Positions 1 to 64,000 of a stretch of DNA of 64,000 nucleotides are shown piece by piece (the first letter of the stretch is position 1; the number at the start of each line of letters is the position of its first letter). Location of the stretch: NCBI GenBank assembly GCA_003132405.1, contig PKXQ01000121.1, forward strand, positions 38,361 to 102,360. Reading direction: 5' to 3'. Source of the DNA: Acidobacteriaceae bacterium (GTDB taxonomy: Bacteria > Acidobacteriota > Terriglobia > Terriglobales > Acidobacteriaceae). The translations under genes were made by a program, and so were the position numbers. The notes below the pieces were generated by a model that saw nothing but the letters and a program-made list of their open reading frames with translations, had not been told where the DNA came from and ran no database searches.

Positions 1-160
1 CCTGCCACTCTTCGAGCAGCGCCATCGTCTTCTGCAATTCGCCGAGTTCCCTAGCACAGTCTTTACAGGATGCGATGTGTTTCTCAACCTCCGGCGGTGT
101 GGTAGCGTCCATGCCAGCGGCCAGGTCCGGCAACAGTTCGCGAATTTCTTTGCAATTCAT
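1..160 (-). CDS. Zinc-finger anti-sigma factor, N-terminal part (partial)
   Basis: The reading frame opens with ATG at 160 and runs off the left edge, so only 53 residues are visible. They contain the H-x3-C-x2-C signature of zinc-binding anti-sigma domains (His28, Cys32, Cys35, with an early Cys3). Proteins of this type hold an ECF sigma factor inactive, usually at the membrane; a membrane helix would lie in the missing part. The start lies 11 bp after the stop of the sigma gene and is preceded by a GAGGAA ribosome site, so the two are co-transcribed and the protein is the probable antagonist of that sigma factor. The family call is solid; the length and output domain are unknown. Confidence 0.8.
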   Translation of the reverse strand, partial: MNCKEIRELLPDLAAGMDATTPPEVEKHIASCKDCARELGELQKTMALLEEWQ

Positions 161-171
161 ACTGCGTTCCT

Positions 172-990
172 CTACTTCCCCGAAACAAATTCTTTCAACT
201 GCTCGCGCAACGTTTCGTAGGCGCGAAACAGCAACGACTTGGTGGCAGACTCACTCAGCTTCAGGACGCCCGCAATCTCGCGGTAATCCATCTGCTGATA
301 CTTATGCATAATGACGGCGAGGCGCTGCCGTTCGGGCAGCGCATTTACTTTGCTGCGGATCGCGGCCAGCCGCTCCCGCTTCATCATCTGCTCTTCGACC
401 GTGAGCGACTCGTCGGCCAGATCGGGCGTCGTTCCCGTATCCTGATCGGACTCGTCAAGGCGAACCGTATTCTCCGGACGCTCATGGCGCGTGTCGCGGG
501 CATGATTCACCGCCAGGTTGGTCGCAATGCGATAGAGCCAGGTCGTAAACTTGGCGCTCGGCTCATAAGTGGCGCGGGACCGGTACACGCGCAAAAACAC
601 TTCCTGCGCCAATTCTTCTGCCGTCGACGGATTGTGGCAGAAGCGATACATGAACCCCACCATCGGCCGACGATATTTTTGCACGAGACCAGCAAACGCA
701 GCCTCGTCGCCCGTCTTGACTCGCAGCATCAGGTCCACGTCGGAGCCTGGCTCGGCGGAAGTCGCAGCGCTTGCAGGCGAAGACTGGGAGAGCGCAGCTC
801 CCGGCGGAGTTCCTCGAAAGTTCGGCAGCCCGCCACTCAGCAGTCCCCGATCGATGGCCACACTGCTCACACTGTTAGGAACCCCGCGCTGCGGAGAAAG
901 TTGCGCGTCCTCGGGCGTAGAGGAACGCGTGGAAGTGTTTTCCCCTGAATCGCTTACGGGCTTACCCTCGGGAGTGTCGGAAGCAGCCAT
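172..990 (-). CDS. ECF-type RNA polymerase sigma factor
   Basis: A 272-residue sigma-70-family protein. Region 2 covers about residues 95-167 (core-binding and -10 recognition, including AEELAQEVFLRVYR and TTWLYRIATNLAVNHARD). Region 4 covers about 205-265 (LPERQRLAVIMHKYQQMDYR, then a helix-turn-helix for -35 binding). Regions 1.1 and 3 are absent, as in ECF/RpoE-like sigmas. The first 85 residues are Ser/Pro/Gly-rich and without a recognisable domain; ECF sigmas normally start near region 2, so either the tail is lineage-specific or translation starts internally, for example at Met88. The zinc-finger anti-sigma gene follows directly, implying release under an extracytoplasmic signal that cannot be read from sequence. 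Confidence 0.9.
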   Translation of the reverse strand: MAASDTPEGKPVSDSGENTSTRSSTPEDAQLSPQRGVPNSVSSVAIDRGLLSGGLPNFRGTPPGAALSQSSPASAATSAEPGSDVDLMLRVKTGDEAAFAGLVQKYRRPMVGFMYRFCHNPSTAEELAQEVFLRVYRSRATYEPSAKFTTWLYRIATNLAVNHARDTRHERPENTVRLDESDQDTGTTPDLADESLTVEEQMMKRERLAAIRSKVNALPERQRLAVIMHKYQQMDYREIAGVLKLSESATKSLLFRAYETLREQLKEFVSGK

Positions 991-1085
991 GAAAGGGCGT
1001 TAAAAAGAGGCTATCGGGAGCGGTGAATGCGGTCAAGAGGCTGGGCGATGCCGAAGGCCAAGCACCAGAGGAGGGCCTAGCCGCG

Positions 1086-1403
1086 TCAGGCGGCCTTGTT
1101 TTCGGCGGGCCGGTTTTCCCGGATCCTTTTCGAGAGTAGCTCTTTGGCCTTTTCCAGTTCGGCCCGGCGCTTTCCGCTCAGGCCGCGCCCCGCTCGATTG
1201 ATGAAGTAGTTGAGCATCCGCATGCCCGACGCCGGACCTTTTGGTGAGACCTTCTTTGACGCCAGCGAGCGGGCAATCACGGCAGCCCTTTTCGTAAACA
1301 GCCCGGCTGGCGGGTGAGTCGAATCGGTCGTCACTCCCGCCACCCACCGCTTCTTGCTCTTCTTTTTCGCGTTGTTCTTCGCGTTCTGCTTCTTATCAGC
1401 CAT
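1086..1403 (-). CDS. DUF3175 family protein
   Basis: A 105-residue very basic protein. After a lysine/asparagine-rich N-terminus comes the conserved block with RWVAGVTTDSTHPPAGLF and then SPKGPASGMRMLNYFINRAG, which I recognise as the DUF3175 family. No function is established. There is no signal peptide or membrane helix, so it is cytoplasmic, and its charge suggests contact with nucleic acid, which is inference only. It is monocistronic, with a gap of about 95 bp to the sigma gene downstream and a DUF4142 gene upstream on the same strand. DUF3175 genes are short single-domain ORFs, so it looks complete. Confidence 0.75.
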   Translation of the reverse strand: MADKKQNAKNNAKKKSKKRWVAGVTTDSTHPPAGLFTKRAAVIARSLASKKVSPKGPASGMRMLNYFINRAGRGLSGKRRAELEKAKELLSKRIRENRPAENKAA

Positions 1404-1441
1404 AAATCATCGCACCGGCAAGCGACTACAAACAGAGTCTG

Positions 1442-2038
1442 CTATTGCGATGATTTAGCCGCCATTGTGGCTCGCGCCTGAAGCACCTTCGATTCAATGT
1501 TTTCTGCATTCTTCAGGTGATCGCGTAGCGTTGGCAACAGCTGCATAGCGAAGCTCTTCAGGGACGCATCGCGTCCGGTGCTGCTTTCCGTTCGGAAAGC
1601 GGCCACATCGGCCTTATGATTTTTCACCATATCCCTCACGTAGGCCTTATCAAACTGGTCGCCCGCAAGCTTCGCAAGCCGCTCTTTCGTCGCTTCATCC
1701 TTGGCACTGAGATGCTGAGGCAAGTTAACCCCTAGCGCGCTGGCGACTTGTTTCAAATTGTTATTCGCCTTGCTGTGATCGTCAATCATTCGCTGCCCGA
1801 ATTGTTTCACATCATCGCTGTACGCTTTTTGCACAGCCAGCTTGCCGAATTCCACTTCGGCCATGCCTCCCTCCGCCGCTTCTTTGATAAATCTCTGATC
1901 GTTGGCGGTAAGTCTTGAGCTGGTCCCCATAGACGAACCCGAGCCCATCGAATTCGGATTCTGTTGCGCAGCCGCAAAGGTCATTAATAATCCCGCTACT
2001 GCCAGGCATATTAAAGGTCGATAAAAACTTCTTGTCAT
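1442..2038 (-). CDS. DUF4142 domain exported protein
   Basis: A 198-residue protein with a clear signal peptide (basic start, hydrophobic core, cleavage near residue 24 after FAAA). The mature part from about residue 44 to 185 is the DUF4142 ferritin-like helical domain, with DQRFIKEAAEGGMAEVEFG near its start and the histidines typical of the family (DDHSKANNNL, NHKADVAAF). These proteins are periplasmic or outer-surface helical bundles of unproven function, often multi-copy in Acidobacteria and Proteobacteria and often stress-induced. A possible promoter lies upstream on this strand (TTGTCG, 17 bp, TAGTCT near 2100-2072). It is not in an operon. Confidence 0.85.
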   Translation of the reverse strand: MTRSFYRPLICLAVAGLLMTFAAAQQNPNSMGSGSSMGTSSRLTANDQRFIKEAAEGGMAEVEFGKLAVQKAYSDDVKQFGQRMIDDHSKANNNLKQVASALGVNLPQHLSAKDEATKERLAKLAGDQFDKAYVRDMVKNHKADVAAFRTESSTGRDASLKSFAMQLLPTLRDHLKNAENIESKVLQARATMAAKSSQ

Positions 2039-2258
2039 ATTGACTCCTTACTGCTCGTGAATTCATCTACAAGACTAGGCAGGGCATCAGATTGCGACAA
2101 TCAGGACTTATCCGCATTTCTCGGGCTTATAGTCTGTATCGGCGCGCAACCGGATGCGACTCGACGGTTCCGATTCGTCCTGAGATGCCGCGCCCATAAG
2201 GCCCTAGAAGGAATAAACTAAGTTTGATTAAAGTTGCAGATTCATCTTGGAGGTCACT

Positions 2259-3130
2259 ATGGCCACGAAAAAAGTATCGGCAAGTTTGGCAGGCACTGTC
2301 TCACTAGGCGGCAAAGCCCCAGTCCATCGCCTAGGCTTCGGAGCCATGCGCGTAACCGGCAAAGGAATATGGGGTCCTCCCAAGGATCGCAAAGGCGCGC
2401 TAGCGGTTCTGCGGCACGCCGTAGAACTCGGCGTCAACTTCATCGACACGGCCGACTCCTACGGCCCGAACGTAAGTGAAGAACTGATCGCCGAAGCGCT
2501 ATCGCCTTATCCCAAAGATCTTATTGTCGCCACCAAAGGCGGATGGCATCGTCCGGGGCCCGATTAATGGACCCACGACGCGTCACCAGCACACTTGCGC
2601 CAGGCGATCGAAGGCAGTCTCAAGCGACTGCGCCTCGAGCGCATCGATGTCTACCAGTTGCACGCGCCCGACCCGGTGACGCCTTTCGAGGCGTCGGTGG
2701 AAACTCTGGCCGATTTACAGCGCCAAGGCAAGATTCGATTCGTCGGCCTCTCGAACGTCACGCAGGAGCACATCGAACGCGCACGCAAGATCGTCCCCAT
2801 CGTCTCTGTGCAGAACCGCTACAGCTTCGCCGACCGTGAATGGGATTATGTCGTCGACTATTGTGAGCGCAATAGCATTGCATTCATCCCCTGTTCCCAC
2901 TGGGAGCCGGCAAACTGGCCGGCGAGATTCTCGACCGCGTGGCGAAAAAGGAACAAAGATCGCCCAACCAAGTCGCGCTAGCCTGGCTGCTGCAACGCTC
3001 GCCCATCATGCTGCCGATTCCAGGAACGTCCTCGATCGAGCATTTGGAAGAAAACATCGCGGCAGCTTCGTTGCATTTAGCAAAAGAAGAATATGCGGAA
3101 CTGTCCGGCGCTCACAGGATGGTGGCGTAG
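2259..3130 (+). pseudogene. Aldo/keto reductase pseudogene (nonsense mutation plus 1-bp deletion)
   Basis: Starting at the ATG at 2259 (GGAGG ribosome site 5 bp upstream) the frame encodes an AKR-superfamily NADPH-dependent oxidoreductase with the catalytic Asp and Tyr in IDTADSYG and Lys in VATKGG. At 2565 a TAA occurs where relatives have a glutamine codon before WTHDASP; the same frame then continues through the catalytic histidine segment (VYQLHAPDP) to about 2890. There one base is missing (TG-TTC where TGG TTC is expected), and the rest (LDRVAKKEQRSPNQVALAWL to the final HRMVA) is one frame away. Two independent lesions in an otherwise well-conserved gene indicate a recent pseudogene, unless both are assembly errors. 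Confidence 0.85.
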
Positions 3131-3143
3131 CTTGCTTTGAAGG

Positions 3144-3384
3144 GGCACGGCTTCGGCCGTGCCGCAACTTTCATAAAATCAATCGCGGCTTTTCAGTTTG
3201 CTGAAAAACCTGACTTTGTCTCTGCTTTTGGGTGGCGCAGCGGTTCACCGCTGCGATAAGAAATCCGTTATCAGTCCGGCTTCAGCCGCTGAGGCTATGC
3301 TGCCGCGAGAGAAACACTTCTTTCGCAACCTCTTCGGCCGTTCCGCAAATTTCGTGAAATCGATCGCGGCTTTTAGCTGCCGAC
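3144..3384. repeat. REP-like palindromes and degenerate 185-bp tandem duplication
   Basis: Gene-free DNA after the aldo/keto reductase remnant. It contains GGCACGGCTTCGGCCGTGCC (3144-3163), GCAGCGGTTCACCGCTGC (3237-3254) and CGGCTTCAGCCGCTGAGG (about 3279). The segment starting TCGGCCGTGCCGCAACTTTC near 3153 recurs degenerately near 3334 (TCGGCCGTTCCGCAAATTTC), each followed by ATCGCGGCTTTT, so the block is partly a tandem copy with about 182 bp offset. The same palindromes recur elsewhere in the window, always between genes. Confidence 0.7.
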
Positions 3385-3430
3385 GCGAGTATGTCTTTCA
3401 AACTGCGACCCCACCACCATCCCGCAAAGG

Positions 3431-3460
3431 TTGACGGAAACGGCGGCAACTGTTTGAATA
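3431..3460 (+). promoter_or_regulatory. Predicted sigma-70 promoter of tRNA-Val
   Basis: TTGACG at 3431-3436 and TGAATA at 3455-3460 are separated by 18 bp. Transcription would start near 3467, just before the mature tRNA 5' end at 3469. Motif reading only. Confidence 0.45.
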
Positions 3461-3468
3461 AAAACGTT

Positions 3469-3543
3469 GGGCGCATAACTCAGCGGTAGAGTGCCATCCT
3501 CACACGGTGGAAGTCGTAGGTTCAAATCCTACTGCGCCCACCA
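3469..3543 (+). tRNA. tRNA-Val (anticodon CAC)
   Basis: A 75-nt cloverleaf. The acceptor arm is GGGCGCA paired with TGCGCCC, followed by discriminator A and an encoded CCA (3541-3543). The D arm is ACTC/GAGT with loop AGCGGTA. The anticodon stem CCATC/GGTGG encloses the loop CTCACAC, giving anticodon CAC for valine GUG codons. The T arm contains GTAGG-TTCAAAT-CCTAC. All stems pair, including one G-T in the anticodon stem. Confidence 0.95.
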
Positions 3544-3788
3544 TCTTTAATCTCCGCATTAGAACCTTTACCGGCGCCGAGTCCTAACCGACGACGAACT
3601 TCACCAAGTCGGGACTTCCTCAAGGGTTGCAAAGGCGGTCGGGCAATGAACGTCGAGGCCCACCCGCATGATGACCCCACAAGCTCGCGGGTACGTGGTC
3701 GATATTGCTCAGACCAAAATGATCGGATTCGCTACAGTCGCTCTTAGGGGTACGTCGATGACCGCCCCAATGATAGAGAGGATTATCT

Positions 3789-4190
3789 ATGACCGGATTT
3801 AAGTTGTTTGCATTAGCTGCGGTTGCTGGAATCTGCTTGATGGCAACTGCTCCCAAAACACAGGCTCAGGTAGCCGTCAGCGTCGGAGTCGCGCCCGAAT
3901 GTCCCTACGGTTACTACGATGTCGCGCCTTACAACTGCGCCCCCTACGGCTACTACAGTTCGGAATGGTTTACGGGCGGCGCCTTTGTTGGCGTTGGTCC
4001 GTGGTTTCATGGCTCTGAAGGCTTCCAAGGACACGTAAATAACCGTTTACACCCTGAGCATGGCTATAACGGCCCAACGCCAAACCGTGGCGACAAAGCC
4101 GAGCCGGGAAATCGTGTCGATAAGGTTGCCAACTTCAAAGGAAACGAAGTGCGCGATGGACGCGGTCACACCGTTGGAGAAAAGCGCTAA
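3789..4190 (+). CDS. Small secreted Gly/Tyr-rich hypothetical protein
   Basis: A 133-residue protein with a signal peptide (hydrophobic core LFALAAVAGICLMATA, cleavage near AQA at 25-27). The mature part is rich in Gly, Tyr and Pro, with two near-repeats (CPYGYYDVAPYNC and APYGYYSSEWF), then GVGPWFHG and a charged, disordered tail. Two cysteines could form one disulfide. I know similar short exported proteins from Acidobacteria, but no function is assigned. The start is supported by the GAGGA box about 8 bp before ATG. The 245 bp before it hold only the tRNA flank; no other gene is visible there. Confidence 0.7.
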   Translation: MTGFKLFALAAVAGICLMATAPKTQAQVAVSVGVAPECPYGYYDVAPYNCAPYGYYSSEWFTGGAFVGVGPWFHGSEGFQGHVNNRLHPEHGYNGPTPNRGDKAEPGNRVDKVANFKGNEVRDGRGHTVGEKR

Positions 4191-4230
4191 CCCGATACCT
4201 GTGTCTCAATCGAAAACCTGTAAAAGAAAC

Positions 4231-4273
4231 GGGCAGATGTCCACAAGTTGAAAATTGAAGTGGACACCTGCCC
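4231..4273. repeat. 14-bp inverted repeat with 15-nt loop
   Basis: GGGCAGATGTCCAC (4231-4244) and GTGGACACCTGCCC (4260-4273) pair at 13 of 14 positions. It lies 40 bp after the stop of the secreted-protein gene and has no T-run, so it is a weak terminator candidate or the remnant of a mobile element end. It belongs to a 366-bp gene-free stretch (4191-4556) in which I see no other gene. Confidence 0.6.
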
Positions 4274-4488
4274 CTGTTTCGCAAGAGCGCAAATCCGTAA
4301 TTGTGTACCAGGCGATTTTGCAGCAGGCACCAAAAAAGAGGCGGTGTGACTCAACGCCCTCGGAGAGAGGAGCACGCCACACCGCCAGGGAGAGTTACCG
4401 TCAGGGTCTCTTGCCCAACAGGCCCCTGCGTATCTCGCCGGAGCTTACCGTGCGGCACTTAATGGTGTCTGTTCAATATTGCTCATTT

Positions 4489-4504
4489 TGTACGGTAGCG
4501 TACA
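4489..4504. promoter_or_regulatory. Perfect palindrome upstream of rapZ (possible operator)
   Basis: TGTACG-GTAG-CGTACA, a perfect 6+6 inverted repeat 52 bp before the rapZ start, fits the size and place of a dimeric repressor site. The regulator is unknown. It does not match the CTGT-N8-ACAG LexA box. Confidence 0.35.
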
Positions 4505-4556
4505 GGGCAACTCGGCGCAGCCTTCCATCTCCGCCTGAAATGCTAAGATTTCGGGC

Positions 4557-5501
4557 ATGCCACTCCGCACCAAGCCAAAGAAGACAGCGCACTCGTCAAA
4601 GCACGCGGTGACAAAAGCTCGCGGGCGCAAGGCCGAGGCACGCGCCGCGTCGGAGTTGGTCATCATCACCGGCATGAGCGGATCGGGGAAGGCTTCCGCT
4701 CTGAAGGCCTTTGAAGATCTAGGCTATTACTGCGTCGACAACCTGCCCGTGGAACTGATTCCGCGTTTCGCTGAACTGGCCTTGCAGTCGGGAGAAATTC
4801 CGCGCACCGCGCTGGTCGTGGATGTCCGCGAAGGGTCGCAACTGGAGAAGCTGCCCGCAATCCTGAAGTCGGTGAAACACACGATTCCGACAAAAGTAAT
4901 TTTTCTCGAAGCAAGCGATGCGGCATTGCTGCGGCGTTTCAGCGAAACGCGCCGGCCGCATCCGCTGGGAACGGGCACGACCGTGCGCGCATCGCTAGGC
5001 GCTGAACGCCGCCATCTCAAGGCGATCCGCAGGCTCGCTGACCTCGTCATCGACACTTCGAAATTCAATGTCCACGAATTGCGCGCGCACCTGACGGATC
5101 GCTTCAAACAGCACTCCGGCAGCCAGCAGACGATACTCGTCTCCTGCGTGAGTTTTGGTTATAAACACGGATTGCCCGACGACGCCGATCTCGTCTTCGA
5201 TGTTCGCTTTCTGCCCAATCCACATTTCGTGCCGGAGTTTCGCGCGCTCACCGGACGGCATCCGCGCGTCGCCAAGTACATTCGGTCGTTTCCGCAGACG
5301 CAAGAGTTCATCAATCGCATCTCCGCGCTGCTGGTGTATCTGTTGCCCCATTACATTCGCGAAGGCAAGAGCTACCTGACGATCAGCTTCGGATGCACGG
5401 GCGGACAGCATCGCTCGGTGATGATCGCCGAAGATGTAAGTAAGCGCCTTCGGAAGGCGGGGTACAAAGTAAAGGTCGTGCATCGCGACAGCCCGAGGTA
5501 A
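4557..5501 (+). CDS. rapZ: RNase adapter protein RapZ (YvcJ/RapZ P-loop family)
   Basis: A 314-residue cytoplasmic protein. A basic 32-residue leader precedes the N-terminal P-loop domain, with Walker A GMSGSGKA at 39-46 and ALKAFEDLGYYCVDNLP just after it. The C-terminal domain ends with the family signature GCTGGQHRSVMIAEDV near residue 280. In enterobacteria RapZ binds GlcN6P and guides RNase E to the GlmZ sRNA; in other phyla the homologue binds nucleotides and its role is less clear. Here it is not next to ptsN or hprK, the usual partners. The last Walker A position is Ala where Ser/Thr normally binds magnesium, which may weaken nucleotide hydrolysis. The ATG at 4557 is the only good start. 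Confidence 0.9.
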   Translation: MPLRTKPKKTAHSSKHAVTKARGRKAEARAASELVIITGMSGSGKASALKAFEDLGYYCVDNLPVELIPRFAELALQSGEIPRTALVVDVREGSQLEKLPAILKSVKHTIPTKVIFLEASDAALLRRFSETRRPHPLGTGTTVRASLGAERRHLKAIRRLADLVIDTSKFNVHELRAHLTDRFKQHSGSQQTILVSCVSFGYKHGLPDDADLVFDVRFLPNPHFVPEFRALTGRHPRVAKYIRSFPQTQEFINRISALLVYLLPHYIREGKSYLTISFGCTGGQHRSVMIAEDVSKRLRKAGYKVKVVHRDSPR

Positions 5502-5593
5502 CAAACGCTGATCGCTTTCGATTCGGCGCGCTTGGGATCGGTCCGAGGCCGGGCCGGTATCCCACTACGCATGTAGAATTGAGCCGTACACGC

Positions 5594-7468
5594 ATGGCAA
5601 CCTCGTCAGTGGCGGGCGCGAAGAGCGAAGGAGCATCCGTACAGTCCCATCCACCGCGTCCAATCAGACGCCTGCTGCACTACGTTCTGCCGTACTGGTG
5701 GCCGCTTCTGGCGTCTGTAACACTGATGGCGCTGGTGGGACTGCTCGACGCCGGCCGCGTTCTACTCATTGGCCCGATCTTTGATCGCGTGTTGAATCCC
5801 GGGTCGCAGGGCAGAACCATGCAGTTGTTCCGGCTGCCCGGCACAGGTCGTTTTCTCGACCTCCAGCAACTGATTCCCTCGCACTTTCAAAATCCATGGA
5901 CCATGGTGGCCTTCGCGCTTGTCGCCGCAACCGTGTTGAAAGGCATCTTCGATTATGCCGGCACCTACCTCGTCAACTACGCCGGATTTGGCATGATCAC
6001 GGACCTTCGCGATAACTTATATAACGCAATCCTGCGCAGTTCGGCGGCGTTTTTCACCAGGCACACCACCGGCACGCTCCTATCGACCATCGTCAACGAT
6101 ATCGAGAAGGTTCAGTTCGCGATGTCGAGCGTGCTGGCGGAATTCCTGCAACAGTTCTTCACATTTTTATTTACCGCGGCAGTGGTGATTTTATTGGGCG
6201 GGAAACTGGCGTGGGTGCTGCTGCTGTTCGTGCCCGTGATTTTATATTCGTCGAAAAAAATCGGCCGCCAAGTGCGCACGACCACGCGGGGCGGACAGGA
6301 CAAGCTCGCCGAAATCCAGAACATTCTTCACGAAACAATTACCGGCAACCGAATCGTCAAAGCGTTTGGCATGGAGAACTGGGAGATGGAGCGCTTCCGC
6401 GCCGCGGCGCGACGGCTCTTCCGTGCGAATCTCCGACTGGTGGCGGCCTTCGCGATCAGTTCTCCCCTGATGGATGTTCTTGGCTCAGTGGCCATCGCTC
6501 TCTTGCTCCTGATGGGCCGGAACCAGATTAACCACCATATTTTTACCGCGGGAACATTTCTGGCATTCATCGTGGCGGTATTCAAACTTTACGATCCAGT
6601 GCGCAAGTTCGCGCAGTTCAATAATAATTTTCAGCAAGCGGTCGGAGCCTCGTCGGAAATTTTCCGTTTCATGGATATGGAAGACGAGGTGAGGCAAAAG
6701 CCGGGCGCGAAGCGGATGGGAAAATTTGTGCGGGCAATTCGATTCGAAGATGTTTCGTTTTCCTATGAAAATGCAGAAGATTCTCCCGTCGTCCTGCATG
6801 ACATCAATCTCGAAGTAAAGGCAGGCGAAGTGTTAGCGGTAGTGGGATCGAGCGGCGCGGGCAAGAGCACTCTGGTGCACCTCATCCCGCGCTTTTTTGA
6901 CGCGAGCGGCGGCCGCCTTCTGATTGATGATCATGACGTGCGCGAAGTGACGCTTGATTCGCTGCGCTCGCAGATCGGAATCGTGACGCAGGACACCGTT
7001 TTGTTCAACGATACGGTACGAAACAATATCGCTTACGGCCAGCCGCACGTATCCCAGAAGCGAGTAGAAGAAGCGGCCCGGGCCGCGCGGGCGCATGAGT
7101 TCATTCGTGGCCTTCCCGAGGGCTATAACACGATGATCGGCGAGCGCGGCGTGCGGCTTTCGGGCGGCGAGCGGCAGCGTATCGCGATTGCGCGCGCAAT
7201 TCTGAGAAACGCCCCAATTCTGATTCTGGATGAAGCGACGTCCGCGCTCGACAGCGAGTCGGAGTCCCTTGTCCAATCGGCACTGCAAAATTTGATGACT
7301 GGGCGTACTGTGTTTGTAATCGCTCACCGGCTCTCGACCGTGCGGCGAGCGGATCGCATCGTCGTCCTCGAAAATGGAACGATCAGCGATATCGGCGCCC
7401 ACGAAGAATTGATGCAAAAGTTGGGCACGTATCGGCGGCTGTACGAGTTACAGTTTGCCGAAGCGTAA
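5594..7468 (+). CDS. MsbA-like ABC exporter (fused membrane and ATPase domains)
   Basis: A half-transporter of about 624 residues working as a homodimer in the inner membrane. About residues 30-325 form the six-helix ABC type-1 membrane domain. The ATPase half follows, with Walker A GSSGAGKST near 418, Q-loop in IGIVTQDTVLF, signature LSGGERQRIAIARA, Walker B ILILDEATSALD and H-loop AHRLST. The layout and length match MsbA/LmrA-type exporters; MsbA flips lipid A core, but the substrate here cannot be fixed from sequence. The frame is open to a TTG at 5579; I prefer the ATG at 5594. rapZ ends 92 bp upstream and yicC follows after a hairpin spacer. Confidence 0.85.
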   Translation: MATSSVAGAKSEGASVQSHPPRPIRRLLHYVLPYWWPLLASVTLMALVGLLDAGRVLLIGPIFDRVLNPGSQGRTMQLFRLPGTGRFLDLQQLIPSHFQNPWTMVAFALVAATVLKGIFDYAGTYLVNYAGFGMITDLRDNLYNAILRSSAAFFTRHTTGTLLSTIVNDIEKVQFAMSSVLAEFLQQFFTFLFTAAVVILLGGKLAWVLLLFVPVILYSSKKIGRQVRTTTRGGQDKLAEIQNILHETITGNRIVKAFGMENWEMERFRAAARRLFRANLRLVAAFAISSPLMDVLGSVAIALLLLMGRNQINHHIFTAGTFLAFIVAVFKLYDPVRKFAQFNNNFQQAVGASSEIFRFMDMEDEVRQKPGAKRMGKFVRAIRFEDVSFSYENAEDSPVVLHDINLEVKAGEVLAVVGSSGAGKSTLVHLIPRFFDASGGRLLIDDHDVREVTLDSLRSQIGIVTQDTVLFNDTVRNNIAYGQPHVSQKRVEEAARAARAHEFIRGLPEGYNTMIGERGVRLSGGERQRIAIARAILRNAPILILDEATSALDSESESLVQSALQNLMTGRTVFVIAHRLSTVRRADRIVVLENGTISDIGAHEELMQKLGTYRRLYELQFAEA

Positions 7469-7473
7469 GAAGA

Positions 7474-7590
7474 AAGTTTCAGAGTTTCAGAGTTTCAAGG
7501 TTTTAAGGTAAAAAGTCCGATAAGGGCAAACGTAGCTTAGTTGCCAGTTTTGCACCTTGAAACCTTGCAACTCTGAAACCTTTGAAACCT
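7474..7590. repeat. Word hairpin A (GTTTCAGA/GTTTCAAG units, inverted)
   Basis: The left arm repeats GTTTCAGA and GTTTCAAGG in tandem (7476-7507). The right arm (7552-7590) carries the reverse complements CTTGAAAC, CTTGCAAC, TCTGAAAC, TTTGAAAC. The arms can fold into a long imperfect stem of over 25 bp. It fills the whole gap between the ABC exporter and yicC, and no purine-rich ribosome site is left before the yicC ATG 7 bp later. Confidence 0.8.
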
Positions 7591-7597
7591 GGCACTT

Positions 7598-8485
7598 ATG
7601 ACTCTTCGCTCCATGACGGGATTCGCGCAGGTAAGAGGGCAGGTCAACGCCCAACTGGCGTTTGCGCTGTCGCTGAAATCCGTGAATCATCGCTTTCTCG
7701 ACCTTCACTTTCGCCTCCCCTCCGATACCGACGCGCTCGAGATGAAGCTGCGCCGCATGCTCAAAGAGAAAATGGCGCGCGGCCATGTGGAAGTGATTCT
7801 GAACCTCGACCGCTCGGCCACGAACGGAGTCGCGCTCAACCGGCAACTGATCGGCGGCTACGTGCAGGCGTTCCGCGCGGCAGCCGACGAATTTGGGGTG
7901 GAAGGCGAGCCCGATCTGAATGTGGTTTTGCGAATGCCGGGTGCGATGGATGCCGGCGCCGAGAAATCCGGAGACGAACTGGAAGCAGCGGTGATGGAGC
8001 GAGTTGAGGAAGCGCTTTTCCGACTGAATGAAATGCGCGAACAGGAAGGCCGCAGCATCAGCACAGAGTTGCGCGCGCGCATGGCAAGTCTCGCGAAAGC
8101 CGCGGCCGGGGTCGACGCGCATCGCGCTACTATTCTGCGCAGTTATTCGGAGCGTTTGCAGGCGCGCATGGCGGAACTTTTCGGCGCGCAGGTCGACAAA
8201 GAACGGATTTTGCAGGAAGTTGCCTTGCTGGTCGACCGCAGCGACATCCAGGAAGAACTGGTCCGCCTGAATGCGCACGTGAAGCATTTTCTCGGCCTCC
8301 TCGACCAGGGCGGCGAGGTCGGCAAGAAAATGGACTTCCTGTTACAAGAGATGAATCGCGAAGCCAATACAATGCTTTCGAAAACCTCGGGCCTGGCGGG
8401 CGAGGCATTGAAAGTCACGGAAATGGGCCTGCTGATGAAGTCAGAAATCGAAAAATCGCGAGAGCAGGTACAGAACCTCGAATGA
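7598..8485 (+). CDS. yicC: YicC/YloC family endoribonuclease
   Basis: A 295-residue protein opening with the family hallmark MTLRSMTGFAQVRG, followed by SVNHRFLDLHFRLP. The N-terminal YicC-like domain covers about 1-160, and the C-terminal DUF1732 domain ends with EIEKSREQVQNLE, including KKMDFLLQEMNREANT near 245. YicC in E. coli and YloC in Bacillus are reported to be endoribonucleases acting on sRNA/mRNA. The stop overlaps the gmk start by 4 bp (ATGA), so the two are translationally coupled; yicC-gmk-rpoZ-coaBC is a widely conserved order that supports the call. Confidence 0.92.
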   Translation: MTLRSMTGFAQVRGQVNAQLAFALSLKSVNHRFLDLHFRLPSDTDALEMKLRRMLKEKMARGHVEVILNLDRSATNGVALNRQLIGGYVQAFRAAADEFGVEGEPDLNVVLRMPGAMDAGAEKSGDELEAAVMERVEEALFRLNEMREQEGRSISTELRARMASLAKAAAGVDAHRATILRSYSERLQARMAELFGAQVDKERILQEVALLVDRSDIQEELVRLNAHVKHFLGLLDQGGEVGKKMDFLLQEMNREANTMLSKTSGLAGEALKVTEMGLLMKSEIEKSREQVQNLE

Positions 8486-9171
8486 GTATCGTCTATATCG
8501 TTTCGGCGCCTTCCGGTTCGGGCAAGTCGACGCTGGTGGCCGAACTGCTCAAGACGGTTCGCAAGCTGGACTTCTCCATTTCTTACACCACGCGTCCCCC
8601 GCGACGAACCGAACAGAATCGCAAGGAATATTTTTTCGTCTCCCGCGAAGAGTTTGCGGCCATGATCGCCGCCGATGAGTTTCTGGAATACGCCGACGTC
8701 TTCGGAAACTGTTACGGGACGGCTCGGCGCTTTCTGCGCGAGGCCGAACAGCATGGAAATGACCTGCTTCTCGATATCGATGTGCAGGGGGCGGAACAGA
8801 TCCAGCAGAAGATTCCAGACGCTGTGAGCATCTTTATTCTTCCACCGGACTGGCAGACCTTGGAGAGCCGGCTACGCAATCGGGGCTCGGACTCGGAGGA
8901 GGTTATCCGTCGCCGGTTGGACACGGCCCGACGAGAGATTGAGAATTACTCGAAATACGACTACATTCTAGTAAACAACCTGCTGGAGCAGTCCTGCGAC
9001 CAACTGAAGGATATAGTGTTGGCCGAACGGCTATTGCGCAGCGGGGCGCGACCTAGCGGTGAAGAAGCAACACAAGTGGCCACCGCACAAGCTTGCCGTC
9101 TAGATCAGGCACGCGAAAGAGTGCAGCCGATTTTGGCTTCATTTCACCTGCAGACCGCAAAAGGCACGTGA
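8482..9171 (+). CDS. gmk: Guanylate kinase
   Basis: A 229-residue ATP:GMP phosphotransferase (GMP + ATP to GDP + ADP) of the purine nucleotide pathway. Walker A APSGSGKST is at residues 9-17. The GMP-binding segment includes SYTTRPPRR and the Tyr/Glu-rich lid (EYFFVSREEF, FLEYADVFGNCYGT), and LLLDIDVQGAEQ follows. The last 35 residues extend beyond the usual roughly 205-residue enzyme and look unstructured. The start overlaps the yicC stop. rpoZ follows 18 bp later with a GGGAGAGAG ribosome site, so all three are probably on one mRNA. Confidence 0.96.
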   Translation: MSIVYIVSAPSGSGKSTLVAELLKTVRKLDFSISYTTRPPRRTEQNRKEYFFVSREEFAAMIAADEFLEYADVFGNCYGTARRFLREAEQHGNDLLLDIDVQGAEQIQQKIPDAVSIFILPPDWQTLESRLRNRGSDSEEVIRRRLDTARREIENYSKYDYILVNNLLEQSCDQLKDIVLAERLLRSGARPSGEEATQVATAQACRLDQARERVQPILASFHLQTAKGT

Positions 9172-9189
9172 GTTCTTGGGAGAGAGAGT

Positions 9190-9429
9190 ATGAAGCTCGT
9201 AGAGGGATTCGACAGCAACTATCGTTACATTCTGGTAGCGGCGCGGCGGGCACGGCAACTGCAAGGCGGCGCACCGCCAGTGATCGATACCGGCTCGCGC
9301 AAACCTTGCCGCATCGCCCAGGATGAAATCAAAGCCGGCAAGGTCAAATGGCTGATTCCGGAGCTTCCGAAATTAGCCGTGGTGGCCGCTACCGAGAACC
9401 TGAACAAGGTCTTCGCAGAAGACGCGTAG
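9190..9429 (+). CDS. rpoZ: RNA polymerase omega subunit
   Basis: A 79-residue omega subunit, which helps fold and hold beta-prime in RNA polymerase and forms part of one ppGpp site in proteobacteria. The N-terminal part VEGFDSNYRYILVAARRARQ matches the conserved omega core, followed by GGAPPVIDTGSRKP. The position directly after gmk is conserved across bacteria and settles the identification despite the short length. ATG at 9190 is preceded by GGGAGAGAG. A REP-like palindrome follows the stop. Confidence 0.92.
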   Translation: MKLVEGFDSNYRYILVAARRARQLQGGAPPVIDTGSRKPCRIAQDEIKAGKVKWLIPELPKLAVVAATENLNKVFAEDA

Positions 9430-9440
9430 CTTTGGATGGC

Positions 9441-9496
9441 GCAGCGCTTAAGCGCTGCGATTCGCGGACTGGCTGGTATCCGGCTTCAGCCGCTGC
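9441..9496. repeat. REP-like palindromes between rpoZ and coaBC
   Basis: A perfect palindrome GCAGCGCTTAAGCGCTGC (9441-9458) is followed by CGGCTTCAGCCGCTG at 9481. It has the same layout as the copies at 3237 and 40079: a GCAGCG hairpin, about 25 bp, then the GGCTTCAGCC hairpin. Confidence 0.75.
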
Positions 9497-9596
9497 GGTT
9501 CACGTGCTGCGGAGGCGTGTGAATCTCGCTTCAGGCGGCCGCATCAACTCTGTAGGCGTGCTGGATTTCTGAATCCTTGGCCGCCTGCTTCCTCCT

Positions 9597-10814
9597 ATGA
9601 AAATCGCACTCGGCGTGTCCGGTGGCATTGCAGCGTATAAGGCGGCGGAAATCGTGCGCCTTCTGCAAGACCGCGGCATTCGCGTGCAAGTAGTAATGAC
9701 GGCGGCAGCGCAGGAGTTTGTTCGCCCGCTGACCTTCGCCGCCCTCTCCGGCGAAAAAGTAATCATCGACATGTTCGGCTCCGCTCACGGAGACGCGCCA
9801 GCCAATGTCGAATCGGCCATCGAACACATTGCGATTGCCCAGGCCATCGATGCACTCGTGGTGGTTCCGGCCACGGCAGATGTTCTAGCGCGCTTCGCGC
9901 AAGGAATTGCCAACGACTTTCTAAGCACCCTTTATCTCGCAACGACCGCGCCGGTCGTAGTGGCTCCCGCCATGAACGTCAACATGTGGAATCACGCCGC
10001 CACTCAGGCGAATCTCGAAATTCTGCGCAAGCGCGGCGTCCGCATCGTCCAACCCGGCGAAGGCTATCTAGCCTGCGGCATGACCGGCGCCGGCCGCCTG
10101 GCCGAGAACGAAGCCATCATAGCCGCCGTCATGGAAGTGCTAGGCGCCTCGCAGGGTCTCGCCGGCGAAACCGTGCTGGTGACGGCGGGCCCGACGCGGG
10201 AGAAGATCGATCCCGTCCGATATCTAACCAACCGATCCAGCGGCCGCATGGGCTACGCCGTTGCAGAAGCGGCTTTGCGCCGCGGAGCGCGTGTGCTGCT
10301 GGTAAGCGGACCGACCGCGATTGCTGCTCCATGTGCGGCCGAACTAACCCAAGTGGAGACTGCAGAAGAGATGCTGGCAGCCGTTTTGAAACTGCTGCCC
10401 GAAGCCACAGTAGTAATCAAAACTGCGGCCGTGGCCGACTTCCGACCCAAAGCGGCAGTGGCACAAAAGATCAAGCGCAAGGGCGAGACCACGCTGGAAC
10501 TCGAACCAACAACCGACATTCTGGCGGAAGTGGCGCGCCGTAAGACGACCCAGATCGTAGTTGGTTTTGCCGCCGAAACCGAAAACGTACTGGAAAACGC
10601 GCGCAAGAAACTGGCGTCGAAATCGCTAGACGCAATTGTAGTCAATGACGTTTCCCGCGAGGGCGTCGGATTTGACTCCGACCGCAACGCAGTCACGATC
10701 ATTTCGTCAAGCGAAGTAATCGAGGTTCCCGAAACCTCGAAGTGGGAAGTCGCGCACCGCGTACTCGATCAGGTCGTAAAGCTCCGCAAGCGTAGCGCTG
10801 TGCCTGTTCGCTGA
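9597..10814 (+). CDS. coaBC: Bifunctional phosphopantothenoylcysteine decarboxylase / phosphopantothenate-cysteine ligase
   Basis: A 405-residue fusion for steps 2 and 3 of coenzyme A synthesis. CoaC (about 1-185) is an FMN-binding flavodoxin-like decarboxylase with GVSGGIAAYKA, the catalytic histidine in IEHIAIA, the PAMNVNMW motif and the cysteine in YLACGMTGAGRL. CoaB (about 190-400) has VTAGPTREKIDPVR, TNRSSGRMGYAVAEA and the lysine motif IKTAAVADFRPK that binds CTP/intermediate. The ATG at 9597 follows a CCTCCT stretch rather than a Shine-Dalgarno box. The length equals the usual bacterial enzyme. It belongs to the gmk-rpoZ-coaBC group. Confidence 0.96.
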   Translation: MKIALGVSGGIAAYKAAEIVRLLQDRGIRVQVVMTAAAQEFVRPLTFAALSGEKVIIDMFGSAHGDAPANVESAIEHIAIAQAIDALVVVPATADVLARFAQGIANDFLSTLYLATTAPVVVAPAMNVNMWNHAATQANLEILRKRGVRIVQPGEGYLACGMTGAGRLAENEAIIAAVMEVLGASQGLAGETVLVTAGPTREKIDPVRYLTNRSSGRMGYAVAEAALRRGARVLLVSGPTAIAAPCAAELTQVETAEEMLAAVLKLLPEATVVIKTAAVADFRPKAAVAQKIKRKGETTLELEPTTDILAEVARRKTTQIVVGFAAETENVLENARKKLASKSLDAIVVNDVSREGVGFDSDRNAVTIISSSEVIEVPETSKWEVAHRVLDQVVKLRKRSAVPVR

Positions 10815-10865
10815 CCGATCCTTTTTCATCAGAGAAAAAAGCTTTTTCTTTTCTCCGTGCCGGAG

Positions 10866-10889
10866 CCTGCCCTGAGCGCAGTCGAAGGG
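10866..10889. repeat. CCTGCCCTGAGCG...GTCGAAGGG dispersed repeat
   Basis: This 24-bp element is present here, at 34236-34259 and at 36710-36733 with one to three changes. It lies between coaBC and the uracil glycosylase gene and accidentally extends the latter's reading frame upstream. The same sequence type is widespread as an intergenic repeat in environmental bacterial genomes. Confidence 0.75.
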
Positions 10890-10925
10890 TGTCTCCGTGG
10901 TGAAAAGTTGCTATCCTTATCCGCA

Positions 10926-11840
10926 ATGCTCCCTACTCTAGACCCTGAACTTCGCCGCGCCCTAGCCACGCGCATTCGCTACTACAACGAAATGGGGATC
11001 TACGATTTTTACCGGCGTCCATTGTCGGAGCGCGGCGGCGAAGTTGCGACGAGCATTTCCGCCGACGAAGAAGCAATCAACATTTCGGAGCACGCATCTG
11101 ACCCACACCCACCTGATCCAGGAGAAGAGATGAGTCCACGCAAGGCCACAGCGGTCGCGGTTCCGCGCGAGGTTGAAGAAAATGTTCTCCACGTAATCGC
11201 GCTGAAGCCCGAGCAGAGCGTTAGCGACCCGGTAAAAGCGCTGAAGATCATCCGCGAAGACCTGGGCGACTGCAAGCGTTGCGTGCTCCACAAACAAGGA
11301 CGAAAGCAAATTGTATTTGGCGTGGGAAATCCAAATGCCGAACTGATGTTCGTCGGCGAGGGGCCGGGCGCCGATGAAGACGAAAAGGGCGAGCCCTTCG
11401 TGGGTCGCGCCGGTCAACTGCTCAACAACATGATCAAAGCCATGGGCATTGAGCGCGAGCAGATCTACATCGCCAACATCGTGAAATGCCGTCCTCCCGG
11501 CAATCGCACGCCCGAGCGCGACGAGTGCGACACGTGTTCGCCGTTCCTGATGCGCCAGATTGCCGTCGTCAAGCCAAAAGTAATCGTCGCTCTCGGAGCC
11601 ACTGCCGCCAAGACTCTGCTGGCGATGAACTCCTCGATGATGCAATTGCGCGGACGTTTCTATGACTTCAAGCCGACAGGCATCCGCAGCAATGATCCCA
11701 ATTGGAATGGATGCAAGCTCGCAGTCACCTACCATCCTGCGTTTCTTTTGCGCGATCCGCGCCAAAAGGGCGAAGCGTGGAAAGATTTGCAGATGGTGAT
11801 GAAAGAGTTGGGAATGAAGGCGCCAGCAAAGAATAACTAG
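10926..11840 (+). CDS. Family-4 uracil-DNA glycosylase (iron-sulfur type)
   Basis: A 304-residue DNA repair enzyme that removes uracil. The catalytic domain (about 105-300) has the family-4 4Fe-4S ligands Cys116, Cys119, Cys188 and Cys204, spaced as in known UdgA proteins, motif [21 protein letters not shown] and the C-terminal [11 protein letters not shown]. The first 100 residues are an extra acidic/proline-rich segment without a known domain. The frame extends to 10857, but that part encodes a dispersed DNA repeat, so I chose the ATG at 10926. It may be co-transcribed with coaBC and with the cupin gene 23 bp downstream. Confidence 0.92.
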
Positions 11841-11863
11841 TAGCGATTCCTAAGCGACCTCGT

Positions 11864-12211
11864 ATGAACGTCAACCCGATCAGCAAAGCGACCGCGGAAC
11901 ACTACACCTGGGGCAATGCCTGCGATGGCTGGCACCTCGTAAAGAATCCGCAACTGAGTGTCATTCAGGAGCGCATGCCGGCGGGCGCAGCCGAGGTTCG
12001 CCACTTCCACCATCACGCGCAACAGTTCTTCTACGTGCTCGCGGGCGAGGCCGCCATGGAAGTCGATGGTCGAACGATGATTCTAAGCGCCGGCGAAGGG
12101 ATTTGGATTCCTGCGGGAACCCCGCACCAGATGAGAAATGACTCGGGTGATGAAGTTCACTTTCTGGTCATCTCGCATCCGCCATCGCATGGGGATCGGC
12201 AGGACGCGTAG
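11864..12211 (+). CDS. Small single-domain cupin protein
   Basis: A 115-residue beta-barrel cupin. Motif 1 is RHFHHHAQQFFYVLAGEA (metal-binding His cluster and Glu) and motif 2 is EGIWIPAGTPHQMRN. There is no signal peptide, so it is cytoplasmic. Small cupins bind divalent metal and act as isomerases, dioxygenases or sensors; nothing here fixes the substrate. It follows the uracil glycosylase by 23 bp on the same strand, and its stop lies 9 bp from the convergent higA stop. Confidence 0.85.
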   Translation: MNVNPISKATAEHYTWGNACDGWHLVKNPQLSVIQERMPAGAAEVRHFHHHAQQFFYVLAGEAAMEVDGRTMILSAGEGIWIPAGTPHQMRNDSGDEVHFLVISHPPSHGDRQDA

Positions 12212-12220
12212 AGCGATACT

Positions 12221-12538
12221 CTAATGCGCGCCGGCCACCGTAGCCTCATGCGCAGCCTTGCGCGGCCGAATTCCTTTGCCGACGCCGCTAGCCTCCGCCA
12301 TTCTCAGATCGTAATCGTTCTGAAGATTCAGCCAGAATTGGGCAGGCAGGCCAAAGTACTTCCCCAGAAGAATGGCAGTGTCGGCGCTGATGGCCCGGTC
12401 TCCCCGGACAACCTCATAGATACCGAGAAAATTGAGAGCTTTTGCCAGTGCATAGGCGCTCAGGTCCATAGGCTCCATGAATTCAGTCTTAAGAATTTCC
12501 CCCGGGTGAACCGCAAATACCTTCTTTGACTTGGCCAT
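12221..12538 (-). CDS. higA: HigA-type antitoxin (XRE family)
   Basis: A 105-residue helix-turn-helix protein with the HigA/VapI pattern: VHPGEILKTEFMEPM near the N-terminus, HTH around LSAYALAKAL...YEVVRGDRAISADTA, then LLGKYFGLPAQFWLNLQNDYDL. It would bind and neutralise the toxin encoded 14 bp upstream and repress the shared promoter. The toxin-first order is typical of higBA and opposite to most toxin-antitoxin loci. The C-terminal 20 residues (Arg/Ala/His) are outside the domain. Confidence 0.93.
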   Translation of the reverse strand: MAKSKKVFAVHPGEILKTEFMEPMDLSAYALAKALNFLGIYEVVRGDRAISADTAILLGKYFGLPAQFWLNLQNDYDLRMAEASGVGKGIRPRKAAHEATVAGAH

Positions 12539-12552
12539 ACTGTCTCCGTTTT

Positions 12553-12834
12553 TCAGTGGTAGTCGACGATTTCAACCTCGAAAGCGTTTCCGCCTCGCCA
12601 CACGAAACACACGCGATATTGATCGTTGATTCGAATGCTGTGTTGCCCCGCCCGTTTCCCGCGAAGCGCTTCCAGTTGACTTCCTGGCGGCACCTTTAAG
12701 TTGTCAAACGTGACCGACGCATTCAAAATTGCAAGCTTCTTGAATGCCCGCATTTGCAGATCCGCGGGAAGGCGTCGGCTTTTGCCCGACTGCCAGAGCC
12801 TTTCAGTTTCCTTGTCGCGGAAACTTACGATCAT
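12553..12834 (-). CDS. higB: HigB/RelE-family toxin
   Basis: A 93-residue RelE-superfamily mRNA interferase. It begins MIVSFRDKETERLWQSGKSRRLP and contains the toxin-fold strands RAGQHSIRINDQYRVCFVW and VEIVDYH; the basic and aromatic residues of the active site are retained. Such toxins cut mRNA in the ribosomal A site when the antitoxin is lost. The frame is open a further 12 codons upstream, but the ATG at 12834 matches relatives and lies directly behind a strong promoter. First gene of a two-gene operon with higA. Confidence 0.92.
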   Translation of the reverse strand: MIVSFRDKETERLWQSGKSRRLPADLQMRAFKKLAILNASVTFDNLKVPPGSQLEALRGKRAGQHSIRINDQYRVCFVWRGGNAFEVEIVDYH

Positions 12835-12841
12835 TTTACCT

Positions 12842-12878
12842 ATACTAACGCGATGCAATACTAATGTCAAACGTTAGT
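12842..12878 (-). promoter_or_regulatory. higBA promoter with overlapping operator half-sites
   Basis: On the minus strand TTGACA (12870-12865), a 17-bp spacer and TAGTAT (12847-12842) form a near-consensus promoter. Half-sites of type ACTAACG/CGTTAGT occur three times (12844-12850, 12860-12866, 12872-12878), and the last two form an inverted repeat with 5 bp between. The arrangement fits autorepression by HigA. Transcription would start about 12835, directly at the higB ATG. Confidence 0.7.
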
Positions 12879-12914
12879 AGAAAGAAATGCGATAGGATTG
12901 ATAGTTCCTCCCCC

Positions 12915-15404
12915 ATGCCCCTCTTCTGCGACGTTGCTCTCGCCGTGCCGCTCGACATGCCGTTCACCTACTCCATTCCTCCTGGCATGGAGCCAGTCGT
13001 GGGCGGACGCGTGCTCGTGCCCTTCCGGCAGCAGCGGCTGTCGGGCATTGTGGTCGAGCTGCATGATCGTCCGCCGCAAGTTAAAACCAAGAAGGTAATC
13101 GAAGCGCTCGACCTTTCGCCCGTTCTCGACGAGCAACTCCTAAAACTTGGGAAGTGGATTGCCGACTATTATCTCGCGCCGCTCGGCGAAGTATTTCGCA
13201 CCATGCTGCCGCTCTCCGCCGAGTTCAAGCGCTCGATCGTCTATCGCATCACCGATCAGGGGCGGATGGCGCTGCATCTGGCGGGGATGTCAGGCTCTCC
13301 AGCGCAGTCGAAGCGGACACCAGACGAGCAGCTCGTCGAATTTCGCGTCCTCGATTATCTGGCGGAACGTGAGGGCATAAGCGAAGCCAGTTTGCGCGGC
13401 ACGGCGCGGGTGTCAAAGGCGCTACTAAGCGGCATGGTGCGCAAGAAATGGATCACCCGCCAGGATGTATCGGCGGCGCGCGACGCGACACGCCTAGTAA
13501 AAGTCGCAGTGCTGATTGGCGCAGAAGAGTCAATACGGGACGTGCCGCAGGCCACGAACCACAGGAAAGCGCGCTCTGATAGAAAGCTTAACGAAAACCA
13601 GCGAACTCTGATCGAGACACTTGCCGCATCGGGCGGACGCTTGCCGGTCGAGGCCTTGCGCGACTTGGATGTCCCGCCCACAACCCTCGGCACGCTGGTG
13701 CGTCGCGGCTTGGTTGAACTGGTCGATGAGCCGCAAAGTTTTACCACCTCGAAGCTCAAGCCCCGCCAGTCTCCGTTTGAGTTCGAGTTCAGCATCGCGC
13801 AAAAAGCAGCGCTCGCAAAAATTGGCGAAGCAGTAGCATCGCGCAAGTTTGGCGGCCTGCTGCTACATGGCATCACCGGCTCGGGAAAGACGGCGGTCTA
13901 TCTCGCGTGCATGCGCCAGGTGCTGGAGCAGGGCCGCTCCTCGATCCTGCTCGTTCCTGAAATTGGCCTGACTCCGGCGGTCGCCGCCGACCTTCATCAG
14001 GTGTTCGGCGACGAGGTTGCCATCTTGCATTCCGGGCTGACGAATGCGGAGCGCGCCGAACAATGGCATCGCATTCGCCGTGGCGAGGCGCGAGTCGTGG
14101 CAGGCACGCGGTCGGCTGTGTTTGCCCCGGTCAGCGATCTCGCTCTGATCATCGTCGACGAGGAGCAGGATTCGTCGTACAAGCAAGAGGAGACGCCACG
14201 TTACCACGCGCGCGATGTGGCAGTGATGCGAGCGAAAATGGCGGCAGCGGTAGTAGTCCTCGGTTCGGCCACGCCATCGCTCGAATCCTATTACAACGCG
14301 AAGAAACATAAGTATGCCCTGGTCGAATTGCCCGATCGCGTCGAGAAGCGTCCGCTGCCCGAAGTCGAGATTGTCGACATGCGGCAGGAATTTCAAGAGA
14401 CAGGCCAGGAGCAGGTGATCTCGCGCAAACTGGCCGAAGAAATTCGCGAGCGCCTCGAAAAAAAAGAGCAGGTCATGGTGCTCCTCAACCGCCGCGGATA
14501 TTCTCCCGTGGTCTTTTGCCGTGCCTGCGGCAAGACGCTGCAATGCAAGAATTGCGCCGTCTCCATGACCCACCACAAGCGCGAGCGCAAAATGGAATGC
14601 CACTACTGCGGCCACGTCGAGCGCATCCCCGACAAGTGCGCACACTGTGGCAGCGAATACGTGTACTTCGTCGGGACAGGATCGGAGAAGCTGGAAGAAC
14701 TACTCCACGGCATGTTTCCGCAAGCGCGCATCGGCCGTCTCGATCGCGATACCGTGCGCGGCCGCGAAGATTTCGAACATGCGCTGAACGCGCTGAACGA
14801 AGGCGTTCTCGACATGCTGGTCGGCACCCAGATGATCGCGAAAGGCCATGACATCCACGGCGTCACGCTAGTCGGTGTGGTCGGAGCCGACATGGCCCTC
14901 GGCCTGCCCGATTTTCGCGCGGCAGAGAGAACCTTTCAATTACTGACGCAAGTGGCCGGACGCGCCGGACGCGGACAGTCTCCAGGAAAAGTTATTCTGC
15001 AGACTTATTTTCAAGATCACTACGCGGTGCAATTCGCAGCGCACCACGACTTCGCCGGCTTCTATGAAAAAGAGCTGCAATTCCGTGCCTGGATGCACTA
15101 TCCGCCTTACTCCGCGATTGCGAATGTGCTTGTCCGCTCCGAGAAATTAGACGAAGCGCTGACGTGGTCGGGCGAACTGGGGCGCTGGTTTGAGAAGACG
15201 AGGCATGAAGGTATTCGCGTGCTCGGCCCGGCAGCCGCTCCAATCACGCGCCTGAAGCGCGATTACCGCTATCACTTCATTCTGAAGTCCCCCAGCCGCG
15301 AGAAGATGAATGCGCTGTTGCGAGCGATGCTGGCCGAAGCGGCAGCGCGAAAAATTCCACGAACGCAGGTGATTGTGGATGTGGACGCGGTGTGGTTGAT
15401 GTGA
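12915..15404 (+). CDS. priA: Primosomal protein N' (replication restart helicase PriA)
   Basis: An 829-residue 3'-5' helicase that reloads the replisome at stalled forks. The N-terminal 3'-DNA-binding domain starts PLFCDVALAVPLDMPFTYSI. The helicase core has Walker A GITGSGKTAVYL, DEAH-box variant IIVDEEQDSSYKQEE and motif III GSATPS. It is interrupted by the zinc module with four paired cysteines (CRACGKTLQCKNC and CHYCGHVERIPDKCAHCG), followed by GTQMIAKGHD and VAGRAGRG. The frame is open to 12864, inside the higBA promoter, but the ATG at 12915 begins the conserved domain. The promoter is probably in the shared 80 bp with higB. Length is usual. Confidence 0.96.
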   Translation: MPLFCDVALAVPLDMPFTYSIPPGMEPVVGGRVLVPFRQQRLSGIVVELHDRPPQVKTKKVIEALDLSPVLDEQLLKLGKWIADYYLAPLGEVFRTMLPLSAEFKRSIVYRITDQGRMALHLAGMSGSPAQSKRTPDEQLVEFRVLDYLAEREGISEASLRGTARVSKALLSGMVRKKWITRQDVSAARDATRLVKVAVLIGAEESIRDVPQATNHRKARSDRKLNENQRTLIETLAASGGRLPVEALRDLDVPPTTLGTLVRRGLVELVDEPQSFTTSKLKPRQSPFEFEFSIAQKAALAKIGEAVASRKFGGLLLHGITGSGKTAVYLACMRQVLEQGRSSILLVPEIGLTPAVAADLHQVFGDEVAILHSGLTNAERAEQWHRIRRGEARVVAGTRSAVFAPVSDLALIIVDEEQDSSYKQEETPRYHARDVAVMRAKMAAAVVVLGSATPSLESYYNAKKHKYALVELPDRVEKRPLPEVEIVDMRQEFQETGQEQVISRKLAEEIRERLEKKEQVMVLLNRRGYSPVVFCRACGKTLQCKNCAVSMTHHKRERKMECHYCGHVERIPDKCAHCGSEYVYFVGTGSEKLEELLHGMFPQARIGRLDRDTVRGREDFEHALNALNEGVLDMLVGTQMIAKGHDIHGVTLVGVVGADMALGLPDFRAAERTFQLLTQVAGRAGRGQSPGKVILQTYFQDHYAVQFAAHHDFAGFYEKELQFRAWMHYPPYSAIANVLVRSEKLDEALTWSGELGRWFEKTRHEGIRVLGPAAAPITRLKRDYRYHFILKSPSREKMNALLRAMLAEAAARKIPRTQVIVDVDAVWLM

Positions 15405-15410
15405 AGCGTT

Positions 15411-15445
15411 GTTAGTCGTTCGTCGCTAGTCGTTCGCGGATCGCG
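15411..15445. repeat. Word repeat B (TAGTCGTTCG units, one arm only)
   Basis: TTAGTCGTTCGTCGC is followed by TAGTCGTTCGCGG in tandem, between the convergent priA and protease genes. The same word recurs at 45913-45946. No inverted arm is evident here. Confidence 0.55.
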
Positions 15446-15476
15446 AAAACGCTCAGATTCTAGACCGCGCCAAGAG

Positions 15477-16535
15477 TCATTTGTGATGTAACAGATGCCG
15501 AATCCCTTCGCGAATATCGTGCACCGTGTCACGACTCCCATCGCGAATGTCTGGCCACACTTCTCGACCAGAACTGTGCGTAAAAGGTGCGGGCGTGAAA
15601 GTGATTACCAGCATCAGCGCGGCGCAGAGAGCGAGAACACGGCGCTTTCCGGTCACAGCGGGACAACGCGGGACGCGCGGATGTCTCCACGTCACTGCCA
15701 GCAGCACGGCCCATAGAAACCAGCCCGTCCAGAGATATTTCCCGAAGGGTACAAGCGCTAGCACCGTCAGCAGTGAGATCCAACGATGCAGCCGAGGCGA
15801 GATCGAAAAAACGATGTGGCCGCCATCGAGCTGGCCTCCGGGCAAGAGGTTGAGCGCAGTTGCAAACATTCCTACCCACGCCGCCGCGGCGATCGGATGC
15901 ATCAAGAGCGCCGAGGGGGCGACGCCGATATGCAACAGGCGCGCCGCCATGTAGAACACCAGCGGGAATCCGAGTTGAATCTCTGAGGCTGCGGGATGAG
16001 CGATGGGATGCGAAAGTGAGAGCCCGTATAGCAATGCGACGCAGGCCGGAATAAAACCGGCGATCGGCCCGGCGATCCCAATGTCGAAAAGCACTGCGCG
16101 CGACGGGATCGGGCTCTTGATGCGTATGAACGCTCCCAGCGTTCCGATCAGGCTGGGGAACGGCACAAAGAACGGCGGTGTCACGTGGACGCGGTAGTGC
16201 CGCGCATAGAGATAGTGCCCCATCTCGTGCGCGAACAGGATGAACATCAGCGTCAGCGAGAACGGTAGGCCCATCAGCAGGTTTGCCGGATGTTGGATGA
16301 TCCAGCCAATAGGAAACAACGAGAGCGTATCGTCATTCAGAGAAAAAACCGGCAGGTGGCGCAGGAAGTTGACCTGCATGCGCGCCCCGACGACAAGCGT
16401 GCTGAACATGGTCAGCACCAAAAACAACACGTAAAGCCACCAGCGCGTCCGCGGCGCCGGAACGACCCACACAGCGGGCTGAGGCTTCGGCTCCCATTCG
16501 ATGGCGGTCGGAGAAGTGTAAGTTGGTTCGGACAT
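15477..16535 (-). CDS. Site-2 protease-like membrane metalloprotease (M50 family)
   Basis: A 352-residue polytopic inner-membrane protein with about six hydrophobic helices. The zinc site is HEMGHYLYARHY (HExxH near residue 125) with the partner aspartate in LLPGGQLDGGHI near 240, the NPDG-like motif of site-2 proteases. Such enzymes cut membrane-bound anti-sigma factors or signal peptides inside the bilayer; there is no PDZ insert, so it belongs to the small M50 group. It lies downstream of the HU gene on the same strand, separated by a word hairpin. The C-terminal 60 residues are periplasmic or cytoplasmic with no known domain. Confidence 0.88.
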   Translation of the reverse strand: MSEPTYTSPTAIEWEPKPQPAVWVVPAPRTRWWLYVLFLVLTMFSTLVVGARMQVNFLRHLPVFSLNDDTLSLFPIGWIIQHPANLLMGLPFSLTLMFILFAHEMGHYLYARHYRVHVTPPFFVPFPSLIGTLGAFIRIKSPIPSRAVLFDIGIAGPIAGFIPACVALLYGLSLSHPIAHPAASEIQLGFPLVFYMAARLLHIGVAPSALLMHPIAAAAWVGMFATALNLLPGGQLDGGHIVFSISPRLHRWISLLTVLALVPFGKYLWTGWFLWAVLLAVTWRHPRVPRCPAVTGKRRVLALCAALMLVITFTPAPFTHSSGREVWPDIRDGSRDTVHDIREGIRHLLHHK

Positions 16536-16575
16536 TCGGGGCCTGTCTAAATATTACCTGCAAAGGCCCCGAGTG

Positions 16576-16645
16576 AGGTGAGGTCAGAGGTGAGAGGTCA
16601 GATTGCAGAGGTAAAAAAACGTTGCGCTCCTACCTCTGCAATTGC
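16576..16645. repeat. Word hairpin C (AGGTCAGA/TTGCAGA units)
   Basis: Left part GAGGTCAGAGGTGAGAGGTC then AGATTGCAGAGGTA (to 16613). Right part TACCTCTGCAATTG (16630-16643) pairs with it over about 13 bp. It lies immediately after the HU stop codon and before the protease start. The same words recur at 50837-50922. Confidence 0.7.
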
Positions 16646-16646
16646 A

Positions 16647-16916
16647 TCAGTCAATCGACTGCAGTTCTTTGCCAGGTTTGAAGCGCACGGCCTTCCCCGG
16701 AGGGATGGAAACCTCGGCTCCTGTGCGTGGATTCCGTCCGATGCCCGTCTTGCGCGGACGCACATTAAACACGCCAAATCCGCGCAACTCGATGCGGTCA
16801 CCGGTCGAGAGCGCCTTCTTCATGCTCTCAAAAACCGTCTCGACGGCGAGCTCCGCCTTGGTTTTGGTGATCCCGGTGCGGTTGACCACTTCATTGATGA
16901 TGTCCAGCTTAATCAC
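16647..16916 (-). CDS. HU/IHF family DNA-bending protein
   Basis: An 89-residue nucleoid protein. The pattern is complete: N-terminal helices MIKLDIINEVVNRTGITKTK, then the beta arms with ELRGFGVFNVRPRKTG, the tip RNPRTGAEVSIPPGKA with the intercalating proline, and VRFKPGKELQ. The dimer bends DNA; whether it is closer to HU or IHF cannot be settled by eye, though RNPRTGAEV and GFGVF are shared by both. A strong promoter precedes it. It is expected to be abundant. Confidence 0.93.
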   Translation of the reverse strand: MIKLDIINEVVNRTGITKTKAELAVETVFESMKKALSTGDRIELRGFGVFNVRPRKTGIGRNPRTGAEVSIPPGKAVRFKPGKELQSID

Positions 16917-16961
16917 GCGCCGTCTCCCGTCGTCCCCGGATTTGCATGCCTCAAGTTATTG

Positions 16962-16990
16962 ATGCTAAGGGGGATAGAGCGGATTGTCAA
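16962..16990 (-). promoter_or_regulatory. Promoter of the HU/IHF gene
   Basis: Minus strand TTGACA (16990-16985), 17-bp spacer, TAGCAT (16967-16962). The start of transcription would be near 16955, giving a leader of about 40 nt. Confidence 0.65.
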
Positions 16991-17038
16991 CCGGGGAGTA
17001 TTAGATAGTGGATTCCCCTACATATGGTTGATGGCAAA

Positions 17039-17067
17039 TTGACAGGTTCCCCCCTGCCGTTTACTCT
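17039..17067 (+). promoter_or_regulatory. Promoter of the membrane-anchored dCTP-deaminase-like gene
   Basis: TTGACA at 17039-17044, 17-bp spacer, TACTCT at 17062-17067; transcription would start about 17074 with a 35-nt leader containing AGGAAG before the ATG at 17109. Confidence 0.6.
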
Positions 17068-17108
17068 GAGGTGCGCCTGTCAGCGAAGTAATTAGGAAGC
17101 GCCGCATT

Positions 17109-17768
17109 ATGAGCATCGTCCCGCTTAGGCTCGGGGAATCAGTGGTAGACAGCCAAGACAAATTTCAGGCTGGCGGCGGATTTGAGGGCAACGCGTTGCT
17201 CGTCTTCAACCTAGACGGGCCTCAACTGGCCGACGTGGCGTCGTCAAATGTGAGCTACGATCTTCGAGTGGGCAGTGAATATAGAGGCCATCGCGATGCT
17301 GAAAAAACGGAGCTCCCGGGCGATGGCGAGATTGTCTTACAACCTGGTAATGCTGTACTCATCCAGTCCGAAGAGGTAGTATTCCTGCCCCGCAAACTGT
17401 TCGGCTACGTAGTCCCGAAGGTGACTTTACTCCAGCAGGGAATTTCAAATACGCTTTCGAAAGTCGACCCCGGATACAACGGGCCCCTGATCGTGACCCT
17501 TTTCAATTTGGGGAAGAGCGATCTGCGGCTGAGGCGCTACGAACGCTTCTGTTCACTTGTGCTACACACCGTTGCCGAAGGCGCTACTCTCTATAACAAA
17601 CCGGGGAAGCGGATCACGGGCAATCCGAGGAAACCTTTGTGGCCCACCGCTAAGGACTGGATTGAGGCGAACAAGACGTGGCTAACAATTCTCTCGGGGG
17701 GTTTGTGGGGCGCCATCTTTTCGGCATTTGTGTTGATAGCTGTGCACTTTCTGGGATGGTCGCACTAA
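17109..17768 (+). CDS. dCTP deaminase/dUTPase-fold protein with C-terminal membrane anchor
   Basis: A 219-residue protein. About residues 25-165 follow the Dcd/dUTPase pattern: SNVSYDLRVGSEY, then LFGYVVPKVTLLQQGI and VDPGYNGPLIVTLFNLG. In true dCTP deaminases the last segment carries the catalytic glutamate (GxxxxxLE type); here the position is Thr130, so deamination is unlikely. Residues about 192-214 form a single membrane helix (LTILSGGLWGAIFSAFVLIA), leaving the domain on the cytoplasmic side if the N-terminus is inside. It is convergent, with an 8-bp gap, to a gene for an intact two-domain dCTP deaminase. A nucleotide-sensing or scaffold role is inference. Base use is less GC-rich than the neighbours. 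Confidence 0.7.
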   Translation: MSIVPLRLGESVVDSQDKFQAGGGFEGNALLVFNLDGPQLADVASSNVSYDLRVGSEYRGHRDAEKTELPGDGEIVLQPGNAVLIQSEEVVFLPRKLFGYVVPKVTLLQQGISNTLSKVDPGYNGPLIVTLFNLGKSDLRLRRYERFCSLVLHTVAEGATLYNKPGKRITGNPRKPLWPTAKDWIEANKTWLTILSGGLWGAIFSAFVLIAVHFLGWSH

Positions 17769-17776
17769 ATGTGCAT

Positions 17777-18979
17777 CTAGATTAATGGAACAAGCATAGG
17801 GCCATCCGCAGTGGCATCCGCAATGTCGCCATAAGACTCACGTGCGAATTGCTTGCTCAGTGTCAGACCTTGTTTCTGATAAGAGGACCCTATCGATGCA
17901 CCATAGACCTTCTCGGGTCTTTGGGCCATTTTGTGGTACACGAGTTTGCCAACTTGTTGTCTGTCCACCAAGAGAATCGGGACTTCATGCGCCCTCACCT
18001 CAAGCACTGCCTTTGTGCCCCCCACTCCGTGACCAAAACCGGGATCAAAAAAACCGGCGTAGTGGACTCTGAACTCGCCAAACGAGGGATCAAATGCCAC
18101 CATTTCTGCCGCATGACTCGGCGGCACGCCGATTCTCTCCCATGATGCCATGATGTAAAACTCGTGGGGTTGCAAGATCAATTCTTTTGCTCTTGGAGTG
18201 TGGATTATTTCCCAATAATCCTCGACATCGTAATAATCTCTCTTACTTAAGTCGACTGGCGGGGCATTCTTTTTTGCCCTGTAGGCGATGATTTTCGACC
18301 CGTTCCCTTGGAGATCGACGGAGACACTCAGCCCGCGCTGAATTTGAGGCGTAATTGGACCGTCGTTATCTTCATAAACAAGGATTTCTCGTTCAGCCAG
18401 CCTAGTCAGCACGCTGTCGTTCGATGGCGGGTTCCCTTTCACGAGTCGTAGCTGGTTCAACTTCATACCCGCTTTAACTACAATCGGAAACGTCCGCGAG
18501 ACGATTTCCAAATAAAGCGCACCTGTATAGCCCTTCGGGATCCATTCAAACTCGTGGCCAAGGTCAGTGATGAGGCGCGTGAATATGTCTAATCTCCCAA
18601 TAGTGCTCTTTGGGTTCGCCTTGCCGGAGACATCTCTTGGCAGCGCCAAACTCTCTACTAGAGGAACAATAAATACGGAATTCGCAGCAAATACTGCTGG
18701 CTCGGTTAGATCCACTTTTCTAATCAGCAGATCTCTAATTTTGGAATCGACGGCGCAGTTGCCGGGTAGGAAACTGGCACGAACCTGATAGGCCACCTTC
18801 CCCAGACGAAGATCAATGCTCGCTGGCTGAATTTGGTCGCCAAGGATCGGCTCTGGGGAAATTATCTTCCCTGCATCCACAAAGCTGGCAAGAGTCTGGG
18901 ACGGCAAGATCCCAGTTGAGATAGGCTCTGGGACCGGCTGAGAGAACAAGTCTACTTCTTGTGATCTATCGATTTTCAC
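17777..18979 (-). CDS. Bipartite 2'-deoxycytidine 5'-triphosphate deaminase (DCD family)
   Basis: A 400-residue protein made of two Dcd-like halves, as in the alphaproteobacterial DCD family (dCTP to dUTP + ammonia). First half: QIQPASIDLRLG, SGKANPKSTIGRLDIFTRL and GYTGALYLEI with putative catalytic Glu158. Second half: VAFDPSFGEFRVHYAGFFDP and TKAVLEVR with Glu327. The start is a GTG at 18979 that overlaps the stop of the preceding gene by 4 bp (GTGA); the open frame reaches 19069 but would then overlap that gene by 94 bp. Last gene of a three-gene coupled operon. It could serve dTTP synthesis or, as for some deaminases in phage defence, nucleotide depletion; sequence does not decide. Confidence 0.8.
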   Translation of the reverse strand: MKIDRSQEVDLFSQPVPEPISTGILPSQTLASFVDAGKIISPEPILGDQIQPASIDLRLGKVAYQVRASFLPGNCAVDSKIRDLLIRKVDLTEPAVFAANSVFIVPLVESLALPRDVSGKANPKSTIGRLDIFTRLITDLGHEFEWIPKGYTGALYLEIVSRTFPIVVKAGMKLNQLRLVKGNPPSNDSVLTRLAEREILVYEDNDGPITPQIQRGLSVSVDLQGNGSKIIAYRAKKNAPPVDLSKRDYYDVEDYWEIIHTPRAKELILQPHEFYIMASWERIGVPPSHAAEMVAFDPSFGEFRVHYAGFFDPGFGHGVGGTKAVLEVRAHEVPILLVDRQQVGKLVYHKMAQRPEKVYGASIGSSYQKQGLTLSKQFARESYGDIADATADGPMLVPLI

Positions 18980-19248
18980 GAGTTTTGATTCCGAGCGAAG
19001 GACGCTGCCTTCCCAACCCCTGCAACCAATCCGAATTTGTGATACTCGATGTAGCAGTTCAAGCTGCAAAAACCGCCTTCGCTTTTTTTGCCGCTCCCCA
19101 CACGCGCACCCTGCGGTATCTCGCGCTTACAGCCGGGGCAAACGTTCTTTTCCCATAAGTCCAACAAATAACTCCGCTCAGATTCAGCCATATTAGATTG
19201 CACCGTCCTAATTACGTTGCAGAAGCAAGCATTTTGGTAGCCCATCAC
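18976..19248 (-). CDS. Small zinc-ribbon-like protein
   Basis: A 90-residue protein. Cys37-x2-Cys40 (VCPGCKREIP) and Cys61-x3-Cys65 (FCSLNCYIEYH) form a likely treble-clef or ribbon zinc site. No family name comes to mind. The ATG at 19248 overlaps the stop of the upstream gene (ATGA), and its own stop overlaps the GTG of the deaminase, so all three are translationally coupled; a later ATG at 19191 would give 71 residues. Its position suggests it is a partner or regulator of the deaminase. It has no membrane segment. Confidence 0.65.
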   Translation of the reverse strand: MMGYQNACFCNVIRTVQSNMAESERSYLLDLWEKNVCPGCKREIPQGARVGSGKKSEGGFCSLNCYIEYHKFGLVAGVGKAASFARNQNS

Positions 19249-19451
19249 GATTTTGCGGGTCCTTCAACGGCACCTCGGTGCACACGGTCGTTCTCAAGTG
19301 ACCTTTTCGTTTGCTCGAGCGTCTCGGGCAACGGTTCCCCTGTGTGAAACAGGTAGCCCGCGCGCTGCAAATACAATTCTAACGTGTCTACGGCTCTCTC
19401 GAAACCGCCCTGTACTTCGACGTACACGGGTACCACGAAGACGCTAGGCAA
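19245..19451 (-). CDS. Small hypothetical protein, first gene of the deaminase operon
   Basis: A 68-residue protein starting at TTG (19451), with a strong AGGAGGAG ribosome site about 9 bp before it. It begins PSVFVVPVYVEVQGGFERAV, a beta-strand and helix that look like a small folded domain, and ends with a charged helix. I do not recognise the family. The stop overlaps the next ATG by 4 bp. A good promoter lies 78 bp upstream. Size, coupling and start context argue that it is a real gene rather than a chance frame. Confidence 0.55.
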   Translation of the reverse strand: MPSVFVVPVYVEVQGGFERAVDTLELYLQRAGYLFHTGEPLPETLEQTKRSLENDRVHRGAVEGPAKS

Positions 19452-19528
19452 TTGTCCCGGCTCCTCCTACTGCATTTTTGGCTGGTGTGGTCTGTGGAAA
19501 TAATCGCCAGATGCGACTCGTTGGGATC

Positions 19529-19557
19529 ACTCTATCCGCGATGCGCTCTCGGGTCAA
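19529..19557 (-). promoter_or_regulatory. Promoter of the three-gene deaminase operon
   Basis: Minus strand TTGACC (19557-19552), 17-bp spacer, TAGAGT (19534-19529); transcription from about 19522 leaves a 70-nt leader before the TTG start. It lies in a 312-bp stretch (19452-19763) without an intact gene. Confidence 0.55.
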
Positions 19558-19623
19558 TACGTATGGTTGTGAAAAACACGGCCCTTTTGCGGAAATTATT
19601 CTGGACTGAGAGGCGTTACCTTT

Positions 19624-19704
19624 TTCCCGTTCTCGCCTTCCTTGAACATGTACTTGATCGCAGGCCAATAGATCATCAGATTTGCAGCGCCCCTTGCGGT
19701 TCAG
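19624..19704 (-). pseudogene. Remnant copy of the hfq 3' end
   Basis: The minus strand reads like the last 27 codons of the hfq gene at 21609: CTGAACCGCAAGG..., AAATCTGATGATCTA, ATCAAGTACATGTTCAA, GAAGGCGAGAACGGG, corresponding to the protein pieces LNR-G-ANLMIY-PAIKYMFKEGENG. One extra G (GGGG where GGG is expected) breaks the frame, and nothing upstream of the LNR segment is similar. It is in the same orientation as the real hfq, with the TMTC-like gene between them. Confidence 0.8.
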
Positions 19705-19763
19705 CGTGGTCGGACATCGACTAAGGACTATCCCGCTCGCGCCCATCCTGCTAGAAAATAATA

Positions 19764-21554
19764 GTGCCGAACCCTCGCACCGCTCTATCCCTCATCGGGT
19801 TCCTGCTCTTCCTCGGCACCCTAATGCTCTACTATCCCGCGCTGCACAACGGATTCGTCAACTACGACGATCCCGACTATGTGACCTCCAATTTCCATGT
19901 TCAGCAAGGCCTTACTAAGCAAAGCGTGGCGTGGGCTTTCACTTCCACCGCGGAAGCCAATTGGCATCCGCTGACATGGCTCTCGCACATGCTCGATGTG
20001 CGGTTGTTCGGGCTGCGCCCGGCTGGACACCACGCCCAGAGCGTCTTCTGGCACGCCGTCGACGTGGTCTTGCTGTTTCTGCTGCTTGCGAACGCTACAG
20101 GATTCGTGGGCCGCAGCGCCATCGTGGCTGCGCTGTTTGCTGTCCATCCGCTGAACGTGGAGTCGGTGGCCTGGGTCGCGGAGCGCAAGAGTGTTCTCTG
20201 TACTTTCTTTTTGCTTCTCGCTTTCGCCGCCTATGGCTGGTATGTGAAGAAGCCGCGGGTCAGCCGCTATCTGCTGGTTGCCCTGCTCTTTGCTCTTGGG
20301 TTGATGGCAAAGCCTATGGCAATCACGCTCCCGTTTCTGCTCTTGCTGATTGATTTCTGGCCGCTGCAGCGTTTTCCGCAGACGCCACTTTCCGCGCTCG
20401 TGCTCGAAAAACTTCCTCTACTCGCACTGTCCGCGGCCAGCGCCGCAATTACAATTTACGCGCAGCGTGCCGGAGGCGCGCTCGGCTCGACCGAACTTTT
20501 GCCTCTCGCGATACGCGTCAAAAATGCTATTTACTCCTATTTCGTTTATTTAGATAAGGCGCTCTGGCCGTCGCGCCTCGCCGTTTTTTATCCTCATCCT
20601 GAAGGCTCGCTCGCACTCTGGAAGGTGCTGGCTGCAGCCCTCATCCTCATCACGATCACAGCCGTATGCTGGCATTTCCGCGAACGCCGCTATCTACCAG
20701 TGGGGTGGCTGTGGTTTCTGGTCGCGCTGGCGCCAGTGATCGGCGTCGTCCAGGTCGGGCGCCAGGCATGGGCGGATCGCTATGCATACCTTCCGCTTTG
20801 GGGACTGTTTGTAATTATCGTCTGGCTGCTTTCTGAGGCCGCGCTGCGTATCTCGCTGGGGCGCGCAGCACAGATCGCGATTGCATTGGCCGTGCTCGCC
20901 GGTTACGCGCTAACGGCGCACAGCCAGATCACATACTGGCGCGACAGTTACAGCCTGTTTGCCCACGCCATTCAAGTAACCGGCGCGAATCCGATCGCCG
21001 AAGGCAATCTCGGATCGGCTCTGATCGAAATGCGCCGCCCGGACCTGGCCGTCCCGCACCTGGAGCGCGCCATCCATCTGATGCCCACCTTCGCGGCTGC
21101 TCACTATAACCTGGGCACCCTGTTCCATCGTCAGAATGACCTCGGTCGCGCGCAGCAGGAATACCAACTCGCGCTGATGTATGCAACCGACGAGCGCGAA
21201 GCCGCGCAAACGCACAACAATCTGGGCGTGTTATTCAATCAACGAGGGCGGCGTGATGACGCCGAAGCAGAGTTCACGAAAGCGATTGCGCTGAACCCCT
21301 ATGAGCAGAACAGTCGAATCGGCCGGGGCCTGATCGAACATGAAGAAGGCAAACTAGACGCTGCCTTCCAGGATTTTGAGCAGGCGGCACAAATTGCGCC
21401 CTCGCCATTGGCGGCTTACTGGGAAGGCCGAGTTCTAGAAGAAAAAGGACAACTGGCCGCATCGGCGGAGGCGTATCGAATCGCTCTAAAACTCGCGCCC
21501 AACTTCGGCGATGCGCGAGCGCGGTTGGACAACGTTGAAAAAGCGGTGAAGTGA
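19764..21554 (+). CDS. TMTC-like polytopic membrane protein with TPR repeats
   Basis: A 596-residue protein. About residues 8-395 carry ten or more hydrophobic helices with the conserved features of the TMTC/DUF1736 group: NGFVNYDDPDYV (acidic pair in the first loop), NWHPLTWLSHMLD, HPLNVESVAWVAERKSVL. The C-terminal 190 residues hold about five TPR repeats (AAHYNLGTLFHRQNDLGRA, THNNLGVLFNQRG, IGRGLIEHEEGKLDAA). Eukaryotic TMTCs are O-mannosyltransferases; bacterial homologues are frequent in Acidobacteria and Planctomycetes, and a lipid-linked sugar transfer role is inferred from family. GTG start at 19764. It is flanked on both sides by hfq sequences on the opposite strand. Confidence 0.82.
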   Translation: MPNPRTALSLIGFLLFLGTLMLYYPALHNGFVNYDDPDYVTSNFHVQQGLTKQSVAWAFTSTAEANWHPLTWLSHMLDVRLFGLRPAGHHAQSVFWHAVDVVLLFLLLANATGFVGRSAIVAALFAVHPLNVESVAWVAERKSVLCTFFLLLAFAAYGWYVKKPRVSRYLLVALLFALGLMAKPMAITLPFLLLLIDFWPLQRFPQTPLSALVLEKLPLLALSAASAAITIYAQRAGGALGSTELLPLAIRVKNAIYSYFVYLDKALWPSRLAVFYPHPEGSLALWKVLAAALILITITAVCWHFRERRYLPVGWLWFLVALAPVIGVVQVGRQAWADRYAYLPLWGLFVIIVWLLSEAALRISLGRAAQIAIALAVLAGYALTAHSQITYWRDSYSLFAHAIQVTGANPIAEGNLGSALIEMRRPDLAVPHLERAIHLMPTFAAAHYNLGTLFHRQNDLGRAQQEYQLALMYATDEREAAQTHNNLGVLFNQRGRRDDAEAEFTKAIALNPYEQNSRIGRGLIEHEEGKLDAAFQDFEQAAQIAPSPLAAYWEGRVLEEKGQLAASAEAYRIALKLAPNFGDARARLDNVEKAVK

Positions 21555-21608
21555 AGTTCCAGATTTACGTAAACTAACGGATTTACATGTGGAGAGTGTG
21601 CTGCCCTT

Positions 21609-22031
21609 CTACTTCCGCCCGTTCTCGCCTTCTTTGAACATATACTTGATAGCTGGCTTGTAGATCATCAGATTTGCCGCGCCGCTGCGGTTTAGCTTGA
21701 TGCAGTTCTTGTCGTACCACTCGATATAGCCGTGGACTTCCTCGCCGTCGCGCAACACCACAACCATTGGGGTCTTCGACTGCATCTGCTTCTGATAATA
21801 AAAATTTTCGGCATTCGTCTGTTCTGTGGGCGGCGTCTTCTTGCCGGGCGCGGCAGAGCGATCGCGGTCTCGATCCCGCTCTCTTCTTTCCGCAGGCTGG
21901 TGGTTGGGGCCGTGGCTATTATGCCCGTGCTCCGGGCCGCGGGTGAGCGTCGGACGGATGAGCTTACGATTCGCGAAGCTTTCCTGTTCCGCGGTCGGTT
22001 CGGATGATATGGAATCTAGTGCATCTTTCAA
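21609..22031 (-). CDS. hfq: RNA chaperone Hfq (with N-terminal extension)
   Basis: The Sm-like domain occupies the last 65 residues: ENFYYQKQMQSKTPMVVVL, DGEEVHGYIEWYDKNCIKL and the Sm2-like MIYKPAIKYMFKEG (the usual form is YKHAIST). It forms a hexameric ring that pairs sRNA with mRNA. Unlike proteobacterial Hfq, which has a disordered C-terminal tail, this protein has a 75-residue N-terminal tail rich in Arg, Asp, His and Pro (ERRERDRDRDRSAAPGKK) and stops right after the domain. I chose TTG at 22031 (AGGTGG six bases before); the frame is open to 22070. A broken copy of its 3' end lies at 19624-19704. Confidence 0.85.
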   Translation of the reverse strand: MKDALDSISSEPTAEQESFANRKLIRPTLTRGPEHGHNSHGPNHQPAERRERDRDRDRSAAPGKKTPPTEQTNAENFYYQKQMQSKTPMVVVLRDGEEVHGYIEWYDKNCIKLNRSGAANLMIYKPAIKYMFKEGENGRK

Positions 22032-22204
22032 ATGGCACCACCTGCGCGCCGCGCGGGCAGAATCTACCACAACACTTGAGCCTGAAACTAGTGGATCCAG
22101 AGGTGTGAACTGAGGCTTACGGTATCACAGCACGCAGGGGATGACAATATTTTGTGCAGTGTCTTTTGTGCAAGTAACAACCTGCAGGCCGTAGCCGATC
22201 CTGC

Positions 22205-23305
22205 CTAGGAAACGCCTTCCAGCGCCGTCGCGAAGGCATCCAGAGAGAGCGAGCGCAGCAGATTGCGGCGCAGGCCGCGTTCGACTTCGCCCAGACCGTT
22301 GGCCGCACGCTGGACCCAGTCGAAGTCGGCTGCTTCCGCCATCTTCTTGATTTCGCCCAGAATGTCCGTATTACGGACCAGTTGCGGCGCGCCCGATTGC
22401 AGGAACATCAGGTCTTCGAGCAGTGAATAGAGCGTGCGAAGCAGGTTGTAGATTTTCTCGCGTCCGTCGGCGCCGGCTCGGTAGGTCTCCGTGGTTCTAA
22501 ATAACTCAGTATGATCGCCTCCGCTGAGCGCGGATTTCAGCACAATGAGAGCTTGGCTGCGGGCGGCAACATAACTTTCGATGTCGAAAGTTAAAGCGCG
22601 TCCGATTGCGCCCTCGCTGAGACGCGCAACCAGCGCGCGCTGCCGCACATTCCAATCCGGTCGCAGCTTGGCGACACGGCCCTCGATCTCCGAGAAAGGA
22701 AGCGCGCCCAGGTTAAAGGTCATGCAGCGCGAACGGATCGTGGGCAGCAATTCCCCGGCGTTTTCGGTGAGCAGAAAAATAGTCGCAAACTCGGGCGGCT
22801 CTTCGAGAACCTTAAGCAGTGAGTTGGCGGCCTCTTTCATAAACGCCGAACTCGTAAAAATGTAGACGCGCTCGCGAGCCTCGCCGGGGCGATAGTAAAT
22901 GGTATCGATCACGTGCCGCACCTGATCGACCTTGATCATCATTTGCGGCGGATCCGGCGGGATGATGAGCACGTCGGGATGAGTCTGGACAAAGAGGCGC
23001 GTTTCTTTTTTATCCGTGTCGCGCAGATTTTCGCGAGCCTCGAACGCCTCAGCGAAGCGCGCGTCGAGGTCCGCGGATTGCGCGATGCGGGTGCAGTTTG
23101 AACAGTGCCCGCAGAAATCGGGCATGCCGTCGGTGACCGGCTGCTCCAGGCAATTCATGGCCCGCGCGAGCATGAGCGCGAGCGTATATTTCCCCGCCCC
23201 CTGCGCGCCCGAAAGAATGACCGCATGCGGCATACGGTTGTGCGCGAGCATCTCGCGCAGGCGATGGATGGTTTCCGGATTACCGGCAAAATCAGAAAAG
23301 GGCAT
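22205..23305 (-). CDS. holB: DNA polymerase III clamp-loader subunit delta'
   Basis: A 366-residue AAA+ protein of the clamp loader. Residues 33-41 are a P-loop variant (GAQGAGKYT), followed by a zinc module with Cys52, Cys65, Cys68 and Cys71 (CGHCSNC), the sensor-type ANSLLKVLEEPPEFA, and TIRSRC. This combination with a zinc module matches DnaX-like delta' of many bacteria. An internal stretch of about 30 residues after the zinc module (ENLRDTDKKETRL) is longer than usual. It lies downstream of tmk on the same strand, the conserved tmk-holB order, with a word hairpin between them. Confidence 0.93.
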   Translation of the reverse strand: MPFSDFAGNPETIHRLREMLAHNRMPHAVILSGAQGAGKYTLALMLARAMNCLEQPVTDGMPDFCGHCSNCTRIAQSADLDARFAEAFEARENLRDTDKKETRLFVQTHPDVLIIPPDPPQMMIKVDQVRHVIDTIYYRPGEARERVYIFTSSAFMKEAANSLLKVLEEPPEFATIFLLTENAGELLPTIRSRCMTFNLGALPFSEIEGRVAKLRPDWNVRQRALVARLSEGAIGRALTFDIESYVAARSQALIVLKSALSGGDHTELFRTTETYRAGADGREKIYNLLRTLYSLLEDLMFLQSGAPQLVRNTDILGEIKKMAEAADFDWVQRAANGLGEVERGLRRNLLRSLSLDAFATALEGVS

Positions 23306-23318
23306 GTAGGACGCTGTC

Positions 23319-23393
23319 GGCTATTCGCTGTTCGCTGTTCGCTGTTCGCTTTCTCCCCATTATCAGAGTACGAATCGCGAACGACGAATAGCA
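23319..23393. repeat. Word hairpin D (CTGTTCG units, inverted)
   Basis: GGCTATTCGCTGTTCGCTG and further GTTCGCT units (23319-23350) pair with CGAATCGCGAACGACGAATAGC (23371-23392) across a short loop. It fills the tmk-holB spacer. The words recur at 44620-44691. Confidence 0.8.
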
Positions 23394-23400
23394 AGTTGCA

Positions 23401-24066
23401 CTACAGTTTCAGTTTCTTTCGCACCAACTCCATAATAACCGCATGGGTTTCACCCGGAGTCCCGCGCGCGTTCACGATGTGCACTCGGTGCGGTTCGCGG
23501 TGGGCAATCGCCAGATAGGCGTGGCGGACGCGTCCGAAAAAAGCGCGATTCTCCTGCTCAAAGCGATTCTCGTCGCGTTCTTTTTCTGAACGCCCCGCTT
23601 TGCATTTAAGGTTGCGCCGCCGCGCACGCTCGACGCTGAACGCCACTTCGTTATCGAGCAGAATCGTAAGATCCGGTTGCAGGTTGCCACAAAGAATCTC
23701 GTGCAACTGCAGCACCGGCTTCGTGCCCAGTTTGCGTCCCCCACCCTGGTAGGCTTCGGTCGAATCCGTAAAGCGATCGCAGAGAACAATCCGTCCCTCG
23801 GCCAGTGCGGGCAAAATGACTTCGTGAACGTGCTGAGCGCGAGACGCGAACATGAGCGCCATCTCGGAAAATGGCGACAGTCCCGATGTAGCGGAGTGCA
23901 GCAGCACTTCGCGAATCTTTTCGCCCGTCGAAGTCCCTCCCGGCTCGCGAGTGACCGTAACCGAGTGTCCCTGGTGGCGGAGCGAACGCGCCAGCTTCTC
24001 TAATTGCGTGCTCTTGCCGCTGCCGTCAAGCCCTTCAAACGTGATAAATTTCCCGCGCGCCGCCAC
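23401..24066 (-). CDS. tmk: Thymidylate kinase
   Basis: A 221-residue dTMP kinase (dTMP + ATP to dTDP + ADP), essential for DNA synthesis. Walker A GLDGSGKST is at residues 12-20, the DRX motif is in VLCDRFTDSTEAYQGGG, and TREPGGTSTGEKIR is the substrate loop. After the lid region comes a basic insertion (ARRRNLKCKAGRSEKERDEN). The last 30 residues contain HRVHIVNARGTPGET, the usual final strand. First gene of a tmk-holB pair. Length is normal. Confidence 0.95.
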   Translation of the reverse strand: MAARGKFITFEGLDGSGKSTQLEKLARSLRHQGHSVTVTREPGGTSTGEKIREVLLHSATSGLSPFSEMALMFASRAQHVHEVILPALAEGRIVLCDRFTDSTEAYQGGGRKLGTKPVLQLHEILCGNLQPDLTILLDNEVAFSVERARRRNLKCKAGRSEKERDENRFEQENRAFFGRVRHAYLAIAHREPHRVHIVNARGTPGETHAVIMELVRKKLKL

Positions 24067-24158
24067 GTCCGAAATGATAGCAGGCCGTCGCGTCGTGATA
24101 GACGGGCAACACCGTTCGTCGCTGCCAACCGCGCGAGCCCTGCTAAGCTGATTTCTGC

Positions 24159-25382
24159 GTGAATCAATCCCGCGACAATCAGGTCTATGACGTCATCATC
24201 CTTGGTGCCGGAGCGGCCGGATTGATGTGCGCCATCGAAGCGGGCAAGCGCCGGCGGCGCGTCCTGGTGCTGGAACGCGCGGATCGAATCGGCAAAAAGA
24301 TTCTCATCTCCGGCGGAGGCCGCTGCAATTTCACCAACCTCCACACCGGCCCGGATAATTTTCTTTCCGCGAATCCGCACTTTGCCAAATCGGCGCTCGC
24401 ACGCTATACCCCGGCCGACTTTATCCGGCTCGTCGAAAAGCACGGCATCGCCTATCACGAGAAAAAACTCGGCCAATTATTTTGCGATCGAGCGGCCAGC
24501 GACATTACCGCCATGCTCGAACAGGAATGCCGCAATGCGGGAGTCGAAATCCGCTGCAACGAGAAAATCAGAGAGGTTCAGAAAGATGGGCAATCTAAAG
24601 ACGGGAAGTTTGCCGTGCGAACGGAAGACGCAGAGTTCGCTGCGCCCAGCCTGGTCGTTGCCACTGGAGGCTTGTCCATCGCGAAGATCGGCGCCACTTC
24701 CTTTGGCTACGACCTGGCGCGGCAATTTGCCCTGAAGATCGTGCCGCCGCGAGCCGCATTGGTTCCCCTCGTCTTCAGCGATAGCGACCGCAAGCGCTGG
24801 TGCGACCTGGCGGGAGTCTCCATCGACGTGATTGCCTCGACGCGTGGCGCCACTCGCAATAAGAATCACAGTACGAAGGCAGCGTTTCGCGAAAATATGC
24901 TTTTCACCCATCGCGGCATTAGCGGGCCCGCCATTCTTCAAATCTCTTCTTACTGGGATGGCAGAAAGCCCATCTATCTCGATCTTGTACCGGAACGCGA
25001 TCTCTCCGCCGAATTAGTCGCCCACGGCAATCGCGATCCGTCGAGTTGGAAAACATTGCTGAGAGAAGTTTTGCCGCGCCGCTTCGCCGATCGCTGGCTC
25101 GAAATTTATCCCCTGACTGGCAACTCAAATCGAGCCATCGCCGAGGCCGAGCAGCAATTGCATAACTGGAAAGTGAAGCCCGACGAGACCGAGGGCTACG
25201 GAAAAGCCGAAGTCACCGCTGGCGGCGTCGACACCGCTGAACTTTCGGCACAGACCATGGAAGCTCGGAAAGTGCCCGGCCTATTTTTTGTCGGAGAAGT
25301 GGTCGATGTTACCGGCCAGCTCGGCGGCTACAATTTTCAGTGGGCCTGGGCCTCTGGATTTTGCGCAGGGCAAGCGGCGTGA
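24159..25382 (+). CDS. YhiN/HI0933-like NAD(P)/FAD-dependent oxidoreductase
   Basis: A 407-residue flavoprotein. The N-terminal Rossmann motif VIILGAGAAGLMCAIEAGK binds FAD, followed by KKILISGGGRCNFTN, the hallmark of the HI0933 family. A middle domain and a second FAD-contacting motif GLFFVGEVVDVTGQLGGYN, then WAWASGFCAGQAA, complete the fold. The physiological substrate of this family is unknown; it is often described as an aminoacetone oxidase-like or BaiN-like protein. GTG start at 24159, 92 bp divergent from tmk. It appears monocistronic. Confidence 0.9.
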   Translation: MNQSRDNQVYDVIILGAGAAGLMCAIEAGKRRRRVLVLERADRIGKKILISGGGRCNFTNLHTGPDNFLSANPHFAKSALARYTPADFIRLVEKHGIAYHEKKLGQLFCDRAASDITAMLEQECRNAGVEIRCNEKIREVQKDGQSKDGKFAVRTEDAEFAAPSLVVATGGLSIAKIGATSFGYDLARQFALKIVPPRAALVPLVFSDSDRKRWCDLAGVSIDVIASTRGATRNKNHSTKAAFRENMLFTHRGISGPAILQISSYWDGRKPIYLDLVPERDLSAELVAHGNRDPSSWKTLLREVLPRRFADRWLEIYPLTGNSNRAIAEAEQQLHNWKVKPDETEGYGKAEVTAGGVDTAELSAQTMEARKVPGLFFVGEVVDVTGQLGGYNFQWAWASGFCAGQAA

Positions 25383-25457
25383 AGCATTGCTGATTCGCAG
25401 TTCATGATTTGACGCAACCTTTCCAAGCGCAAACCACGAATTGGCCATTCACAAATC

Positions 25458-26231
25458 TTAAATCTCCGCGCCCTCCTGCATGAATGGCATGCGGGCAAGG
25501 ATTTCCGCCGCCTGCTCCAGCAGTCTCAGGTCTTCATTGGTGAAGTCTGCGCCGGCGACCGATGTATCCAGGCCCTTTCGCGAAACCTGCGCCACTCCAA
25601 TCACGGTTCCGCCCGTGGGAGCGACAGGGACCGACATAATCTTTTGAATCGGCATTTGTTCCTGACTGCGATCTTCTTCCTGAGCGGAGGCGCCGAGTTT
25701 GACTGATTCAAACAGGCTGACATGTTTTACGTGCATGAAAGAATTCGAAATAAACGAGGTGCGAGTCGCTGCCGTCCGCGCCGCAACGGCCGAACCGCTC
25801 AGCGGCAGCACGCCAGCGGAACGCAGTTCGGGCGGAAAGATAAACCGCAGAGTGCCCTTGTCCAATCGAAGCAGGGCTACTTCGCTGCGGCGCACACGCA
25901 AAATCTGGGCGAGTTTGAGGCTCGCTCGGTCCGAAGTCGGCGATTCGGAAATCATTTCCTCCAATTCACTGAGGCGGGCCTTGGCGACAGCGACCCCGCT
26001 CCCTTGACTGCCGGTTGATGACATAGATATAGCCTTCGGATTCTCATCCATGTTGCGGGTAAGAGTAATTTTCGACAAGTTACGAGAGTACTTGCCGCTT
26101 TCCAGGTCTTCCACCCTCCCACATGGTTTCGAAAATGGCGTCTTCGATTGTTCGGATTCATTAATTTCAGGCAGTTCGCGGCACAATTCCACAGCCGTTC
26201 GCGTTATATTTAAGTACATAATCGTTGCCAC
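25458..26231 (-). CDS. GAF-domain protein
   Basis: A 257-residue soluble protein. The first 85 residues are low in structure. From about 90 to 250 the sequence reads as a GAF domain: ARLSELEEMISES, ILRVRRSEVALLRLDKGTLRF, a strand/loop with IQKIMSVPVAPTGGTVIGVAQV, and the closing helix FTNEDLRLLEQAAEILARM. No output domain is attached, so it may sense a small ligand or bind a partner kinase; relatives with the same architecture occur in Acidobacteria. It is divergent from the DUF2934 gene with about 90 bp between. The start (26231, or 26219) is uncertain. Confidence 0.72.
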   Translation of the reverse strand: MATIMYLNITRTAVELCRELPEINESEQSKTPFSKPCGRVEDLESGKYSRNLSKITLTRNMDENPKAISMSSTGSQGSGVAVAKARLSELEEMISESPTSDRASLKLAQILRVRRSEVALLRLDKGTLRFIFPPELRSAGVLPLSGSAVAARTAATRTSFISNSFMHVKHVSLFESVKLGASAQEEDRSQEQMPIQKIMSVPVAPTGGTVIGVAQVSRKGLDTSVAGADFTNEDLRLLEQAAEILARMPFMQEGAEI

Positions 26232-26319
26232 TTGAAGGACAGCGACTATCGAGGAATGTATGTCGCTGATTTACCGTGTAACACCATTTCTAAATTTGGG
26301 TATCTGTAAGGAGTACTGT

Positions 26320-26661
26320 ATGCCTCGAAAAACAAACGGAAACATGACTAGCAGTCGCAGCAAGAAAACGGCGGGCGGGGTCCCTCCAGCCGAAGTGCAG
26401 GTCGCACCCGAACTCGGCAAAGAAGTTCCCAAAGGAGCCCCAAAGAACGGAAAGCCGGCCAATGTAGTTCCTATAAATCTGAATCTCGAAGATCAGATTC
26501 GCCGCCGCGCCTATGAACTCTACCTGGAGCGCAGGGCAACTGCCGGCCGCGAAAGTGGAAATGAAAATCAGGATTGGTTGATGGCGGAACGAGAAATTCG
26601 CTCCCGTCTTGGCAGTCAAGTCCAGGCATTCGGCGCGGCTGCCGGCGAAGTCCGGCGTTAA
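26320..26661 (+). CDS. DUF2934 domain protein
   Basis: A 113-residue basic protein. After a lysine/proline-rich tail, residues about 63-98 match DUF2934: QIRRRAYELYLERRATAGRE then NQDWLMAEREI. The function is unknown; short DUF2934 proteins are numerous in Acidobacteria and rhizobia. The frame opens at 26260, but the ATG at 26320 has an AAGGAG box 7 bp before it and starts the family-typical MPRK. A GC hairpin without T-run follows. Confidence 0.8.
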   Translation: MPRKTNGNMTSSRSKKTAGGVPPAEVQVAPELGKEVPKGAPKNGKPANVVPINLNLEDQIRRRAYELYLERRATAGRESGNENQDWLMAEREIRSRLGSQVQAFGAAAGEVRR

Positions 26662-26684
26662 TGTCCAACGCTAGTTCTGACGCC

Positions 26685-26700
26685 CGCCCTCCCCAGGGCG
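26685..26700. terminator. GC hairpin between convergent genes
   Basis: CGCCCT-CCCC-AGGGCG (26685-26700), 24 bp after the DUF2934 stop and 52 bp before the outer-membrane-factor stop on the other strand. There is no T-run, so it is only a weak bidirectional terminator candidate. Confidence 0.35.
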
Positions 26701-26751
26701 GCGCCGTGGGGATCTACATTAATCTGGGGGTTGACTACGGATGCAGCGGAA

Positions 26752-28272
26752 TTACTGCTGGACAGCCTGAATCAGCGCAGGCCTCACCTGTTCATGCTGA
26801 ATTTCGGAGGCGTCCCACGCGCCTCCGAGCGCCTTCACCAGATAGACAGAAGTGGTCATCTGCTGGCCGAGTAACTGCGTCGCCAGGCGTTCGTTAGTCA
26901 GCAGCGTCGATTGCGCCGTAATCACATCGAGATAAGTTGTCACTCCGCCAACGTAACGGTTGTTGGCGAGTTCGAGCGCGCGCCGCGAATCGGCCACGGC
27001 TGCCTGCTGTGTCTTCGCAGCCTGATCGAGCATAGCCAGGCCTGAGAGTCCGTCCTCCACCTGTTGAAACGCCTCTAGCACCGATTCCCGATAGTTCGCG
27101 ACTGATTCGTCATAGGCCGCGCGGGTCGACGCCAGGTTGGCGCGATTGCGTCCACCGTTGAAAATCGGTTGCAAAACGTCTCCGCCGAGCGACCACAAGG
27201 CGCTCGGTCCGCTGAAGAGTGTGCCGATGTCGCGGCTTTCCCAGCCGGCTCCGCCCGACAGCGTGATGTGCGGATAGAACGCAGTCATCGCGATCCCAAC
27301 CTGCGCATTTTCGTAAGCCATCTGGCGCTCGCTCGTGGCAACGTCAGGCCGCCGCTCCAGTATCTCCGAGGGAACTCCAGTCGGAATCGCGGGAGGCATG
27401 GCATCTAACGGCGCGACTGGCAGGCTGAAAACCGACGCGGCTTTGCCCGTCAGCACCGCGATGGCGTGTTCGTATTGCGCCCGCTGCTGCAGCACCAACT
27501 GAAGCTGCGTTGCAGTCGAATCGAGAAGCGCCGCCTGCTGCGCCACTTCCAGCCCATTGGCAACTCCGCCTTCATGCCGATGATTGACCAGGTCCATTCC
27601 TTTTTGCTGAATTTCAACCGACTTCTTTACCACTCCCGCTTCCCGGTCGAGTTCGCGCAGATTGAAATAGTCGGCGGCGAGTTCAGCAGTCAGCACCAGG
27701 CGAACATTTTCCAGGTCGGCCGCGCTCCCCTGCAGCGACGCATTGGCCGCTTCCAGAGTGCGACGCACGCGCCCAAATAAATCAAGTTCGTAGCTCACGT
27801 TAAACGGGACGGTAAAGACATTCTCAGTGTCGGGCGTGAGCGGAAGCAGACTGCCCTCAAGCGGACGGTTGCCAGAGAGCCGTACGCGATGGCCGCTCGG
27901 ATCGGTGCTGACCACGGGAAAGTAGGCCGAGGATGCGATCCGCGCCTGCGCTCGCGCCTGCGCCAGACGATCCTGAGCAGCCGACAGCGATTGATTTGCC
28001 TGGAGAACATCCTGCTCTAGGCCGTCGAGTTGCGCATCATGAAATATCTGCCACCATGCGCCCTTCGGAATCGCGTCCTTAGGAGCGGCGGCCTGCCACG
28101 GCCCTTCGCCCTTCCAAGTGTCGGGAACCTGAGCAGTGGGCCGCTTATATCGCGGCCCAACCGTGCAGCCCAGACTACCGGCCAAAGTACCGGCCAAGCT
28201 ACAAGCCATGAGCAACCCGGCGACCCAAGTACTTTTCAACTTACCAGTGTTGATCGGAAACGGATGCTTCAC
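26752..28272 (-). CDS. Outer-membrane efflux lipoprotein (NodT/OprM family)
   Basis: A 506-residue TolC-like channel. The N-terminus has a lipoprotein signal with lipobox LGC (cysteine after about 35 residues), then the NodT opening VGPRYKRPTAQVPDTW and WWQIFHDAQLDGLEQ. Two OEP repeats with long coiled helices follow (NQSLSAAQDRLAQARAQARI; YDESVANYRESVLEAFQQVE), ending with LDVITAQSTLLTNERLATQ. It forms the outer-membrane exit duct of a tripartite pump with the two genes upstream; its ATG overlaps the adaptor stop by 4 bp. Confidence 0.93.
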   Translation of the reverse strand: MKHPFPINTGKLKSTWVAGLLMACSLAGTLAGSLGCTVGPRYKRPTAQVPDTWKGEGPWQAAAPKDAIPKGAWWQIFHDAQLDGLEQDVLQANQSLSAAQDRLAQARAQARIASSAYFPVVSTDPSGHRVRLSGNRPLEGSLLPLTPDTENVFTVPFNVSYELDLFGRVRRTLEAANASLQGSAADLENVRLVLTAELAADYFNLRELDREAGVVKKSVEIQQKGMDLVNHRHEGGVANGLEVAQQAALLDSTATQLQLVLQQRAQYEHAIAVLTGKAASVFSLPVAPLDAMPPAIPTGVPSEILERRPDVATSERQMAYENAQVGIAMTAFYPHITLSGGAGWESRDIGTLFSGPSALWSLGGDVLQPIFNGGRNRANLASTRAAYDESVANYRESVLEAFQQVEDGLSGLAMLDQAAKTQQAAVADSRRALELANNRYVGGVTTYLDVITAQSTLLTNERLATQLLGQQMTTSVYLVKALGGAWDASEIQHEQVRPALIQAVQQ

Positions 28273-29522
28273 GAGTGCGCATCTCCTGCGCTCTGCTTGG
28301 CGACATGTACTTGCTGGCCATCCTCGAGTGAGTCGGAGGGATTAATAATGATCTGATCGCTCGGCTCAATACCGCCCAGAATTTCCAGGGTGGCACCGAA
28401 GTCGCGTCCAATATTGATCGGGCGCAAATGAACTTTGCCGTCCTTGTCGACTACCGCAACCTGCGCTCCCTGGGCGCGGAAGAGCATCGCATTCACGGGA
28501 ATCGTAATCCTCGGAACCGATGTTCCGGTCGCAAAATGCACCTGGCCGAATGAGCCCGGCAGCAGCTTGCCATCTTTGTTCGGGACATCGACTTCCGTAT
28601 TTAACGTGCGCGTCGCGGGATCGATGGCGTCGGCGGTGCGCACCACTGTCCCAACAAATTTCTGTCCGGGAAATTCTTGCAGCGTGACGTCCGCCTTCAT
28701 CCCCGCTTTTATGTTTGGCGCGTACGCCTGCGGAACGCTCACATAAACGCGCAGCGGATCGACGCGCGCGATATCGAATAACTCTCTTCCCGCAGCTTGC
28801 GCTCCGGAATTGATGAGCGCGCCAGGGTCGACATTGCGCTTCGTAAGCACGCCAGAAAACGGCGCATATACATTTTTAAAAGACTCAAGTTCTTCGAGGC
28901 GCCGGACGTTCGCATCCGCGGCAGCCAGGTTAGCCAGAGCCTGCTGATAGCCGCTTGCCTGCTGGTCGGCCTCCTGCTGCGATACTGAGTCGGTCTTCCG
29001 CAGATTAGCCCAGCGGTCGGCGGAGATCTTCGCCAATCCCAACGCGGCCTTGATCTGTTCGCGAGCGGCACGAGCCTGGGAGAGTTCCTGGTCAACTTCC
29101 GGAGTATCGATCGCCGCCAGCAATTCGCCCTTCTCAACTTTGCTGCCAATGTCCTTGTACCAGCGCAACAGGTATCCATTGGTGCGAGCGAAAATCGGGG
29201 ATTCGATAAAGGCCTGCAAATTTCCGGGCAGTACAAGTTCGTCGTTGCCGGGCTCGGATTGAGGCTGCACCACCGCAACCGTTGGAACAGCGGTCGCGTC
29301 CGTTTCTTTGGCCAGCGCGTCGGACTCGCTCTTGCGATTGATGAATGTGACTACGCCCGCGGTGATCAGGACAAGCAGAACCGCGCCCACCAAAGTCTTT
29401 GCCCTTCCCGCCGGAGCCGGCCCTGTCGCGCCGGGTTGATAGTTGTCGGAGTGAACGGGATCTGAAGAGATTGGCCGCATCTCGTTCTGCTCGGTGGTTC
29501 CGGGCGACAATTGCACTGGCAT
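28269..29522 (-). CDS. RND periplasmic adaptor (membrane fusion protein)
   Basis: A 417-residue adaptor. One N-terminal membrane helix (LVGAVLLVLITAGVVTFI) is followed by a biotinyl-lipoyl-like half domain (IFARTNGYLLRWYKDIGSK), an alpha-hairpin (ELSQARAAREQIKAALGLA), the returning half with FSGVLTKRNVDPGALI, and beta-barrel and proximal domains. It links the inner-membrane RND pump to the outer-membrane channel. I chose ATG at 29522 (GGAG box 8 bp upstream) over the TTG at 29537. It is the middle gene of a three-gene operon, 21 bp after the pump and overlapping the channel gene. Confidence 0.92.
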   Translation of the reverse strand: MPVQLSPGTTEQNEMRPISSDPVHSDNYQPGATGPAPAGRAKTLVGAVLLVLITAGVVTFINRKSESDALAKETDATAVPTVAVVQPQSEPGNDELVLPGNLQAFIESPIFARTNGYLLRWYKDIGSKVEKGELLAAIDTPEVDQELSQARAAREQIKAALGLAKISADRWANLRKTDSVSQQEADQQASGYQQALANLAAADANVRRLEELESFKNVYAPFSGVLTKRNVDPGALINSGAQAAGRELFDIARVDPLRVYVSVPQAYAPNIKAGMKADVTLQEFPGQKFVGTVVRTADAIDPATRTLNTEVDVPNKDGKLLPGSFGQVHFATGTSVPRITIPVNAMLFRAQGAQVAVVDKDGKVHLRPINIGRDFGATLEILGGIEPSDQIIINPSDSLEDGQQVHVAKQSAGDAHS

Positions 29523-29543
29523 AAGGTCGATCTCCAACTTCTT

Positions 29544-32500
29544 CTACTTATTTGCTTCTGCCAACCGCTGCTCGCGGCGGCCATGAATAATCGTAAATAC
29601 GCTGGGCACAAAAAATAACGTTGCCACAGTCGCGAAAAGTAGCCCGCCGATCACTGCGCGGCCTAGCGGCGCGTTCTGCTCGCCGCCTTCGCCGAAGCCT
29701 AACGCCATCGGCACCATGCCGATAATCATGGCGAGCGCAGTCATGATCACAGGGCGCATGCGTGTGTAGCCCGCTTCGAGCGCCGCTTGCAGCGCGGGCG
29801 CTCCCGCATTCATGCGATCTCGCGAAAAGGAAACCAGCAGAATCGAATTCGCGGTGGCAACTCCCATGCACATGACCGCGCCTGTCAGTGACGGAACGCT
29901 GAGCGTCGTGCGCGTAATCAGCAGGAACCAGCAGATACCCGCCAGCGCTCCCGGCAACGCCGTGATGATGATGAAGGGATCAAGCCATGACTGAAAGTTG
30001 ACCACGATTAAGAGATAGACGAGCACGATCGCGCCGAGTAAGCCAAACCCCAGCCCAAAGAATGAAGATTTCATGGTTTGCACCTGACCGCGAACCACGA
30101 GGGTAGTGCCGCGCGGCAAATGGTCCTCGAATGGCTTGAGCGCTTTCATGATGTCCGAGGCAACTCCTCCTAAATCGCGCCCCTGTGTGCTGGCATATAC
30201 GTCGATAACGGGCTGCACGTTGTAATGATTCACAACCGCGGGACGCGTGACTGGCTTCAGTTGGGCGAGATTGCCCAGGACTTGCGGCGGCTCGCTGCCG
30301 TTCGTGACCGGAGTGTTCATCAAATCTTGCAAGGAAGTCTCCCGATACTGCGGCGCCTGAATTGCGATCGGATAGGTAACACCGTTGCTTCGGTTCAGCC
30401 AGAAATTAGGCGCGGTTTGAAAACTTCCGCTCAAACTAATCAACACACTTTGCGCGACATTGTTGGCAGTCAGCCCCACCTGGTTGATGCGGGTGCGATC
30501 CATATCGAGGTATATGGTGGGCAGGCTCATCATCTGCTGCACGTGCACATCTGCGGTCCCCGGAATCAGGCGTAAACGGTTCGCAATCCTCTGCCCAATG
30601 TCGTAGTTCGTGGCCATGTTGGCGCCTACGATTTGAATATCGACCGGCGCAGGCAATCCGAAGTTCAAAATCTGCGACACGATGTCGGCAGGCTGGAAAA
30701 AGAACTCCACGCCCGGAAAACGCGCTGGCAGCTCGCGACGCAATCGGCGCACATACTGCGCCGTGGGGTGGTGGTGTTCCGGATTCAGCGCAATCAGAAC
30801 CTCCGCGTCGTTCGTCCCAATCACGCCTGAACTGCTGTACGAGAGATTGATGCTTGAGTAGGGCAGTCCGATGTTATCGAGCACGGTCTGCAGCTCTTCT
30901 TTCGGAATCTCGCTGCGGAGTACGTCTTCCACTTCATCGCACAGCCGCGCCGTCTCCTCCACACGCAGTCCGGGCCGGGCGCGAAAGTGCAACCGGATCA
31001 ATCCCGCATCCACTTGCGGGAAAAAATCCTGCCCCAGAAAGAAAACCAGACCCAGCGACAAGACGCAGAAGACCGCAAATCCGATCGCGAATAGTCCGCG
31101 GTGTTCGAGGGTTGTTTCCAGTAATTGCTGATAGCCGCCGCGCACTCTTTCGAACCAGTGCTCAAACCCCCGCTGTAATTTTGCCAGGAAGTTTGTCGGC
31201 TCGAGCGCGCGATGCTCGTGTCCGCGCATGATAAACATCACCATGGTCGGAATCAGCGTTCGCGACAGCAGGTACGACGCGAGCATGGCGAAACAAACCG
31301 CCTCGGCCATCGGCACAAAAAGAAACTTCGCAACGCCGGCAAGAAAGAACATCGGCACAAACACAATGCAAATGCAGAGCGTCGACACGAAGGCGGGCAC
31401 GGCCACCTGCTGCGCGCCGTCAAGGATGGCCTGCTTCATCTCTTTGCCCATGGCGAGATTGCGCTCGATGTTTTCGATCTCGACGGTAGCATCATCAACG
31501 AGAATGCCCACAGCGAGCGCAAGTCCACCGAGGGTCATAATGTTGATCGTTTGGCCGAGCGCGCTCAACAAAATCACAGAGACAAAAATGGATAGCGGAA
31601 TCGAGACGGCGATGATAACGGTTGGCCGCCAGTCACCGAGGAAAAGCAGAATCATGGCAGCGGTCAGGCAGGCTGCGATGAGGCCTTCCCGCAAAACTCC
31701 GTTAATGGACGCGCGCACGAAAACCGACTGGTCGAAAAGAGCTTTGATATTCAATTCGGGCGGCAGGGTCCTTAGCGCGATTGGCAACAATGCCTTGATG
31801 GCATTGACCACGGTCAGCGTGGAGGAGCCACCCAACTTGTACATCGACATCAGAACGCCGCGGGTGCCATCCTGCCGCACAATGTTGGTTTGGGGAATGA
31901 ACCCATCTCGTACGTGCGCCACGTCGCGCAGATAAAGGGTCGACGAGTTGGTGGTCTTCACCGGCAGATCGTTCAGCTCGGCGATGGTTTGCGGATCGCC
32001 GTTCATCTCCACGTTGTACTCAGTGGGTCCGATCTTTGTGGTGCCCGCGGGAAGAATCAGATTTTGCGCCGCCACCGCATTGACAATATCGGCGGGCGAC
32101 AACCCATAAGTCTGCAATTTAACCGGATCGAGGTCGACCTGAATTTGGCGGGGCTTGCCGCCATACGGATACGGTGTAGCCGCACCCTGCACTGTGGTTA
32201 ACTGTGTGCGCAGAAAATTGTTGCCCAGGTCGAATAACTGTTGCTCGGGAAGCGTCTTGCTGCTTAGCCCAAGTTGCACGATCGGCGTCGTCGATGCGGT
32301 ATAGGTAATGACCAGTGGAGGCGTCGTTCCCGGCGGCAATCCGCGCAGCACGGTCTGGCACATCGCAGTCACTTGCGTCATCGCCATCGAAAGATTAACG
32401 TTCGGCCGGAAGAAAATTTTGATTACGGCCTTTCCCGGCACCGATAACGATTCCTGGTGCTCAATGTCGTTGACCGTGACCGTGAATCCGCGCTCGGAGT

Positions 32501-32696
32501 TGCTAACGATTCGGTCCGCCATCTCGCTCGGCGACATCCCGTCGAAGCTCCAGACGACGCTGACGACGGGGATGTTGATGTCAGGAAAAATGTCGACCGG
32601 CGTGCGCAGGATGGTGACCGGCGTCAGGATGATGATGAGCAGTGCCATCACCACAAACGTATAAGGGCGGCGAAGCGCTAATGCGACTATCCACAT
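29544..32696 (-). CDS. RND-family multidrug efflux permease (HAE1/AcrB-like)
   Basis: A 1050-residue inner-membrane proton antiporter with the duplicated RND layout: helix 1, a large periplasmic loop, helices 2-7, the second loop, and helices 8-12. Helix 4 has the proton-relay aspartates (GILVDDATVEIENIERN). The permease differs from classical AcrB in its porter loops (PVDIFPDINIPVVSVVWSF, TTPPLVITYTAST), resembling a group common in Acidobacteria and Bacteroidetes. The substrate is unknown; likely drugs, solvents or plant compounds. It is transcribed first in the operon, divergent from a TetR regulator 160 bp away, which probably controls it. Confidence 0.94.
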   Translation of the reverse strand: MWIVALALRRPYTFVVMALLIIILTPVTILRTPVDIFPDINIPVVSVVWSFDGMSPSEMADRIVSNSERGFTVTVNDIEHQESLSVPGKAVIKIFFRPNVNLSMAMTQVTAMCQTVLRGLPPGTTPPLVITYTASTTPIVQLGLSSKTLPEQQLFDLGNNFLRTQLTTVQGAATPYPYGGKPRQIQVDLDPVKLQTYGLSPADIVNAVAAQNLILPAGTTKIGPTEYNVEMNGDPQTIAELNDLPVKTTNSSTLYLRDVAHVRDGFIPQTNIVRQDGTRGVLMSMYKLGGSSTLTVVNAIKALLPIALRTLPPELNIKALFDQSVFVRASINGVLREGLIAACLTAAMILLFLGDWRPTVIIAVSIPLSIFVSVILLSALGQTINIMTLGGLALAVGILVDDATVEIENIERNLAMGKEMKQAILDGAQQVAVPAFVSTLCICIVFVPMFFLAGVAKFLFVPMAEAVCFAMLASYLLSRTLIPTMVMFIMRGHEHRALEPTNFLAKLQRGFEHWFERVRGGYQQLLETTLEHRGLFAIGFAVFCVLSLGLVFFLGQDFFPQVDAGLIRLHFRARPGLRVEETARLCDEVEDVLRSEIPKEELQTVLDNIGLPYSSINLSYSSSGVIGTNDAEVLIALNPEHHHPTAQYVRRLRRELPARFPGVEFFFQPADIVSQILNFGLPAPVDIQIVGANMATNYDIGQRIANRLRLIPGTADVHVQQMMSLPTIYLDMDRTRINQVGLTANNVAQSVLISLSGSFQTAPNFWLNRSNGVTYPIAIQAPQYRETSLQDLMNTPVTNGSEPPQVLGNLAQLKPVTRPAVVNHYNVQPVIDVYASTQGRDLGGVASDIMKALKPFEDHLPRGTTLVVRGQVQTMKSSFFGLGFGLLGAIVLVYLLIVVNFQSWLDPFIIITALPGALAGICWFLLITRTTLSVPSLTGAVMCMGVATANSILLVSFSRDRMNAGAPALQAALEAGYTRMRPVIMTALAMIIGMVPMALGFGEGGEQNAPLGRAVIGGLLFATVATLFFVPSVFTIIHGRREQRLAEANK

Positions 32697-32839
32697 AAGA
32701 CGGACAAAATCAGGCTAGCGAACTGCTGTTGGAGAAACGTGAAAGCGAAAACCAATTATCTCGCCAGGGTGAAACCAAACCCCATATCGGCTACCGCGTT
32801 AAAAATTAAGATTCAAAACAGTACGTATCGGATTTAAAT

Positions 32840-32845
32840 TATAAT
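32840..32845 (+). promoter_or_regulatory. Predicted -10 element of the tetR gene
   Basis: A consensus TATAAT lies 11 bp before the ATG at 32857 in an AT-rich stretch. A -35 match is poor. If used, the leader would be only about 5 nt. The 160-bp interval to the RND operon should also carry the operator; I see no clear long palindrome. Confidence 0.4.
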
Positions 32846-32856
32846 AGACTTCAGTC

Positions 32857-33522
32857 ATGGCTCAAAATCACGTTCGGTCCGCCGGGATGCGGAACGGAAG
32901 TAACGGACGAAACGGCAGCAATGGAACTGCCCCGAAACGGACGCCCGGGCGACCGCGCAGCGAAGAGTCGCGGCAGTCGATCCTGCGCAGCACGCTCAAA
33001 CTCCTCAAGCAGGAAGGCGGCTTCCCCGACCTCTGCATAGAGGCTATCGCCGCCGACGCCAACGTAGGCAAAACAACTGTCTACCGTTGGTGGCCAACCA
33101 AAGCTGCTCTCGTCGCCGATGCATTCTCGGCCAGCGCGGAGCAGGAACTCCAGTTCCCGAATACCGGCTCCGTCTATACCGACATGCGATTGCAGATGCG
33201 CGGATTGATCCGCATCTTCCGTTCGCAGCGCGGAAAGGTCGTGGCGGCGTTGCTCGCGGGTGGGCAATCCGATCCCGAATTGCTCGAGGCCTATCGCGAC
33301 CGATTTCTGTGGCCGAGACGCAGACAAGCCTATCAAACGCTGCAGCGCGGCGTTGATCGCGGAGAACTACCCGCCGGCAGCAACTTCGACCGCATCCTCG
33401 ACACGCTCTATGGGCCAATTTTGATGCGCTTTCTAATTCGCCACGTCAAGCTCGAAGAGAGCTTTGCCGACGAAGTCTGCGGCTTGGTGCTAAAGGGTCT
33501 CGATCACAAAGCAGCGCGCTAG
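32857..33522 (+). CDS. TetR/AcrR family transcriptional regulator
   Basis: A 221-residue dimeric repressor. A low-complexity Asn/Gly/Ser leader (about 30 residues) precedes GRPRSEESRQSILRSTL and the TetR helix-turn-helix IEAIAADANVGKTTVYRWWP at about 62-82. The rest is the ligand-binding helical domain ending in a TetR_C-like segment (LDTLYGPILMRFLIRHV). It is divergent from the RND efflux operon, the normal place for its local repressor; inducing compounds are unknown. Confidence 0.92.
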   Translation: MAQNHVRSAGMRNGSNGRNGSNGTAPKRTPGRPRSEESRQSILRSTLKLLKQEGGFPDLCIEAIAADANVGKTTVYRWWPTKAALVADAFSASAEQELQFPNTGSVYTDMRLQMRGLIRIFRSQRGKVVAALLAGGQSDPELLEAYRDRFLWPRRRQAYQTLQRGVDRGELPAGSNFDRILDTLYGPILMRFLIRHVKLEESFADEVCGLVLKGLDHKAAR

Positions 33523-33636
33523 AGCCAGGTTCGCGCCAAGTCGTTTACCTGCTGAAACTTACCGTTCAATCGCTAAATCCTGCCAATCCCTGACCAACCT
33601 TGCGCGAATCGGTCGCCGGGGTTAAAATCGAATTGC

Positions 33637-33676
33637 GACCGAAACAGTCGGAGTTTTATCCGACCATATCGGTCGG
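33637..33676. promoter_or_regulatory. Inverted CCGAC/GTCGG sites upstream of iscR
   Basis: CCGACC-ATATC-GGTCGG is at 33660-33676. Just before it GACCGA-AACA-GTCGG (33637-33651) repeats the half-site, and a further GGCCGACG lies at 33682. The series ends 14 bp before the iscR ATG. It is a plausible autoregulatory operator for the Rrf2 protein, but the sequence does not match the E. coli IscR consensus. Confidence 0.55.
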
Positions 33677-33697
33677 CATTTGGCCGACGTTACGCAG

Positions 33698-34165
33698 ATG
33701 CTGAAGCTGACGAAAAAAGCGGATTACGGCCTCATGGCCATGAAGCATTTGGCTGAGCACGCTGATCAGGGCGCATGCAGCGCGAAGGATGTTGCGGAGG
33801 CCTATGGCATCCCGCAAGAGGCCCTGGCCAAAATTCTGCAACGCCTGGCGAAGGTCGGATTGATTCGCTCGCAACACGGTATGAACGGCGGTTACACGCT
33901 GACCCGCGACCCGAAGACGATTTCCGCTTTCGAAGTAATTAAAGCGATCGACGGGCCGTTGTTCATTACTTCGTGCGTAACCGTGCGCGGCGAATGCGGA
34001 CAGAGCGATCGATGCACGATTCGCGAGCCCCTGCGCAAAGTGAATGAAAGCATCGAGCAGGTTCTGAGAAACATTAAAATTTCTCAGATGAAAGAAGAGC
34101 CGGAAGTTCTCCACGTCCGCGAGACGGAGACGAAGAAGCCGGTGGAACTGGTAACGATTTCGTAG
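33698..34165 (+). CDS. iscR: Rrf2-family iron-sulfur regulator (IscR-like)
   Basis: A 155-residue protein. The winged helix-turn-helix covers residues 1-75 (MLKLTKKADYGLMAMKHLAE; AKILQRLAKVGLIRSQHGMN GGY). The 2Fe-2S ligands are Cys93, Cys100 and Cys106, with spacing close to IscR (92, 98, 104). In E. coli IscR represses the isc operon when it carries a cluster. Being first in a complete isc operon here makes the same feedback role likely. The frame opens at TTG 33680, inside the operator repeats; the ATG at 33698 gives the family start. Confidence 0.92.
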   Translation: MLKLTKKADYGLMAMKHLAEHADQGACSAKDVAEAYGIPQEALAKILQRLAKVGLIRSQHGMNGGYTLTRDPKTISAFEVIKAIDGPLFITSCVTVRGECGQSDRCTIREPLRKVNESIEQVLRNIKISQMKEEPEVLHVRETETKKPVELVTIS

Positions 34166-34217
34166 CACAGGTTTTGGGCAGGACACAAGTTTTGGGTAGA
34201 GCATTGAGGTTTTGGGT

Positions 34218-34296
34218 AGGGCACGGCTTCAAGAGCCTGCCCTGAGCGGAGCCGAAGGGTGCCGTTCGAGGCAGAAAAAATCGGGGCTTTAGCCCC
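34218..34296. repeat. Composite REP-like element between iscR and iscS
   Basis: GGCACGGCTTC (34220) and its counterpart GGTGCCG (34258) are separated by a copy of the CCTGCCCTGAGCG...GAAGGG element (34236-34259), as if one repeat were inserted in the loop of another. GGGGCTTTAGCCCC (34283-34296) follows, just before the iscS ribosome site. Confidence 0.75.
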
Positions 34297-34325
34297 TGAG
34301 GGATAGAGTTTAGGAGAGAGCAATC

Positions 34326-35615
34326 ATGAGCACGGATGTGAAAACGGCGACCCCAACCAGCCAGCACAACGGGCAGCACGCGAATCCCAACGGGATCAAG
34401 CTGCCCATCTACATGGATAACCATGCGACCACCCCCATGGATCCGCGTGTGCTCGAAGAAATGCTGCCTTACTTTATGGAAAAGTTTGGCAACTCCGCCA
34501 GCCGCAACCACCCCTTTGGATGGGTGGCTGAAGAAGCGGTTGAGTTGTCGCGCGAGCGAATCGCCAAGCTGATCGGCGCATCCGCGAAAGAAATTATCTT
34601 CACGTCAGGCGCCACGGAAAGCGACAACCTCGCCATCAAAGGTGTCGCCGAGATGTATCGCGAGAAGGGCAACCACATCATCACCGCGGTCACCGAACAC
34701 AAGGCTGTGCTCGACACCTGCAAGCACCTCGAAAAATACGGCTTCCGCGTAACCTATTTGCCGGTACAGAAAAGTGGATTGATCGATCTCGACGATCTGA
34801 AGCGCGCCATCGACGACAAGACGATTCTCGTCACGATCATGGCGGCCAACAACGAAATCGGAGTCCTGCAACCAATCGCCGAGATTGGCAAGCTCTGTCG
34901 CGAGCGCGGTGTTGTCTTCCATACCGATGCCGTGCAGGCAATCGGCAAAGTTCCAATCGACGTCAACAAAATGAACATCGATGTCGCCTCCATCACCGGA
35001 CACAAGCTCTATGGGCCGAAGGGTGCGGGCGCGCTTTACGTGCGCCGCAAGAATCCGCGCGTACAACTGGTTCCGCTAATTGACGGTGGCGGCCACGAGC
35101 GGGGTATGCGTTCGGGAACGCTCAATGTCCCCGGCATCGCAGGCCTCGGCAAAGCTTGCGCGATTGCGCAGGAAGAGATGCCGCAGGAATCCATCAAGAT
35201 GGCTGCCATGCGCGACCGCCTCAAGCACAGCATCATGAGCCGCCTCGATGAGGTGTACGTCAATGGCTCCGAAGAGCATCGCCTGCCCGGCAATCTGAAT
35301 ATCAGCTTTGCTTACGTGGAAGGCGAATCGCTGCTGATGGGCATCAACGATATCGCGGTTTCGAGCGGTTCGGCATGCACCTCCGCGACGCTGGAACCAT
35401 CTTATGTATTAAAGGCGCTTGGCACCGGCGACGATCTGGCCCACAGCTCGATTCGCTTCGGCATCGGACGCTTCAACACCGAAGCCGAAATCGATTACGT
35501 TGCCGATCGCGTTGTCGAAACCGTAACCCGTCTGCGCGAACTCTCGCCCCTCTACGAGATGGCGAAAGAAGGCGTTGACCTGAAGAGTGTGAAGTGGGCA
35601 GCAGAAGCGCACTAA
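34326..35615 (+). CDS. iscS: Cysteine desulfurase IscS
   Basis: A 429-residue PLP enzyme that takes sulfur from cysteine (giving alanine) and passes it to IscU. The PLP lysine is Lys227 in [11 protein letters not shown]; the sulfur-accepting cysteine is Cys351 in [17 protein letters not shown], on the long loop typical of group I (IscS/NifS) desulfurases. The start [13 protein letters not shown] is displaced by a 28-residue polar leader. The C-terminal 25 residues ([14 protein letters not shown]) match IscS. AGGAGAG precedes the ATG by 8 bp. Operon order iscR-iscS-iscU-iscA-hscB-hscA-fdx-iscX is that of proteobacteria. Confidence 0.97.
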
Positions 35616-35672
35616 GTTTTTGGGTAGCTTGATTTTGTGGGGTCGCTTTTATTTGTGGGGTGGCTTTGAAAG

Positions 35673-35724
35673 GGCACGGCTTCAGCCGTGCCGTTTCGAG
35701 CCGAATAAGTGGGGCTTTAGCCCC
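35673..35724. repeat. REP-like palindromes between iscS and iscU
   Basis: GGCACGGCTTCAGCCGTGCC (35673-35692), a perfect 8-bp stem, then GGGGCTTTAGCCCC (35711-35724). The same pair, same order and spacing, occurs at 43563-43615. Confidence 0.85.
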
Positions 35725-35765
35725 TGGGGTCAGGGGTGTAGTCAGATTTCCAAGGAGATTGCAAA

Positions 35766-36194
35766 ATGTCATACAGCGATAAAGTAATCGACCACTACAA
35801 CAATCCGCGCAACGTCGGCTCCATGGACAAAAAAGACGCCGATGTGGGCACCGGCCTGGTCGGCGCTCCCGAGTGCGGCGACGTGATGAAGCTGCAGATT
35901 AAAGTCAATCCGCAGACCAACGTCATCGAAGACGCGAAGTTCAAGACCTTCGGCTGCGGCTCTGCGATTGCCTCCTCGTCCCTCGCGACCGAATGGGTTA
36001 AGGGCAAAACCGTCGAAGAAGCGCTCGCGATCAAGAACACAGAGATCGTAAAGGAACTCGCCCTTCCGCCCGTGAAGATTCACTGCTCCGTGCTCGCGGA
36101 AGACGCAATCCGCGCCGCCATCGGCGACTGGAAGAAAAAGCAGGAGGCCGTGCGCCCCGCCGCAGCGCAGACAGAAGTGCAAGCAGCGCAGTAA
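35766..36194 (+). CDS. iscU: Iron-sulfur cluster scaffold IscU
   Basis: A 142-residue scaffold on which 2Fe-2S clusters are built. Ligands Cys37, Cys64 and Cys107, with Asp39 and His106, are all in place (APECGDVMKL, FKTFGCGSAIASSS, IHCSVLAEDAIRAA). The LPPVK motif at 100-104 is the recognition site for the HscA chaperone, which is encoded four genes on. The C-terminal 18 residues are an Ala/Gln-rich extra tail. AAGGAGATT precedes the ATG. Confidence 0.97.
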   Translation: MSYSDKVIDHYNNPRNVGSMDKKDADVGTGLVGAPECGDVMKLQIKVNPQTNVIEDAKFKTFGCGSAIASSSLATEWVKGKTVEEALAIKNTEIVKELALPPVKIHCSVLAEDAIRAAIGDWKKKQEAVRPAAAQTEVQAAQ

Positions 36195-36201
36195 GATCGC
36201 T

Positions 36202-36286
36202 GCGAGCTATGGGCCGCGAGCTTCGAGCAATCGAACGCGGCTTGGGATTTTGCTCGCTCATGGCTCGTAGCCCGTAGCTCGAAGCT
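36202..36286. repeat. Word hairpin E (CGAGCT/TCGAGC units)
   Basis: GCGAGCTATGGGCCGCGAGC and CTTCGAGC (36203-36228) pair with GGCTCGTAGCCCGTAGCTCG (36262-36281) and AAGC. It fills the iscU-iscA gap. Confidence 0.75.
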
Positions 36287-36306
36287 AACCATGCTCGAAG
36301 CAAACT

Positions 36307-36687
36307 ATGGAAGACACGCTCAAAACCGTTGAACCACCTGCTCCCACGGCCCCGGCCAAGGGCATCCAGGTGACCGACAACGCGCTCAAAAAGATTCGCT
36401 CTGCCATGGTGAAAGAGAACGTTTCGCCAGAGCAGGGCGGCCTTCGCTTGGGCGTGCAGGGCGGCGGATGCTCGGGCCTGAGTTACAACATCCGCTTCGA
36501 TACGCAGCCGCGCGATCGCGATCGCGTGTTTCAGTACGGCGATGTGCGAGTTTTCGTCGACCCGAAATCGTTTATCTATCTGCACGGGCTGACCCTCGAT
36601 TACCAGGAAACCCTGATGCAACAGGGCTTCGTGTTCGTGAATCCGAACTCGACCAAGTCCTGCGGCTGCGGCAGTTCTTTCTCGTAG
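36307..36687 (+). CDS. iscA: A-type iron-sulfur carrier (IscA/ErpA)
   Basis: A 126-residue HesB-family protein that takes or delivers Fe-S clusters. The conserved cysteines are Cys55 (QGGGCSGLSY) and the C-terminal pair Cys119/Cys121 (SCGCGSSFS). A 20-residue proline-rich N-terminal extension is not in E. coli IscA. Placed between iscU and hscB as in gamma-proteobacterial isc operons. ErpA and IscA are not separable by eye, so the symbol rests on position. Confidence 0.93.
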   Translation: MEDTLKTVEPPAPTAPAKGIQVTDNALKKIRSAMVKENVSPEQGGLRLGVQGGGCSGLSYNIRFDTQPRDRDRVFQYGDVRVFVDPKSFIYLHGLTLDYQETLMQQGFVFVNPNSTKSCGCGSSFS

Positions 36688-36709
36688 CAAAGAGATCGCG
36701 TGGCGCGGA

Positions 36710-36733
36710 CCTGCCCTGAGCGTAGTCGAAGGG
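36710..36733. repeat. CCTGCCCTGAGCG...GTCGAAGGG repeat between iscA and hscB
   Basis: Third copy of the 24-bp element, 22 bp after the iscA stop. Confidence 0.75.
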
Positions 36734-36809
36734 GCCCTCGCCCGCGAGCATCTGCTGAAACTCAGAGGGTGTAGTGAGGGCGGGCCGCGCGCTCGCCCTA
36801 AATTTTGTT

Positions 36810-37562
36810 ATGGCAAATGCGGAATCCAAATCGTCGCTGATTATGCCCGGCCAATCAGCTGTAGAGTCGCCTGCGGAGGCAACTCCCAGTTGCTGGTCGT
36901 GCGGCACCATGCGCGCCGTGCATTTTTGCAGCGCATGCGGGAAGGTGCAGCCGCCAAAGCCAGTGGACTACTTCACTTTCTTTGGATTTCCACGCAAGCT
37001 CAATCTCGACACGGCCGTACTCGAAAAAGAATTCTACGCGCTCAGTCGCAGGCTTCATCCCGATGTCTTCGGACAAGCCGATGATCGGGAACGCGCGTGG
37101 AGTCTGGAACAAAGTTCGATGCTCAACGATGCGTATCGCACTCTGAAAGATCCCATCAAGCGCACCGGATATCTCCTGCGGCTCGAAGGCATCGAACTCG
37201 AAGAGCAGTCGAAACAGGCCACAGAAAAGGCTCGCGCCACCGGAGAATTAAAAAAACAGGTCGTGCCGCCCGACCTTCTCGAAGAAGTTTTCGAACTCAA
37301 CATGCACCTCGAAGAATTGCGGATGCAGAAGAAGATGGGCGAGGACGATCCCGCCTTGTTAGAAGAAATCGGCAAGGCCAAGCTTTCGCTCGAAGAAAAG
37401 CACGATGCGCTCTTGAGTGAACTCAAGGCCGAGTGGCAAAAGTGGGACGAATCGGAAGACGAGTCCACAGGGCGAAAAGCCCTCGACAAAATGCTGGACG
37501 TGTTGAATCGCAGAAATTACATCCGCAACCTGCTGCGGGACGTGAACGAGGCAATGGAATAG
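36810..37562 (+). CDS. hscB: Co-chaperone HscB with N-terminal tetracysteine zinc domain
   Basis: A 250-residue J-protein that brings IscU to HscA and stimulates its ATPase. The J-domain spans about 53-115 with the HPD motif at 83-85 (SRRLHPDVF), and the C-terminal three-helix bundle that binds IscU follows. Residues 28-43 carry two CxxC pairs (Cys28, 31, 40, 43: CWSC...FCSACGKVQPP), absent from E. coli HscB (171 residues) but present in animal and plant HSC20. I start at ATG 36810; the frame is open 12 codons further upstream. A Lys/Glu-rich insertion near 175-215 also lengthens the protein. Confidence 0.92.
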   Translation: MANAESKSSLIMPGQSAVESPAEATPSCWSCGTMRAVHFCSACGKVQPPKPVDYFTFFGFPRKLNLDTAVLEKEFYALSRRLHPDVFGQADDRERAWSLEQSSMLNDAYRTLKDPIKRTGYLLRLEGIELEEQSKQATEKARATGELKKQVVPPDLLEEVFELNMHLEELRMQKKMGEDDPALLEEIGKAKLSLEEKHDALLSELKAEWQKWDESEDESTGRKALDKMLDVLNRRNYIRNLLRDVNEAME

Positions 37563-37564
37563 GA

Positions 37565-37659
37565 TTTTGTAATTTGGTAATCGGGTAATTTTGTAATTTA
37601 ACCCGCGGCGATTCGAGGCCTTCAAATTACCAAATTACCCGATCACAAAATTACAAAAT
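37565..37659. repeat. Word hairpin F (GTAATTTGGTAATC units) reaching the hscA start codon
   Basis: The left arm TTTTGTAATTTGGTAATCGG, GTAATTTTGTAATTT (37565-37600) pairs with AAATTACCAAATTACCCGAT and CACAAAATTACAAAAT (37624-37659). The outer 15 bp are nearly perfect. The right arm ends in the hscA ATG at 37658, and no ribosome site lies outside it. AT-rich compared with its surroundings. Confidence 0.85.
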
Positions 37660-39583
37660 GTCTTCTGACTACATCGTCGGCATCGATCTCGGCACCACGA
37701 ACTCCCTCGTGGCTTACATGCAGGGCGATTCCCCTGTCGTCATCCCCGGAGAAGACGGCTTGAATCTCGTCCCCTCCGTGGTCGCGCTCACGCTCGATGA
37801 GAATGAAAAAAATCAGGTCATTGTCGGCAACGCCGCCCGCCGCTATCTGATCGAAACGCCCGAGCGCGCCGTCTATTCGATCAAACGCCTAATGGGCCGC
37901 GGCCTCGAAGATGTACAGGACGAGCTCAAACTATTTCCCTTCCAGTTAGCCGACGATCTTCACCAAGGCGAAGTTCTCCGCATCAAGATTGGCGATCGAA
38001 CCTACACTCCGCCAGAAATTTCGGCACTCATCCTGCGCCAACTGAAGCGCAATGCCGAGCGCTTCTTCGGAGCGCCTGTAACCCAGGCCGTCATCACCGT
38101 CCCCGCATACTTCAACGACGCGCAGCGCCAGGCAACGAAAGACGCCGGCCGCATCGCCGGCCTGAATGTCTTGCGTCTGGTCAACGAGCCGACCGCTGCC
38201 TCGCTGGCCTACGGCCTGGACAAAAAGAAAAACGGCATCGTCGCAGTCTACGATCTGGGCGGCGGCACGTTCGACGTTTCGATTCTCAAGCTGCACGACG
38301 GAATTTTCGAAGTAATCGCCACCAACGGCGACACGCACCTCGGCGGAGACGACATCGACAATCTGCTGATCGCCATCGCAATCGACGACATTCGCGGCGA
38401 TCTCGGACTCGACCTGCGCAAGGACGCACGCCACAATAGCGAAGCCGTAGCCCGAATCCGCAAAGCGGTCATCGAAGCGAAGATCGCTCTTTCGTCGCAG
38501 CCCACCACAAAGCTCGACGTCGAATTGCCCGATGGGAAAAAGTATCGCCGCGAAATTTCGCTCGAGACGTTCGAGCAGATGATCCAGCCCATCATCGACC
38601 GCACCGTCGGCCCCTGCAAGCAGGCACTCAAAGACGCAGGGCTGAAGCCCGAACAAATCGACGAGGTCGTGCTCGTCGGAGGATCGACGCGCATTCCGAA
38701 AGTTCGCCGCCTGGTGCAGGATCTCTTCGGGCGCGTGCCGCACACCGATCTAAACCCTGACGAAGTTGTCGCGCTCGGCGCGGCCGTGCAAGCCAACATT
38801 CTCGGCGGCGGCTCCGAAATTACGCAAGACATGCTGTTGCTCGACGTGACCCCGCTCTCTTTGGGAATCGAAGTAGCGGGCGGCGTGACCGACAAAATCA
38901 TCCTGCGCAATTCAACGGTGCCCGCGTCGGCCACGCAGTATTACACCACTCAGGTCGACGGCCAGACCAACGTCGCGATTCACGTGTTGCAAGGCGAACG
39001 CGAACTGGCGCGCGATTGCCGTTCGCTGGCGCGCTTCGATCTCAAGGGCATTCCTCCGATGGTCGCCGGCATGCCGCGCATCGAAGTGAAATTCTTGATC
39101 GACGCCAACGGCATCCTGCGCGTTTCGGCGCGCGAGCAGCGCAGCGGCAAAGAGGCTGAAATCGACGTCAAGCCGACTTACGGCCTCACCGACGAACAAG
39201 TCGAAAACATGCTGCTCGAATCGTATGACTACGCGGAAGAAGATTTCCGCCAGCGGCAGGTGATCGAAGCGCGCCGCGAAGCCGATACTATCTTGACGGC
39301 GCTAGCGAAAGGAAAGAAGAATGAGGCCTGGCGCGAACTCTCGAGCGAAGAGCGGCGCAAGGTCGAGTCGCTGGAGCAGGCTCTGGTCGCGGTCAAAGAG
39401 GGTGATGACTATCACGCGATCCGCAGCGCCATCGATGAACTCAACCAGGCCACGATGCGCTTGGCGGAATTAATGATGGATACCGCCGTCTCGACCGCGC
39501 TGAAGGGAAAAGCAATGGACGACACCGATCTCGATGCAGGCCCGCAAGCTGGCCATCCGGTGGCGAAAGCAGATTTTGAATAG
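37658..39583 (+). CDS. hscA: Hsp70-class chaperone HscA
   Basis: A 641-residue Hsp70. The ATPase domain (1-385) has [48 protein letters not shown] and [11 protein letters not shown]; the substrate domain follows with [16 protein letters not shown] and [16 protein letters not shown]; the helical lid covers about 515-620. Its place after hscB and before fdx, and a lid shorter than DnaK without the EEVD-like tail, favour HscA, the chaperone that works on IscU, over a general DnaK. There is no Shine-Dalgarno box before the ATG; the start lies in a hairpin arm. Confidence 0.9.
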
Positions 39584-39597
39584 GGGACAAACGACTT

Positions 39598-40020
39598 ATG
39601 TCTGAAGAAAAAACACACGCGGCCGGAGCCACCACCATAGATGCTCTCGCCGAAAACAACGAGAACACGGTTGAGGTCACTTTTCTGCCCGAAGGCAAGA
39701 CGGTGACCTTCGAACACGGCAAGCTGCCCTATAAAGACCATGGCAAAGAAGAATCGCTGCTCGATGTCGCTTTGAATTTTGGCATCCATCTCGATCACGC
39801 CTGCGGCGGCAACTGCGCCTGCACCACCTGCCACATCTGGGTAAAAGAAGGCGCCGATCTGATCTCGGAGATGGAAGACGACGAAGCCGACAAACTCGAC
39901 ATGGCCGCCGATCTTCAGTTAAACTCGCGCCTCGGATGCCAGACCGTAATCAAGAAGCCGGGTAAGCTGGTAGTAGAAATCCCAGCGTGGAACCGCAATT
40001 ACGTTTCGGAAGAGCACTAG
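39598..40020 (+). CDS. fdx: 2Fe-2S ferredoxin of the ISC system
   Basis: A 140-residue adrenodoxin-type ferredoxin giving electrons for cluster assembly. Ligands Cys69, Cys75, Cys78 (HACGGNCACTTCHIWV) and Cys114 (RLGCQTVI) follow the C-x5-C-x2-C...C pattern. An additional Cys73 lies within the loop. The first 25 residues are an acidic extension. The EMEDDEADKLDMA segment is the usual interaction helix. It starts 14 bp after hscA, so it is tightly linked. Confidence 0.95.
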   Translation: MSEEKTHAAGATTIDALAENNENTVEVTFLPEGKTVTFEHGKLPYKDHGKEESLLDVALNFGIHLDHACGGNCACTTCHIWVKEGADLISEMEDDEADKLDMAADLQLNSRLGCQTVIKKPGKLVVEIPAWNRNYVSEEH

Positions 40021-40078
40021 AAGAAAACGGGAAGGGCACGACTTCACAGTTTGCTGATTGTTCCTGCTTTTGGGTGGC

Positions 40079-40142
40079 GCAGCGGTTTACCGCTGCGATA
40101 AAAGAGATTTATTTTCAATGACGGCTTCAGCCGCTGAGGGCG
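40079..40142. repeat. REP-like palindromes between fdx and iscX
   Basis: GCAGCGGTTTACCGCTGC (40079-40096), then CGGCTTCAGCCGCTGAGG (from 40122). A half copy of the GGCACGACTTC element sits at 40036. The layout matches that at 3237-3294. Confidence 0.8.
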
Positions 40143-40192
40143 CATGCTCTATCGCATCATAGTAAAGCTAGCTTTTCTTGAAGGAATTCACC

Positions 40193-40414
40193 ATGCCTAA
40201 AGAACTTACATGGAGCGATACTGACGATATCGGAATTCTGCTCTCCGAAACTCACCCGAAACTCGACCCTCTAGCGGTTCGTTTCACCGACCTGCACAAA
40301 TACGTAACGGCGCTCCCCGACTTCAAAGACGATCCCGCGAAGTCGAACGAAGCGAAGTTAGAAGCGATTCAGATGGCATGGCACGCGGAAGTTCTCGACC
40401 GCACCCAAGGATAG
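40193..40414 (+). CDS. iscX: IscX (YfhJ) iron-sulfur assembly adaptor
   Basis: A 73-residue acidic protein: LTWSDTDDIGILLSETHP, VRFTDLHKYVTALPDF and KLEAIQMAWHAEVLD are the IscX core. IscX binds IscS and iron and modulates cluster formation. The ATG at 40193 follows an AAGGAA box. It closes the isc operon after a 172-bp repeat-filled gap, as the last gene does in E. coli. Confidence 0.94.
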   Translation: MPKELTWSDTDDIGILLSETHPKLDPLAVRFTDLHKYVTALPDFKDDPAKSNEAKLEAIQMAWHAEVLDRTQG

Positions 40415-40540
40415 TGCTGCCATTCAGCAAGCGCCATATTGCCCCGCTCACAATGAGCGTAATCGCTAATTTGAACTGTCATTCGCGTAAGATGTTCCCA
40501 ATCAGCGGATTGAAATGTTTTCGCTGCTTGAAGAGGGTCC

Positions 40541-40933
40541 GTGTACGTTCGCTTCGCAGTCGCGGAGATTCATGAGCGTTCGCAGCGCTGTGTGGGTGTT
40601 TTTCAGGCCCTGTACCGATTACGTGACGCTGGTAAGTTGCATCCCTACGAGGAAGAGCACCTCCGCGTAGTATCGGAATGGTTCAACGCGCACCTTGAGA
40701 AGCCAACGCGGTTCACGGCAGCCAAGCCGGCTTACTATCGGAAGAAGAGCAAGGCAATTTCTTGGTTTAGAGACACTGCGCATGACCACATAGCCCAAAT
40801 CCGCGAGATGGTTGCAATCCTAGAGAGCCATGGCGTCTCGGTGCGAATGCTAAAAACTGACCGCGTGGGATATGTGGTCTACGAAGACGAACATCAAGTC
40901 GTTGCGGAACCGTTTTCCGACGTTCATTTGTGA
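40541..40933 (+). CDS. Conserved hypothetical protein (about 130 aa)
   Basis: A 130-residue soluble protein with GTG start at 40541 (AGAGGG box). It has a mixed alpha/beta look: MYVRFAVAEIHERSQRC, a helix with GVFQALYRLRDAGKL, EWFNAHLEKPTRF, AISWFRDTAHDHIAQIREMV, then HGVSVRMLKTDRVGYVVYED and the ending QVVAEPF. I know this set of motifs from unannotated proteins in many phyla; no function is assigned. It sits between iscX and galT, 126 bp after iscX, and is probably independent of both. Confidence 0.7.
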   Translation: MYVRFAVAEIHERSQRCVGVFQALYRLRDAGKLHPYEEEHLRVVSEWFNAHLEKPTRFTAAKPAYYRKKSKAISWFRDTAHDHIAQIREMVAILESHGVSVRMLKTDRVGYVVYEDEHQVVAEPFSDVHL

Positions 40934-40991
40934 TTGCCCGTTGTACTTGACGAAAAATCCGAATCTTGCTCATTGCAGGCAGGCCGCTCCA

Positions 40992-42035
40992 CTACCGCGT
41001 CCCCACCGCACTCGGCGCCAAATCCTCGATGCTGGCTTCGCGCAAAAACTTAGCCGCCTCCTCAGGCGGCGTGGGATTAATATAAAATCCCGTCCCCCAT
41101 TCAAATCCCGCCGTCTTCGTCAGCTTAGGCATGAATTCGATGTGCCAGTGGTAGTACTCGTTCGTCGGATCCTGCACCGGCGAGGAATGCACGACCAAGT
41201 TATAAGGCGGATTGTCGAGCACACGATCCGCTTTCATCAGCAGCGACTTGAGCGCCTTCGCGAGATTTTCGAACATGTGCGACGACGAATTTTCAAACGC
41301 CGACTCGTGCCGCTTCGGAAGAATCCAGGTCTCGAAAGGAAATCGCGGCGCGTAGGGCGCAACCGTCAGGAAATCTTCGTTCTCGCCCACCACGCGAATA
41401 CCATTGTCCGTCTCTTGCCGGATGATGTCGCAAAACACGCAGCGCTCTTTATAGATGTAATACTGCTTCGCTCCCTGCAATTCTTCGACCACGTAAATCG
41501 GCAGAATCGGCAACGCGATCAGCTGCGAGTGAGCATGTTCGAGCGAAGCTCCGGCGGCTTCTCCGTGGTTCTTGAAGAGCAGAATGTATTTGAAGCGCCG
41601 ATCTTTCTTCAGGTCAAGAATGCGATCGCGGAAGGCCCACAGAACGTCTTCAATTCGTTTCGCGGGAAGCGATGCCAGCGTCGCTGTGTGGTCGGGCGTT
41701 TCGATGACGACTTCGTGAGCGCCGATGCCGTTCATCTTGTCGAACATGCCCTCGGCCTGCTTATTCAACGTGCCTTCGATGCCGAGCGCCGGGAATTTGT
41801 TGGGGACGACACGGATAGTCCAGCCCGGGCTGTCTTTCTGCGGAGGATTGCCATTGGCAGTCGGCCGATATGCCAGAATCTCCGGCGGCGTCTTACTTTC
41901 ATTGCCGTAACAGAAAGGACAGAATCCGCCCTTGATCTTCACCCCTTCGCGGACAAAGTCCGTAGGCCGTTTCGCGCGATCCGTGGAAATAATCACCCAC
42001 CGGCCCACGATGGGATCTTTTCTTAATTCCGGCAC
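40992..42035 (-). CDS. galT: Galactose-1-phosphate uridylyltransferase
   Basis: A 347-residue HIT-superfamily enzyme of the Leloir pathway (UDP-glucose + Gal-1-P to Glc-1-P + UDP-Gal). The active site is HWHIEFMPKL with the nucleophilic histidine. Zinc ligands are in GFCPFCYGNE and CVFCDIIRQE, and FKNHGEAAGASLEHAHSQL is the second HIT-like half. The start MPELRKDPIVGRWVIIS matches bacterial GalT. The rest of the gal genes are not in the window. It lies 32 bp downstream of yraN on the same strand. Confidence 0.95.
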   Translation of the reverse strand: MPELRKDPIVGRWVIISTDRAKRPTDFVREGVKIKGGFCPFCYGNESKTPPEILAYRPTANGNPPQKDSPGWTIRVVPNKFPALGIEGTLNKQAEGMFDKMNGIGAHEVVIETPDHTATLASLPAKRIEDVLWAFRDRILDLKKDRRFKYILLFKNHGEAAGASLEHAHSQLIALPILPIYVVEELQGAKQYYIYKERCVFCDIIRQETDNGIRVVGENEDFLTVAPYAPRFPFETWILPKRHESAFENSSSHMFENLAKALKSLLMKADRVLDNPPYNLVVHSSPVQDPTNEYYHWHIEFMPKLTKTAGFEWGTGFYINPTPPEEAAKFLREASIEDLAPSAVGTR

Positions 42036-42067
42036 GTACTAAATCCTTTCAGCTGAAGTCCCTGAGG

Positions 42068-42571
42068 CTACGACTTTCCGAACCTACGATTTCCGAATTG
42101 ACGATTGTACGATATGGGAAACGCATTTTGAAACAGCTCGAACGTGGGCTGGCCGGATCCGTGCTCATAGTATATGGCGAGCACATCGAATCGCCACGAG
42201 CAAGCCGGCAACTGGCGCATGAAGTCGCGCGCCACCAGCACCAAATGCCGTCGTTTCGCGCGATCCACCGCCGCTTCGGCGGGCTTGACGTCGCGCGTCG
42301 TGCGCGTTTTCACTTCGATGACGCAGAGAATGTCGCCGTCCCAACCCACCAAATCGATTTCCCCGCGATGCTGCGGAGAACGGAAGTTACGGGCGATGAT
42401 GGTATAGCCGCGCCGCCGAAGGTAAAAATAAGCTTCCTCTTCGCCCTGCCGCCCGGTGCGCAAGTGCTCGGCGGTTGGCGTGGCCGGAAGCGTTTTAGCT
42501 GCGACCCAATCGAGGGCGCGCAAGGCAGCTTGCGTCAAGCGTCCAGTGGACACGTATATCTCCAGTGTCAC
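42068..42571 (-). CDS. YraN family protein (UPF0102, nuclease-like fold)
   Basis: A 167-residue protein. After a 40-residue leader comes the family core GRQGEEEAYFYLRRRGYTII, NFRSPQHRGEIDLVGWDGD and LCVIEVKTRT, a PD-(D/E)xK-type restriction-endonuclease fold with the E, D and ExK residues in place. The cellular role is unsettled. GTG start at 42571. The last dozen residues (YNRQFGNRRFGKS) are encoded by tandem CGATTTCCGAA-type words, similar to the intergenic words elsewhere, so the C-terminus may be recently extended. Confidence 0.88.
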   Translation of the reverse strand: MTLEIYVSTGRLTQAALRALDWVAAKTLPATPTAEHLRTGRQGEEEAYFYLRRRGYTIIARNFRSPQHRGEIDLVGWDGDILCVIEVKTRTTRDVKPAEAAVDRAKRRHLVLVARDFMRQLPACSWRFDVLAIYYEHGSGQPTFELFQNAFPISYNRQFGNRRFGKS

Positions 42572-42794
42572 CCTAGCCTGACCGCGTCGAGCATTATGTG
42601 ATGGTCATCACCACGCGAGCGGTACAATTCCAGCTCGACCGTTAGGCGTTGCCGCTTGCCCTTGTCTTTGCCGCTGTTTCCAAGTGTTTAGCAAATCAAG
42701 GGCCAATTCCTGATACCCTGCTAACGTTCGGGCTGCTACCCCGTCTATTCCTCTGTACGTGAGGTTTGATCACTTGTAGGGGACAGAGATTGAC

Positions 42795-43502
42795 ATGCCG
42801 GCCGATTCCTACGCAGTAGCAATTACGGTTGGCGAGATTTTCCGTCCGAGACGGGCGGAGCACAGCGGCAACCAGAACCCCACGTCGTATGGGAATATGA
42901 GGGGCTCTTTGGCGGCGCAAGGCAACCGCATTGACGACACGAGCCTGATCCGCGAGGCGCAGCAGGGAAACCGTGCGGCCTTCGAGGTACTCGTGCGCCA
43001 TTACGATCAGTCGGTGCTGCGGCTGGCACTCCACCTCACCGGATCGGAGTCCGATGCCCAGGATGTTTATCAGGAAGCCTTCCTCAAGGCCTACAAGAAT
43101 CTGGGCAGCTTCCGGTTTGAATGTTCCTTCTACACCTGGATCTACCGCATCGTCACGAACCTCTGCCTCGATCATCTGCGAAAACGGAATGTGCGCAAGG
43201 AAGATGCCCCGGTCGCGGTGGATGCGTCGGGCGAAGAGTACAGCCGGCTGGAGCAGTTCGCCGATGTGCGCGCTGGAGCGAACCCGGAACGTGATTTGAT
43301 GCGACGAGAGTTGGGGCGAAAGATTGGCACGGCGCTCTCGACACTGACGCCGCGCGAGCGCATGGTGTTCGAGTTGAAGCACTATCACGGTCTGAAGTTG
43401 CGCACGGTGGGCGAAATGCTGAACACAACAGAAGAAACGGCGAAGAATACGCTGTTTCGCGCCACTCAAAAACTACGGGCTGCGCTGGCGGAGATGCGGT
43501 GA
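42795..43502 (+). CDS. ECF RNA polymerase sigma factor (RpoE-like)
   Basis: A 235-residue sigma factor. Region 2 covers about 55-130 (ALHLTGSESDAQDVYQEAFL, FYTWIYRIVTNLCLDHLRKR) and region 4 about 175-233 (LSTLTPRERMVFELKHYHGL, VGEMLNTTEETAKNTLFRAT). The sequence is closest in style to RpoE-group sigmas. A 45-residue leader precedes the domain. The zinc-finger anti-sigma gene follows after a 147-bp spacer with REP-like palindromes, then DUF4097 and PDZ genes, a common acidobacterial arrangement for envelope stress. Self-activation is likely but no promoter motif was proved. Confidence 0.93.
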   Translation: MPADSYAVAITVGEIFRPRRAEHSGNQNPTSYGNMRGSLAAQGNRIDDTSLIREAQQGNRAAFEVLVRHYDQSVLRLALHLTGSESDAQDVYQEAFLKAYKNLGSFRFECSFYTWIYRIVTNLCLDHLRKRNVRKEDAPVAVDASGEEYSRLEQFADVRAGANPERDLMRRELGRKIGTALSTLTPRERMVFELKHYHGLKLRTVGEMLNTTEETAKNTLFRATQKLRAALAEMR

Positions 43503-43562
43503 CCTGCGAATTGATGAGCTGCGAATTAAAGTTGGGTTTCAAGGTGATTTGCTTTTGGGTAG

Positions 43563-43615
43563 GGCACGGCTTTAGCCGTGCCGTTAAGTGCGTAGCAGGA
43601 TGCGGGCTCTAGCCC
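43563..43615. repeat. REP-like palindromes between sigma and anti-sigma genes
   Basis: GGCACGGCTTTAGCCGTGCC (43563-43582) and GGGCTCTAGCCC (43604-43615), the same two-hairpin block as at 35673-35724. Confidence 0.8.
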
Positions 43616-43649
43616 CTGAGGGGACTGGCTCCCGCGAAGGAATACGGAA

Positions 43650-44615
43650 ATGAAATGTGATTGGGTACGGCAGAACATTCTGTTCTATGTCTACAACGAA
43701 CTCGAGGACGACGCTCGCTACGAAGTCGAGCAGCACCTCGGGCGGTGTCCGGAGTGCGCCACGGAATTGAAGGCGACACGCAAGTTGCACGCGACGCTTT
43801 CGCAAATGCCCGTAGAGGAGCCGACTCCGAACCTGTTGGCGGCATCGCGCATGCGCCTACAGGAAGCGCTTGAAACGACGCGGCCAGGCGGTCTGTGGCA
43901 GCGGCTGATTCTGGAGCCAGCTTTGTGGCTGCGGCAGATTCGTATGGCTCCGGCACTGGCTGCAGCGATCTTCATCGTAGGATTTGGCGGCGGCATTGGC
44001 GCGACCTATAACTTTATTTCGGCACGCAGCGGTAATGAGGTGGTAACCGGTTCGCTTGAATCGGGCAGCGGAATCTCATCGACAAATCAGCCACTTGAGT
44101 CGTCGACCATCGCTGGCATCCGCTCCGTGACGCAGGAGCCAGGTTCCAACACAGTGAGCATCAAGTACGACACGGTTTCGACGCAGGAAGCGCAAGGTTC
44201 GCTGAACGATGAGCGCATCCAGCAACTGCTGTTGTATGCCGCGCGCAACAATTACAACTCAGGAGTTCGTATGGATTCGGTTGACCTCCTGACGCAGGCT
44301 CCCGACGACTCGCGCGTGCGCGAAGCGTTGATGTATGCGCTGCAGAACGACAACAATCCGGGTGTGCGGCTGAAGGCGCTGGACGGGCTGAGTGGCTTCG
44401 TGCGGCAGGACGCGCAGGTGCGCGATGGAGTGTTGCGAGCGCTCATCAGCGACTCAAATTCCGGCGTAAGGATGCAAGCGTTGCGTCTGGTCGAACCGAT
44501 GAAAACCGACAGCAACGTGCGATCGGTGCTGGCGCGACTGGCGCAGACCGATCAGAACGTCTCCATTCGCACCCAGGCGCGTGCCATGCTGGCGCAAATG
44601 CCGGAGATGGATTAG
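43650..44615 (+). CDS. Membrane anti-sigma factor with periplasmic HEAT-like repeats
   Basis: A 321-residue protein. The N-terminal zinc anti-sigma domain has His29-x3-Cys33-x2-Cys36 (EVEQHLGRCPECATEL). One membrane helix lies at about 98-118 (APALAAAIFIVGFGGGIGAT). The periplasmic part, about 185-320, contains four HEAT-like helical repeats of about 30 residues, each with a D-x-N-x-GVR-x-x-A/S pattern (NNYNSGVRMDSVDLL, NDNNPGVRLKALDGL, SDSNSGVRMQALRLV, TDQNVSIRTQARAML). The zinc domain would hold the upstream sigma; the HEAT part may sense an envelope signal. Usual anti-sigmas have a less regular outer domain. Confidence 0.85.
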   Translation: MKCDWVRQNILFYVYNELEDDARYEVEQHLGRCPECATELKATRKLHATLSQMPVEEPTPNLLAASRMRLQEALETTRPGGLWQRLILEPALWLRQIRMAPALAAAIFIVGFGGGIGATYNFISARSGNEVVTGSLESGSGISSTNQPLESSTIAGIRSVTQEPGSNTVSIKYDTVSTQEAQGSLNDERIQQLLLYAARNNYNSGVRMDSVDLLTQAPDDSRVREALMYALQNDNNPGVRLKALDGLSGFVRQDAQVRDGVLRALISDSNSGVRMQALRLVEPMKTDSNVRSVLARLAQTDQNVSIRTQARAMLAQMPEMD

Positions 44616-44619
44616 GGAA

Positions 44620-44691
44620 GTCGTTCGCTATTCGTCCTTCGCGATTCGCCTTATGCCGTAATGTTTTGCGAGCAGCGAACAGCGAAGAGCG
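44620..44691. repeat. Word hairpin G (TTCGCTATTCG units)
   Basis: GTCGTTCGCTATTCGTCC and TTCGCGATTCGC (44620-44649) pair with GCGAGCAGCGAACAGCGAAG and AGCG (44668-44691). It fills the gap between the anti-sigma and DUF4097 genes and shares its words with the element at 23319. Confidence 0.75.
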
Positions 44692-44715
44692 TATGGCTAC
44701 CAAGGAGGACATTCG

Positions 44716-45909
44716 TTGAAGCAAGCAATCAAACTCGCCAGCATCGCGGCAATCCTTACCGCGCTGGCATCTCTGGCTCTCGGCCAGGAAACGCGAGTAT
44801 ATCGCGAAGGCAGCAACTGGGTCCAGGAAATGACAGGGGACCTCGGTTCGGCGAAGAACCTGCGAATGAAGCTCGCCTCAGGTTCGGTGCGGGTTCAAGG
44901 TGGATCGCAAGCTGGAATTACATACGTCATTCATCGTAAGGCCTATACCTCTTCTGAGCAGCAGGCGCGCCGTGAATTTGATTCTTCTCGGATCACCACA
45001 TCGGCCAAGGGAGACACAGCGTGGATCGTGGCCGAGTCAGGTGGGCGCGATCGCAGGTGCTCCGATGATTTCGTCATCAATGTTCCGCGCAACCTGCAAG
45101 GCGCAAAAATCGAGACCGGCGGCGGCAATGTGACTGCGACCGGAGTCGCCGGGCGTGTCGAACTCGAAAGCGGTGGCGGAAATATTCGCGTCGACGACAT
45201 CGGTGGCGACGTCGTTGCCGAGACCGGTGGTGGCACTCTTGAAGTAGGCAGTGTGCAGGGTAATGTGAGTCTGCAGACAGGCGGGGGAAACATCAAGATT
45301 GCGTCCGCCAAGGGCGAGATCAAGGCGGAAAGCGGCGGCGGGAGCGTGGTCGTGCTTTCCGGCCTGCAAGGCGCGGTGCTCGAAACCGGCGGCGGCAGCA
45401 TTCGCGTCGATAAGTGCAGCGGCCATGTCAAAGCTACGACCGGCGGCGGCAGCGTAGACCTGGGTGAGATCGGCGGGCCGGCGGAAATCGAGACTGGTGC
45501 CGGCAGCATCCGGCTGGCCTCTGCGAACGGGCGTGTGCAAGCCCAGACTGGCGGAGGTAGTATTCAATTGGACGGCGCAACATCGGTGCAGGCGGAAACG
45601 TCGGCCGGTGGCATTGTCGTCAAGCTGCTCTCCTCCTCGGGCGTTCACAGCAACTCGACTCTGGAAACATCGGCCGGCGATATCACGGTTTATCTGGCCA
45701 GTGACCTGCCGATCTCCATTCGCGCCGAAATCGAAGTCGCCACTGGGCACGGCATCCACAGCGATTTTCCCGATATTCACATATCCAGCGAAGGCGGGCA
45801 GTGGGGGCTGAAAACAGTAACTGCCGAAGGCCAACTTAACGGCGGCGGCCCAGTCTTAAAAGTGCGTACGAATTCTGGAAATGTAAACTTTCGCCGTATC
45901 AGTCACTAA
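44716..45909 (+). CDS. DUF4097 exported beta-helix-like protein
   Basis: A 397-residue protein with a signal peptide (cleavage near LALGQ, residue 24). From about 125 to 320 the chain is a series of about ten roughly 20-residue repeats of type ETGGGxIxVxxxxGxVxxx (AETGGGTLEVGSVQGNVSLQ and similar), the DUF4097 adhesin-like fold, probably a beta-solenoid. The start is TTG at 44716, supported by AAGGAGG seven bases upstream; there is no ATG nearby. It probably acts in the periplasm or on the surface, as an effector or sensor of the sigma/anti-sigma pair in the same operon. Function unproven. Confidence 0.85.
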   Translation: MKQAIKLASIAAILTALASLALGQETRVYREGSNWVQEMTGDLGSAKNLRMKLASGSVRVQGGSQAGITYVIHRKAYTSSEQQARREFDSSRITTSAKGDTAWIVAESGGRDRRCSDDFVINVPRNLQGAKIETGGGNVTATGVAGRVELESGGGNIRVDDIGGDVVAETGGGTLEVGSVQGNVSLQTGGGNIKIASAKGEIKAESGGGSVVVLSGLQGAVLETGGGSIRVDKCSGHVKATTGGGSVDLGEIGGPAEIETGAGSIRLASANGRVQAQTGGGSIQLDGATSVQAETSAGGIVVKLLSSSGVHSNSTLETSAGDITVYLASDLPISIRAEIEVATGHGIHSDFPDIHISSEGGQWGLKTVTAEGQLNGGGPVLKVRTNSGNVNFRRISH

Positions 45910-45912
45910 GAA

Positions 45913-46000
45913 CGTCGTTGGTCGTCAGTCGTTGGTCGTTCGCGAATTGCCGTGTTTCGCTAGCTTTCCCAGCGACAAACGACTATCGGCGAACGACTGC
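45913..46000. repeat. Word hairpin H (GTCGTTGGTCGT units)
   Basis: GTCGTTGGTCGTCAGTCGTT and GGTCGTTCGCG (45913-45944) pair with GCGACAAACGACTATCGGCG and AACGACTGC (45972-46000), between the DUF4097 and PDZ genes. Words as at 15411. Confidence 0.75.
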
Positions 46001-46018
46001 TTTTCTTCAGGAGGATTT

Positions 46019-47107
46019 ATGATCCATCGCTTCCTGCTTGGCATATTTCTTTTCGCTCTGGTGGCTCCGCTCGCCGTGAGCGCGCAACCAAGACAATTGG
46101 ACTTTGACAATACCGGCGAAAACTGGAGCTGGGATTTCAACTCAGAAGAAGGAAGCGGTTCGTCGTTTCTCGGCGTCGACATCGCCGACGTCACTGCGGA
46201 GCGACTCAGCGAACTGAAGCTCAAAGAGGAGCACGGCGCCGAAATCATCATGGTCGACCAGGACGCTCCCGCCGGAAAGGCCGGCTTGCATGAGCGTGAC
46301 GTCATCTTGACCCTTAACGGCACGGCGATCGACAGCGCCGCCCAGTTGCGCCGCATGATTAAAGAAACGCCGCCGGGGCGCGTAATCAATCTAGGCATCA
46401 GCCGCGACGGTCAGCCCATGACCATCAAGGTGCAGCTTGCGGACCGGCGCAAGTCAATGGCGTGGCAGCCCAAGATGCCTGATATGCCCAAAATGCCGGA
46501 CATGCCCGCGATGCCCGACTTTGATTTTCCTGTCTCCGTGGTCGTCGTCCACTCCTCGGCGCGCAGCGGCTTGATGGTGGAAAATATTACAAATCAGTTG
46601 GGAGATTTTTTTGGAGTCAAAGACGGCAAGGGCGTGCTCGTGCGCTCGGTGGAAAAAGGCAGTCTCGGTGAAAAAGCCGGATTCCATGCCGGCGATGTGG
46701 TCGTCAAGGTCAACAATCAACCGGTCCACGATACTTCCGACTTCACTCATGCTCTGCGCTCGACTTCGGGCAACAGTGCATCTGTCACCGTGATGCGCGA
46801 CAAGCGAGAGCAGAACCTTACCCTCACTCTTCCCGACAAGAAAGATTCCGGCAGCCTGCTCGAAGACACATTGAATATCCCCGAGATATCCGCCGAGACG
46901 GAACAAGCCATCAACCGCGCCGAAAACGAAATTGCTCGCATCAGTCCCGCGATTGTGGAAAAACTTGAGCAACAAGCGGCGCAATCCGAAGATGCGAAAA
47001 AGAGGCAGCAAGAACGCGAGCAGAGGTTGCGAGAACTCCAGCAGAGGCTGCGGGACCGGCAGGAGAAGCTCCGCCACGAGTTTTCGGGAGAGTGGACCGA
47101 AATCTAA
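46019..47107 (+). CDS. Exported protein with two PDZ domains (no protease domain)
   Basis: A 362-residue protein with a signal peptide (LLGIFLFALVAPLAVSAQ). PDZ 1 covers about 44-140 (FLGVDIADVT, DAPAGKAGLHERDVILTLNG) and PDZ 2 about 190-280 (GVLVRSVEKGSLGEKAGFHA GDVVVKVNNQPV). Between them is a Met/Pro/Asp run of MPDMPKMPDM type. The C-terminal 60 residues form a charged coiled coil (KRQQEREQRLRELQQRLRDR). There is no trypsin or zinc-protease catalytic domain, so it is a scaffold or peptide sensor rather than DegP or RseP. The ATG at 46019 follows AGGAGG; the upstream frame is not used. Last gene of the envelope module. Confidence 0.88.
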   Translation: MIHRFLLGIFLFALVAPLAVSAQPRQLDFDNTGENWSWDFNSEEGSGSSFLGVDIADVTAERLSELKLKEEHGAEIIMVDQDAPAGKAGLHERDVILTLNGTAIDSAAQLRRMIKETPPGRVINLGISRDGQPMTIKVQLADRRKSMAWQPKMPDMPKMPDMPAMPDFDFPVSVVVVHSSARSGLMVENITNQLGDFFGVKDGKGVLVRSVEKGSLGEKAGFHAGDVVVKVNNQPVHDTSDFTHALRSTSGNSASVTVMRDKREQNLTLTLPDKKDSGSLLEDTLNIPEISAETEQAINRAENEIARISPAIVEKLEQQAAQSEDAKKRQQEREQRLRELQQRLRDRQEKLRHEFSGEWTEI

Positions 47108-47264
47108 CCTTGTTAACCCCGATACTTGGAATATCGGTTACGAAAGTCACCTCTACGAACGGGAGGTCCCGCGCGCTATGTCAGAAGAATGACCAGATTC
47201 CGTGGCGAGACTACCCACTCGTTACCTGTTGCGGTGACCAAAATCCCGGTAATCTATTGGCGCA

Positions 47265-48659
47265 ATGGCCTTCCGCGCCCTGTTGTTCTCAAAAAGCCCG
47301 GAGACGAATACCGCCATGACGACGGCGTGCGAAAGCACGGGGATCCGCGCCGAAATCTGTTCTGACATTTTTACCGCCATCGAAAAAGCAAAGACGCGCG
47401 CCTTTTCCTGCGTGATCGCGGATTGGGCTGACCAGCCAGAGGCTAGCTTCCTATTAAAGCGCGCTCGCGAGTCCCTGCCCAACCGAGCCACAGTGGCCGT
47501 TGTCATCGTCGATCATGAGCCGACTGCAGCAGAGATGCGCGACCACAAACTCGATTTTCTGATCTACCGCCCAATCTCAGCCGGCGAAGCCGCCGCGGTG
47601 TTGCTGAAAGCCTGCGAGCAGATGCAGCCCTCGAGCGCCGAGGATCCCGCCGAGTCATCGCATGAAGCCGATGCCAGCCGCGCCGGCACGAACGCGAGTT
47701 CCGGTGACCCCGACGCGGCCGAGCAAGCTCACCAGGCCGAGTCCAGCAGTTTTGCTGAAGCGTCTTCAACCGAAGCCGGCACGGATGAAGGCGAAACTAC
47801 ATACTCCGAGGACGAAGCGCCTCGCAGCCGAGGTCACGCGGCGCCCCCGTTGAATGCAGTCTGCGCGGTCGCCCTTCTCTTGGTGGCGGGCTTTTTTCTG
47901 TGGAGATCGCGCGGAACCATCGACTATCTCTCGCACACGCCCGAAGGCAGAGTTCGCGTCCTGCGCGAATCCGTGGCGGCCCTCTTTTATCTGAATCAAA
48001 CTGGAGCAATGCCCGTTACCTCCGCTGGCGCCGATGCGCAACAGGATGCGTACTTCAGCCGCAATCCGGCGACTCCCGACGCGCAAGCCGCCGGGTCGAT
48101 TCAGATCGGCGTGGTGGCGACAGAATCCACCTTGGCCGACACCCGCGCCCCGTTACCCAAGGCCGCCGACTTTCCCCTGCCCGCCCCCGTTTTGGAGCAG
48201 CACGAAGCGCCCCCAATTAAGGTAGAACGAGCCGCGATCCCCGAGAGCATGCGAAACTCGCCGCCCATTGCGCCACCGGTTGTAGTGACCGTGATTCCCG
48301 CGCAAATGATGCCGGTATCGGCGCCGCAATCGCAACCTGTAGGTCAGCAATTAGGTCAGCAATTCAGCGAACCTGTCGCATTGAGCGAAGAAGCGGCCCG
48401 AGCTTTGATCGTGCACACGGTCGACCCCGTGTACCCCGCGGCCGGCGTAGCCCAGAAACTTCACGGCGCCGTAGTCTTGCAGGCGACAATTGCCCGCGAC
48501 GGCAGCGTAGAGGACGTGAAAATTGTCAGGGGCTATTTTGTGCTCGGCCGCGCGGCCATCGCCGCCGTCAAGCAGTGGCGCTTCCAACCCTACACCATCA
48601 ACGGTCGCGCCGCGTCAACCCAAACCACGCTAACCATCAACTTCAGCTCGCCAGGATAA
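47265..48659 (+). CDS. TonB-family protein with N-terminal receiver-like domain
   Basis: A 464-residue protein. Residues 1-120 have a receiver-like alternation of strands and helices (RALLFSKSPETNTAMTTACE, FSCVIADWADQPEASFLLKR, HKLDFLIYRPIS), with an acidic residue at the phosphorylation strand but no clear conserved lysine. A Glu/Ser/Ala-rich linker precedes one membrane helix at about 198-215 (AVCAVALLLVAGFFLW). After a proline-rich periplasmic spacer, residues 375-463 are the TonB C-terminal domain (VYPAAGVAQKLHGAVVLQAT, WRFQPYTINGRA). Unlike TonB, the membrane helix is central, so this is a hybrid sensor/transducer. Probably independent of the PDZ gene 157 bp upstream. Confidence 0.78.
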   Translation: MAFRALLFSKSPETNTAMTTACESTGIRAEICSDIFTAIEKAKTRAFSCVIADWADQPEASFLLKRARESLPNRATVAVVIVDHEPTAAEMRDHKLDFLIYRPISAGEAAAVLLKACEQMQPSSAEDPAESSHEADASRAGTNASSGDPDAAEQAHQAESSSFAEASSTEAGTDEGETTYSEDEAPRSRGHAAPPLNAVCAVALLLVAGFFLWRSRGTIDYLSHTPEGRVRVLRESVAALFYLNQTGAMPVTSAGADAQQDAYFSRNPATPDAQAAGSIQIGVVATESTLADTRAPLPKAADFPLPAPVLEQHEAPPIKVERAAIPESMRNSPPIAPPVVVTVIPAQMMPVSAPQSQPVGQQLGQQFSEPVALSEEAARALIVHTVDPVYPAAGVAQKLHGAVVLQATIARDGSVEDVKIVRGYFVLGRAAIAAVKQWRFQPYTINGRAASTQTTLTINFSSPG

Positions 48660-48797
48660 CCTCGCTGCGCGAGCGCTTCCGGCTACCGTCAAACCAAAAT
48701 GCCTTTCACAAGCCTGCAACCGCAGCATTACATTTCTCGACATAACTCTTCGATAAACCATTGCATCTCATAGCCCTAACACCTGCTCCCCGCACCA

Positions 48798-48864
48798 GCT
48801 TTTCCTGCAACCTGCCTTTCCTGCTTCTAGCTTTTCCTGTGACCTGTCACCCGTCACCTGCCCT
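48798..48864. repeat. Word repeat J (TTTCCTGC/ACCTGCC units)
   Basis: CTTTTCCTGCAACCTGCC, TTTCCTGCTTCTAGC and TTTTCCTGTGACCTGTCAC follow each other, ending at the stop of the minus-strand gene. The words recur at 55721-55775. The remaining 48660-48797 hold no gene that I can see. Confidence 0.6.
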
Positions 48865-50372
48865 CACGGCGTTCCCTCATAAAGCGGCCACAGCCGGTCG
48901 GCAGTAACGCGATAAATAGCGTAGGCGCTCCCATCATCGAAGGTGCGCCGGAAGAGCAGTTCGCCGCGTCCATCGCCATCGGCATCGACCGCGTCGATCA
49001 GTTCCATGCGCGGACTCACATCAAGATGCCGCGAATCGGTCTCCGCAAAAAACAGTTTTCGCAACTCCCCTTCGAGGTTGGTGCGGGCGATCAGCGTGAT
49101 CTCTTTTGGCTCTAGGGAGCCTTCGGTCGTTCCCGTCGTGGGCAGTTGCGCTTTCGCCGAAAGCACCAGCACCGGTTCGTTCGAACTGGAGAGATCGAAG
49201 ATTCGCAAGTTCACACTCTCAAAAGTCGGCGAGGGCGATTTCGCGGCGGCCTTGCCGACCGGCTTGCCCGTCGATGCCTTCTTCACCGCGCCCGCAGCCG
49301 GTTTCGGCGCATTCGCCAGAAGCTGCGTCGAGGCCAGCTCCAGCATCTTGTTGCGGTAAATGGCTTCCTCCACCGGCTTCAGATCATAAGTGTAGGGACG
49401 CGGATCGGGCCCTCCAGCATCCGAAATCGCCGGGATCATCACCACCGGCGGCACTGCTGCGGGATCCTTCGCCGCCATGTCCGACTTTCCCGCACCCGCC
49501 GCCGACGCTGCGGGCGCGATTTCCGTCACCGGTGCGAAGACCGCGAATGGCTCCTCATGCTGAGTCGTCTCCGGCTTGCCACGTCGCAACCGCGGACGAT
49601 TGGGATCGCCGATCGGTTCGTCATCATTTGACGCAGAAGTACTCGGCGAAGAGGCAGGCGCTGCTTTCGGCTGCTCAGGCGTTGACGCCTTCGCGGTTTG
49701 TGCGGATGCAGGTGCGGACACTGGAGCGCTCGCGGGCGCAGGCGCAGTTGGCGCGGGGATAGTTGACGCCCCAGGCGCAGGCGGCGCCGAAGACGCAGCG
49801 GGCACAGACTTTGGCTGGTCTTTACCGGCGCTGTTCTTGTCTTTATCCGGAGTCTTGCTCTCAGACCCGCTGTCGGTCTCCGCCGGAGCACGCCGATGAA
49901 GCACGGGCGGCCCGTTTCTGTCGTCGTCGGCAATCACCGGCTCCGCGTATTTCTTTTTTTTCGACGGATCGATCGATCCCGCCGGCAGCCACTTCCCCTC
50001 GGCAATCCACGTGTGGTTCAGCTGTCCGGGCTGCGTAATCGTAAATAGCCCCTGCGACACGCCGGTCACGAATCCTTCGTAGATAATCCCAAAGTCAAGA
50101 GCCATCGGAACCGGCGCAGCTTTATAAGACCCGGCGTCATAAAATTTCCCGTCCATCATGACGGCAATAGGAATAATCCGAGCTTTGCCTTTCGGCGAAA
50201 GCTGGACCAGCCCCAGGGCTCGCGGCCCCTTGTCAAGCGCGGCTTTGCGGCCGTATTGGGTCAGCGGCGCCTGCGCCTCGAGCAGAGAACTGGCGAGGGC
50301 GATCGCCGCAACCAAGGTGACGGCGAACAGGCTATTGCGATATAACGATGGTCGGCGAGGAAAAAATTCCAT
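48864..50372 (-). CDS. Exported Pro/Ala-rich protein of unknown function
   Basis: A 502-residue protein with a signal peptide from Met (EFFPRRPSLYRNSLFAVTLV, cleavage near EAQA, residue 35). A folded N-terminal part to about 145 contains VQLSPKGKARIIPIAVMMDG and FGIIYEGFVTGVSQGLFTI. A roughly 200-residue low-complexity stretch rich in Pro, Ala and Ser follows (residues about 165-300). The C-terminal 110 residues contain SPRMELIDAVDADGDGRGEL, an EF-hand-like DxDxDG calcium site, then FRRTFDDGSAYAIYRV. I recognise the layout from Acidobacteria but no function. Its ATG at 50372 shares two bases with the bcp start on the other strand. Confidence 0.7.
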   Translation of the reverse strand: MEFFPRRPSLYRNSLFAVTLVAAIALASSLLEAQAPLTQYGRKAALDKGPRALGLVQLSPKGKARIIPIAVMMDGKFYDAGSYKAAPVPMALDFGIIYEGFVTGVSQGLFTITQPGQLNHTWIAEGKWLPAGSIDPSKKKKYAEPVIADDDRNGPPVLHRRAPAETDSGSESKTPDKDKNSAGKDQPKSVPAASSAPPAPGASTIPAPTAPAPASAPVSAPASAQTAKASTPEQPKAAPASSPSTSASNDDEPIGDPNRPRLRRGKPETTQHEEPFAVFAPVTEIAPAASAAGAGKSDMAAKDPAAVPPVVMIPAISDAGGPDPRPYTYDLKPVEEAIYRNKMLELASTQLLANAPKPAAGAVKKASTGKPVGKAAAKSPSPTFESVNLRIFDLSSSNEPVLVLSAKAQLPTTGTTEGSLEPKEITLIARTNLEGELRKLFFAETDSRHLDVSPRMELIDAVDADGDGRGELLFRRTFDDGSAYAIYRVTADRLWPLYEGTP

Positions 50373-50832
50373 GGAAGTCAATGATAAATCCCCAGACTTT
50401 AGTACGACGGACGAGAATGGCAAAGAGGTTGCCCTGAAAGATTTTCGCGGCAAGACTCTGGTGCTCTATTTCTATCCCAAGGCCGATACACCCGGCTGCA
50501 CCAAAGAAGCCTGCAGCTTCCGCGACAGCTATTCGGAGATCAAGAAAACCGGCGCAGTGCTGCTAGGAATCTCGGCCGATACGTCAACATCACAGAAAAA
50601 ATTTCAGGACAAGTTTACCCTTCCGTTCCCGCTGCTGGCCGATCCCGAGAAAAAGATCGCCAATCTCTTTGGCGTGGTTAAAGAAAAGAACATGTACGGC
50701 AAAAAAGTGAAAGGCATCGCGCGCATCACATTCGTAATTGGCCCCGACGGCAAGATCAAACACATCTTTAACAACGTGAAGCCCGAGGGCCACGCCGACC
50801 AAGTGCTCGCCTATCTGAAAAGCGCCGCCTGA
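50371..50832 (+). CDS. bcp: Thiol peroxidase of the Bcp/PrxQ type
   Basis: A 153-residue thioredoxin-fold peroxidase reducing H2O2 and organic peroxides. The peroxidatic and resolving cysteines are Cys45 and Cys50 in TPGCTKEACSFRD, the alpha2 placement of PrxQ. LKDFRGKTLVLYFYPKADTP and ARITFVIGPDGKI complete the family pattern. Cytoplasmic, recycled by thioredoxin. The start ATG at 50371 lies in CCATGG shared with the divergent gene, with GAGG about 10 bp upstream; the open frame continues 71 codons further into the antisense gene and is not used. Confidence 0.95.
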   Translation: MEVNDKSPDFSTTDENGKEVALKDFRGKTLVLYFYPKADTPGCTKEACSFRDSYSEIKKTGAVLLGISADTSTSQKKFQDKFTLPFPLLADPEKKIANLFGVVKEKNMYGKKVKGIARITFVIGPDGKIKHIFNNVKPEGHADQVLAYLKSAA

Positions 50833-50836
50833 GACG

Positions 50837-50922
50837 GTTGCAGAGGTCAGAGGTCGGATTGCAGAAGTAAGAACCAAGCGGCCTTTCACTTCTGCAATCT
50901 GACCTCCGACCTCTAACCTCCG
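50837..50922. repeat. Word hairpin I (AGAGGTC/TTGCAGA units)
   Basis: TTGCAGAGGTCAGAGGTCGG and ATTGCAGAAGT (50838-50868) pair with ACTTCTGCAATCTGACCTCC and GACCTCTAACCTCCG (50888-50922), nearly perfect over 30 bp. The right arm ends one base before the ATG of the next gene. The words recur at 16576. Confidence 0.85.
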
Positions 50923-50923
50923 A

Positions 50924-51556
50924 ATGACGAAATCGATTAGCCGAGCTTCACTGCTCAAGCCGGAGTTCTACAACCGCGATCCGCGCCGCGTGGCGCGGTC
51001 TCTGCTGGGTAAGCTGCTCATCCGCCAAACTCCACGCGGAATTCTCGCCGGAAGAATTGTCGAAACCGAAGCCTATCTCGGCAATGACGACGCGGCCGCG
51101 CACAGCGCGGCCGGCAAGACAGCGCGTAACTCGGTTCTCTTCGGCCCTCCCGGCCACGCCTACGTGTATTTCATCTACGGGAATCACTACTGTTTGAACG
51201 TTTCCTGCCTGCCCGATGGAGTGCCCGGAGGCGTACTGTTTCGAGCACTCGAACCCATCACCGGCATCGAGCAGATGGCGGAAGCACGAGGAGTCGACCT
51301 ACCGGAAAAACCGGAGCTAAGAAAGCTTTCCATCCTTAAGAAGATTTCTTCTGGTCCGGGCCGCATGTCCGAAGCTCTTGGAGTCACCCGCGCCCGCGAC
51401 AATGACAAAAGCCTGGTGAGCGCACGTTCCGACCTGCGCATAGTCGATGACGGCTATCGCGTTCGCCGCGTCGTGGTTTCTCCCCGCATCGGAATTGTGA
51501 AAGCAGCCGACCATCCCTTGCGTTATTTCATCGCCGGTAATCCGTTCGTTTCGTAA
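50924..51556 (+). CDS. DNA-3-methyladenine glycosylase (AAG/MPG family)
   Basis: A 210-residue repair enzyme of the eukaryote-like AAG fold that excises alkylated and deaminated purines. ARSLLGKLLI, the catalytic glutamate in GRIVETEAYLGNDDAAAHSA, RNSVLFGPPGHAYVYFIYG and NHYCLNVSCLPDGVPGGVLF are all present. The ending SPRIGIVKAADHPLRYFIAG is normal. There is no ribosome site between the hairpin and the ATG. It lies after bcp and before rnhB. Confidence 0.94.
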   Translation: MTKSISRASLLKPEFYNRDPRRVARSLLGKLLIRQTPRGILAGRIVETEAYLGNDDAAAHSAAGKTARNSVLFGPPGHAYVYFIYGNHYCLNVSCLPDGVPGGVLFRALEPITGIEQMAEARGVDLPEKPELRKLSILKKISSGPGRMSEALGVTRARDNDKSLVSARSDLRIVDDGYRVRRVVVSPRIGIVKAADHPLRYFIAGNPFVS

Positions 51557-51637
51557 TGATTTCCGCGCAGATGAATCCATCTTCCAGCTTCCGCTTGCCT
51601 AGCGCGAGATCTTCGGCGAAGATGCTAGACAGATTCC

Positions 51638-52468
51638 GTGCCCAAGTCCCGTCTCAAGTCCGCAGCCGCATCGAAGGCTGACCGAGTCTCTGCCGCGACC
51701 GCCAAATTGCGCTTGCTAAAAAAATTGCGCTGCACTCTCAACTTCGAAAAAAAGGCCTGGGCCGCGGGCGCGAGATACGTTGCCGGAGTCGATGAAGTCG
51801 GCCGCGGATCGCTGTTCGGCCCCGTGGTCGCCGCCGCCGTCATCCTCTGTGAGAGCGACGATCGTGAGAATGACGATCCCGCTCGTCGCATTCGCGGCCT
51901 GCGCGATTCAAAACTCATTTCCGCCGAAAAACGCGAGGAGCTGGCGCTCCTCATTCGCGAGCGCGCCGTCGCCTGGGCGATCGCCGCCGTCGATTCCGCG
52001 CGCATCGATCAAATCAATATTTATCAGGCTTCGCGCGTGGCCATGCTGCATGCGGTTCAGCAATTGGCTCCGGCGGCAAATCATCTTCTGATCGATGCCG
52101 TAAGGCTCGATTGCGAAATTCCGCAGCAGCCGATCATTCACGGCGACGCGCTCTCTCGTTCCATCGCCGCCGCCTCCATCATCGCCAAAGTCGAACGCGA
52201 CCGCATGATTTCCGCGTGGGATCCCGTTTTTCCCATGTACGGCCTCGCCTCGAACAAAGGATATTGCACGCCGCGCCATCTCGCCGCTCTGCGCGAGCAC
52301 GGCCCCTCGCCACTGCATCGGCAGTCGTTTTCGCCCGTGTGGAACGCGCCGATCCCGCAGGAAGTTCTAGGCTTCATGCTCGACGACGTCGCCGCCGATG
52401 TGGTCGCCGCCGTCCAAGAAGAAGATGAAGATGAAGAAGAACTAGTGGCAGAAGTCGCCGAAACCTAG
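51638..52468 (+). CDS. rnhB: Ribonuclease HII
   Basis: A 276-residue enzyme removing ribonucleotides from DNA and RNA primers. The catalytic acids are in AGVDEVGRGSLFGPVVAAAV and the later SKLISAEKREEL and IDAVRLD segments; the C-terminal HGDALSRSIAAASIIAKVER is the substrate motif. It carries a basic 45-residue leader and an unusually acidic tail (EEDEDEEELVAEVAET). GTG start at 51638. No overlapping partner. Confidence 0.95.
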   Translation: MPKSRLKSAAASKADRVSAATAKLRLLKKLRCTLNFEKKAWAAGARYVAGVDEVGRGSLFGPVVAAAVILCESDDRENDDPARRIRGLRDSKLISAEKREELALLIRERAVAWAIAAVDSARIDQINIYQASRVAMLHAVQQLAPAANHLLIDAVRLDCEIPQQPIIHGDALSRSIAAASIIAKVERDRMISAWDPVFPMYGLASNKGYCTPRHLAALREHGPSPLHRQSFSPVWNAPIPQEVLGFMLDDVAADVVAAVQEEDEDEEELVAEVAET

Positions 52469-52478
52469 CCAGCGAAGC

Positions 52479-53327
52479 CTAGCCCGCATTCCGCAACTCT
52501 TGAGCAATTCGCGGCAGCACCGCCCTCAGCAGCGCAATGAACTGCCCCATCACTCGTCGCCCCACTTCAAGCACCTCTTCATGCACCAGCGCCTTATCAA
52601 GAATTCCTGCCGCCATATTCGTCACGCATGAAATCGCCAAAACATTCATCCCCATGTGCCGCGCCACAATCGCCTCCGGCACCGTCGACATCCCCACCAG
52701 ATCGGCGCCAATCGTCCGCAAATATCGAATCTCCGCCGGAGTCTCATAACTCGGCCCCGCCAGCGCCGCATAAACCCCCTCGCGCGGCGCAATCGAAAGT
52801 TTCTCCGCCTCCTCCAGCGCAATCTCTCGATAGCGCTTAGCATAGGTATAACTCATGTCAGGGAAGCGCGGCCCAAAGCGCTCATCATTCGCCCCCGTCA
52901 GCGGATTCTGTCTTTGCAAATTAATATGATCGCGCAGAATCACCAGCGCCCCCTGCCCGTACTCGACATTAATCCCGCCAGCCGCATTGGTAAGAATCAA
53001 AGCGCATATGCCAGCGCGTCCCAGCACCCGCGTAGGAAACGCAACCTCCGCCGCCGGATACCCTTCATACAAATGCACGCGCCCCTGCATCACCGCCACC
53101 GGAACGACGCCGCACTTTCCCACCACTAGTTGCCCAGCATGACCCGCCGCCGTCGAGCGCGGAAACGTAGGAATGTGCGCGTAGGGAATGCGAACAGCAT
53201 CCTTAAGATCGTCAGCAAATGACCCCAGCCCCGATCCCAGCACCAGTCCAATCTGCGGGCGCAAGGCAGTCTGCGAAAGCACAAACGTCGCCGCCGATTC
53301 CGCCCGAGTAAAAAGATCAGGAGTCAT
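52479..53327 (-). CDS. Purine nucleoside phosphorylase
   Basis: A 282-residue trimeric PNP (inosine/guanosine + phosphate to base + ribose-1-P). The phosphate loop is LVLGSGLGSF, followed by RSTAAGHAGQLVVG, VMQGRVHLYEGY and the base-binding segment LTNAAGGIN, with AGPSYETPAEIR and GADLVGMSTVPEAIVARHMG near the end. These identify the PNP/MTAP family with the mammalian-type active site. It is convergent with rnhB, and 90 bp downstream of the adenosine-deaminase-like gene on the same strand, which could supply inosine. Confidence 0.95.
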   Translation of the reverse strand: MTPDLFTRAESAATFVLSQTALRPQIGLVLGSGLGSFADDLKDAVRIPYAHIPTFPRSTAAGHAGQLVVGKCGVVPVAVMQGRVHLYEGYPAAEVAFPTRVLGRAGICALILTNAAGGINVEYGQGALVILRDHINLQRQNPLTGANDERFGPRFPDMSYTYAKRYREIALEEAEKLSIAPREGVYAALAGPSYETPAEIRYLRTIGADLVGMSTVPEAIVARHMGMNVLAISCVTNMAAGILDKALVHEEVLEVGRRVMGQFIALLRAVLPRIAQELRNAG

Positions 53328-53371
53328 AAAAAATCAAATCGCCGCAAACACAGCGCGAAAAAATCACGTAG

Positions 53372-53414
53372 GGACGGCCGCCCTCGGCCGTCCAGCCGGG
53401 CAAAGCCCGGCTGC
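53372..53414. repeat. Double REP-like hairpin (GACGGCCG...CGGCCGTC and CAGCCGGG...CCCGGCTG)
   Basis: Two adjacent perfect hairpins, 53372-53393 and 53394-53414, in the gap between the deaminase-like gene and the PNP gene. A partly decayed copy is at 60377-60415. Confidence 0.85.
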
Positions 53415-53417
53415 GCT

Positions 53418-54986
53418 TCAAAACTGTTTCTCAAACTCCGAGAAAGCCCGCTCCAACTTCCACTGCACCCGAGCCCGCTCACTCGCAGCAAGAAACTTCT
53501 CACATTTACCGGAGACGCGATCACTCGATACTTTCTCATCCGCGCAAGCCGCAACCCGCCCAAACTCGCCGCTGCCGGGACTCCAAAGACTATCCCCCGC
53601 AATAAAACTATGCTCCAGGCTCGCCCGCGCCATGCGCTTCAACTCCGCGTAAGACAACCCATAAGTCTCAGCCGCGCGCAAATATTCGTGCGTCATGTCG
53701 CTGCGCGAAACACCTTCATCGTCGGTCGCCAGCGCCACCGGCACTCCATACTTCGTATACACCGGCAGCGGATGCCGCGCCCCACTCACCCCCAGAATCA
53801 CATCATTCGACGTCAGGCAAATCTCGACCAGCACATTCTTCGTCGCCATCTCCTGCAACAATCCGATCGGATCATCCTCGTTCATCACCGCTGTACCATG
53901 CCCAATCCGTTCCGCTCCCGCGCGCTCAATCGATTCTCGTATATGAAACCGCAACCCCTCCGGCGGCACCAGCCCCATCCACAATTCGTCCGCATGCAAC
54001 GACACATGCGTCGCTGGATAAAACTTATGCAGCGCCTCAATGATCCGCATATGCAGATCGAAATCGTGCATCGGCACGTAATAATCTTCCGGCATCACCA
54101 GGTTAAATCCCACAAACCGCGGATCGGCTTTCGTCAACTCGAAGCCCAGCAAAATCTGCGCAAAGACCTGCTCGCGCGGCAGGCCCCGCAACACCTGATA
54201 CAAATAACGCAGCGTCACAGCGCATCCCGGAGCGGCCTGCGCCGTCCCGCAGTGCAGCACTTCTTTTTCCCGCGCCTCATCGGAATCAAGTTGCCTGCGC
54301 ACCGATGCCACTACATCCGACATTCCCCCGGCCAGCAATTTGTCGCGCAGCTTGCTGAAATCGTCCGCCGTCGATCCCGGCGTCGAACCGGACGTCGATC
54401 CAACTTCCCATCCAATCTTCGTGCCAAGAATCGCCGCCTGCGCGCCGTCCGCCGTGTGCATCAACTCCACATACTGCAGATGATCCTCCGCCGCTCGCGC
54501 CGCGACCTCCGCCAGCGCGTCGCCCACGTGCTTCTCCATCGCCGGGCCAAACTTTTCAAACGTCGCAAAAAAATGGTCGTGCCCCGACTCCTCCGCCGCA
54601 TGCCAATTTCGCATCGACCACGCGTCGATCAGTTGGCCATAAAGAATGTGGTCCTGATAAGCGCAGCGCACCGACGGCTTATTCGTATAAGAGTCGCAAG
54701 CGTCGCAAGAAGCATGGATCAGCTTCGAAGTGCCGCGATCCACGCACAGCGCATTCTCCGAAGCCCAGTCGATAAAGCTCTCCGCATAAATCGCCCCGCT
54801 CAAATGAACATGCAGATCGCCGCCCTTCGGCACCTCTTGCAAGAACGCCTGCAGCAATCCCGGATTGTGCCGCACCGATTCGAAATACTTCGCCGCTTTA
54901 TCCTCGGCGCTCTCCGCCGCGGAAATTCGCACAAGAACAAAGACCATCCAGATGCAACCGAGAGGTGCTAAACGCAGTTTTCGCAT
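53418..54986 (-). CDS. Secreted adenosine-deaminase-like protein (ADGF type)
   Basis: A 522-residue protein with a signal-like N-terminus (CIWMVFVLVRISAAES). Metal ligands: His59 and His61 in GGDLHVHLSGAIY, the histidine in HVSLHADELWMG, the catalytic histidine in ERIGHGTAV and the aspartates in ALATDDEGVSRS. These are the adenosine/AMP deaminase family sites, with the larger ADGF/CECR1-like N-terminal region that includes a C-D-x-C-x-x-C stretch. Export suggests scavenging of extracellular adenosine. ATG at 54986 has GGAGGG eight bases upstream; the open frame reaches 55079. PNP follows, suggesting a purine-salvage pair. Confidence 0.85.
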   Translation of the reverse strand: MRKLRLAPLGCIWMVFVLVRISAAESAEDKAAKYFESVRHNPGLLQAFLQEVPKGGDLHVHLSGAIYAESFIDWASENALCVDRGTSKLIHASCDACDSYTNKPSVRCAYQDHILYGQLIDAWSMRNWHAAEESGHDHFFATFEKFGPAMEKHVGDALAEVAARAAEDHLQYVELMHTADGAQAAILGTKIGWEVGSTSGSTPGSTADDFSKLRDKLLAGGMSDVVASVRRQLDSDEAREKEVLHCGTAQAAPGCAVTLRYLYQVLRGLPREQVFAQILLGFELTKADPRFVGFNLVMPEDYYVPMHDFDLHMRIIEALHKFYPATHVSLHADELWMGLVPPEGLRFHIRESIERAGAERIGHGTAVMNEDDPIGLLQEMATKNVLVEICLTSNDVILGVSGARHPLPVYTKYGVPVALATDDEGVSRSDMTHEYLRAAETYGLSYAELKRMARASLEHSFIAGDSLWSPGSGEFGRVAACADEKVSSDRVSGKCEKFLAASERARVQWKLERAFSEFEKQF

Positions 54987-55344
54987 CGCCAAAACCCTCC
55001 AACCACCCTTCCAGTTCACCGTGCAATTGTAGAAAAAGCGATTGTAGGCCATAAGTATCGTCATCGGAACCGGAACCAATCCGCAAGATAGACAGTATTT
55101 ATGCTGCTAAACCCATGATTTGCACAATCACAATCCTCTGTGATCTCAAACCCAAAGCGCGTCCATTCCACCATGAAACCCAGAAAACCGCATGGATGCT
55201 GGCGATTTCGCAATCCAATCCAGGCGATTGCACAATTTGCGCGTCACCCCGCTGTGCATGAGCTGCACTCGATTGATACGCAATAACTTACAGACGTATG
55301 AATTTCATTGACGCAAAAAACAGATATGCTAAAACCATAATCGT

Positions 55345-55674
55345 TCTTTGATACGTTCTGAAGTTTTTCCGGTTGGTGCGGCGTCCGGGGCTCAAGCGTA
55401 GTCACTCAGGCAACCGCGAGGTGAGTCTGGGAGGGCGAGCAAGGGTCTATAGCTAAGCGCTGGTCGAGGAGAACAGGAGCCTCTGTCGAAGGCAGGATAG
55501 AGTCCCGAGGCGTTGGACTGATTTATCCGGTTGGCGGTGAGCCCGGAGCCCGAGCAAAGATCGTCTTACAATGAACCCGCAAGGGAGTTGTAGGAAAGGG
55601 TCAGCAAGGGTCTAAACGCGAGCTACTGGCCGAGACGAATGAATCCAACATCACCTCGGGACTCTCTATTTTTG
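55345..55674 (+). ncRNA. Candidate structured RNA made of two related units
   Basis: No gene occurs between 54987 and 55773. On the plus strand two units share, in order, CCGGTTGG (55369; 55527), a hairpin capped by a GNRA tetraloop (CC-GCGA-GG in ACTCA...TGAGT, 55404-55425; CCC-GCAA-GGG inside CTTACAA...TTGTAGG, 55565-55593), AGCAAGGGTCTA (55438; 55603) and CTGG(T/C)CGAG (55460; 55626). The second unit is closed by a long helix: ATAGAG-TCCCGAGG and GTTGGA (55497-55517) pair with TCCAAC (55644) and CCTCGGGACTC-TCTAT (55654-55669), followed by TTTTT. TTGACG at 55308 may be a -35 box. GNRA loops and the T-run favour this strand. I cannot match it to tmRNA, RNase P, 6S or SRP RNA. Confidence 0.6.
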
Positions 55675-55720
55675 CAGCCGTAATAAAACTTTCACGTTTC
55701 CAAGCTTTGCCGCACAGAAT

Positions 55721-55775
55721 CTTTCCCGTCCGTAGCCTTTCCTGCCACCTGCCTGTTCTGCTTTTCCTGCCCTTC
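55721..55775. repeat. Word repeat J2 (TTTCC(T/C)G units)
   Basis: TTTCCCGTCCGTAGCC, TTTCCTGCCACCTGCC, TGTTCTGCTTTTCCTGCCC in tandem, ending at the stop of the peptidase gene. Same words as 48798-48864; in both cases the tract abuts the 3' end of a minus-strand gene. Confidence 0.6.
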
Positions 55776-57201
55776 ACTCCCCATATCTCCCCTTCAACTC
55801 GCTGGCCAGCTCATCCCGTAACTGCCGGTAATCCGAATGCACCGTAGCCCGCAGCGCCGCTTCCGTCGAACTGCCCTGCGAAAGCATCTCGAGAATCCGA
55901 GTAATCTCGCTCATCCCATAAGCGTCGCGTATATATTCCGTAGCCGCCAGTGACTCAGCATAAGCCGCGCTAGCCTGCGGAGCCGAAAAGCTCATAAAGC
56001 TCCCTTCGAGCACATTAAAAGGAATCTCGCTCCCCGACGCAAACAGCATCGACAATTGATGCCCATAAGGCGCCGCTGACTTACCCTCTTCAACCTGCGC
56101 AATGCCCTCATTCAACCAAGTCGGGCAGCGATTGCTCGCCATCTGCGAAATAAACGAATGCGTCAACTCATGTTTCAAAATCCGCGCCAACTCTGGCGTA
56201 ACGCTCTGCACCCCGCTGATCGGAATCCGCAGCTTGCCATCATTAACCGCGCCGCTCCATGAAGGCGCCCGCGTCACATCGAAAAACGCCTGCTGCGTAT
56301 ACAGCGTGACGGCAATCGTATTGTGCGGAGAGTACCCGAGATCGCGCACCAGGTCGTCATACTCCGAGTCAAGCGTCGCGACCAGGTCGCGCCTGAAATT
56401 CTCTAAAGTATCCTTGCCTTCAAAATGTAGGTTGAAGTGATTGCTCTCGCGCTGCGAAAACTCCGACTCCGCCGTCGATTCCCTCTCCGCCCTAGCCAGA
56501 TATTGGCTGACCGTAGCATCCGGACGCAGCGCCAAAGACTTTTTCCACGCCCGAATCGCCTCCGGCGTATGATCGCTGGCAAATTGCACAAACCCCAGCA
56601 TCCCCAACGCATCCGCCGAATCGGGAGCAACACTGGCCGCGTGTTGCGCGTAAGTCAGCGCCTCCGCCGCATGCCCCGTGCGCAGAAGCGTAGCCGCGTA
56701 ATAGATCAGCAAAGTCGCATTATCGGGCTGAAAGCGCAGCGCCGATTCGTAATAAACCTTCGCCCGAGGAAAATTGCCGTGGTCGGACTCATGCTTGCCC
56801 GCCAGAAAATACGCCGTCGCCGCGAGTTCCGAATTCCCCGTCTGCGCGGTGCTGGCCAGCGCATCCGTATCCACCTTGCCATCGTGTATGACTTTGCCAG
56901 CTACATCGGCTTCATGGCTGAACGAGGGAGGCTCGGGAGTAATATCGATCGCACCGCCGCCTCCGGAACCTGAATGCACCGGAGCGACACCGCCCGTCTC
57001 TATGCGCTCGACCGACGCCTTCGGAATCGCATAAGTATCTTCGCCAAGGTCGTATTCGACTCGATCTTTATTTTCTCGAACCTGGTCGGCCCAGATGGTG
57101 CGGCCATTCTTAAGATGAATGACGTCGGCCGACGCGGGCAGCGCCACCACCAGCGCCAGCATCACAAGCACTAGAATAAAGATCGGGACAAGGCCTCGCA
57201 C
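55774..57201 (-). CDS. TPR-containing zinc metallopeptidase (MA clan, HExxH)
   Basis: A protein of about 475 residues. A hydrophobic export signal (LVPIFILVLVMLALVVALPASA) precedes a small domain with VIHLKNGRTIWADQV and VEYDLGEDTYAIPKASVERI, then TPR repeats from about 110 to 235 (ALRFQPDNATLLIYYAATLL). The peptidase part has HELTHSFISQM (zinc His-Glu-His) and WLNEGIAQVEEG with the third ligand glutamate near 365-390. It is probably periplasmic. The start is uncertain: GTG at 57201 gives a compact signal peptide, TTG at 57246 extends it by 15 residues. It is divergent from the M1 peptidase gene. Confidence 0.8.
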   Translation of the reverse strand: MRGLVPIFILVLVMLALVVALPASADVIHLKNGRTIWADQVRENKDRVEYDLGEDTYAIPKASVERIETGGVAPVHSGSGGGGAIDITPEPPSFSHEADVAGKVIHDGKVDTDALASTAQTGNSELAATAYFLAGKHESDHGNFPRAKVYYESALRFQPDNATLLIYYAATLLRTGHAAEALTYAQHAASVAPDSADALGMLGFVQFASDHTPEAIRAWKKSLALRPDATVSQYLARAERESTAESEFSQRESNHFNLHFEGKDTLENFRRDLVATLDSEYDDLVRDLGYSPHNTIAVTLYTQQAFFDVTRAPSWSGAVNDGKLRIPISGVQSVTPELARILKHELTHSFISQMASNRCPTWLNEGIAQVEEGKSAAPYGHQLSMLFASGSEIPFNVLEGSFMSFSAPQASAAYAESLAATEYIRDAYGMSEITRILEMLSQGSSTEAALRATVHSDYRQLRDELASELKGRYGE

Positions 57202-57247
57202 TCGGCTGATTCTAGCAACCGTGCTGGGGGCCAGTAAGGTGACCAAG

Positions 57248-59755
57248 GTGCTCGTTCGACCGCGGCAAACGGTCTGGCTGGCCTACTGTTTCCTGGCATC
57301 CGCCGCCTGCTCACAGGCGGCCGATCTCAGCCCCCAGTGTCCCCAAACCACGAGCGCTCTCTACGCCCGCATCCATTCCGTCGGCCTCGATCCCGATCGC
57401 GTCTACCACGTTCGCGGCGCCACCATCGACCGCCCCAACCTCCACATTGATTTCGACGACGGAACCCTGGCCTTTACCGAAGACATCTGCGGCCGCACCA
57501 CGGGCGCATTTTTCGACGGTGAAGGCGAGGTCCGCTTGCGTCCGCCGAACCGCGCCGAGCGCGGGTCGCTCGCCCTCTTTACCGGCATGGCCATTCTCGA
57601 AGAGCAATTCACCACCGCCTATCTGCGCTTCAACGACGATACGGCAGCCGTATTGCAGCCCTTCCTTACCCCCGCGCCGGAGCCCGCAGAATTCATCAAA
57701 GAGTGGGGCGATACCAGCCTTACTCTGGCCGAGTTCGATGGCCTCCGGCTGCTCCTCGACTTCAGTCATTTCCTTCCCACCCCTTCGGGAAACGAGCCGG
57801 AACAAAAATTTCTCCCTTTGCTGCACGCTCACCTGTTAGGCAAAAAGCTCGGCGGTTTTGAAGTGGTCTGGGATGCCGCCAACCCCGAACCTCTGTGGGC
57901 AGGCCAGCCGCGCATGAAAGACGGCAACCTCTTCTTCGATATCTGGACATCCTTCACTCCCGCCGGCACCGCCGCCCCACCCCCAGTCGACGCATCCATC
58001 ACCGATTTCCATATTCAGGCTTCCGTCGACCCGCCAACCCGCTTGCGGGCCTCCGCCGATCTCAACGCTAAAATTCGCAGCGGAGGCGAACGCACCCTCC
58101 TTTTTGAGTTGTCCCGTTATCTAAAAGTTGACGCGGTCGAGTCCGACGGCCGCCCCGTCGACTTCATCCAAAATCCAGCCATCGAAGGCAGCGAATTGCG
58201 CCGCAAAGGGAACGACTTAGTCGCCGTCGTCTTTCCCGCTCCGCTCGCACCCGGCCAGCAATTGAAGCTGCGCTTCCGCTACGCCGGCGACGTCCTCTCC
58301 GAAGCCGGCAAAGGATTGCTCTACGTCGGCGAGCGCGGCACCTGGTACCCCAATTTCGGTCTGAGCCCTGCCCGGTTCGACATGGAGTTCCACTATCCTC
58401 CACACTGGACCTTGGTCGCCACCGGAAAACGGCTGTCACACACCGGCCCCGAAAACGCGGAGTCAAACCCAGCCACAGAAAAAGTCTCGCGCTGGGTCTC
58501 CGAGCGCCCCATCCCCGTCGCCGGATTCAACCTCGGCAAATACATTCGCGCCGAAGCCAAGGCAGGCAATGTCGTAGTCGAGGCCTATGGCACCAAGGGA
58601 GTCGAAAAATCGTTTCCCAAGCCGCCAGAGGAGCTAGCTGCCCCGATTCTTCCCTCTGCTCCCGGCCAACGTTTGCGGCCGACGGTCCCTATTGTCGTTT
58701 CCCCGCCGCCCCCATCCCCGGCCCGTGACGCACAGGCCGTAGCCGACCGTGCCGCTCAGTCAATCGCCAGCTTCTCCCAATGGTTTGGCCCCTATCCCTA
58801 CGATTCGCTCGCGCTCACCCAGATGCCCGGGCTGATGAGCCAAGGCTGGCCTGGACTCGTGTTCCTCTCGAGTTTCGCCTTTCTCAGCCCGCGCGAGCAA
58901 GCCGACCTGCATCTCGGCACAGTGGCAAGCGAAATCGACAATCAGGTCCTCGTCCACGAGACCGCCCATCAATGGTGGGGCGATCTCGTACTATGGAACA
59001 ATTATCGCGATCAGTGGATCTCGGAGGGCCTGGCAAACTATGCCTCCCTGCTCATGCTCGAGCAACAGAATCCTGACCAATTCCGCCAGATCCTCGAAAA
59101 ATATCGCCACGATCTTCTAAGTAAGAACAAAGACGGAGAATGGCTGCGCAATGCCGGACCCGTAACCTTCGGCCAGCGCCTCGATTCCTCCCATTTTCCC
59201 AACGGATACGACGAAATCAGCTACGAACGCGGCACCTGGCTGTTTCACATGCTCCGTACCATGTTGCGTGATTCCGAGGCGGCCTCACATTCCCGAAAAG
59301 GACACTCCAATTCAATCTCCGACGAGCCCTTCTTTCGCGGTCTGCGAAAAATCAGCCAACGCTATGCAGGAAAGAGCATCAACACACAGGAACTGATAAA
59401 AGTTTTCGAAGAGGAACTCCCTCGCCCGCTTTGGTACGAGAATCATCACAATCTGGACTGGTTTCTCCAAGGTTGGATCGAAGGCACCGCCATTCCAAAG
59501 CTCGAAACCCGCGAAATTCATATCGCGGAGAAAAACGGGGTGACCACAGTTACCGGTATGATCGTTCAAAAGGACGCGCCCTACGATCTCATCACCGCCG
59601 TCCCCGTCTATGCCGCCATGCCCGGCAACACCCTGGTTTTCCTGGGCGAAGTGCTGGCCGACGGCGCTGAAACCGCGTTTCATTTGCCCGCGCCTCATGC
59701 CGCGCGCAAAATTCTCCTCGATCCCAGGCAGACAATTCTCAGCGTTGCGAAGTAA
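57248..59755 (+). CDS. M1-family zinc metallopeptidase (aminopeptidase-like), exported
   Basis: A protein of about 835 residues. A signal peptide (WLAYCFLASAACSQA) leads to a large N-terminal beta-rich region (to about 460). The catalytic domain has His570 in VHETAHQWWGDLV and WISEGLANYASLLM with the third zinc ligand glutamate 18 residues after the HExxH. A proline-rich spacer (about 470-500) and a C-terminal segment with VTTVTGMIVQKDAPYDL complete it. The exopeptidase GxMEN motif is not evident (TQMPGLMSQGWPG instead), so the substrate mode is open. I start at GTG 57248 (AAGGTG six bases before); the frame extends upstream to 57119 over the divergent gene. Confidence 0.85.
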   Translation: MLVRPRQTVWLAYCFLASAACSQAADLSPQCPQTTSALYARIHSVGLDPDRVYHVRGATIDRPNLHIDFDDGTLAFTEDICGRTTGAFFDGEGEVRLRPPNRAERGSLALFTGMAILEEQFTTAYLRFNDDTAAVLQPFLTPAPEPAEFIKEWGDTSLTLAEFDGLRLLLDFSHFLPTPSGNEPEQKFLPLLHAHLLGKKLGGFEVVWDAANPEPLWAGQPRMKDGNLFFDIWTSFTPAGTAAPPPVDASITDFHIQASVDPPTRLRASADLNAKIRSGGERTLLFELSRYLKVDAVESDGRPVDFIQNPAIEGSELRRKGNDLVAVVFPAPLAPGQQLKLRFRYAGDVLSEAGKGLLYVGERGTWYPNFGLSPARFDMEFHYPPHWTLVATGKRLSHTGPENAESNPATEKVSRWVSERPIPVAGFNLGKYIRAEAKAGNVVVEAYGTKGVEKSFPKPPEELAAPILPSAPGQRLRPTVPIVVSPPPPSPARDAQAVADRAAQSIASFSQWFGPYPYDSLALTQMPGLMSQGWPGLVFLSSFAFLSPREQADLHLGTVASEIDNQVLVHETAHQWWGDLVLWNNYRDQWISEGLANYASLLMLEQQNPDQFRQILEKYRHDLLSKNKDGEWLRNAGPVTFGQRLDSSHFPNGYDEISYERGTWLFHMLRTMLRDSEAASHSRKGHSNSISDEPFFRGLRKISQRYAGKSINTQELIKVFEEELPRPLWYENHHNLDWFLQGWIEGTAIPKLETREIHIAEKNGVTTVTGMIVQKDAPYDLITAVPVYAAMPGNTLVFLGEVLADGAETAFHLPAPHAARKILLDPRQTILSVAK

Positions 59756-59870
59756 CTTCCGAATCTGCCGCGAATGTCACTCCGATTCACCGCGCCTTAG
59801 TGCGAGCCGCGAGAGCCATGCGGTGATGCGATTGCTATGACAATTTGCAGGACATAAGAGGAGAATAGTA

Positions 59871-60341
59871 ATGACTTTTCAACCGTACACCCGCGCCATA
59901 AATAAAGATATTTCTCGCCGGCGAATTATTCTCCTGGTTGAAGACGAACCTTTCGTCCGCGAAGCCACCTGCGGCATCCTGGAAAGCGCCGGCTTCGAAG
60001 TTCTGCCCGCAGCCGATGCGCTCCAAGCTATGAAAATTTACCAGGAGCACCAGCGCAAACGCCAGCAGCAGGACTGCTTCCGGAAAATCGACCTCGTAAT
60101 GACCGACATGATGCTACCAAGCGGCACCGGCCAGCAATTGGCTCAGGACCTTCGCCTGCGTTCCCCCGAACTCGCCGTTCTAATAACCTCCGGCTATCCC
60201 AACCCCGACTTTGAAACCGAATCCACCGAGTCGCACCTCTATTTCCTCGCCAAGCCCTACTCCAAGCGAACCCTCTGTGAAAAAATCGAGCAAATTCTCG
60301 CTCCCACCCCGCTCGCCCGCGTAGCCAAGCAAGCCAGCTAG
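59871..60341 (+). CDS. Single-domain response regulator
   Basis: A 156-residue CheY-like receiver with no output domain. The acidic pair is Glu24-Asp25 (LLVEDEPFVREA), the phosphorylated aspartate is Asp79 (VMTDMMLPSGTG), the switch residues are Thr106/Ser107 (LITSGYP) and the lysine is Lys128 (FLAKPYSKRTL). A 15-residue insertion (HQRKRQQQDCF) lies before strand 3. It has its own AAGAGGAG site. No kinase gene is near; partners are unknown. Flanked by the M1 peptidase and fabG genes. Confidence 0.92.
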   Translation: MTFQPYTRAINKDISRRRIILLVEDEPFVREATCGILESAGFEVLPAADALQAMKIYQEHQRKRQQQDCFRKIDLVMTDMMLPSGTGQQLAQDLRLRSPELAVLITSGYPNPDFETESTESHLYFLAKPYSKRTLCEKIEQILAPTPLARVAKQAS

Positions 60342-60376
60342 CCAAGACGCAAACATAATAGGAACAATCGCGTAGC

Positions 60377-60415
60377 GACGGCCGCCCTCGGCCGTCCAGC
60401 CGAGCAAAGCTTGGG
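60377..60415. repeat. Decayed copy of the double REP-like hairpin
   Basis: GACGGCCGCCCTCGGCCGTC (60377-60396) is perfect; the second hairpin is mutated (GCCGAGCAAAGCTTGG). Located in the 218-bp gap before fabG. Confidence 0.75.
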
Positions 60416-60559
60416 TAACAGTCAATAATCGCGACGCAAGCGGGTGAGCGCCAAAACGTAACCGCCAACCACCCCCGCCGTTTATAATCCTCGTTCCACA
60501 AATCGATCCAAACGATAGACTCTAAATTCGCCTAACAGTTCATAGCCCAAGGAGCCCTA

Positions 60560-61303
60560 ATGACACTAGAAGGACGAGTAGCGCTGGTCACCGGAGCATC
60601 CCAAGGCATCGGCCACGCCTGCGCGCTAGCCCTAGCCCACAACGGAGCGACCATAGCCGCCGCCTCCCGCAATCAGCAAAAGCTGGACGAATTAGTAGCC
60701 GAAATAACCAAAACCGGAGCCCAAGCCGCCGCCTTCGCCATCGACGTAACCGACGAAGATCAGGTCAAATCCGGCGTCAAAGCCGCCCTAGCCCAATTCG
60801 GCAAGATCGACATCCTCGTCAACAACGCTGGCATCACCCGCGACCAACTCGTCATGCGCATGAAGCGCGCCGACTGGGACGCCGTCCTCTCGACCAACCT
60901 CACCTCCGCCTACCTCTGCATCCAGCAAGTCATCGGCTCCATGCTCAAACAGCGCTGGGGACGCATCATCAACATCACCAGCGTCTTCGGCCAGATGGGC
61001 CAGGCCGGCCAGGCCAACTACGCCGCCTCCAAAGCCGGCCTGATCGGCCTAACCATGGCCATGGCCCGCGAAGTAGCCTCCCGCAACATCACCGTCAACG
61101 CCGTAGCCCCCGGATTCATCGATACCAGCATGACCGCCGCTCTAACCGAAGAATTCAAGCAGACCGCCGTAAATCAGATCCCGCTAGGCCGAGTGGGCTC
61201 TCCCCAGGACGTAGCCCACGCAGTCCGCTTCCTAGCCTCCGATGAAGCCGCCTACATCACCGGCCACGTGCTGAATGTGAATGGCGGGCTGTTGATGGGG
61301 TGA
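60560..61303 (+). CDS. fabG: 3-oxoacyl-ACP reductase (SDR family)
   Basis: A 247-residue short-chain dehydrogenase. The NADP-binding motif TGASQGIGHACALAL (12-26), NNAGITRDQLVMRMK (FabG-specific loop), the catalytic serine (NITSVFGQMGQAGQ), and Tyr-x3-Lys in NYAASKAGL give the FabG pattern, ending with ITGHVLNVNGGLLMG. FabG performs the first reduction in each round of fatty-acid elongation. The surrounding fab genes are not in the window, so another SDR role cannot be excluded. ATG at 60560 follows AAGGAG. Confidence 0.9.
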   Translation: MTLEGRVALVTGASQGIGHACALALAHNGATIAAASRNQQKLDELVAEITKTGAQAAAFAIDVTDEDQVKSGVKAALAQFGKIDILVNNAGITRDQLVMRMKRADWDAVLSTNLTSAYLCIQQVIGSMLKQRWGRIINITSVFGQMGQAGQANYAASKAGLIGLTMAMAREVASRNITVNAVAPGFIDTSMTAALTEEFKQTAVNQIPLGRVGSPQDVAHAVRFLASDEAAYITGHVLNVNGGLLMG

Positions 61304-61592
61304 GAGAACGCGGGCTTGCTGTCCGGAATACCACTCCTCCGTCGAGAGTGCTTCACTGAAAAGTCATTTATCTATCGGAACGCTCCTGGGTAGGCATCGG
61401 CCGAACGCCACCACTTCCTAGCGAGATGCTCGCGAACTTTGCGTAGCGCGAACACCCCTGTCCGCGTGCCGAGACCGCCCACGGCCAAAGTATTTGCGAA
61501 AATCCCAAGAGGGATGGCTTTGTAAAATCAGCCTTTCAAAGGATTGCCGGAGTTGGTCCGCATCAAGTCCAAATGACGGAAAGGTTGCTAGA

Positions 61593-62661
61593 ATGATTTT
61601 CGAGATGGGCGACGTGGTGAATTTTCTCAGCAAGGGCGCATTCGAGACGTCCCGCAACGCCTCGTTGAAAAATCGCGAAGAACTAGACAACCTCCTTTCA
61701 GCGAAGATCCCAAAATACACAACCGAGGACACGAGCTTGGTCGTGTTCGGCTCTCTTGCGCGAGAGGAATGGACCTCGGGCAGCGATCTCGATTGGACAT
61801 ACCTGATCGACGGTGAAGCGAATTCAGATCATCTGCGAATTGCCCAGTCCATCCAAGCCATTCTCAGGGAAAATGAGAACCGATTCCGAGCTCCTGGTTC
61901 AACCGAAACTTTTGGAAATATGGCGTTTAGCCACGACCTTCTCCATCAAATCGGCGGGCAAAATGATACCAACAAGAACACTACTCGAAGAATTCTGCTT
62001 CTCCTCGAGTCCTTTCCGATCGGCAAGAGGACCGAAGCCTACGACCGAATTATGCAAGGAGTGATTAACCGCTATCTCGAGGAGGATATGAACCCCTTGA
62101 CTCATGATGGAAAGAGATACCGGGTGCCACGGTTCTTGCTGAACGACATCGTTCGATTTTGGAGAACCATGGCGGTCGACTTCGCCATGTAAACAACGAG
62201 ATCGTGGGGGCAAAGGCTGGGGCATACGCAACGCAAAGCTCCGAATGTCTAGGAAACTGATTTTCGCATCCGGTCTCCTCGTCTGCTTTAGCGCGAACCT
62301 GGAGCCAGATTTACAATCCAAGATTTCCACCGACAAAAGTGATATAAGGTTTCACCTAGCGAAGCACATTAGGGAGCTCACGCGCCTCAGCCCTCTCAGA
62401 GTTATCGAGAGATCGATGATGCAGTACGACGTACCGGACTCAGTGGCAACGGACTTGTTTCAAGCCTACGCTGCGTTTCTAGGTGTGCTTGACAATAAGG
62501 TGAAACGTGATGCCCTTGAGAATCTGCGGTCCCAGGATTCACGAACCAACTCCTTTAAAGAAATAAGGGAGATCAGCGATGTTTTTCAACGTTCTCTCGA
62601 TCATATCTTCTTCGACAATTCTCTGGTTGCACCACTGACAAAGAAATACGGGGTTTTCTGA
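61593..62661 (+). pseudogene. Nucleotidyltransferase-fold gene interrupted by a +1 frameshift
   Basis: The ATG at 61593 starts a protein with the NTase motif G-S-x9-D-x-D (VVFGSLAREEWTSGSDLDWTYL; Gly53, Ser54, Asp65, Asp67). The frame stops at TAA 62190. The continuation (CKQRDRGGKGWGIRNAKLRM SRKLIFASGLLVCF) is read in the next frame without interruption to 62661, so one extra base lies near 62185-62192. The joined product would be about 355 residues, with a helical C-terminal half. It is either a broken gene, a programmed frameshift or a sequencing error. The last codon overlaps the start of the TIM-barrel gene, so the two form a unit. Unlike its surroundings it is less GC-rich. Confidence 0.75.
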
Positions 62662-63377
62662 TGAGATGTATTGGATTTTCGACGGGCGCATTGGCACGGG
62701 GTAACTTCCGCTTGGCTTTGGATATGCTAGCCGACAAGGATGTCAATGCAGTTGAATTGTCCGCACTACGGCGAGAAGAACTAGGTTCTCTGGTGGCGGA
62801 ACTCGACAGACTTGACCTGTCTCGGTTCAGGCATATCTCATTTCATGCGCCCAGCTCAATAGAGCCGCCGTTCGAACAAGCTGTGTTGAAATTGCTCGCC
62901 GAAGTGGCAACGAGAGGCTGGCCGATAATCGTTCACCCCGACGCCATGGTCAATCCATCAGAGTGGGCCTCCCTGCGAGATTCTCTGTGTATCGAGAACA
63001 TGGATAAGCGGAAGCCGGTTGGTCAAACCGCCCGACAGTTGGCCGAAATCTTTCAAGTGTTTCCCAACGCATCGCTTTGCTTCGATATCGGCCACGCGCG
63101 CCAGGTGGATCCTACGATGGTTGAGGCGTCAGTGATTTTGCGTACGTTCCGTCACCGGATTCGACAGCTTCACGTAAGTGAAGTGAACACTCAAAGCAAG
63201 CACGATCCCTTGAGCCTTGAATCAATTCTTGCCTTCCATAGAGTGGCCCATCTTCTCCCAGCCGACGCCCCAATCATCTTGGAAAGCCGGGTCGAGGAGT
63301 CGCAGATTGAAGAGGAGATTCAAAGCGCGATCAACGCATTGAATCCGCAACAGCTACTAGCGGTGGCTGGAGACTAA
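62661..63377 (+). CDS. AP-endonuclease-2/sugar isomerase-like TIM-barrel protein
   Basis: A 238-residue protein with the xylose-isomerase-like barrel. Strand motifs with likely metal ligands: RHISFHAPSS, IIVHPDAM, SLCIENMDKRK (Glu), LCFDIGHARQV (Asp/His), RQLHVSEVN (His), PIILESRV (Glu). These place it among EndoIV/sugar-phosphate epimerase relatives, but the function is unknown. Its ATG overlaps the stop of the nucleotidyltransferase frame (TGATG), so translation is coupled. It is convergent, with a 2-bp gap, to a cluster of small genes. Probably recently acquired with the NTase. Confidence 0.75.
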   Translation: MRCIGFSTGALARGNFRLALDMLADKDVNAVELSALRREELGSLVAELDRLDLSRFRHISFHAPSSIEPPFEQAVLKLLAEVATRGWPIIVHPDAMVNPSEWASLRDSLCIENMDKRKPVGQTARQLAEIFQVFPNASLCFDIGHARQVDPTMVEASVILRTFRHRIRQLHVSEVNTQSKHDPLSLESILAFHRVAHLLPADAPIILESRVEESQIEEEIQSAINALNPQQLLAVAGD

Positions 63378-63379
63378 CG

Positions 63380-63640
63380 CTACGATTGAGGTTGCCACTT
63401 AGAGCGAAGGCTCGCTAAGGCTGTAGCCGCACGAACAATGCGCCACCTATCCCGGTGTCCTCTGTTGGTGTCTCGAACGCGCTCTACAAGAATCGCTGCG
63501 GTTGGGTCAATCTCCCTAGCTCTTTCGATAGCCTCAGCTTGTGTTGCTTCGTAATCACTGATTCTTTCCGCGCCGGGCCTCCGAATCGCATAATCACCCT
63601 CATCTAGTCGCTGCTCAATAAACAATTTACCGCTCGGCAA
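63380..63640 (-). CDS. Small DUF2188-like protein
   Basis: An 86-residue protein starting at TTG 63640 (GGGAG box five bases upstream), inside the end of the upstream gene by 14 bp. It contains the stretch KLFIEQRLDEGDYAIRRPGA, ISDYEATQAEAIERAREI and ILVERVRDTNRGHRDRWRI, which resembles the DUF2188 pattern (short ligand-binding beta-alpha motif, GDYAIRRP...RTQAEAIERA). Function unknown. The 125-residue frame that extends to 63757 would read over the neighbouring gene and is not used. Confidence 0.6.
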   Translation of the reverse strand: MPSGKLFIEQRLDEGDYAIRRPGAERISDYEATQAEAIERAREIDPTAAILVERVRDTNRGHRDRWRIVRAATALASLRSKWQPQS

Positions 63641-63884
63641 AGTTCTCCCTTCTCTCTTTTGATAAAGGCCTGCGGACCGCTCGCTCGACAGCCTGCGGCA
63701 ACTTGACGGGCACGAAGTACTCCTCCGGGTACAAGTAGTCTTCGCCGGACTCATCAATGACGCGAATCTGATGATGCTTTAGGCCCGCTTTGTCTGGGAC
63801 GACTTGATAAATCTTGCGCAACTCAAGGGACGCGGCATAGCCCTTGTTGCCTATGCAGATCACGAAATGTGCTTCGCGTTTCAT
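63627..63884 (-). CDS. Conserved small hypothetical protein
   Basis: An 85-residue protein from ATG 63884: FVICIGNKGYAASLELRKIY, VIDESGEDYLYPEEYFVPV and LPQAVERAV. I know this set from many bacteria as an unnamed small family, often next to DUF2188-like genes. It is in the middle of a three-gene cluster: the upstream stop is 1 bp from its start and its end overlaps the DUF2188-like gene. The longer frame to 63974 is a shadow. Confidence 0.7.
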   Translation of the reverse strand: MKREAHFVICIGNKGYAASLELRKIYQVVPDKAGLKHHQIRVIDESGEDYLYPEEYFVPVKLPQAVERAVRRPLSKERRENFAER

Positions 63885-63885
63885 G

Positions 63886-64000
63886 TTAGTCAAGAATGCG
63901 CTTGATCTTGTATTCCTTCGCTCCGATGCCGTGCGCTTCGTACCAGTGGATTTCGGCATGGCATATCGTACCATCGAGAAACTCCACGTCAGCCGTGCCT
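63886..64000 (-). CDS. Small conserved protein, C-terminal part (partial)
   Basis: The last 37 residues of a small protein enter from the right edge: [37 protein letters not shown], then TAA at 63886-63888. The pattern (DVxF..[17 protein letters not shown].KE.KIKR.LD) is that of a short unnamed family. It is the first visible gene of the small-gene cluster, 1 bp before the ATG of the next gene. Confidence 0.65.

Follow-up and report, generated by a model that had tools for sequence, protein, structure and literature searches.

Positions 55345-55674 of the plus strand, an intergenic part of the 64,000-nt window (the whole stretch of DNA analysed), are well supported by sequence comparison as encoding a conserved, free-standing structured RNA, for which there are no expression data. 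A free-standing RNA had been preferred to a riboswitch in the initial annotation, and the homologues, the covariation, the lack of an Rfam match and the varied, mostly divergent or convergent gene context all agree with that choice. That annotation did not include the hairpin arrays, the second genomic copies in relatives or, at the start of the RNA, the promoter-like site and boxA-like 5' end, all described below.

The intergenic region is flanked by two minus-strand genes. The RNA is divergent from the first, encoding an adenosine deaminase domain (53418-55079; PF00962, E 1.2e-24), and convergent with the second, encoding a Peptidase_MA_2 domain and TPR repeats (55774-57246; PF13485, E 1.2e-16), as had been claimed for the 3' neighbour. 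The adenosine deaminase gene and a phosphorylase-superfamily gene (PF01048) lie in a row beside the RNA (52479-55079). A coding region was ruled out, since stops interrupt the element in all six frames. The 421-nt stretch 55300-55720 has a predicted folding energy of -148.1 kcal/mol (z -2.89) and beats 100 of 100 dinucleotide shuffles.

The four ordered sequence blocks reported previously were located where they had been placed: CCGGTTGG at 55369 in unit 1 and 55527 in unit 2, the GNRA hairpins with GCGA in 55415-55420 and GCAA in 55576-55585, AGCAAGGGTCTA at 55438 and 55603, and CTGG[TC]CGAG at 55460 and 55626, all on the plus strand. The distance between the units, given earlier as about 160 nt, was found to be 158 nt.

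Two homologous rods

The unit 1 rod occupies 55345-55492 (+) and was aligned in 51 sequences, with 40 pairs and 98.7 % of cells paired. It is closed by helix P1 (55346-55352 with 55485-55491) and ends in an apical hairpin with a GCGA tetraloop (55406-55430), which rests on covariation and expanded copies and is where several relatives carry hairpin arrays. The unit 2 rod occupies 55496-55667 (+) and was aligned in 54 sequences, with 52 pairs and 96.6 % of cells paired. The helix expected to enclose it consists of 12 + 7 bp: the P1 5' arm at 55499-55510 pairs with 55654-55665 (11 of 12 pairs changed on both sides) and the P2 5' arm at 55512-55518 pairs with approximately 55643-55649 (6 of 7), so that 17 of the 19 pairs have changed on both sides. 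The 3' arm of P1 is followed by TTTTT (55669-55673), which gives the RNA a terminator-like 3' end at 55654-55673.

A covariance check on each unit, which had been proposed for this locus, was run with shuffled and slid controls, and both units covary. In unit 2, two-sided changes are present in 26 of 52 pairs (shuffled mean 14.0), and the covariation score is 0.227 in comparison to 0.133 for shuffled and 0.048-0.066 for slid alignments. The corresponding values for unit 1 are 11 of 40 pairs (shuffled mean 6.6, a count reached by 1 of 500 shuffles) and 0.230 in comparison to 0.145 and 0.050-0.083; none of 500 shuffles reached the score of either unit. The shuffles leave the relatedness among the sequences in place and are therefore taken as support and not as a probability. 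The earlier observation that the hairpin stems vary and yet keep their shape holds for the apical stems; in the apical hairpin of unit 1 (helices 5 and 6), each of the 7 pairs shows changes on both sides. Across 87 full-length copies, two-sided changes were counted in 51 of 110 pairs, without a shuffle control.

The two units, described initially as related, are homologous, since a profile built on unit 2 alone also recognizes unit 1, with E 3.2e-15 to 1.1e-4, in 83 of 90 loci; the other seven are truncated, expanded or diverged loci. The unit 2 covariance model likewise recognizes unit 1 of the window (55.3 bits, E 1.3e-8) and, in the class sample, found unit 1 beside 8 of 8 unit 2 matches (E 1.6e-10 to 3.9e-7).

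According to the covariation alignments, the core of each rod contains a wobble-rich helix, in which CCGGTTGG (55527-55534) pairs with CTGGCCGAG (55626-55634) in unit 2 and 55369-55376 with 55460-55469 in unit 1, all on the plus strand. Both units have a U.G, U.G, G.U step in common, the three pairs being kept in 51, 51 and 51 of the 51 unit 1 sequences and in 54, 54 and 53 of the 54 unit 2 sequences; in the RNA as a whole, 15 wobble pairs are each retained by 90 % or more of 87 copies. The middle of the rod is near-invariant in each unit, so the pairs there rest more on their fit and on the symmetry between the units than on covariation. The conserved unpaired bases form short internal loops, not a long open seed.

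The register of the core helix is less certain. The pairing CCGGU/ACUGG between the first and the last block, as suggested initially, can form but is probably not the main register. Alignment columns 35-208 (n=54) contain GC in 44 sequences, GU in 5, AU in 4 and a gap in 1, and this two-sided change fits better with the longer register CCGGUUGG/CUGGCCGAG. This preference is provisional, since the longer register places a C.A mismatch at columns 42-202 in 42 of 54 sequences and the CCGGU/ACUGG pairs also remain pairable in nearly all sequences. It is possible that the core helix switches between the two registers, for which there are no test data.

Distribution and relation to known RNA families

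A homology search in Acidobacteriota, another check proposed for this locus, demonstrated that the RNA is widespread in the family of the source genome. In the own genus 23 of 24 genomes (own included) contain a match at E<=2e-47, the only exception being a genome that is 71 % complete (G005). In the family, 88 of 200 genomes, spread over 48 of 79 genera, match at E<=1e-8, and many of them carry two loci; this DNA search may have missed diverged copies. Among the 80 matches listed by a pattern scan of GTDB contigs, 73 were confirmed as loci by the model and 7 were due to chance. Among the matches listed, the confirmed loci come from entries under Acidobacteria, Acidobacteriales, Acidobacteriaceae, Terriglobia and Terriglobales, and also from Sulfotelmatobacter, Korobacter and Angelobacter, so that all 73 fit the initial guess of Acidobacteriota. 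One relative, G078, carries a single copy at C1:93023. The unit 2 model scored 120-194 bits on the plus strand versus at most 27 bits on the opposite strand, where weak matches of this kind occur at true loci.

In broader samples, matches were obtained in 7 of 200 genomes of the class and in 4 of 149 genomes of the phylum, all in the own family, and no match was found in these two samples outside that family of Acidobacteriota. Both samples included own-family genomes, in a number that is not shown, and were searched with stricter filters. In a set of 22 chosen genomes examined without that restriction, both positive controls matched and the other 20 (18 from the own family and 2 from other families) gave no convincing match; one of them, G112, has a 21-bit match with E 0.255, in which neither the AGGGTC motif nor the boxA motif is present. 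The RNA thus seems to be absent from part of the family, as judged from these searches. No match was found in 50,697 phage records, in plasmid records or among the matches listed in a pattern scan of viral contigs, and a phage or plasmid origin was rejected on these grounds. One homologous locus (L059, 3001-3284) carries a copy in which about 44 model positions are absent from unit 2; this copy is possibly decaying or minimal.

No Rfam family matches the locus or nine homologous loci from relatives. A search of the whole window with Rfam 15 at gathering thresholds yielded only a tRNA at 3469-3540. At E<=10 just three weak, unrelated matches were obtained in 55080-55774, and at E<=0.5 nothing was found in nine homologous loci of divergent relatives. 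6S RNA is stand-alone, rod-like and untranslated, properties that the present RNA shares, but the 6S model (RF00013) does not match the locus and a separate 6S gene is present in 9 of 10 genomes, the own genome included. A Y RNA, the partner of Ro (TROVE) proteins, is not supported either: TROVE proteins occur in 41 of 200 family genomes and the RNA in 88 of 200, and the 18 genomes with both equal the 18.0 expected if the two were independent, when the two samples are taken as the same 200 genomes. Acido-1 (RF01686) and Acido-Lenti-1 (RF01687) are likewise structured non-coding RNAs reported from Acidobacteria and are included in Rfam (PMC2864571); their models were unmatched at E<=10 in 55080-55774 and at E<=0.5 in the nine homologous loci.

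No description of such an RNA was found in open-licence papers, and a word search of PMC11109978 finds no mention of Acidobacteria. As far as these tools reach, the RNA family is new, being neither in Rfam 15 nor described in the open-licence literature, while its functional type may prove to be known already once its partners are found. Few published RNA families were found for this phylum, which is abundant in soil, and the present class extends them with alignments, a consensus fold and 152 distinct full copies.

Promoter-like site and boxA-like 5' end

A -35-like TTGACG is present at 55308-55313 (+), and TTGA[CT] occurs in all 136 aligned upstream regions. It is followed in the window, after a 16-bp spacer, by the extended -10-like motif TGcTAAAAC (55327-55335, +), assigned from position counts and TAaAA-like across the 136 regions. 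The distance from TTGA[CT] to TTCTT (n=136) is 36 nt in 82 regions, 35 nt in 29, 40 nt in 16 and some other value in 9. The transcription start is inferred from these motifs to lie at approximately 55341-55344. Further upstream, the same alignment revealed a conserved block, TGCAC...CA....TGTG.A....cTGCActcg.tTG (55228-55275, +), which is possibly a regulator site; this function is only inferred from conservation and the regulon is unknown.

The 5' end of the RNA, TTCTTTGATA (55344-55353, +), is boxA-like according to the copy counts and doubles as the 5' arm of unit 1 P1; its first bases, TTCTTTGACA, resemble the boxA consensus. The sequence TCTTTGACA is found within the first 25 nt of 128 of the 152 distinct copies, and the window's own copy is TCTTTGATA, one base off TCTTTGACA. 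Because TTCTT served as the anchor for aligning the 136 upstream regions, the first five boxA positions in that alignment are circular; no such anchor was used in the 87-copy pair count and the 152-copy boxA count.

The two strands of unit 1 P1 differ in conservation. The 5' arm is near-fixed, and the 3' arm alternates between bases that pair by Watson-Crick and by wobble: of 112 copies, 68 have U.G and 39 have U-A as the fifth pair, and 79 have G-C and 32 have G.U as the sixth. This tally covers 112 of 142 copies, the other 30 having been left out where a simple rule placed no arm. The asymmetry indicates a second role of the 5' sequence. Its conservation could also have another cause, as it lies at or next to the inferred start and serves as a pairing strand.

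The 9-mer TCTTTGACA was also found 158 nt upstream of the 27F site at the start of 16S in G077 (L276 reverse complement, approximately 3169), a family member without the RNA. The chance of its occurrence in that 400-nt leader is 0.0013 under a first-order model, calculated post hoc. The evidence comes from a single intact leader, three other operons being masked, and this leader was reached via 5S, RF00177 having located 16S in 0 of 4.

In enterobacterial rRNA, boxC, which forms the 5' strand of the leader-trailer helix, is near-invariant and its partner varies, pairing by Watson-Crick or wobble, and boxA tethering has been proposed to aid the formation of this helix (PMC10250234). The present RNA resembles such leaders in having a boxA-like sequence near its 5' end and a closing helix with a fixed 5' strand and a partner that varies by wobble (PMC10250234). 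It differs from them in that its helix encloses a short tandem-rod RNA instead of rRNA and in that the helix includes the boxA-like sequence.

Possible function and rival readings

The evidence favours action in trans, in the absence of any expression, protein-binding or phenotype data. The reading that we prefer, tentatively and at somewhat under an even chance, is that the locus constitutes a gene of its own, encoding an untranslated, trans-acting structured RNA of about 330 nt that serves as a boxA/Nus-assisted, protein-binding bivalent scaffold, a function that is inferred. The parts that have support in the sequence are a sigma70-like promoter of its own, the 5' boxA-like sequence, a U-run preceded by the closing helix at the 3' end, and two homologous rods that consist of an irregular helix interrupted by short conserved internal loops, with conserved wobble pairs and, in the common form, a GNRA cap. 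In the inferred course of events, NusB-S10 would attach to the boxA of the nascent RNA, as it does in rRNA leaders, shield the untranslated transcript from Rho and tether the 5' end, allowing the long-range closing helix of unit 1 to form; RNA polymerase would halt at the unit 2 closing helix and U-run. Such boxA/Nus assembly is made plausible by the rRNA parallel, in which boxA tethering has been proposed to aid the leader-trailer helix (PMC10250234). The duplicated, near-invariant rod cores may then represent two copies of one protein-binding surface, so that the mature RNA would be a bivalent scaffold (RNP). The apical loops would be a tolerant site at which some lineages add arrays of small hairpins, presumably for more contacts.

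A more speculative proposal, with a limited chance of being right, is that this is a new class of RNA, a boxA-tethered and co-transcriptionally assembled platform derived from a rod duplication, whose apical port expands and sets the number of partners. If this were true, lineages would expand the apical port from one GNRA hairpin to about ten. Both the assembly and the partners of the RNA are directly testable, given its rRNA-like start, its duplicated rod and the progression in related species from a single hairpin to an array.

The length data are as follows. The 152 distinct full copies have length quartiles of 326, 328 and 332 nt; 17 copies are at least 370 nt long, 10 at least 450 nt and 6 at least 550 nt, the maximum being 666 nt. 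In the long copies that were folded, the additional nucleotides are located apically, either in unit 1 or, as in L244, L246 and L247, in unit 2. When the 10 longest copies were folded as single sequences, 3 to 13 hairpins were predicted per element, with at least 8 in five of them; 30 of their 74 loops are GNRA and 22 are GNCR, and 220 of 256 loops are GNRA in 135 short copies. The arrays could be aligned in three genomes of one genus, where 22 of 151 consensus pairs have changed on both sides. As 38 of the 151 pairs are disrupted or contain a gap in one or more of the three sequences, and the covariation term is only -1.46, it is likely, not proven, that the modelled arrays are conserved stems.

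Instead of being an RNP scaffold, the RNA could be regulatory and act mainly through base pairing to other RNAs or, as a sponge, through titration of a regulator. We regard this as unlikely and still worth keeping in view: the gene is stand-alone with a possible regulator site upstream, and its expanded forms contain many similar hairpins, as known sponge RNAs do. However, the conserved unpaired bases are confined to the short internal loops and offer no long open seed for pairing, and a sponge for CsrA would need GGA-type loops, none of which is among the common loops listed (mostly GNRA and GNCR).

An RNA-only homo-oligomer of the kind formed by GOLLD, ROOL and OLE is quite unlikely in our estimation. 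These are large, ornate bacterial RNAs (PMC12286853), and the present RNA shares with them the character of a large, strongly folded orphan RNA with many hairpins. It is ornate and conserved, has no obvious partner gene and carries hairpin arrays, and its palindromic CCGG motifs and GNRA loops could, by inference, provide RNA-RNA contacts. Against this, it matches none of the GOLLD, ROOL and OLE families in Rfam, consists of two homologous rods behind a boxA-like 5' end, measures only about 330 nt in the common form and is limited in the samples to one bacterial family, without a match in the phage and plasmid records or among the matches listed for viral contigs; there are no oligomer data.

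That the RNA is a tandem riboswitch, or that it attenuates a neighbouring gene, is very improbable. Glycine riboswitches have tandem aptamers, and the RNA is like them in having two homologous structured units in a row, here with a terminator-like end. It differs in being unmatched in the Rfam scans and in having no consistent downstream gene in cis. The context was examined for 150 loci distinct in unit 2, with genes called crudely as the longest open frames. Of the 136 loci with a downstream neighbour, 42 have it on the same strand, as a cis-regulator would require, but the other 94 have it on the opposite strand, as in the window; upstream, the neighbour is on the opposite strand in 86 of 137 loci and on the same strand in 51. 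Adenosine deaminase, phosphorylase, PALP, Band_7/SPFH and DUF5131 domains recur beside the RNA (Pfam, representatives), as do, by eye, ABC transporter-like and carboxylase subunit-like genes. No protein cluster occupies the downstream position in more than a minority of the 136 loci, their neighbours have no functional theme, and no consistent partner gene stands beside the RNA. Similarity to relatives stops at the U-run (approximately 55675-55681), that is, at the 3' end of the RNA. The varied and mostly divergent or convergent neighbours disfavour a riboswitch, and a cis-regulator was rejected for want of a consistent co-directional gene downstream.

A repeat or mobile element whose inverted repeats merely mimic a structured RNA, suggested by the frequent contig ends and by the two copies often present per genome, is scarcely tenable because of synteny, the adenosine deaminase gene aligning with the window over 300 bases or more in 13 of 49 related loci, and of covariation, with compensatory changes in both units, and neither phage nor plasmid records contain a match. 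The remaining related loci are second copies, lie on short contigs or are too diverged.

In a tree of 16 within-genome pairs, in which 8 of 29 inner branches have support below 80, the copies are sisters in 5 genomes (G015, G061, G105, G132 and G231) and non-sisters in the other 11, which likewise speaks against a repeat. Four pairs are near-identical (L025/L056, L053/L069, L074/L075 and L047/L066, in G015, G061, G132 and G231). This pattern of sequence relationships suggests an old duplication of the locus with occasional gene conversion.
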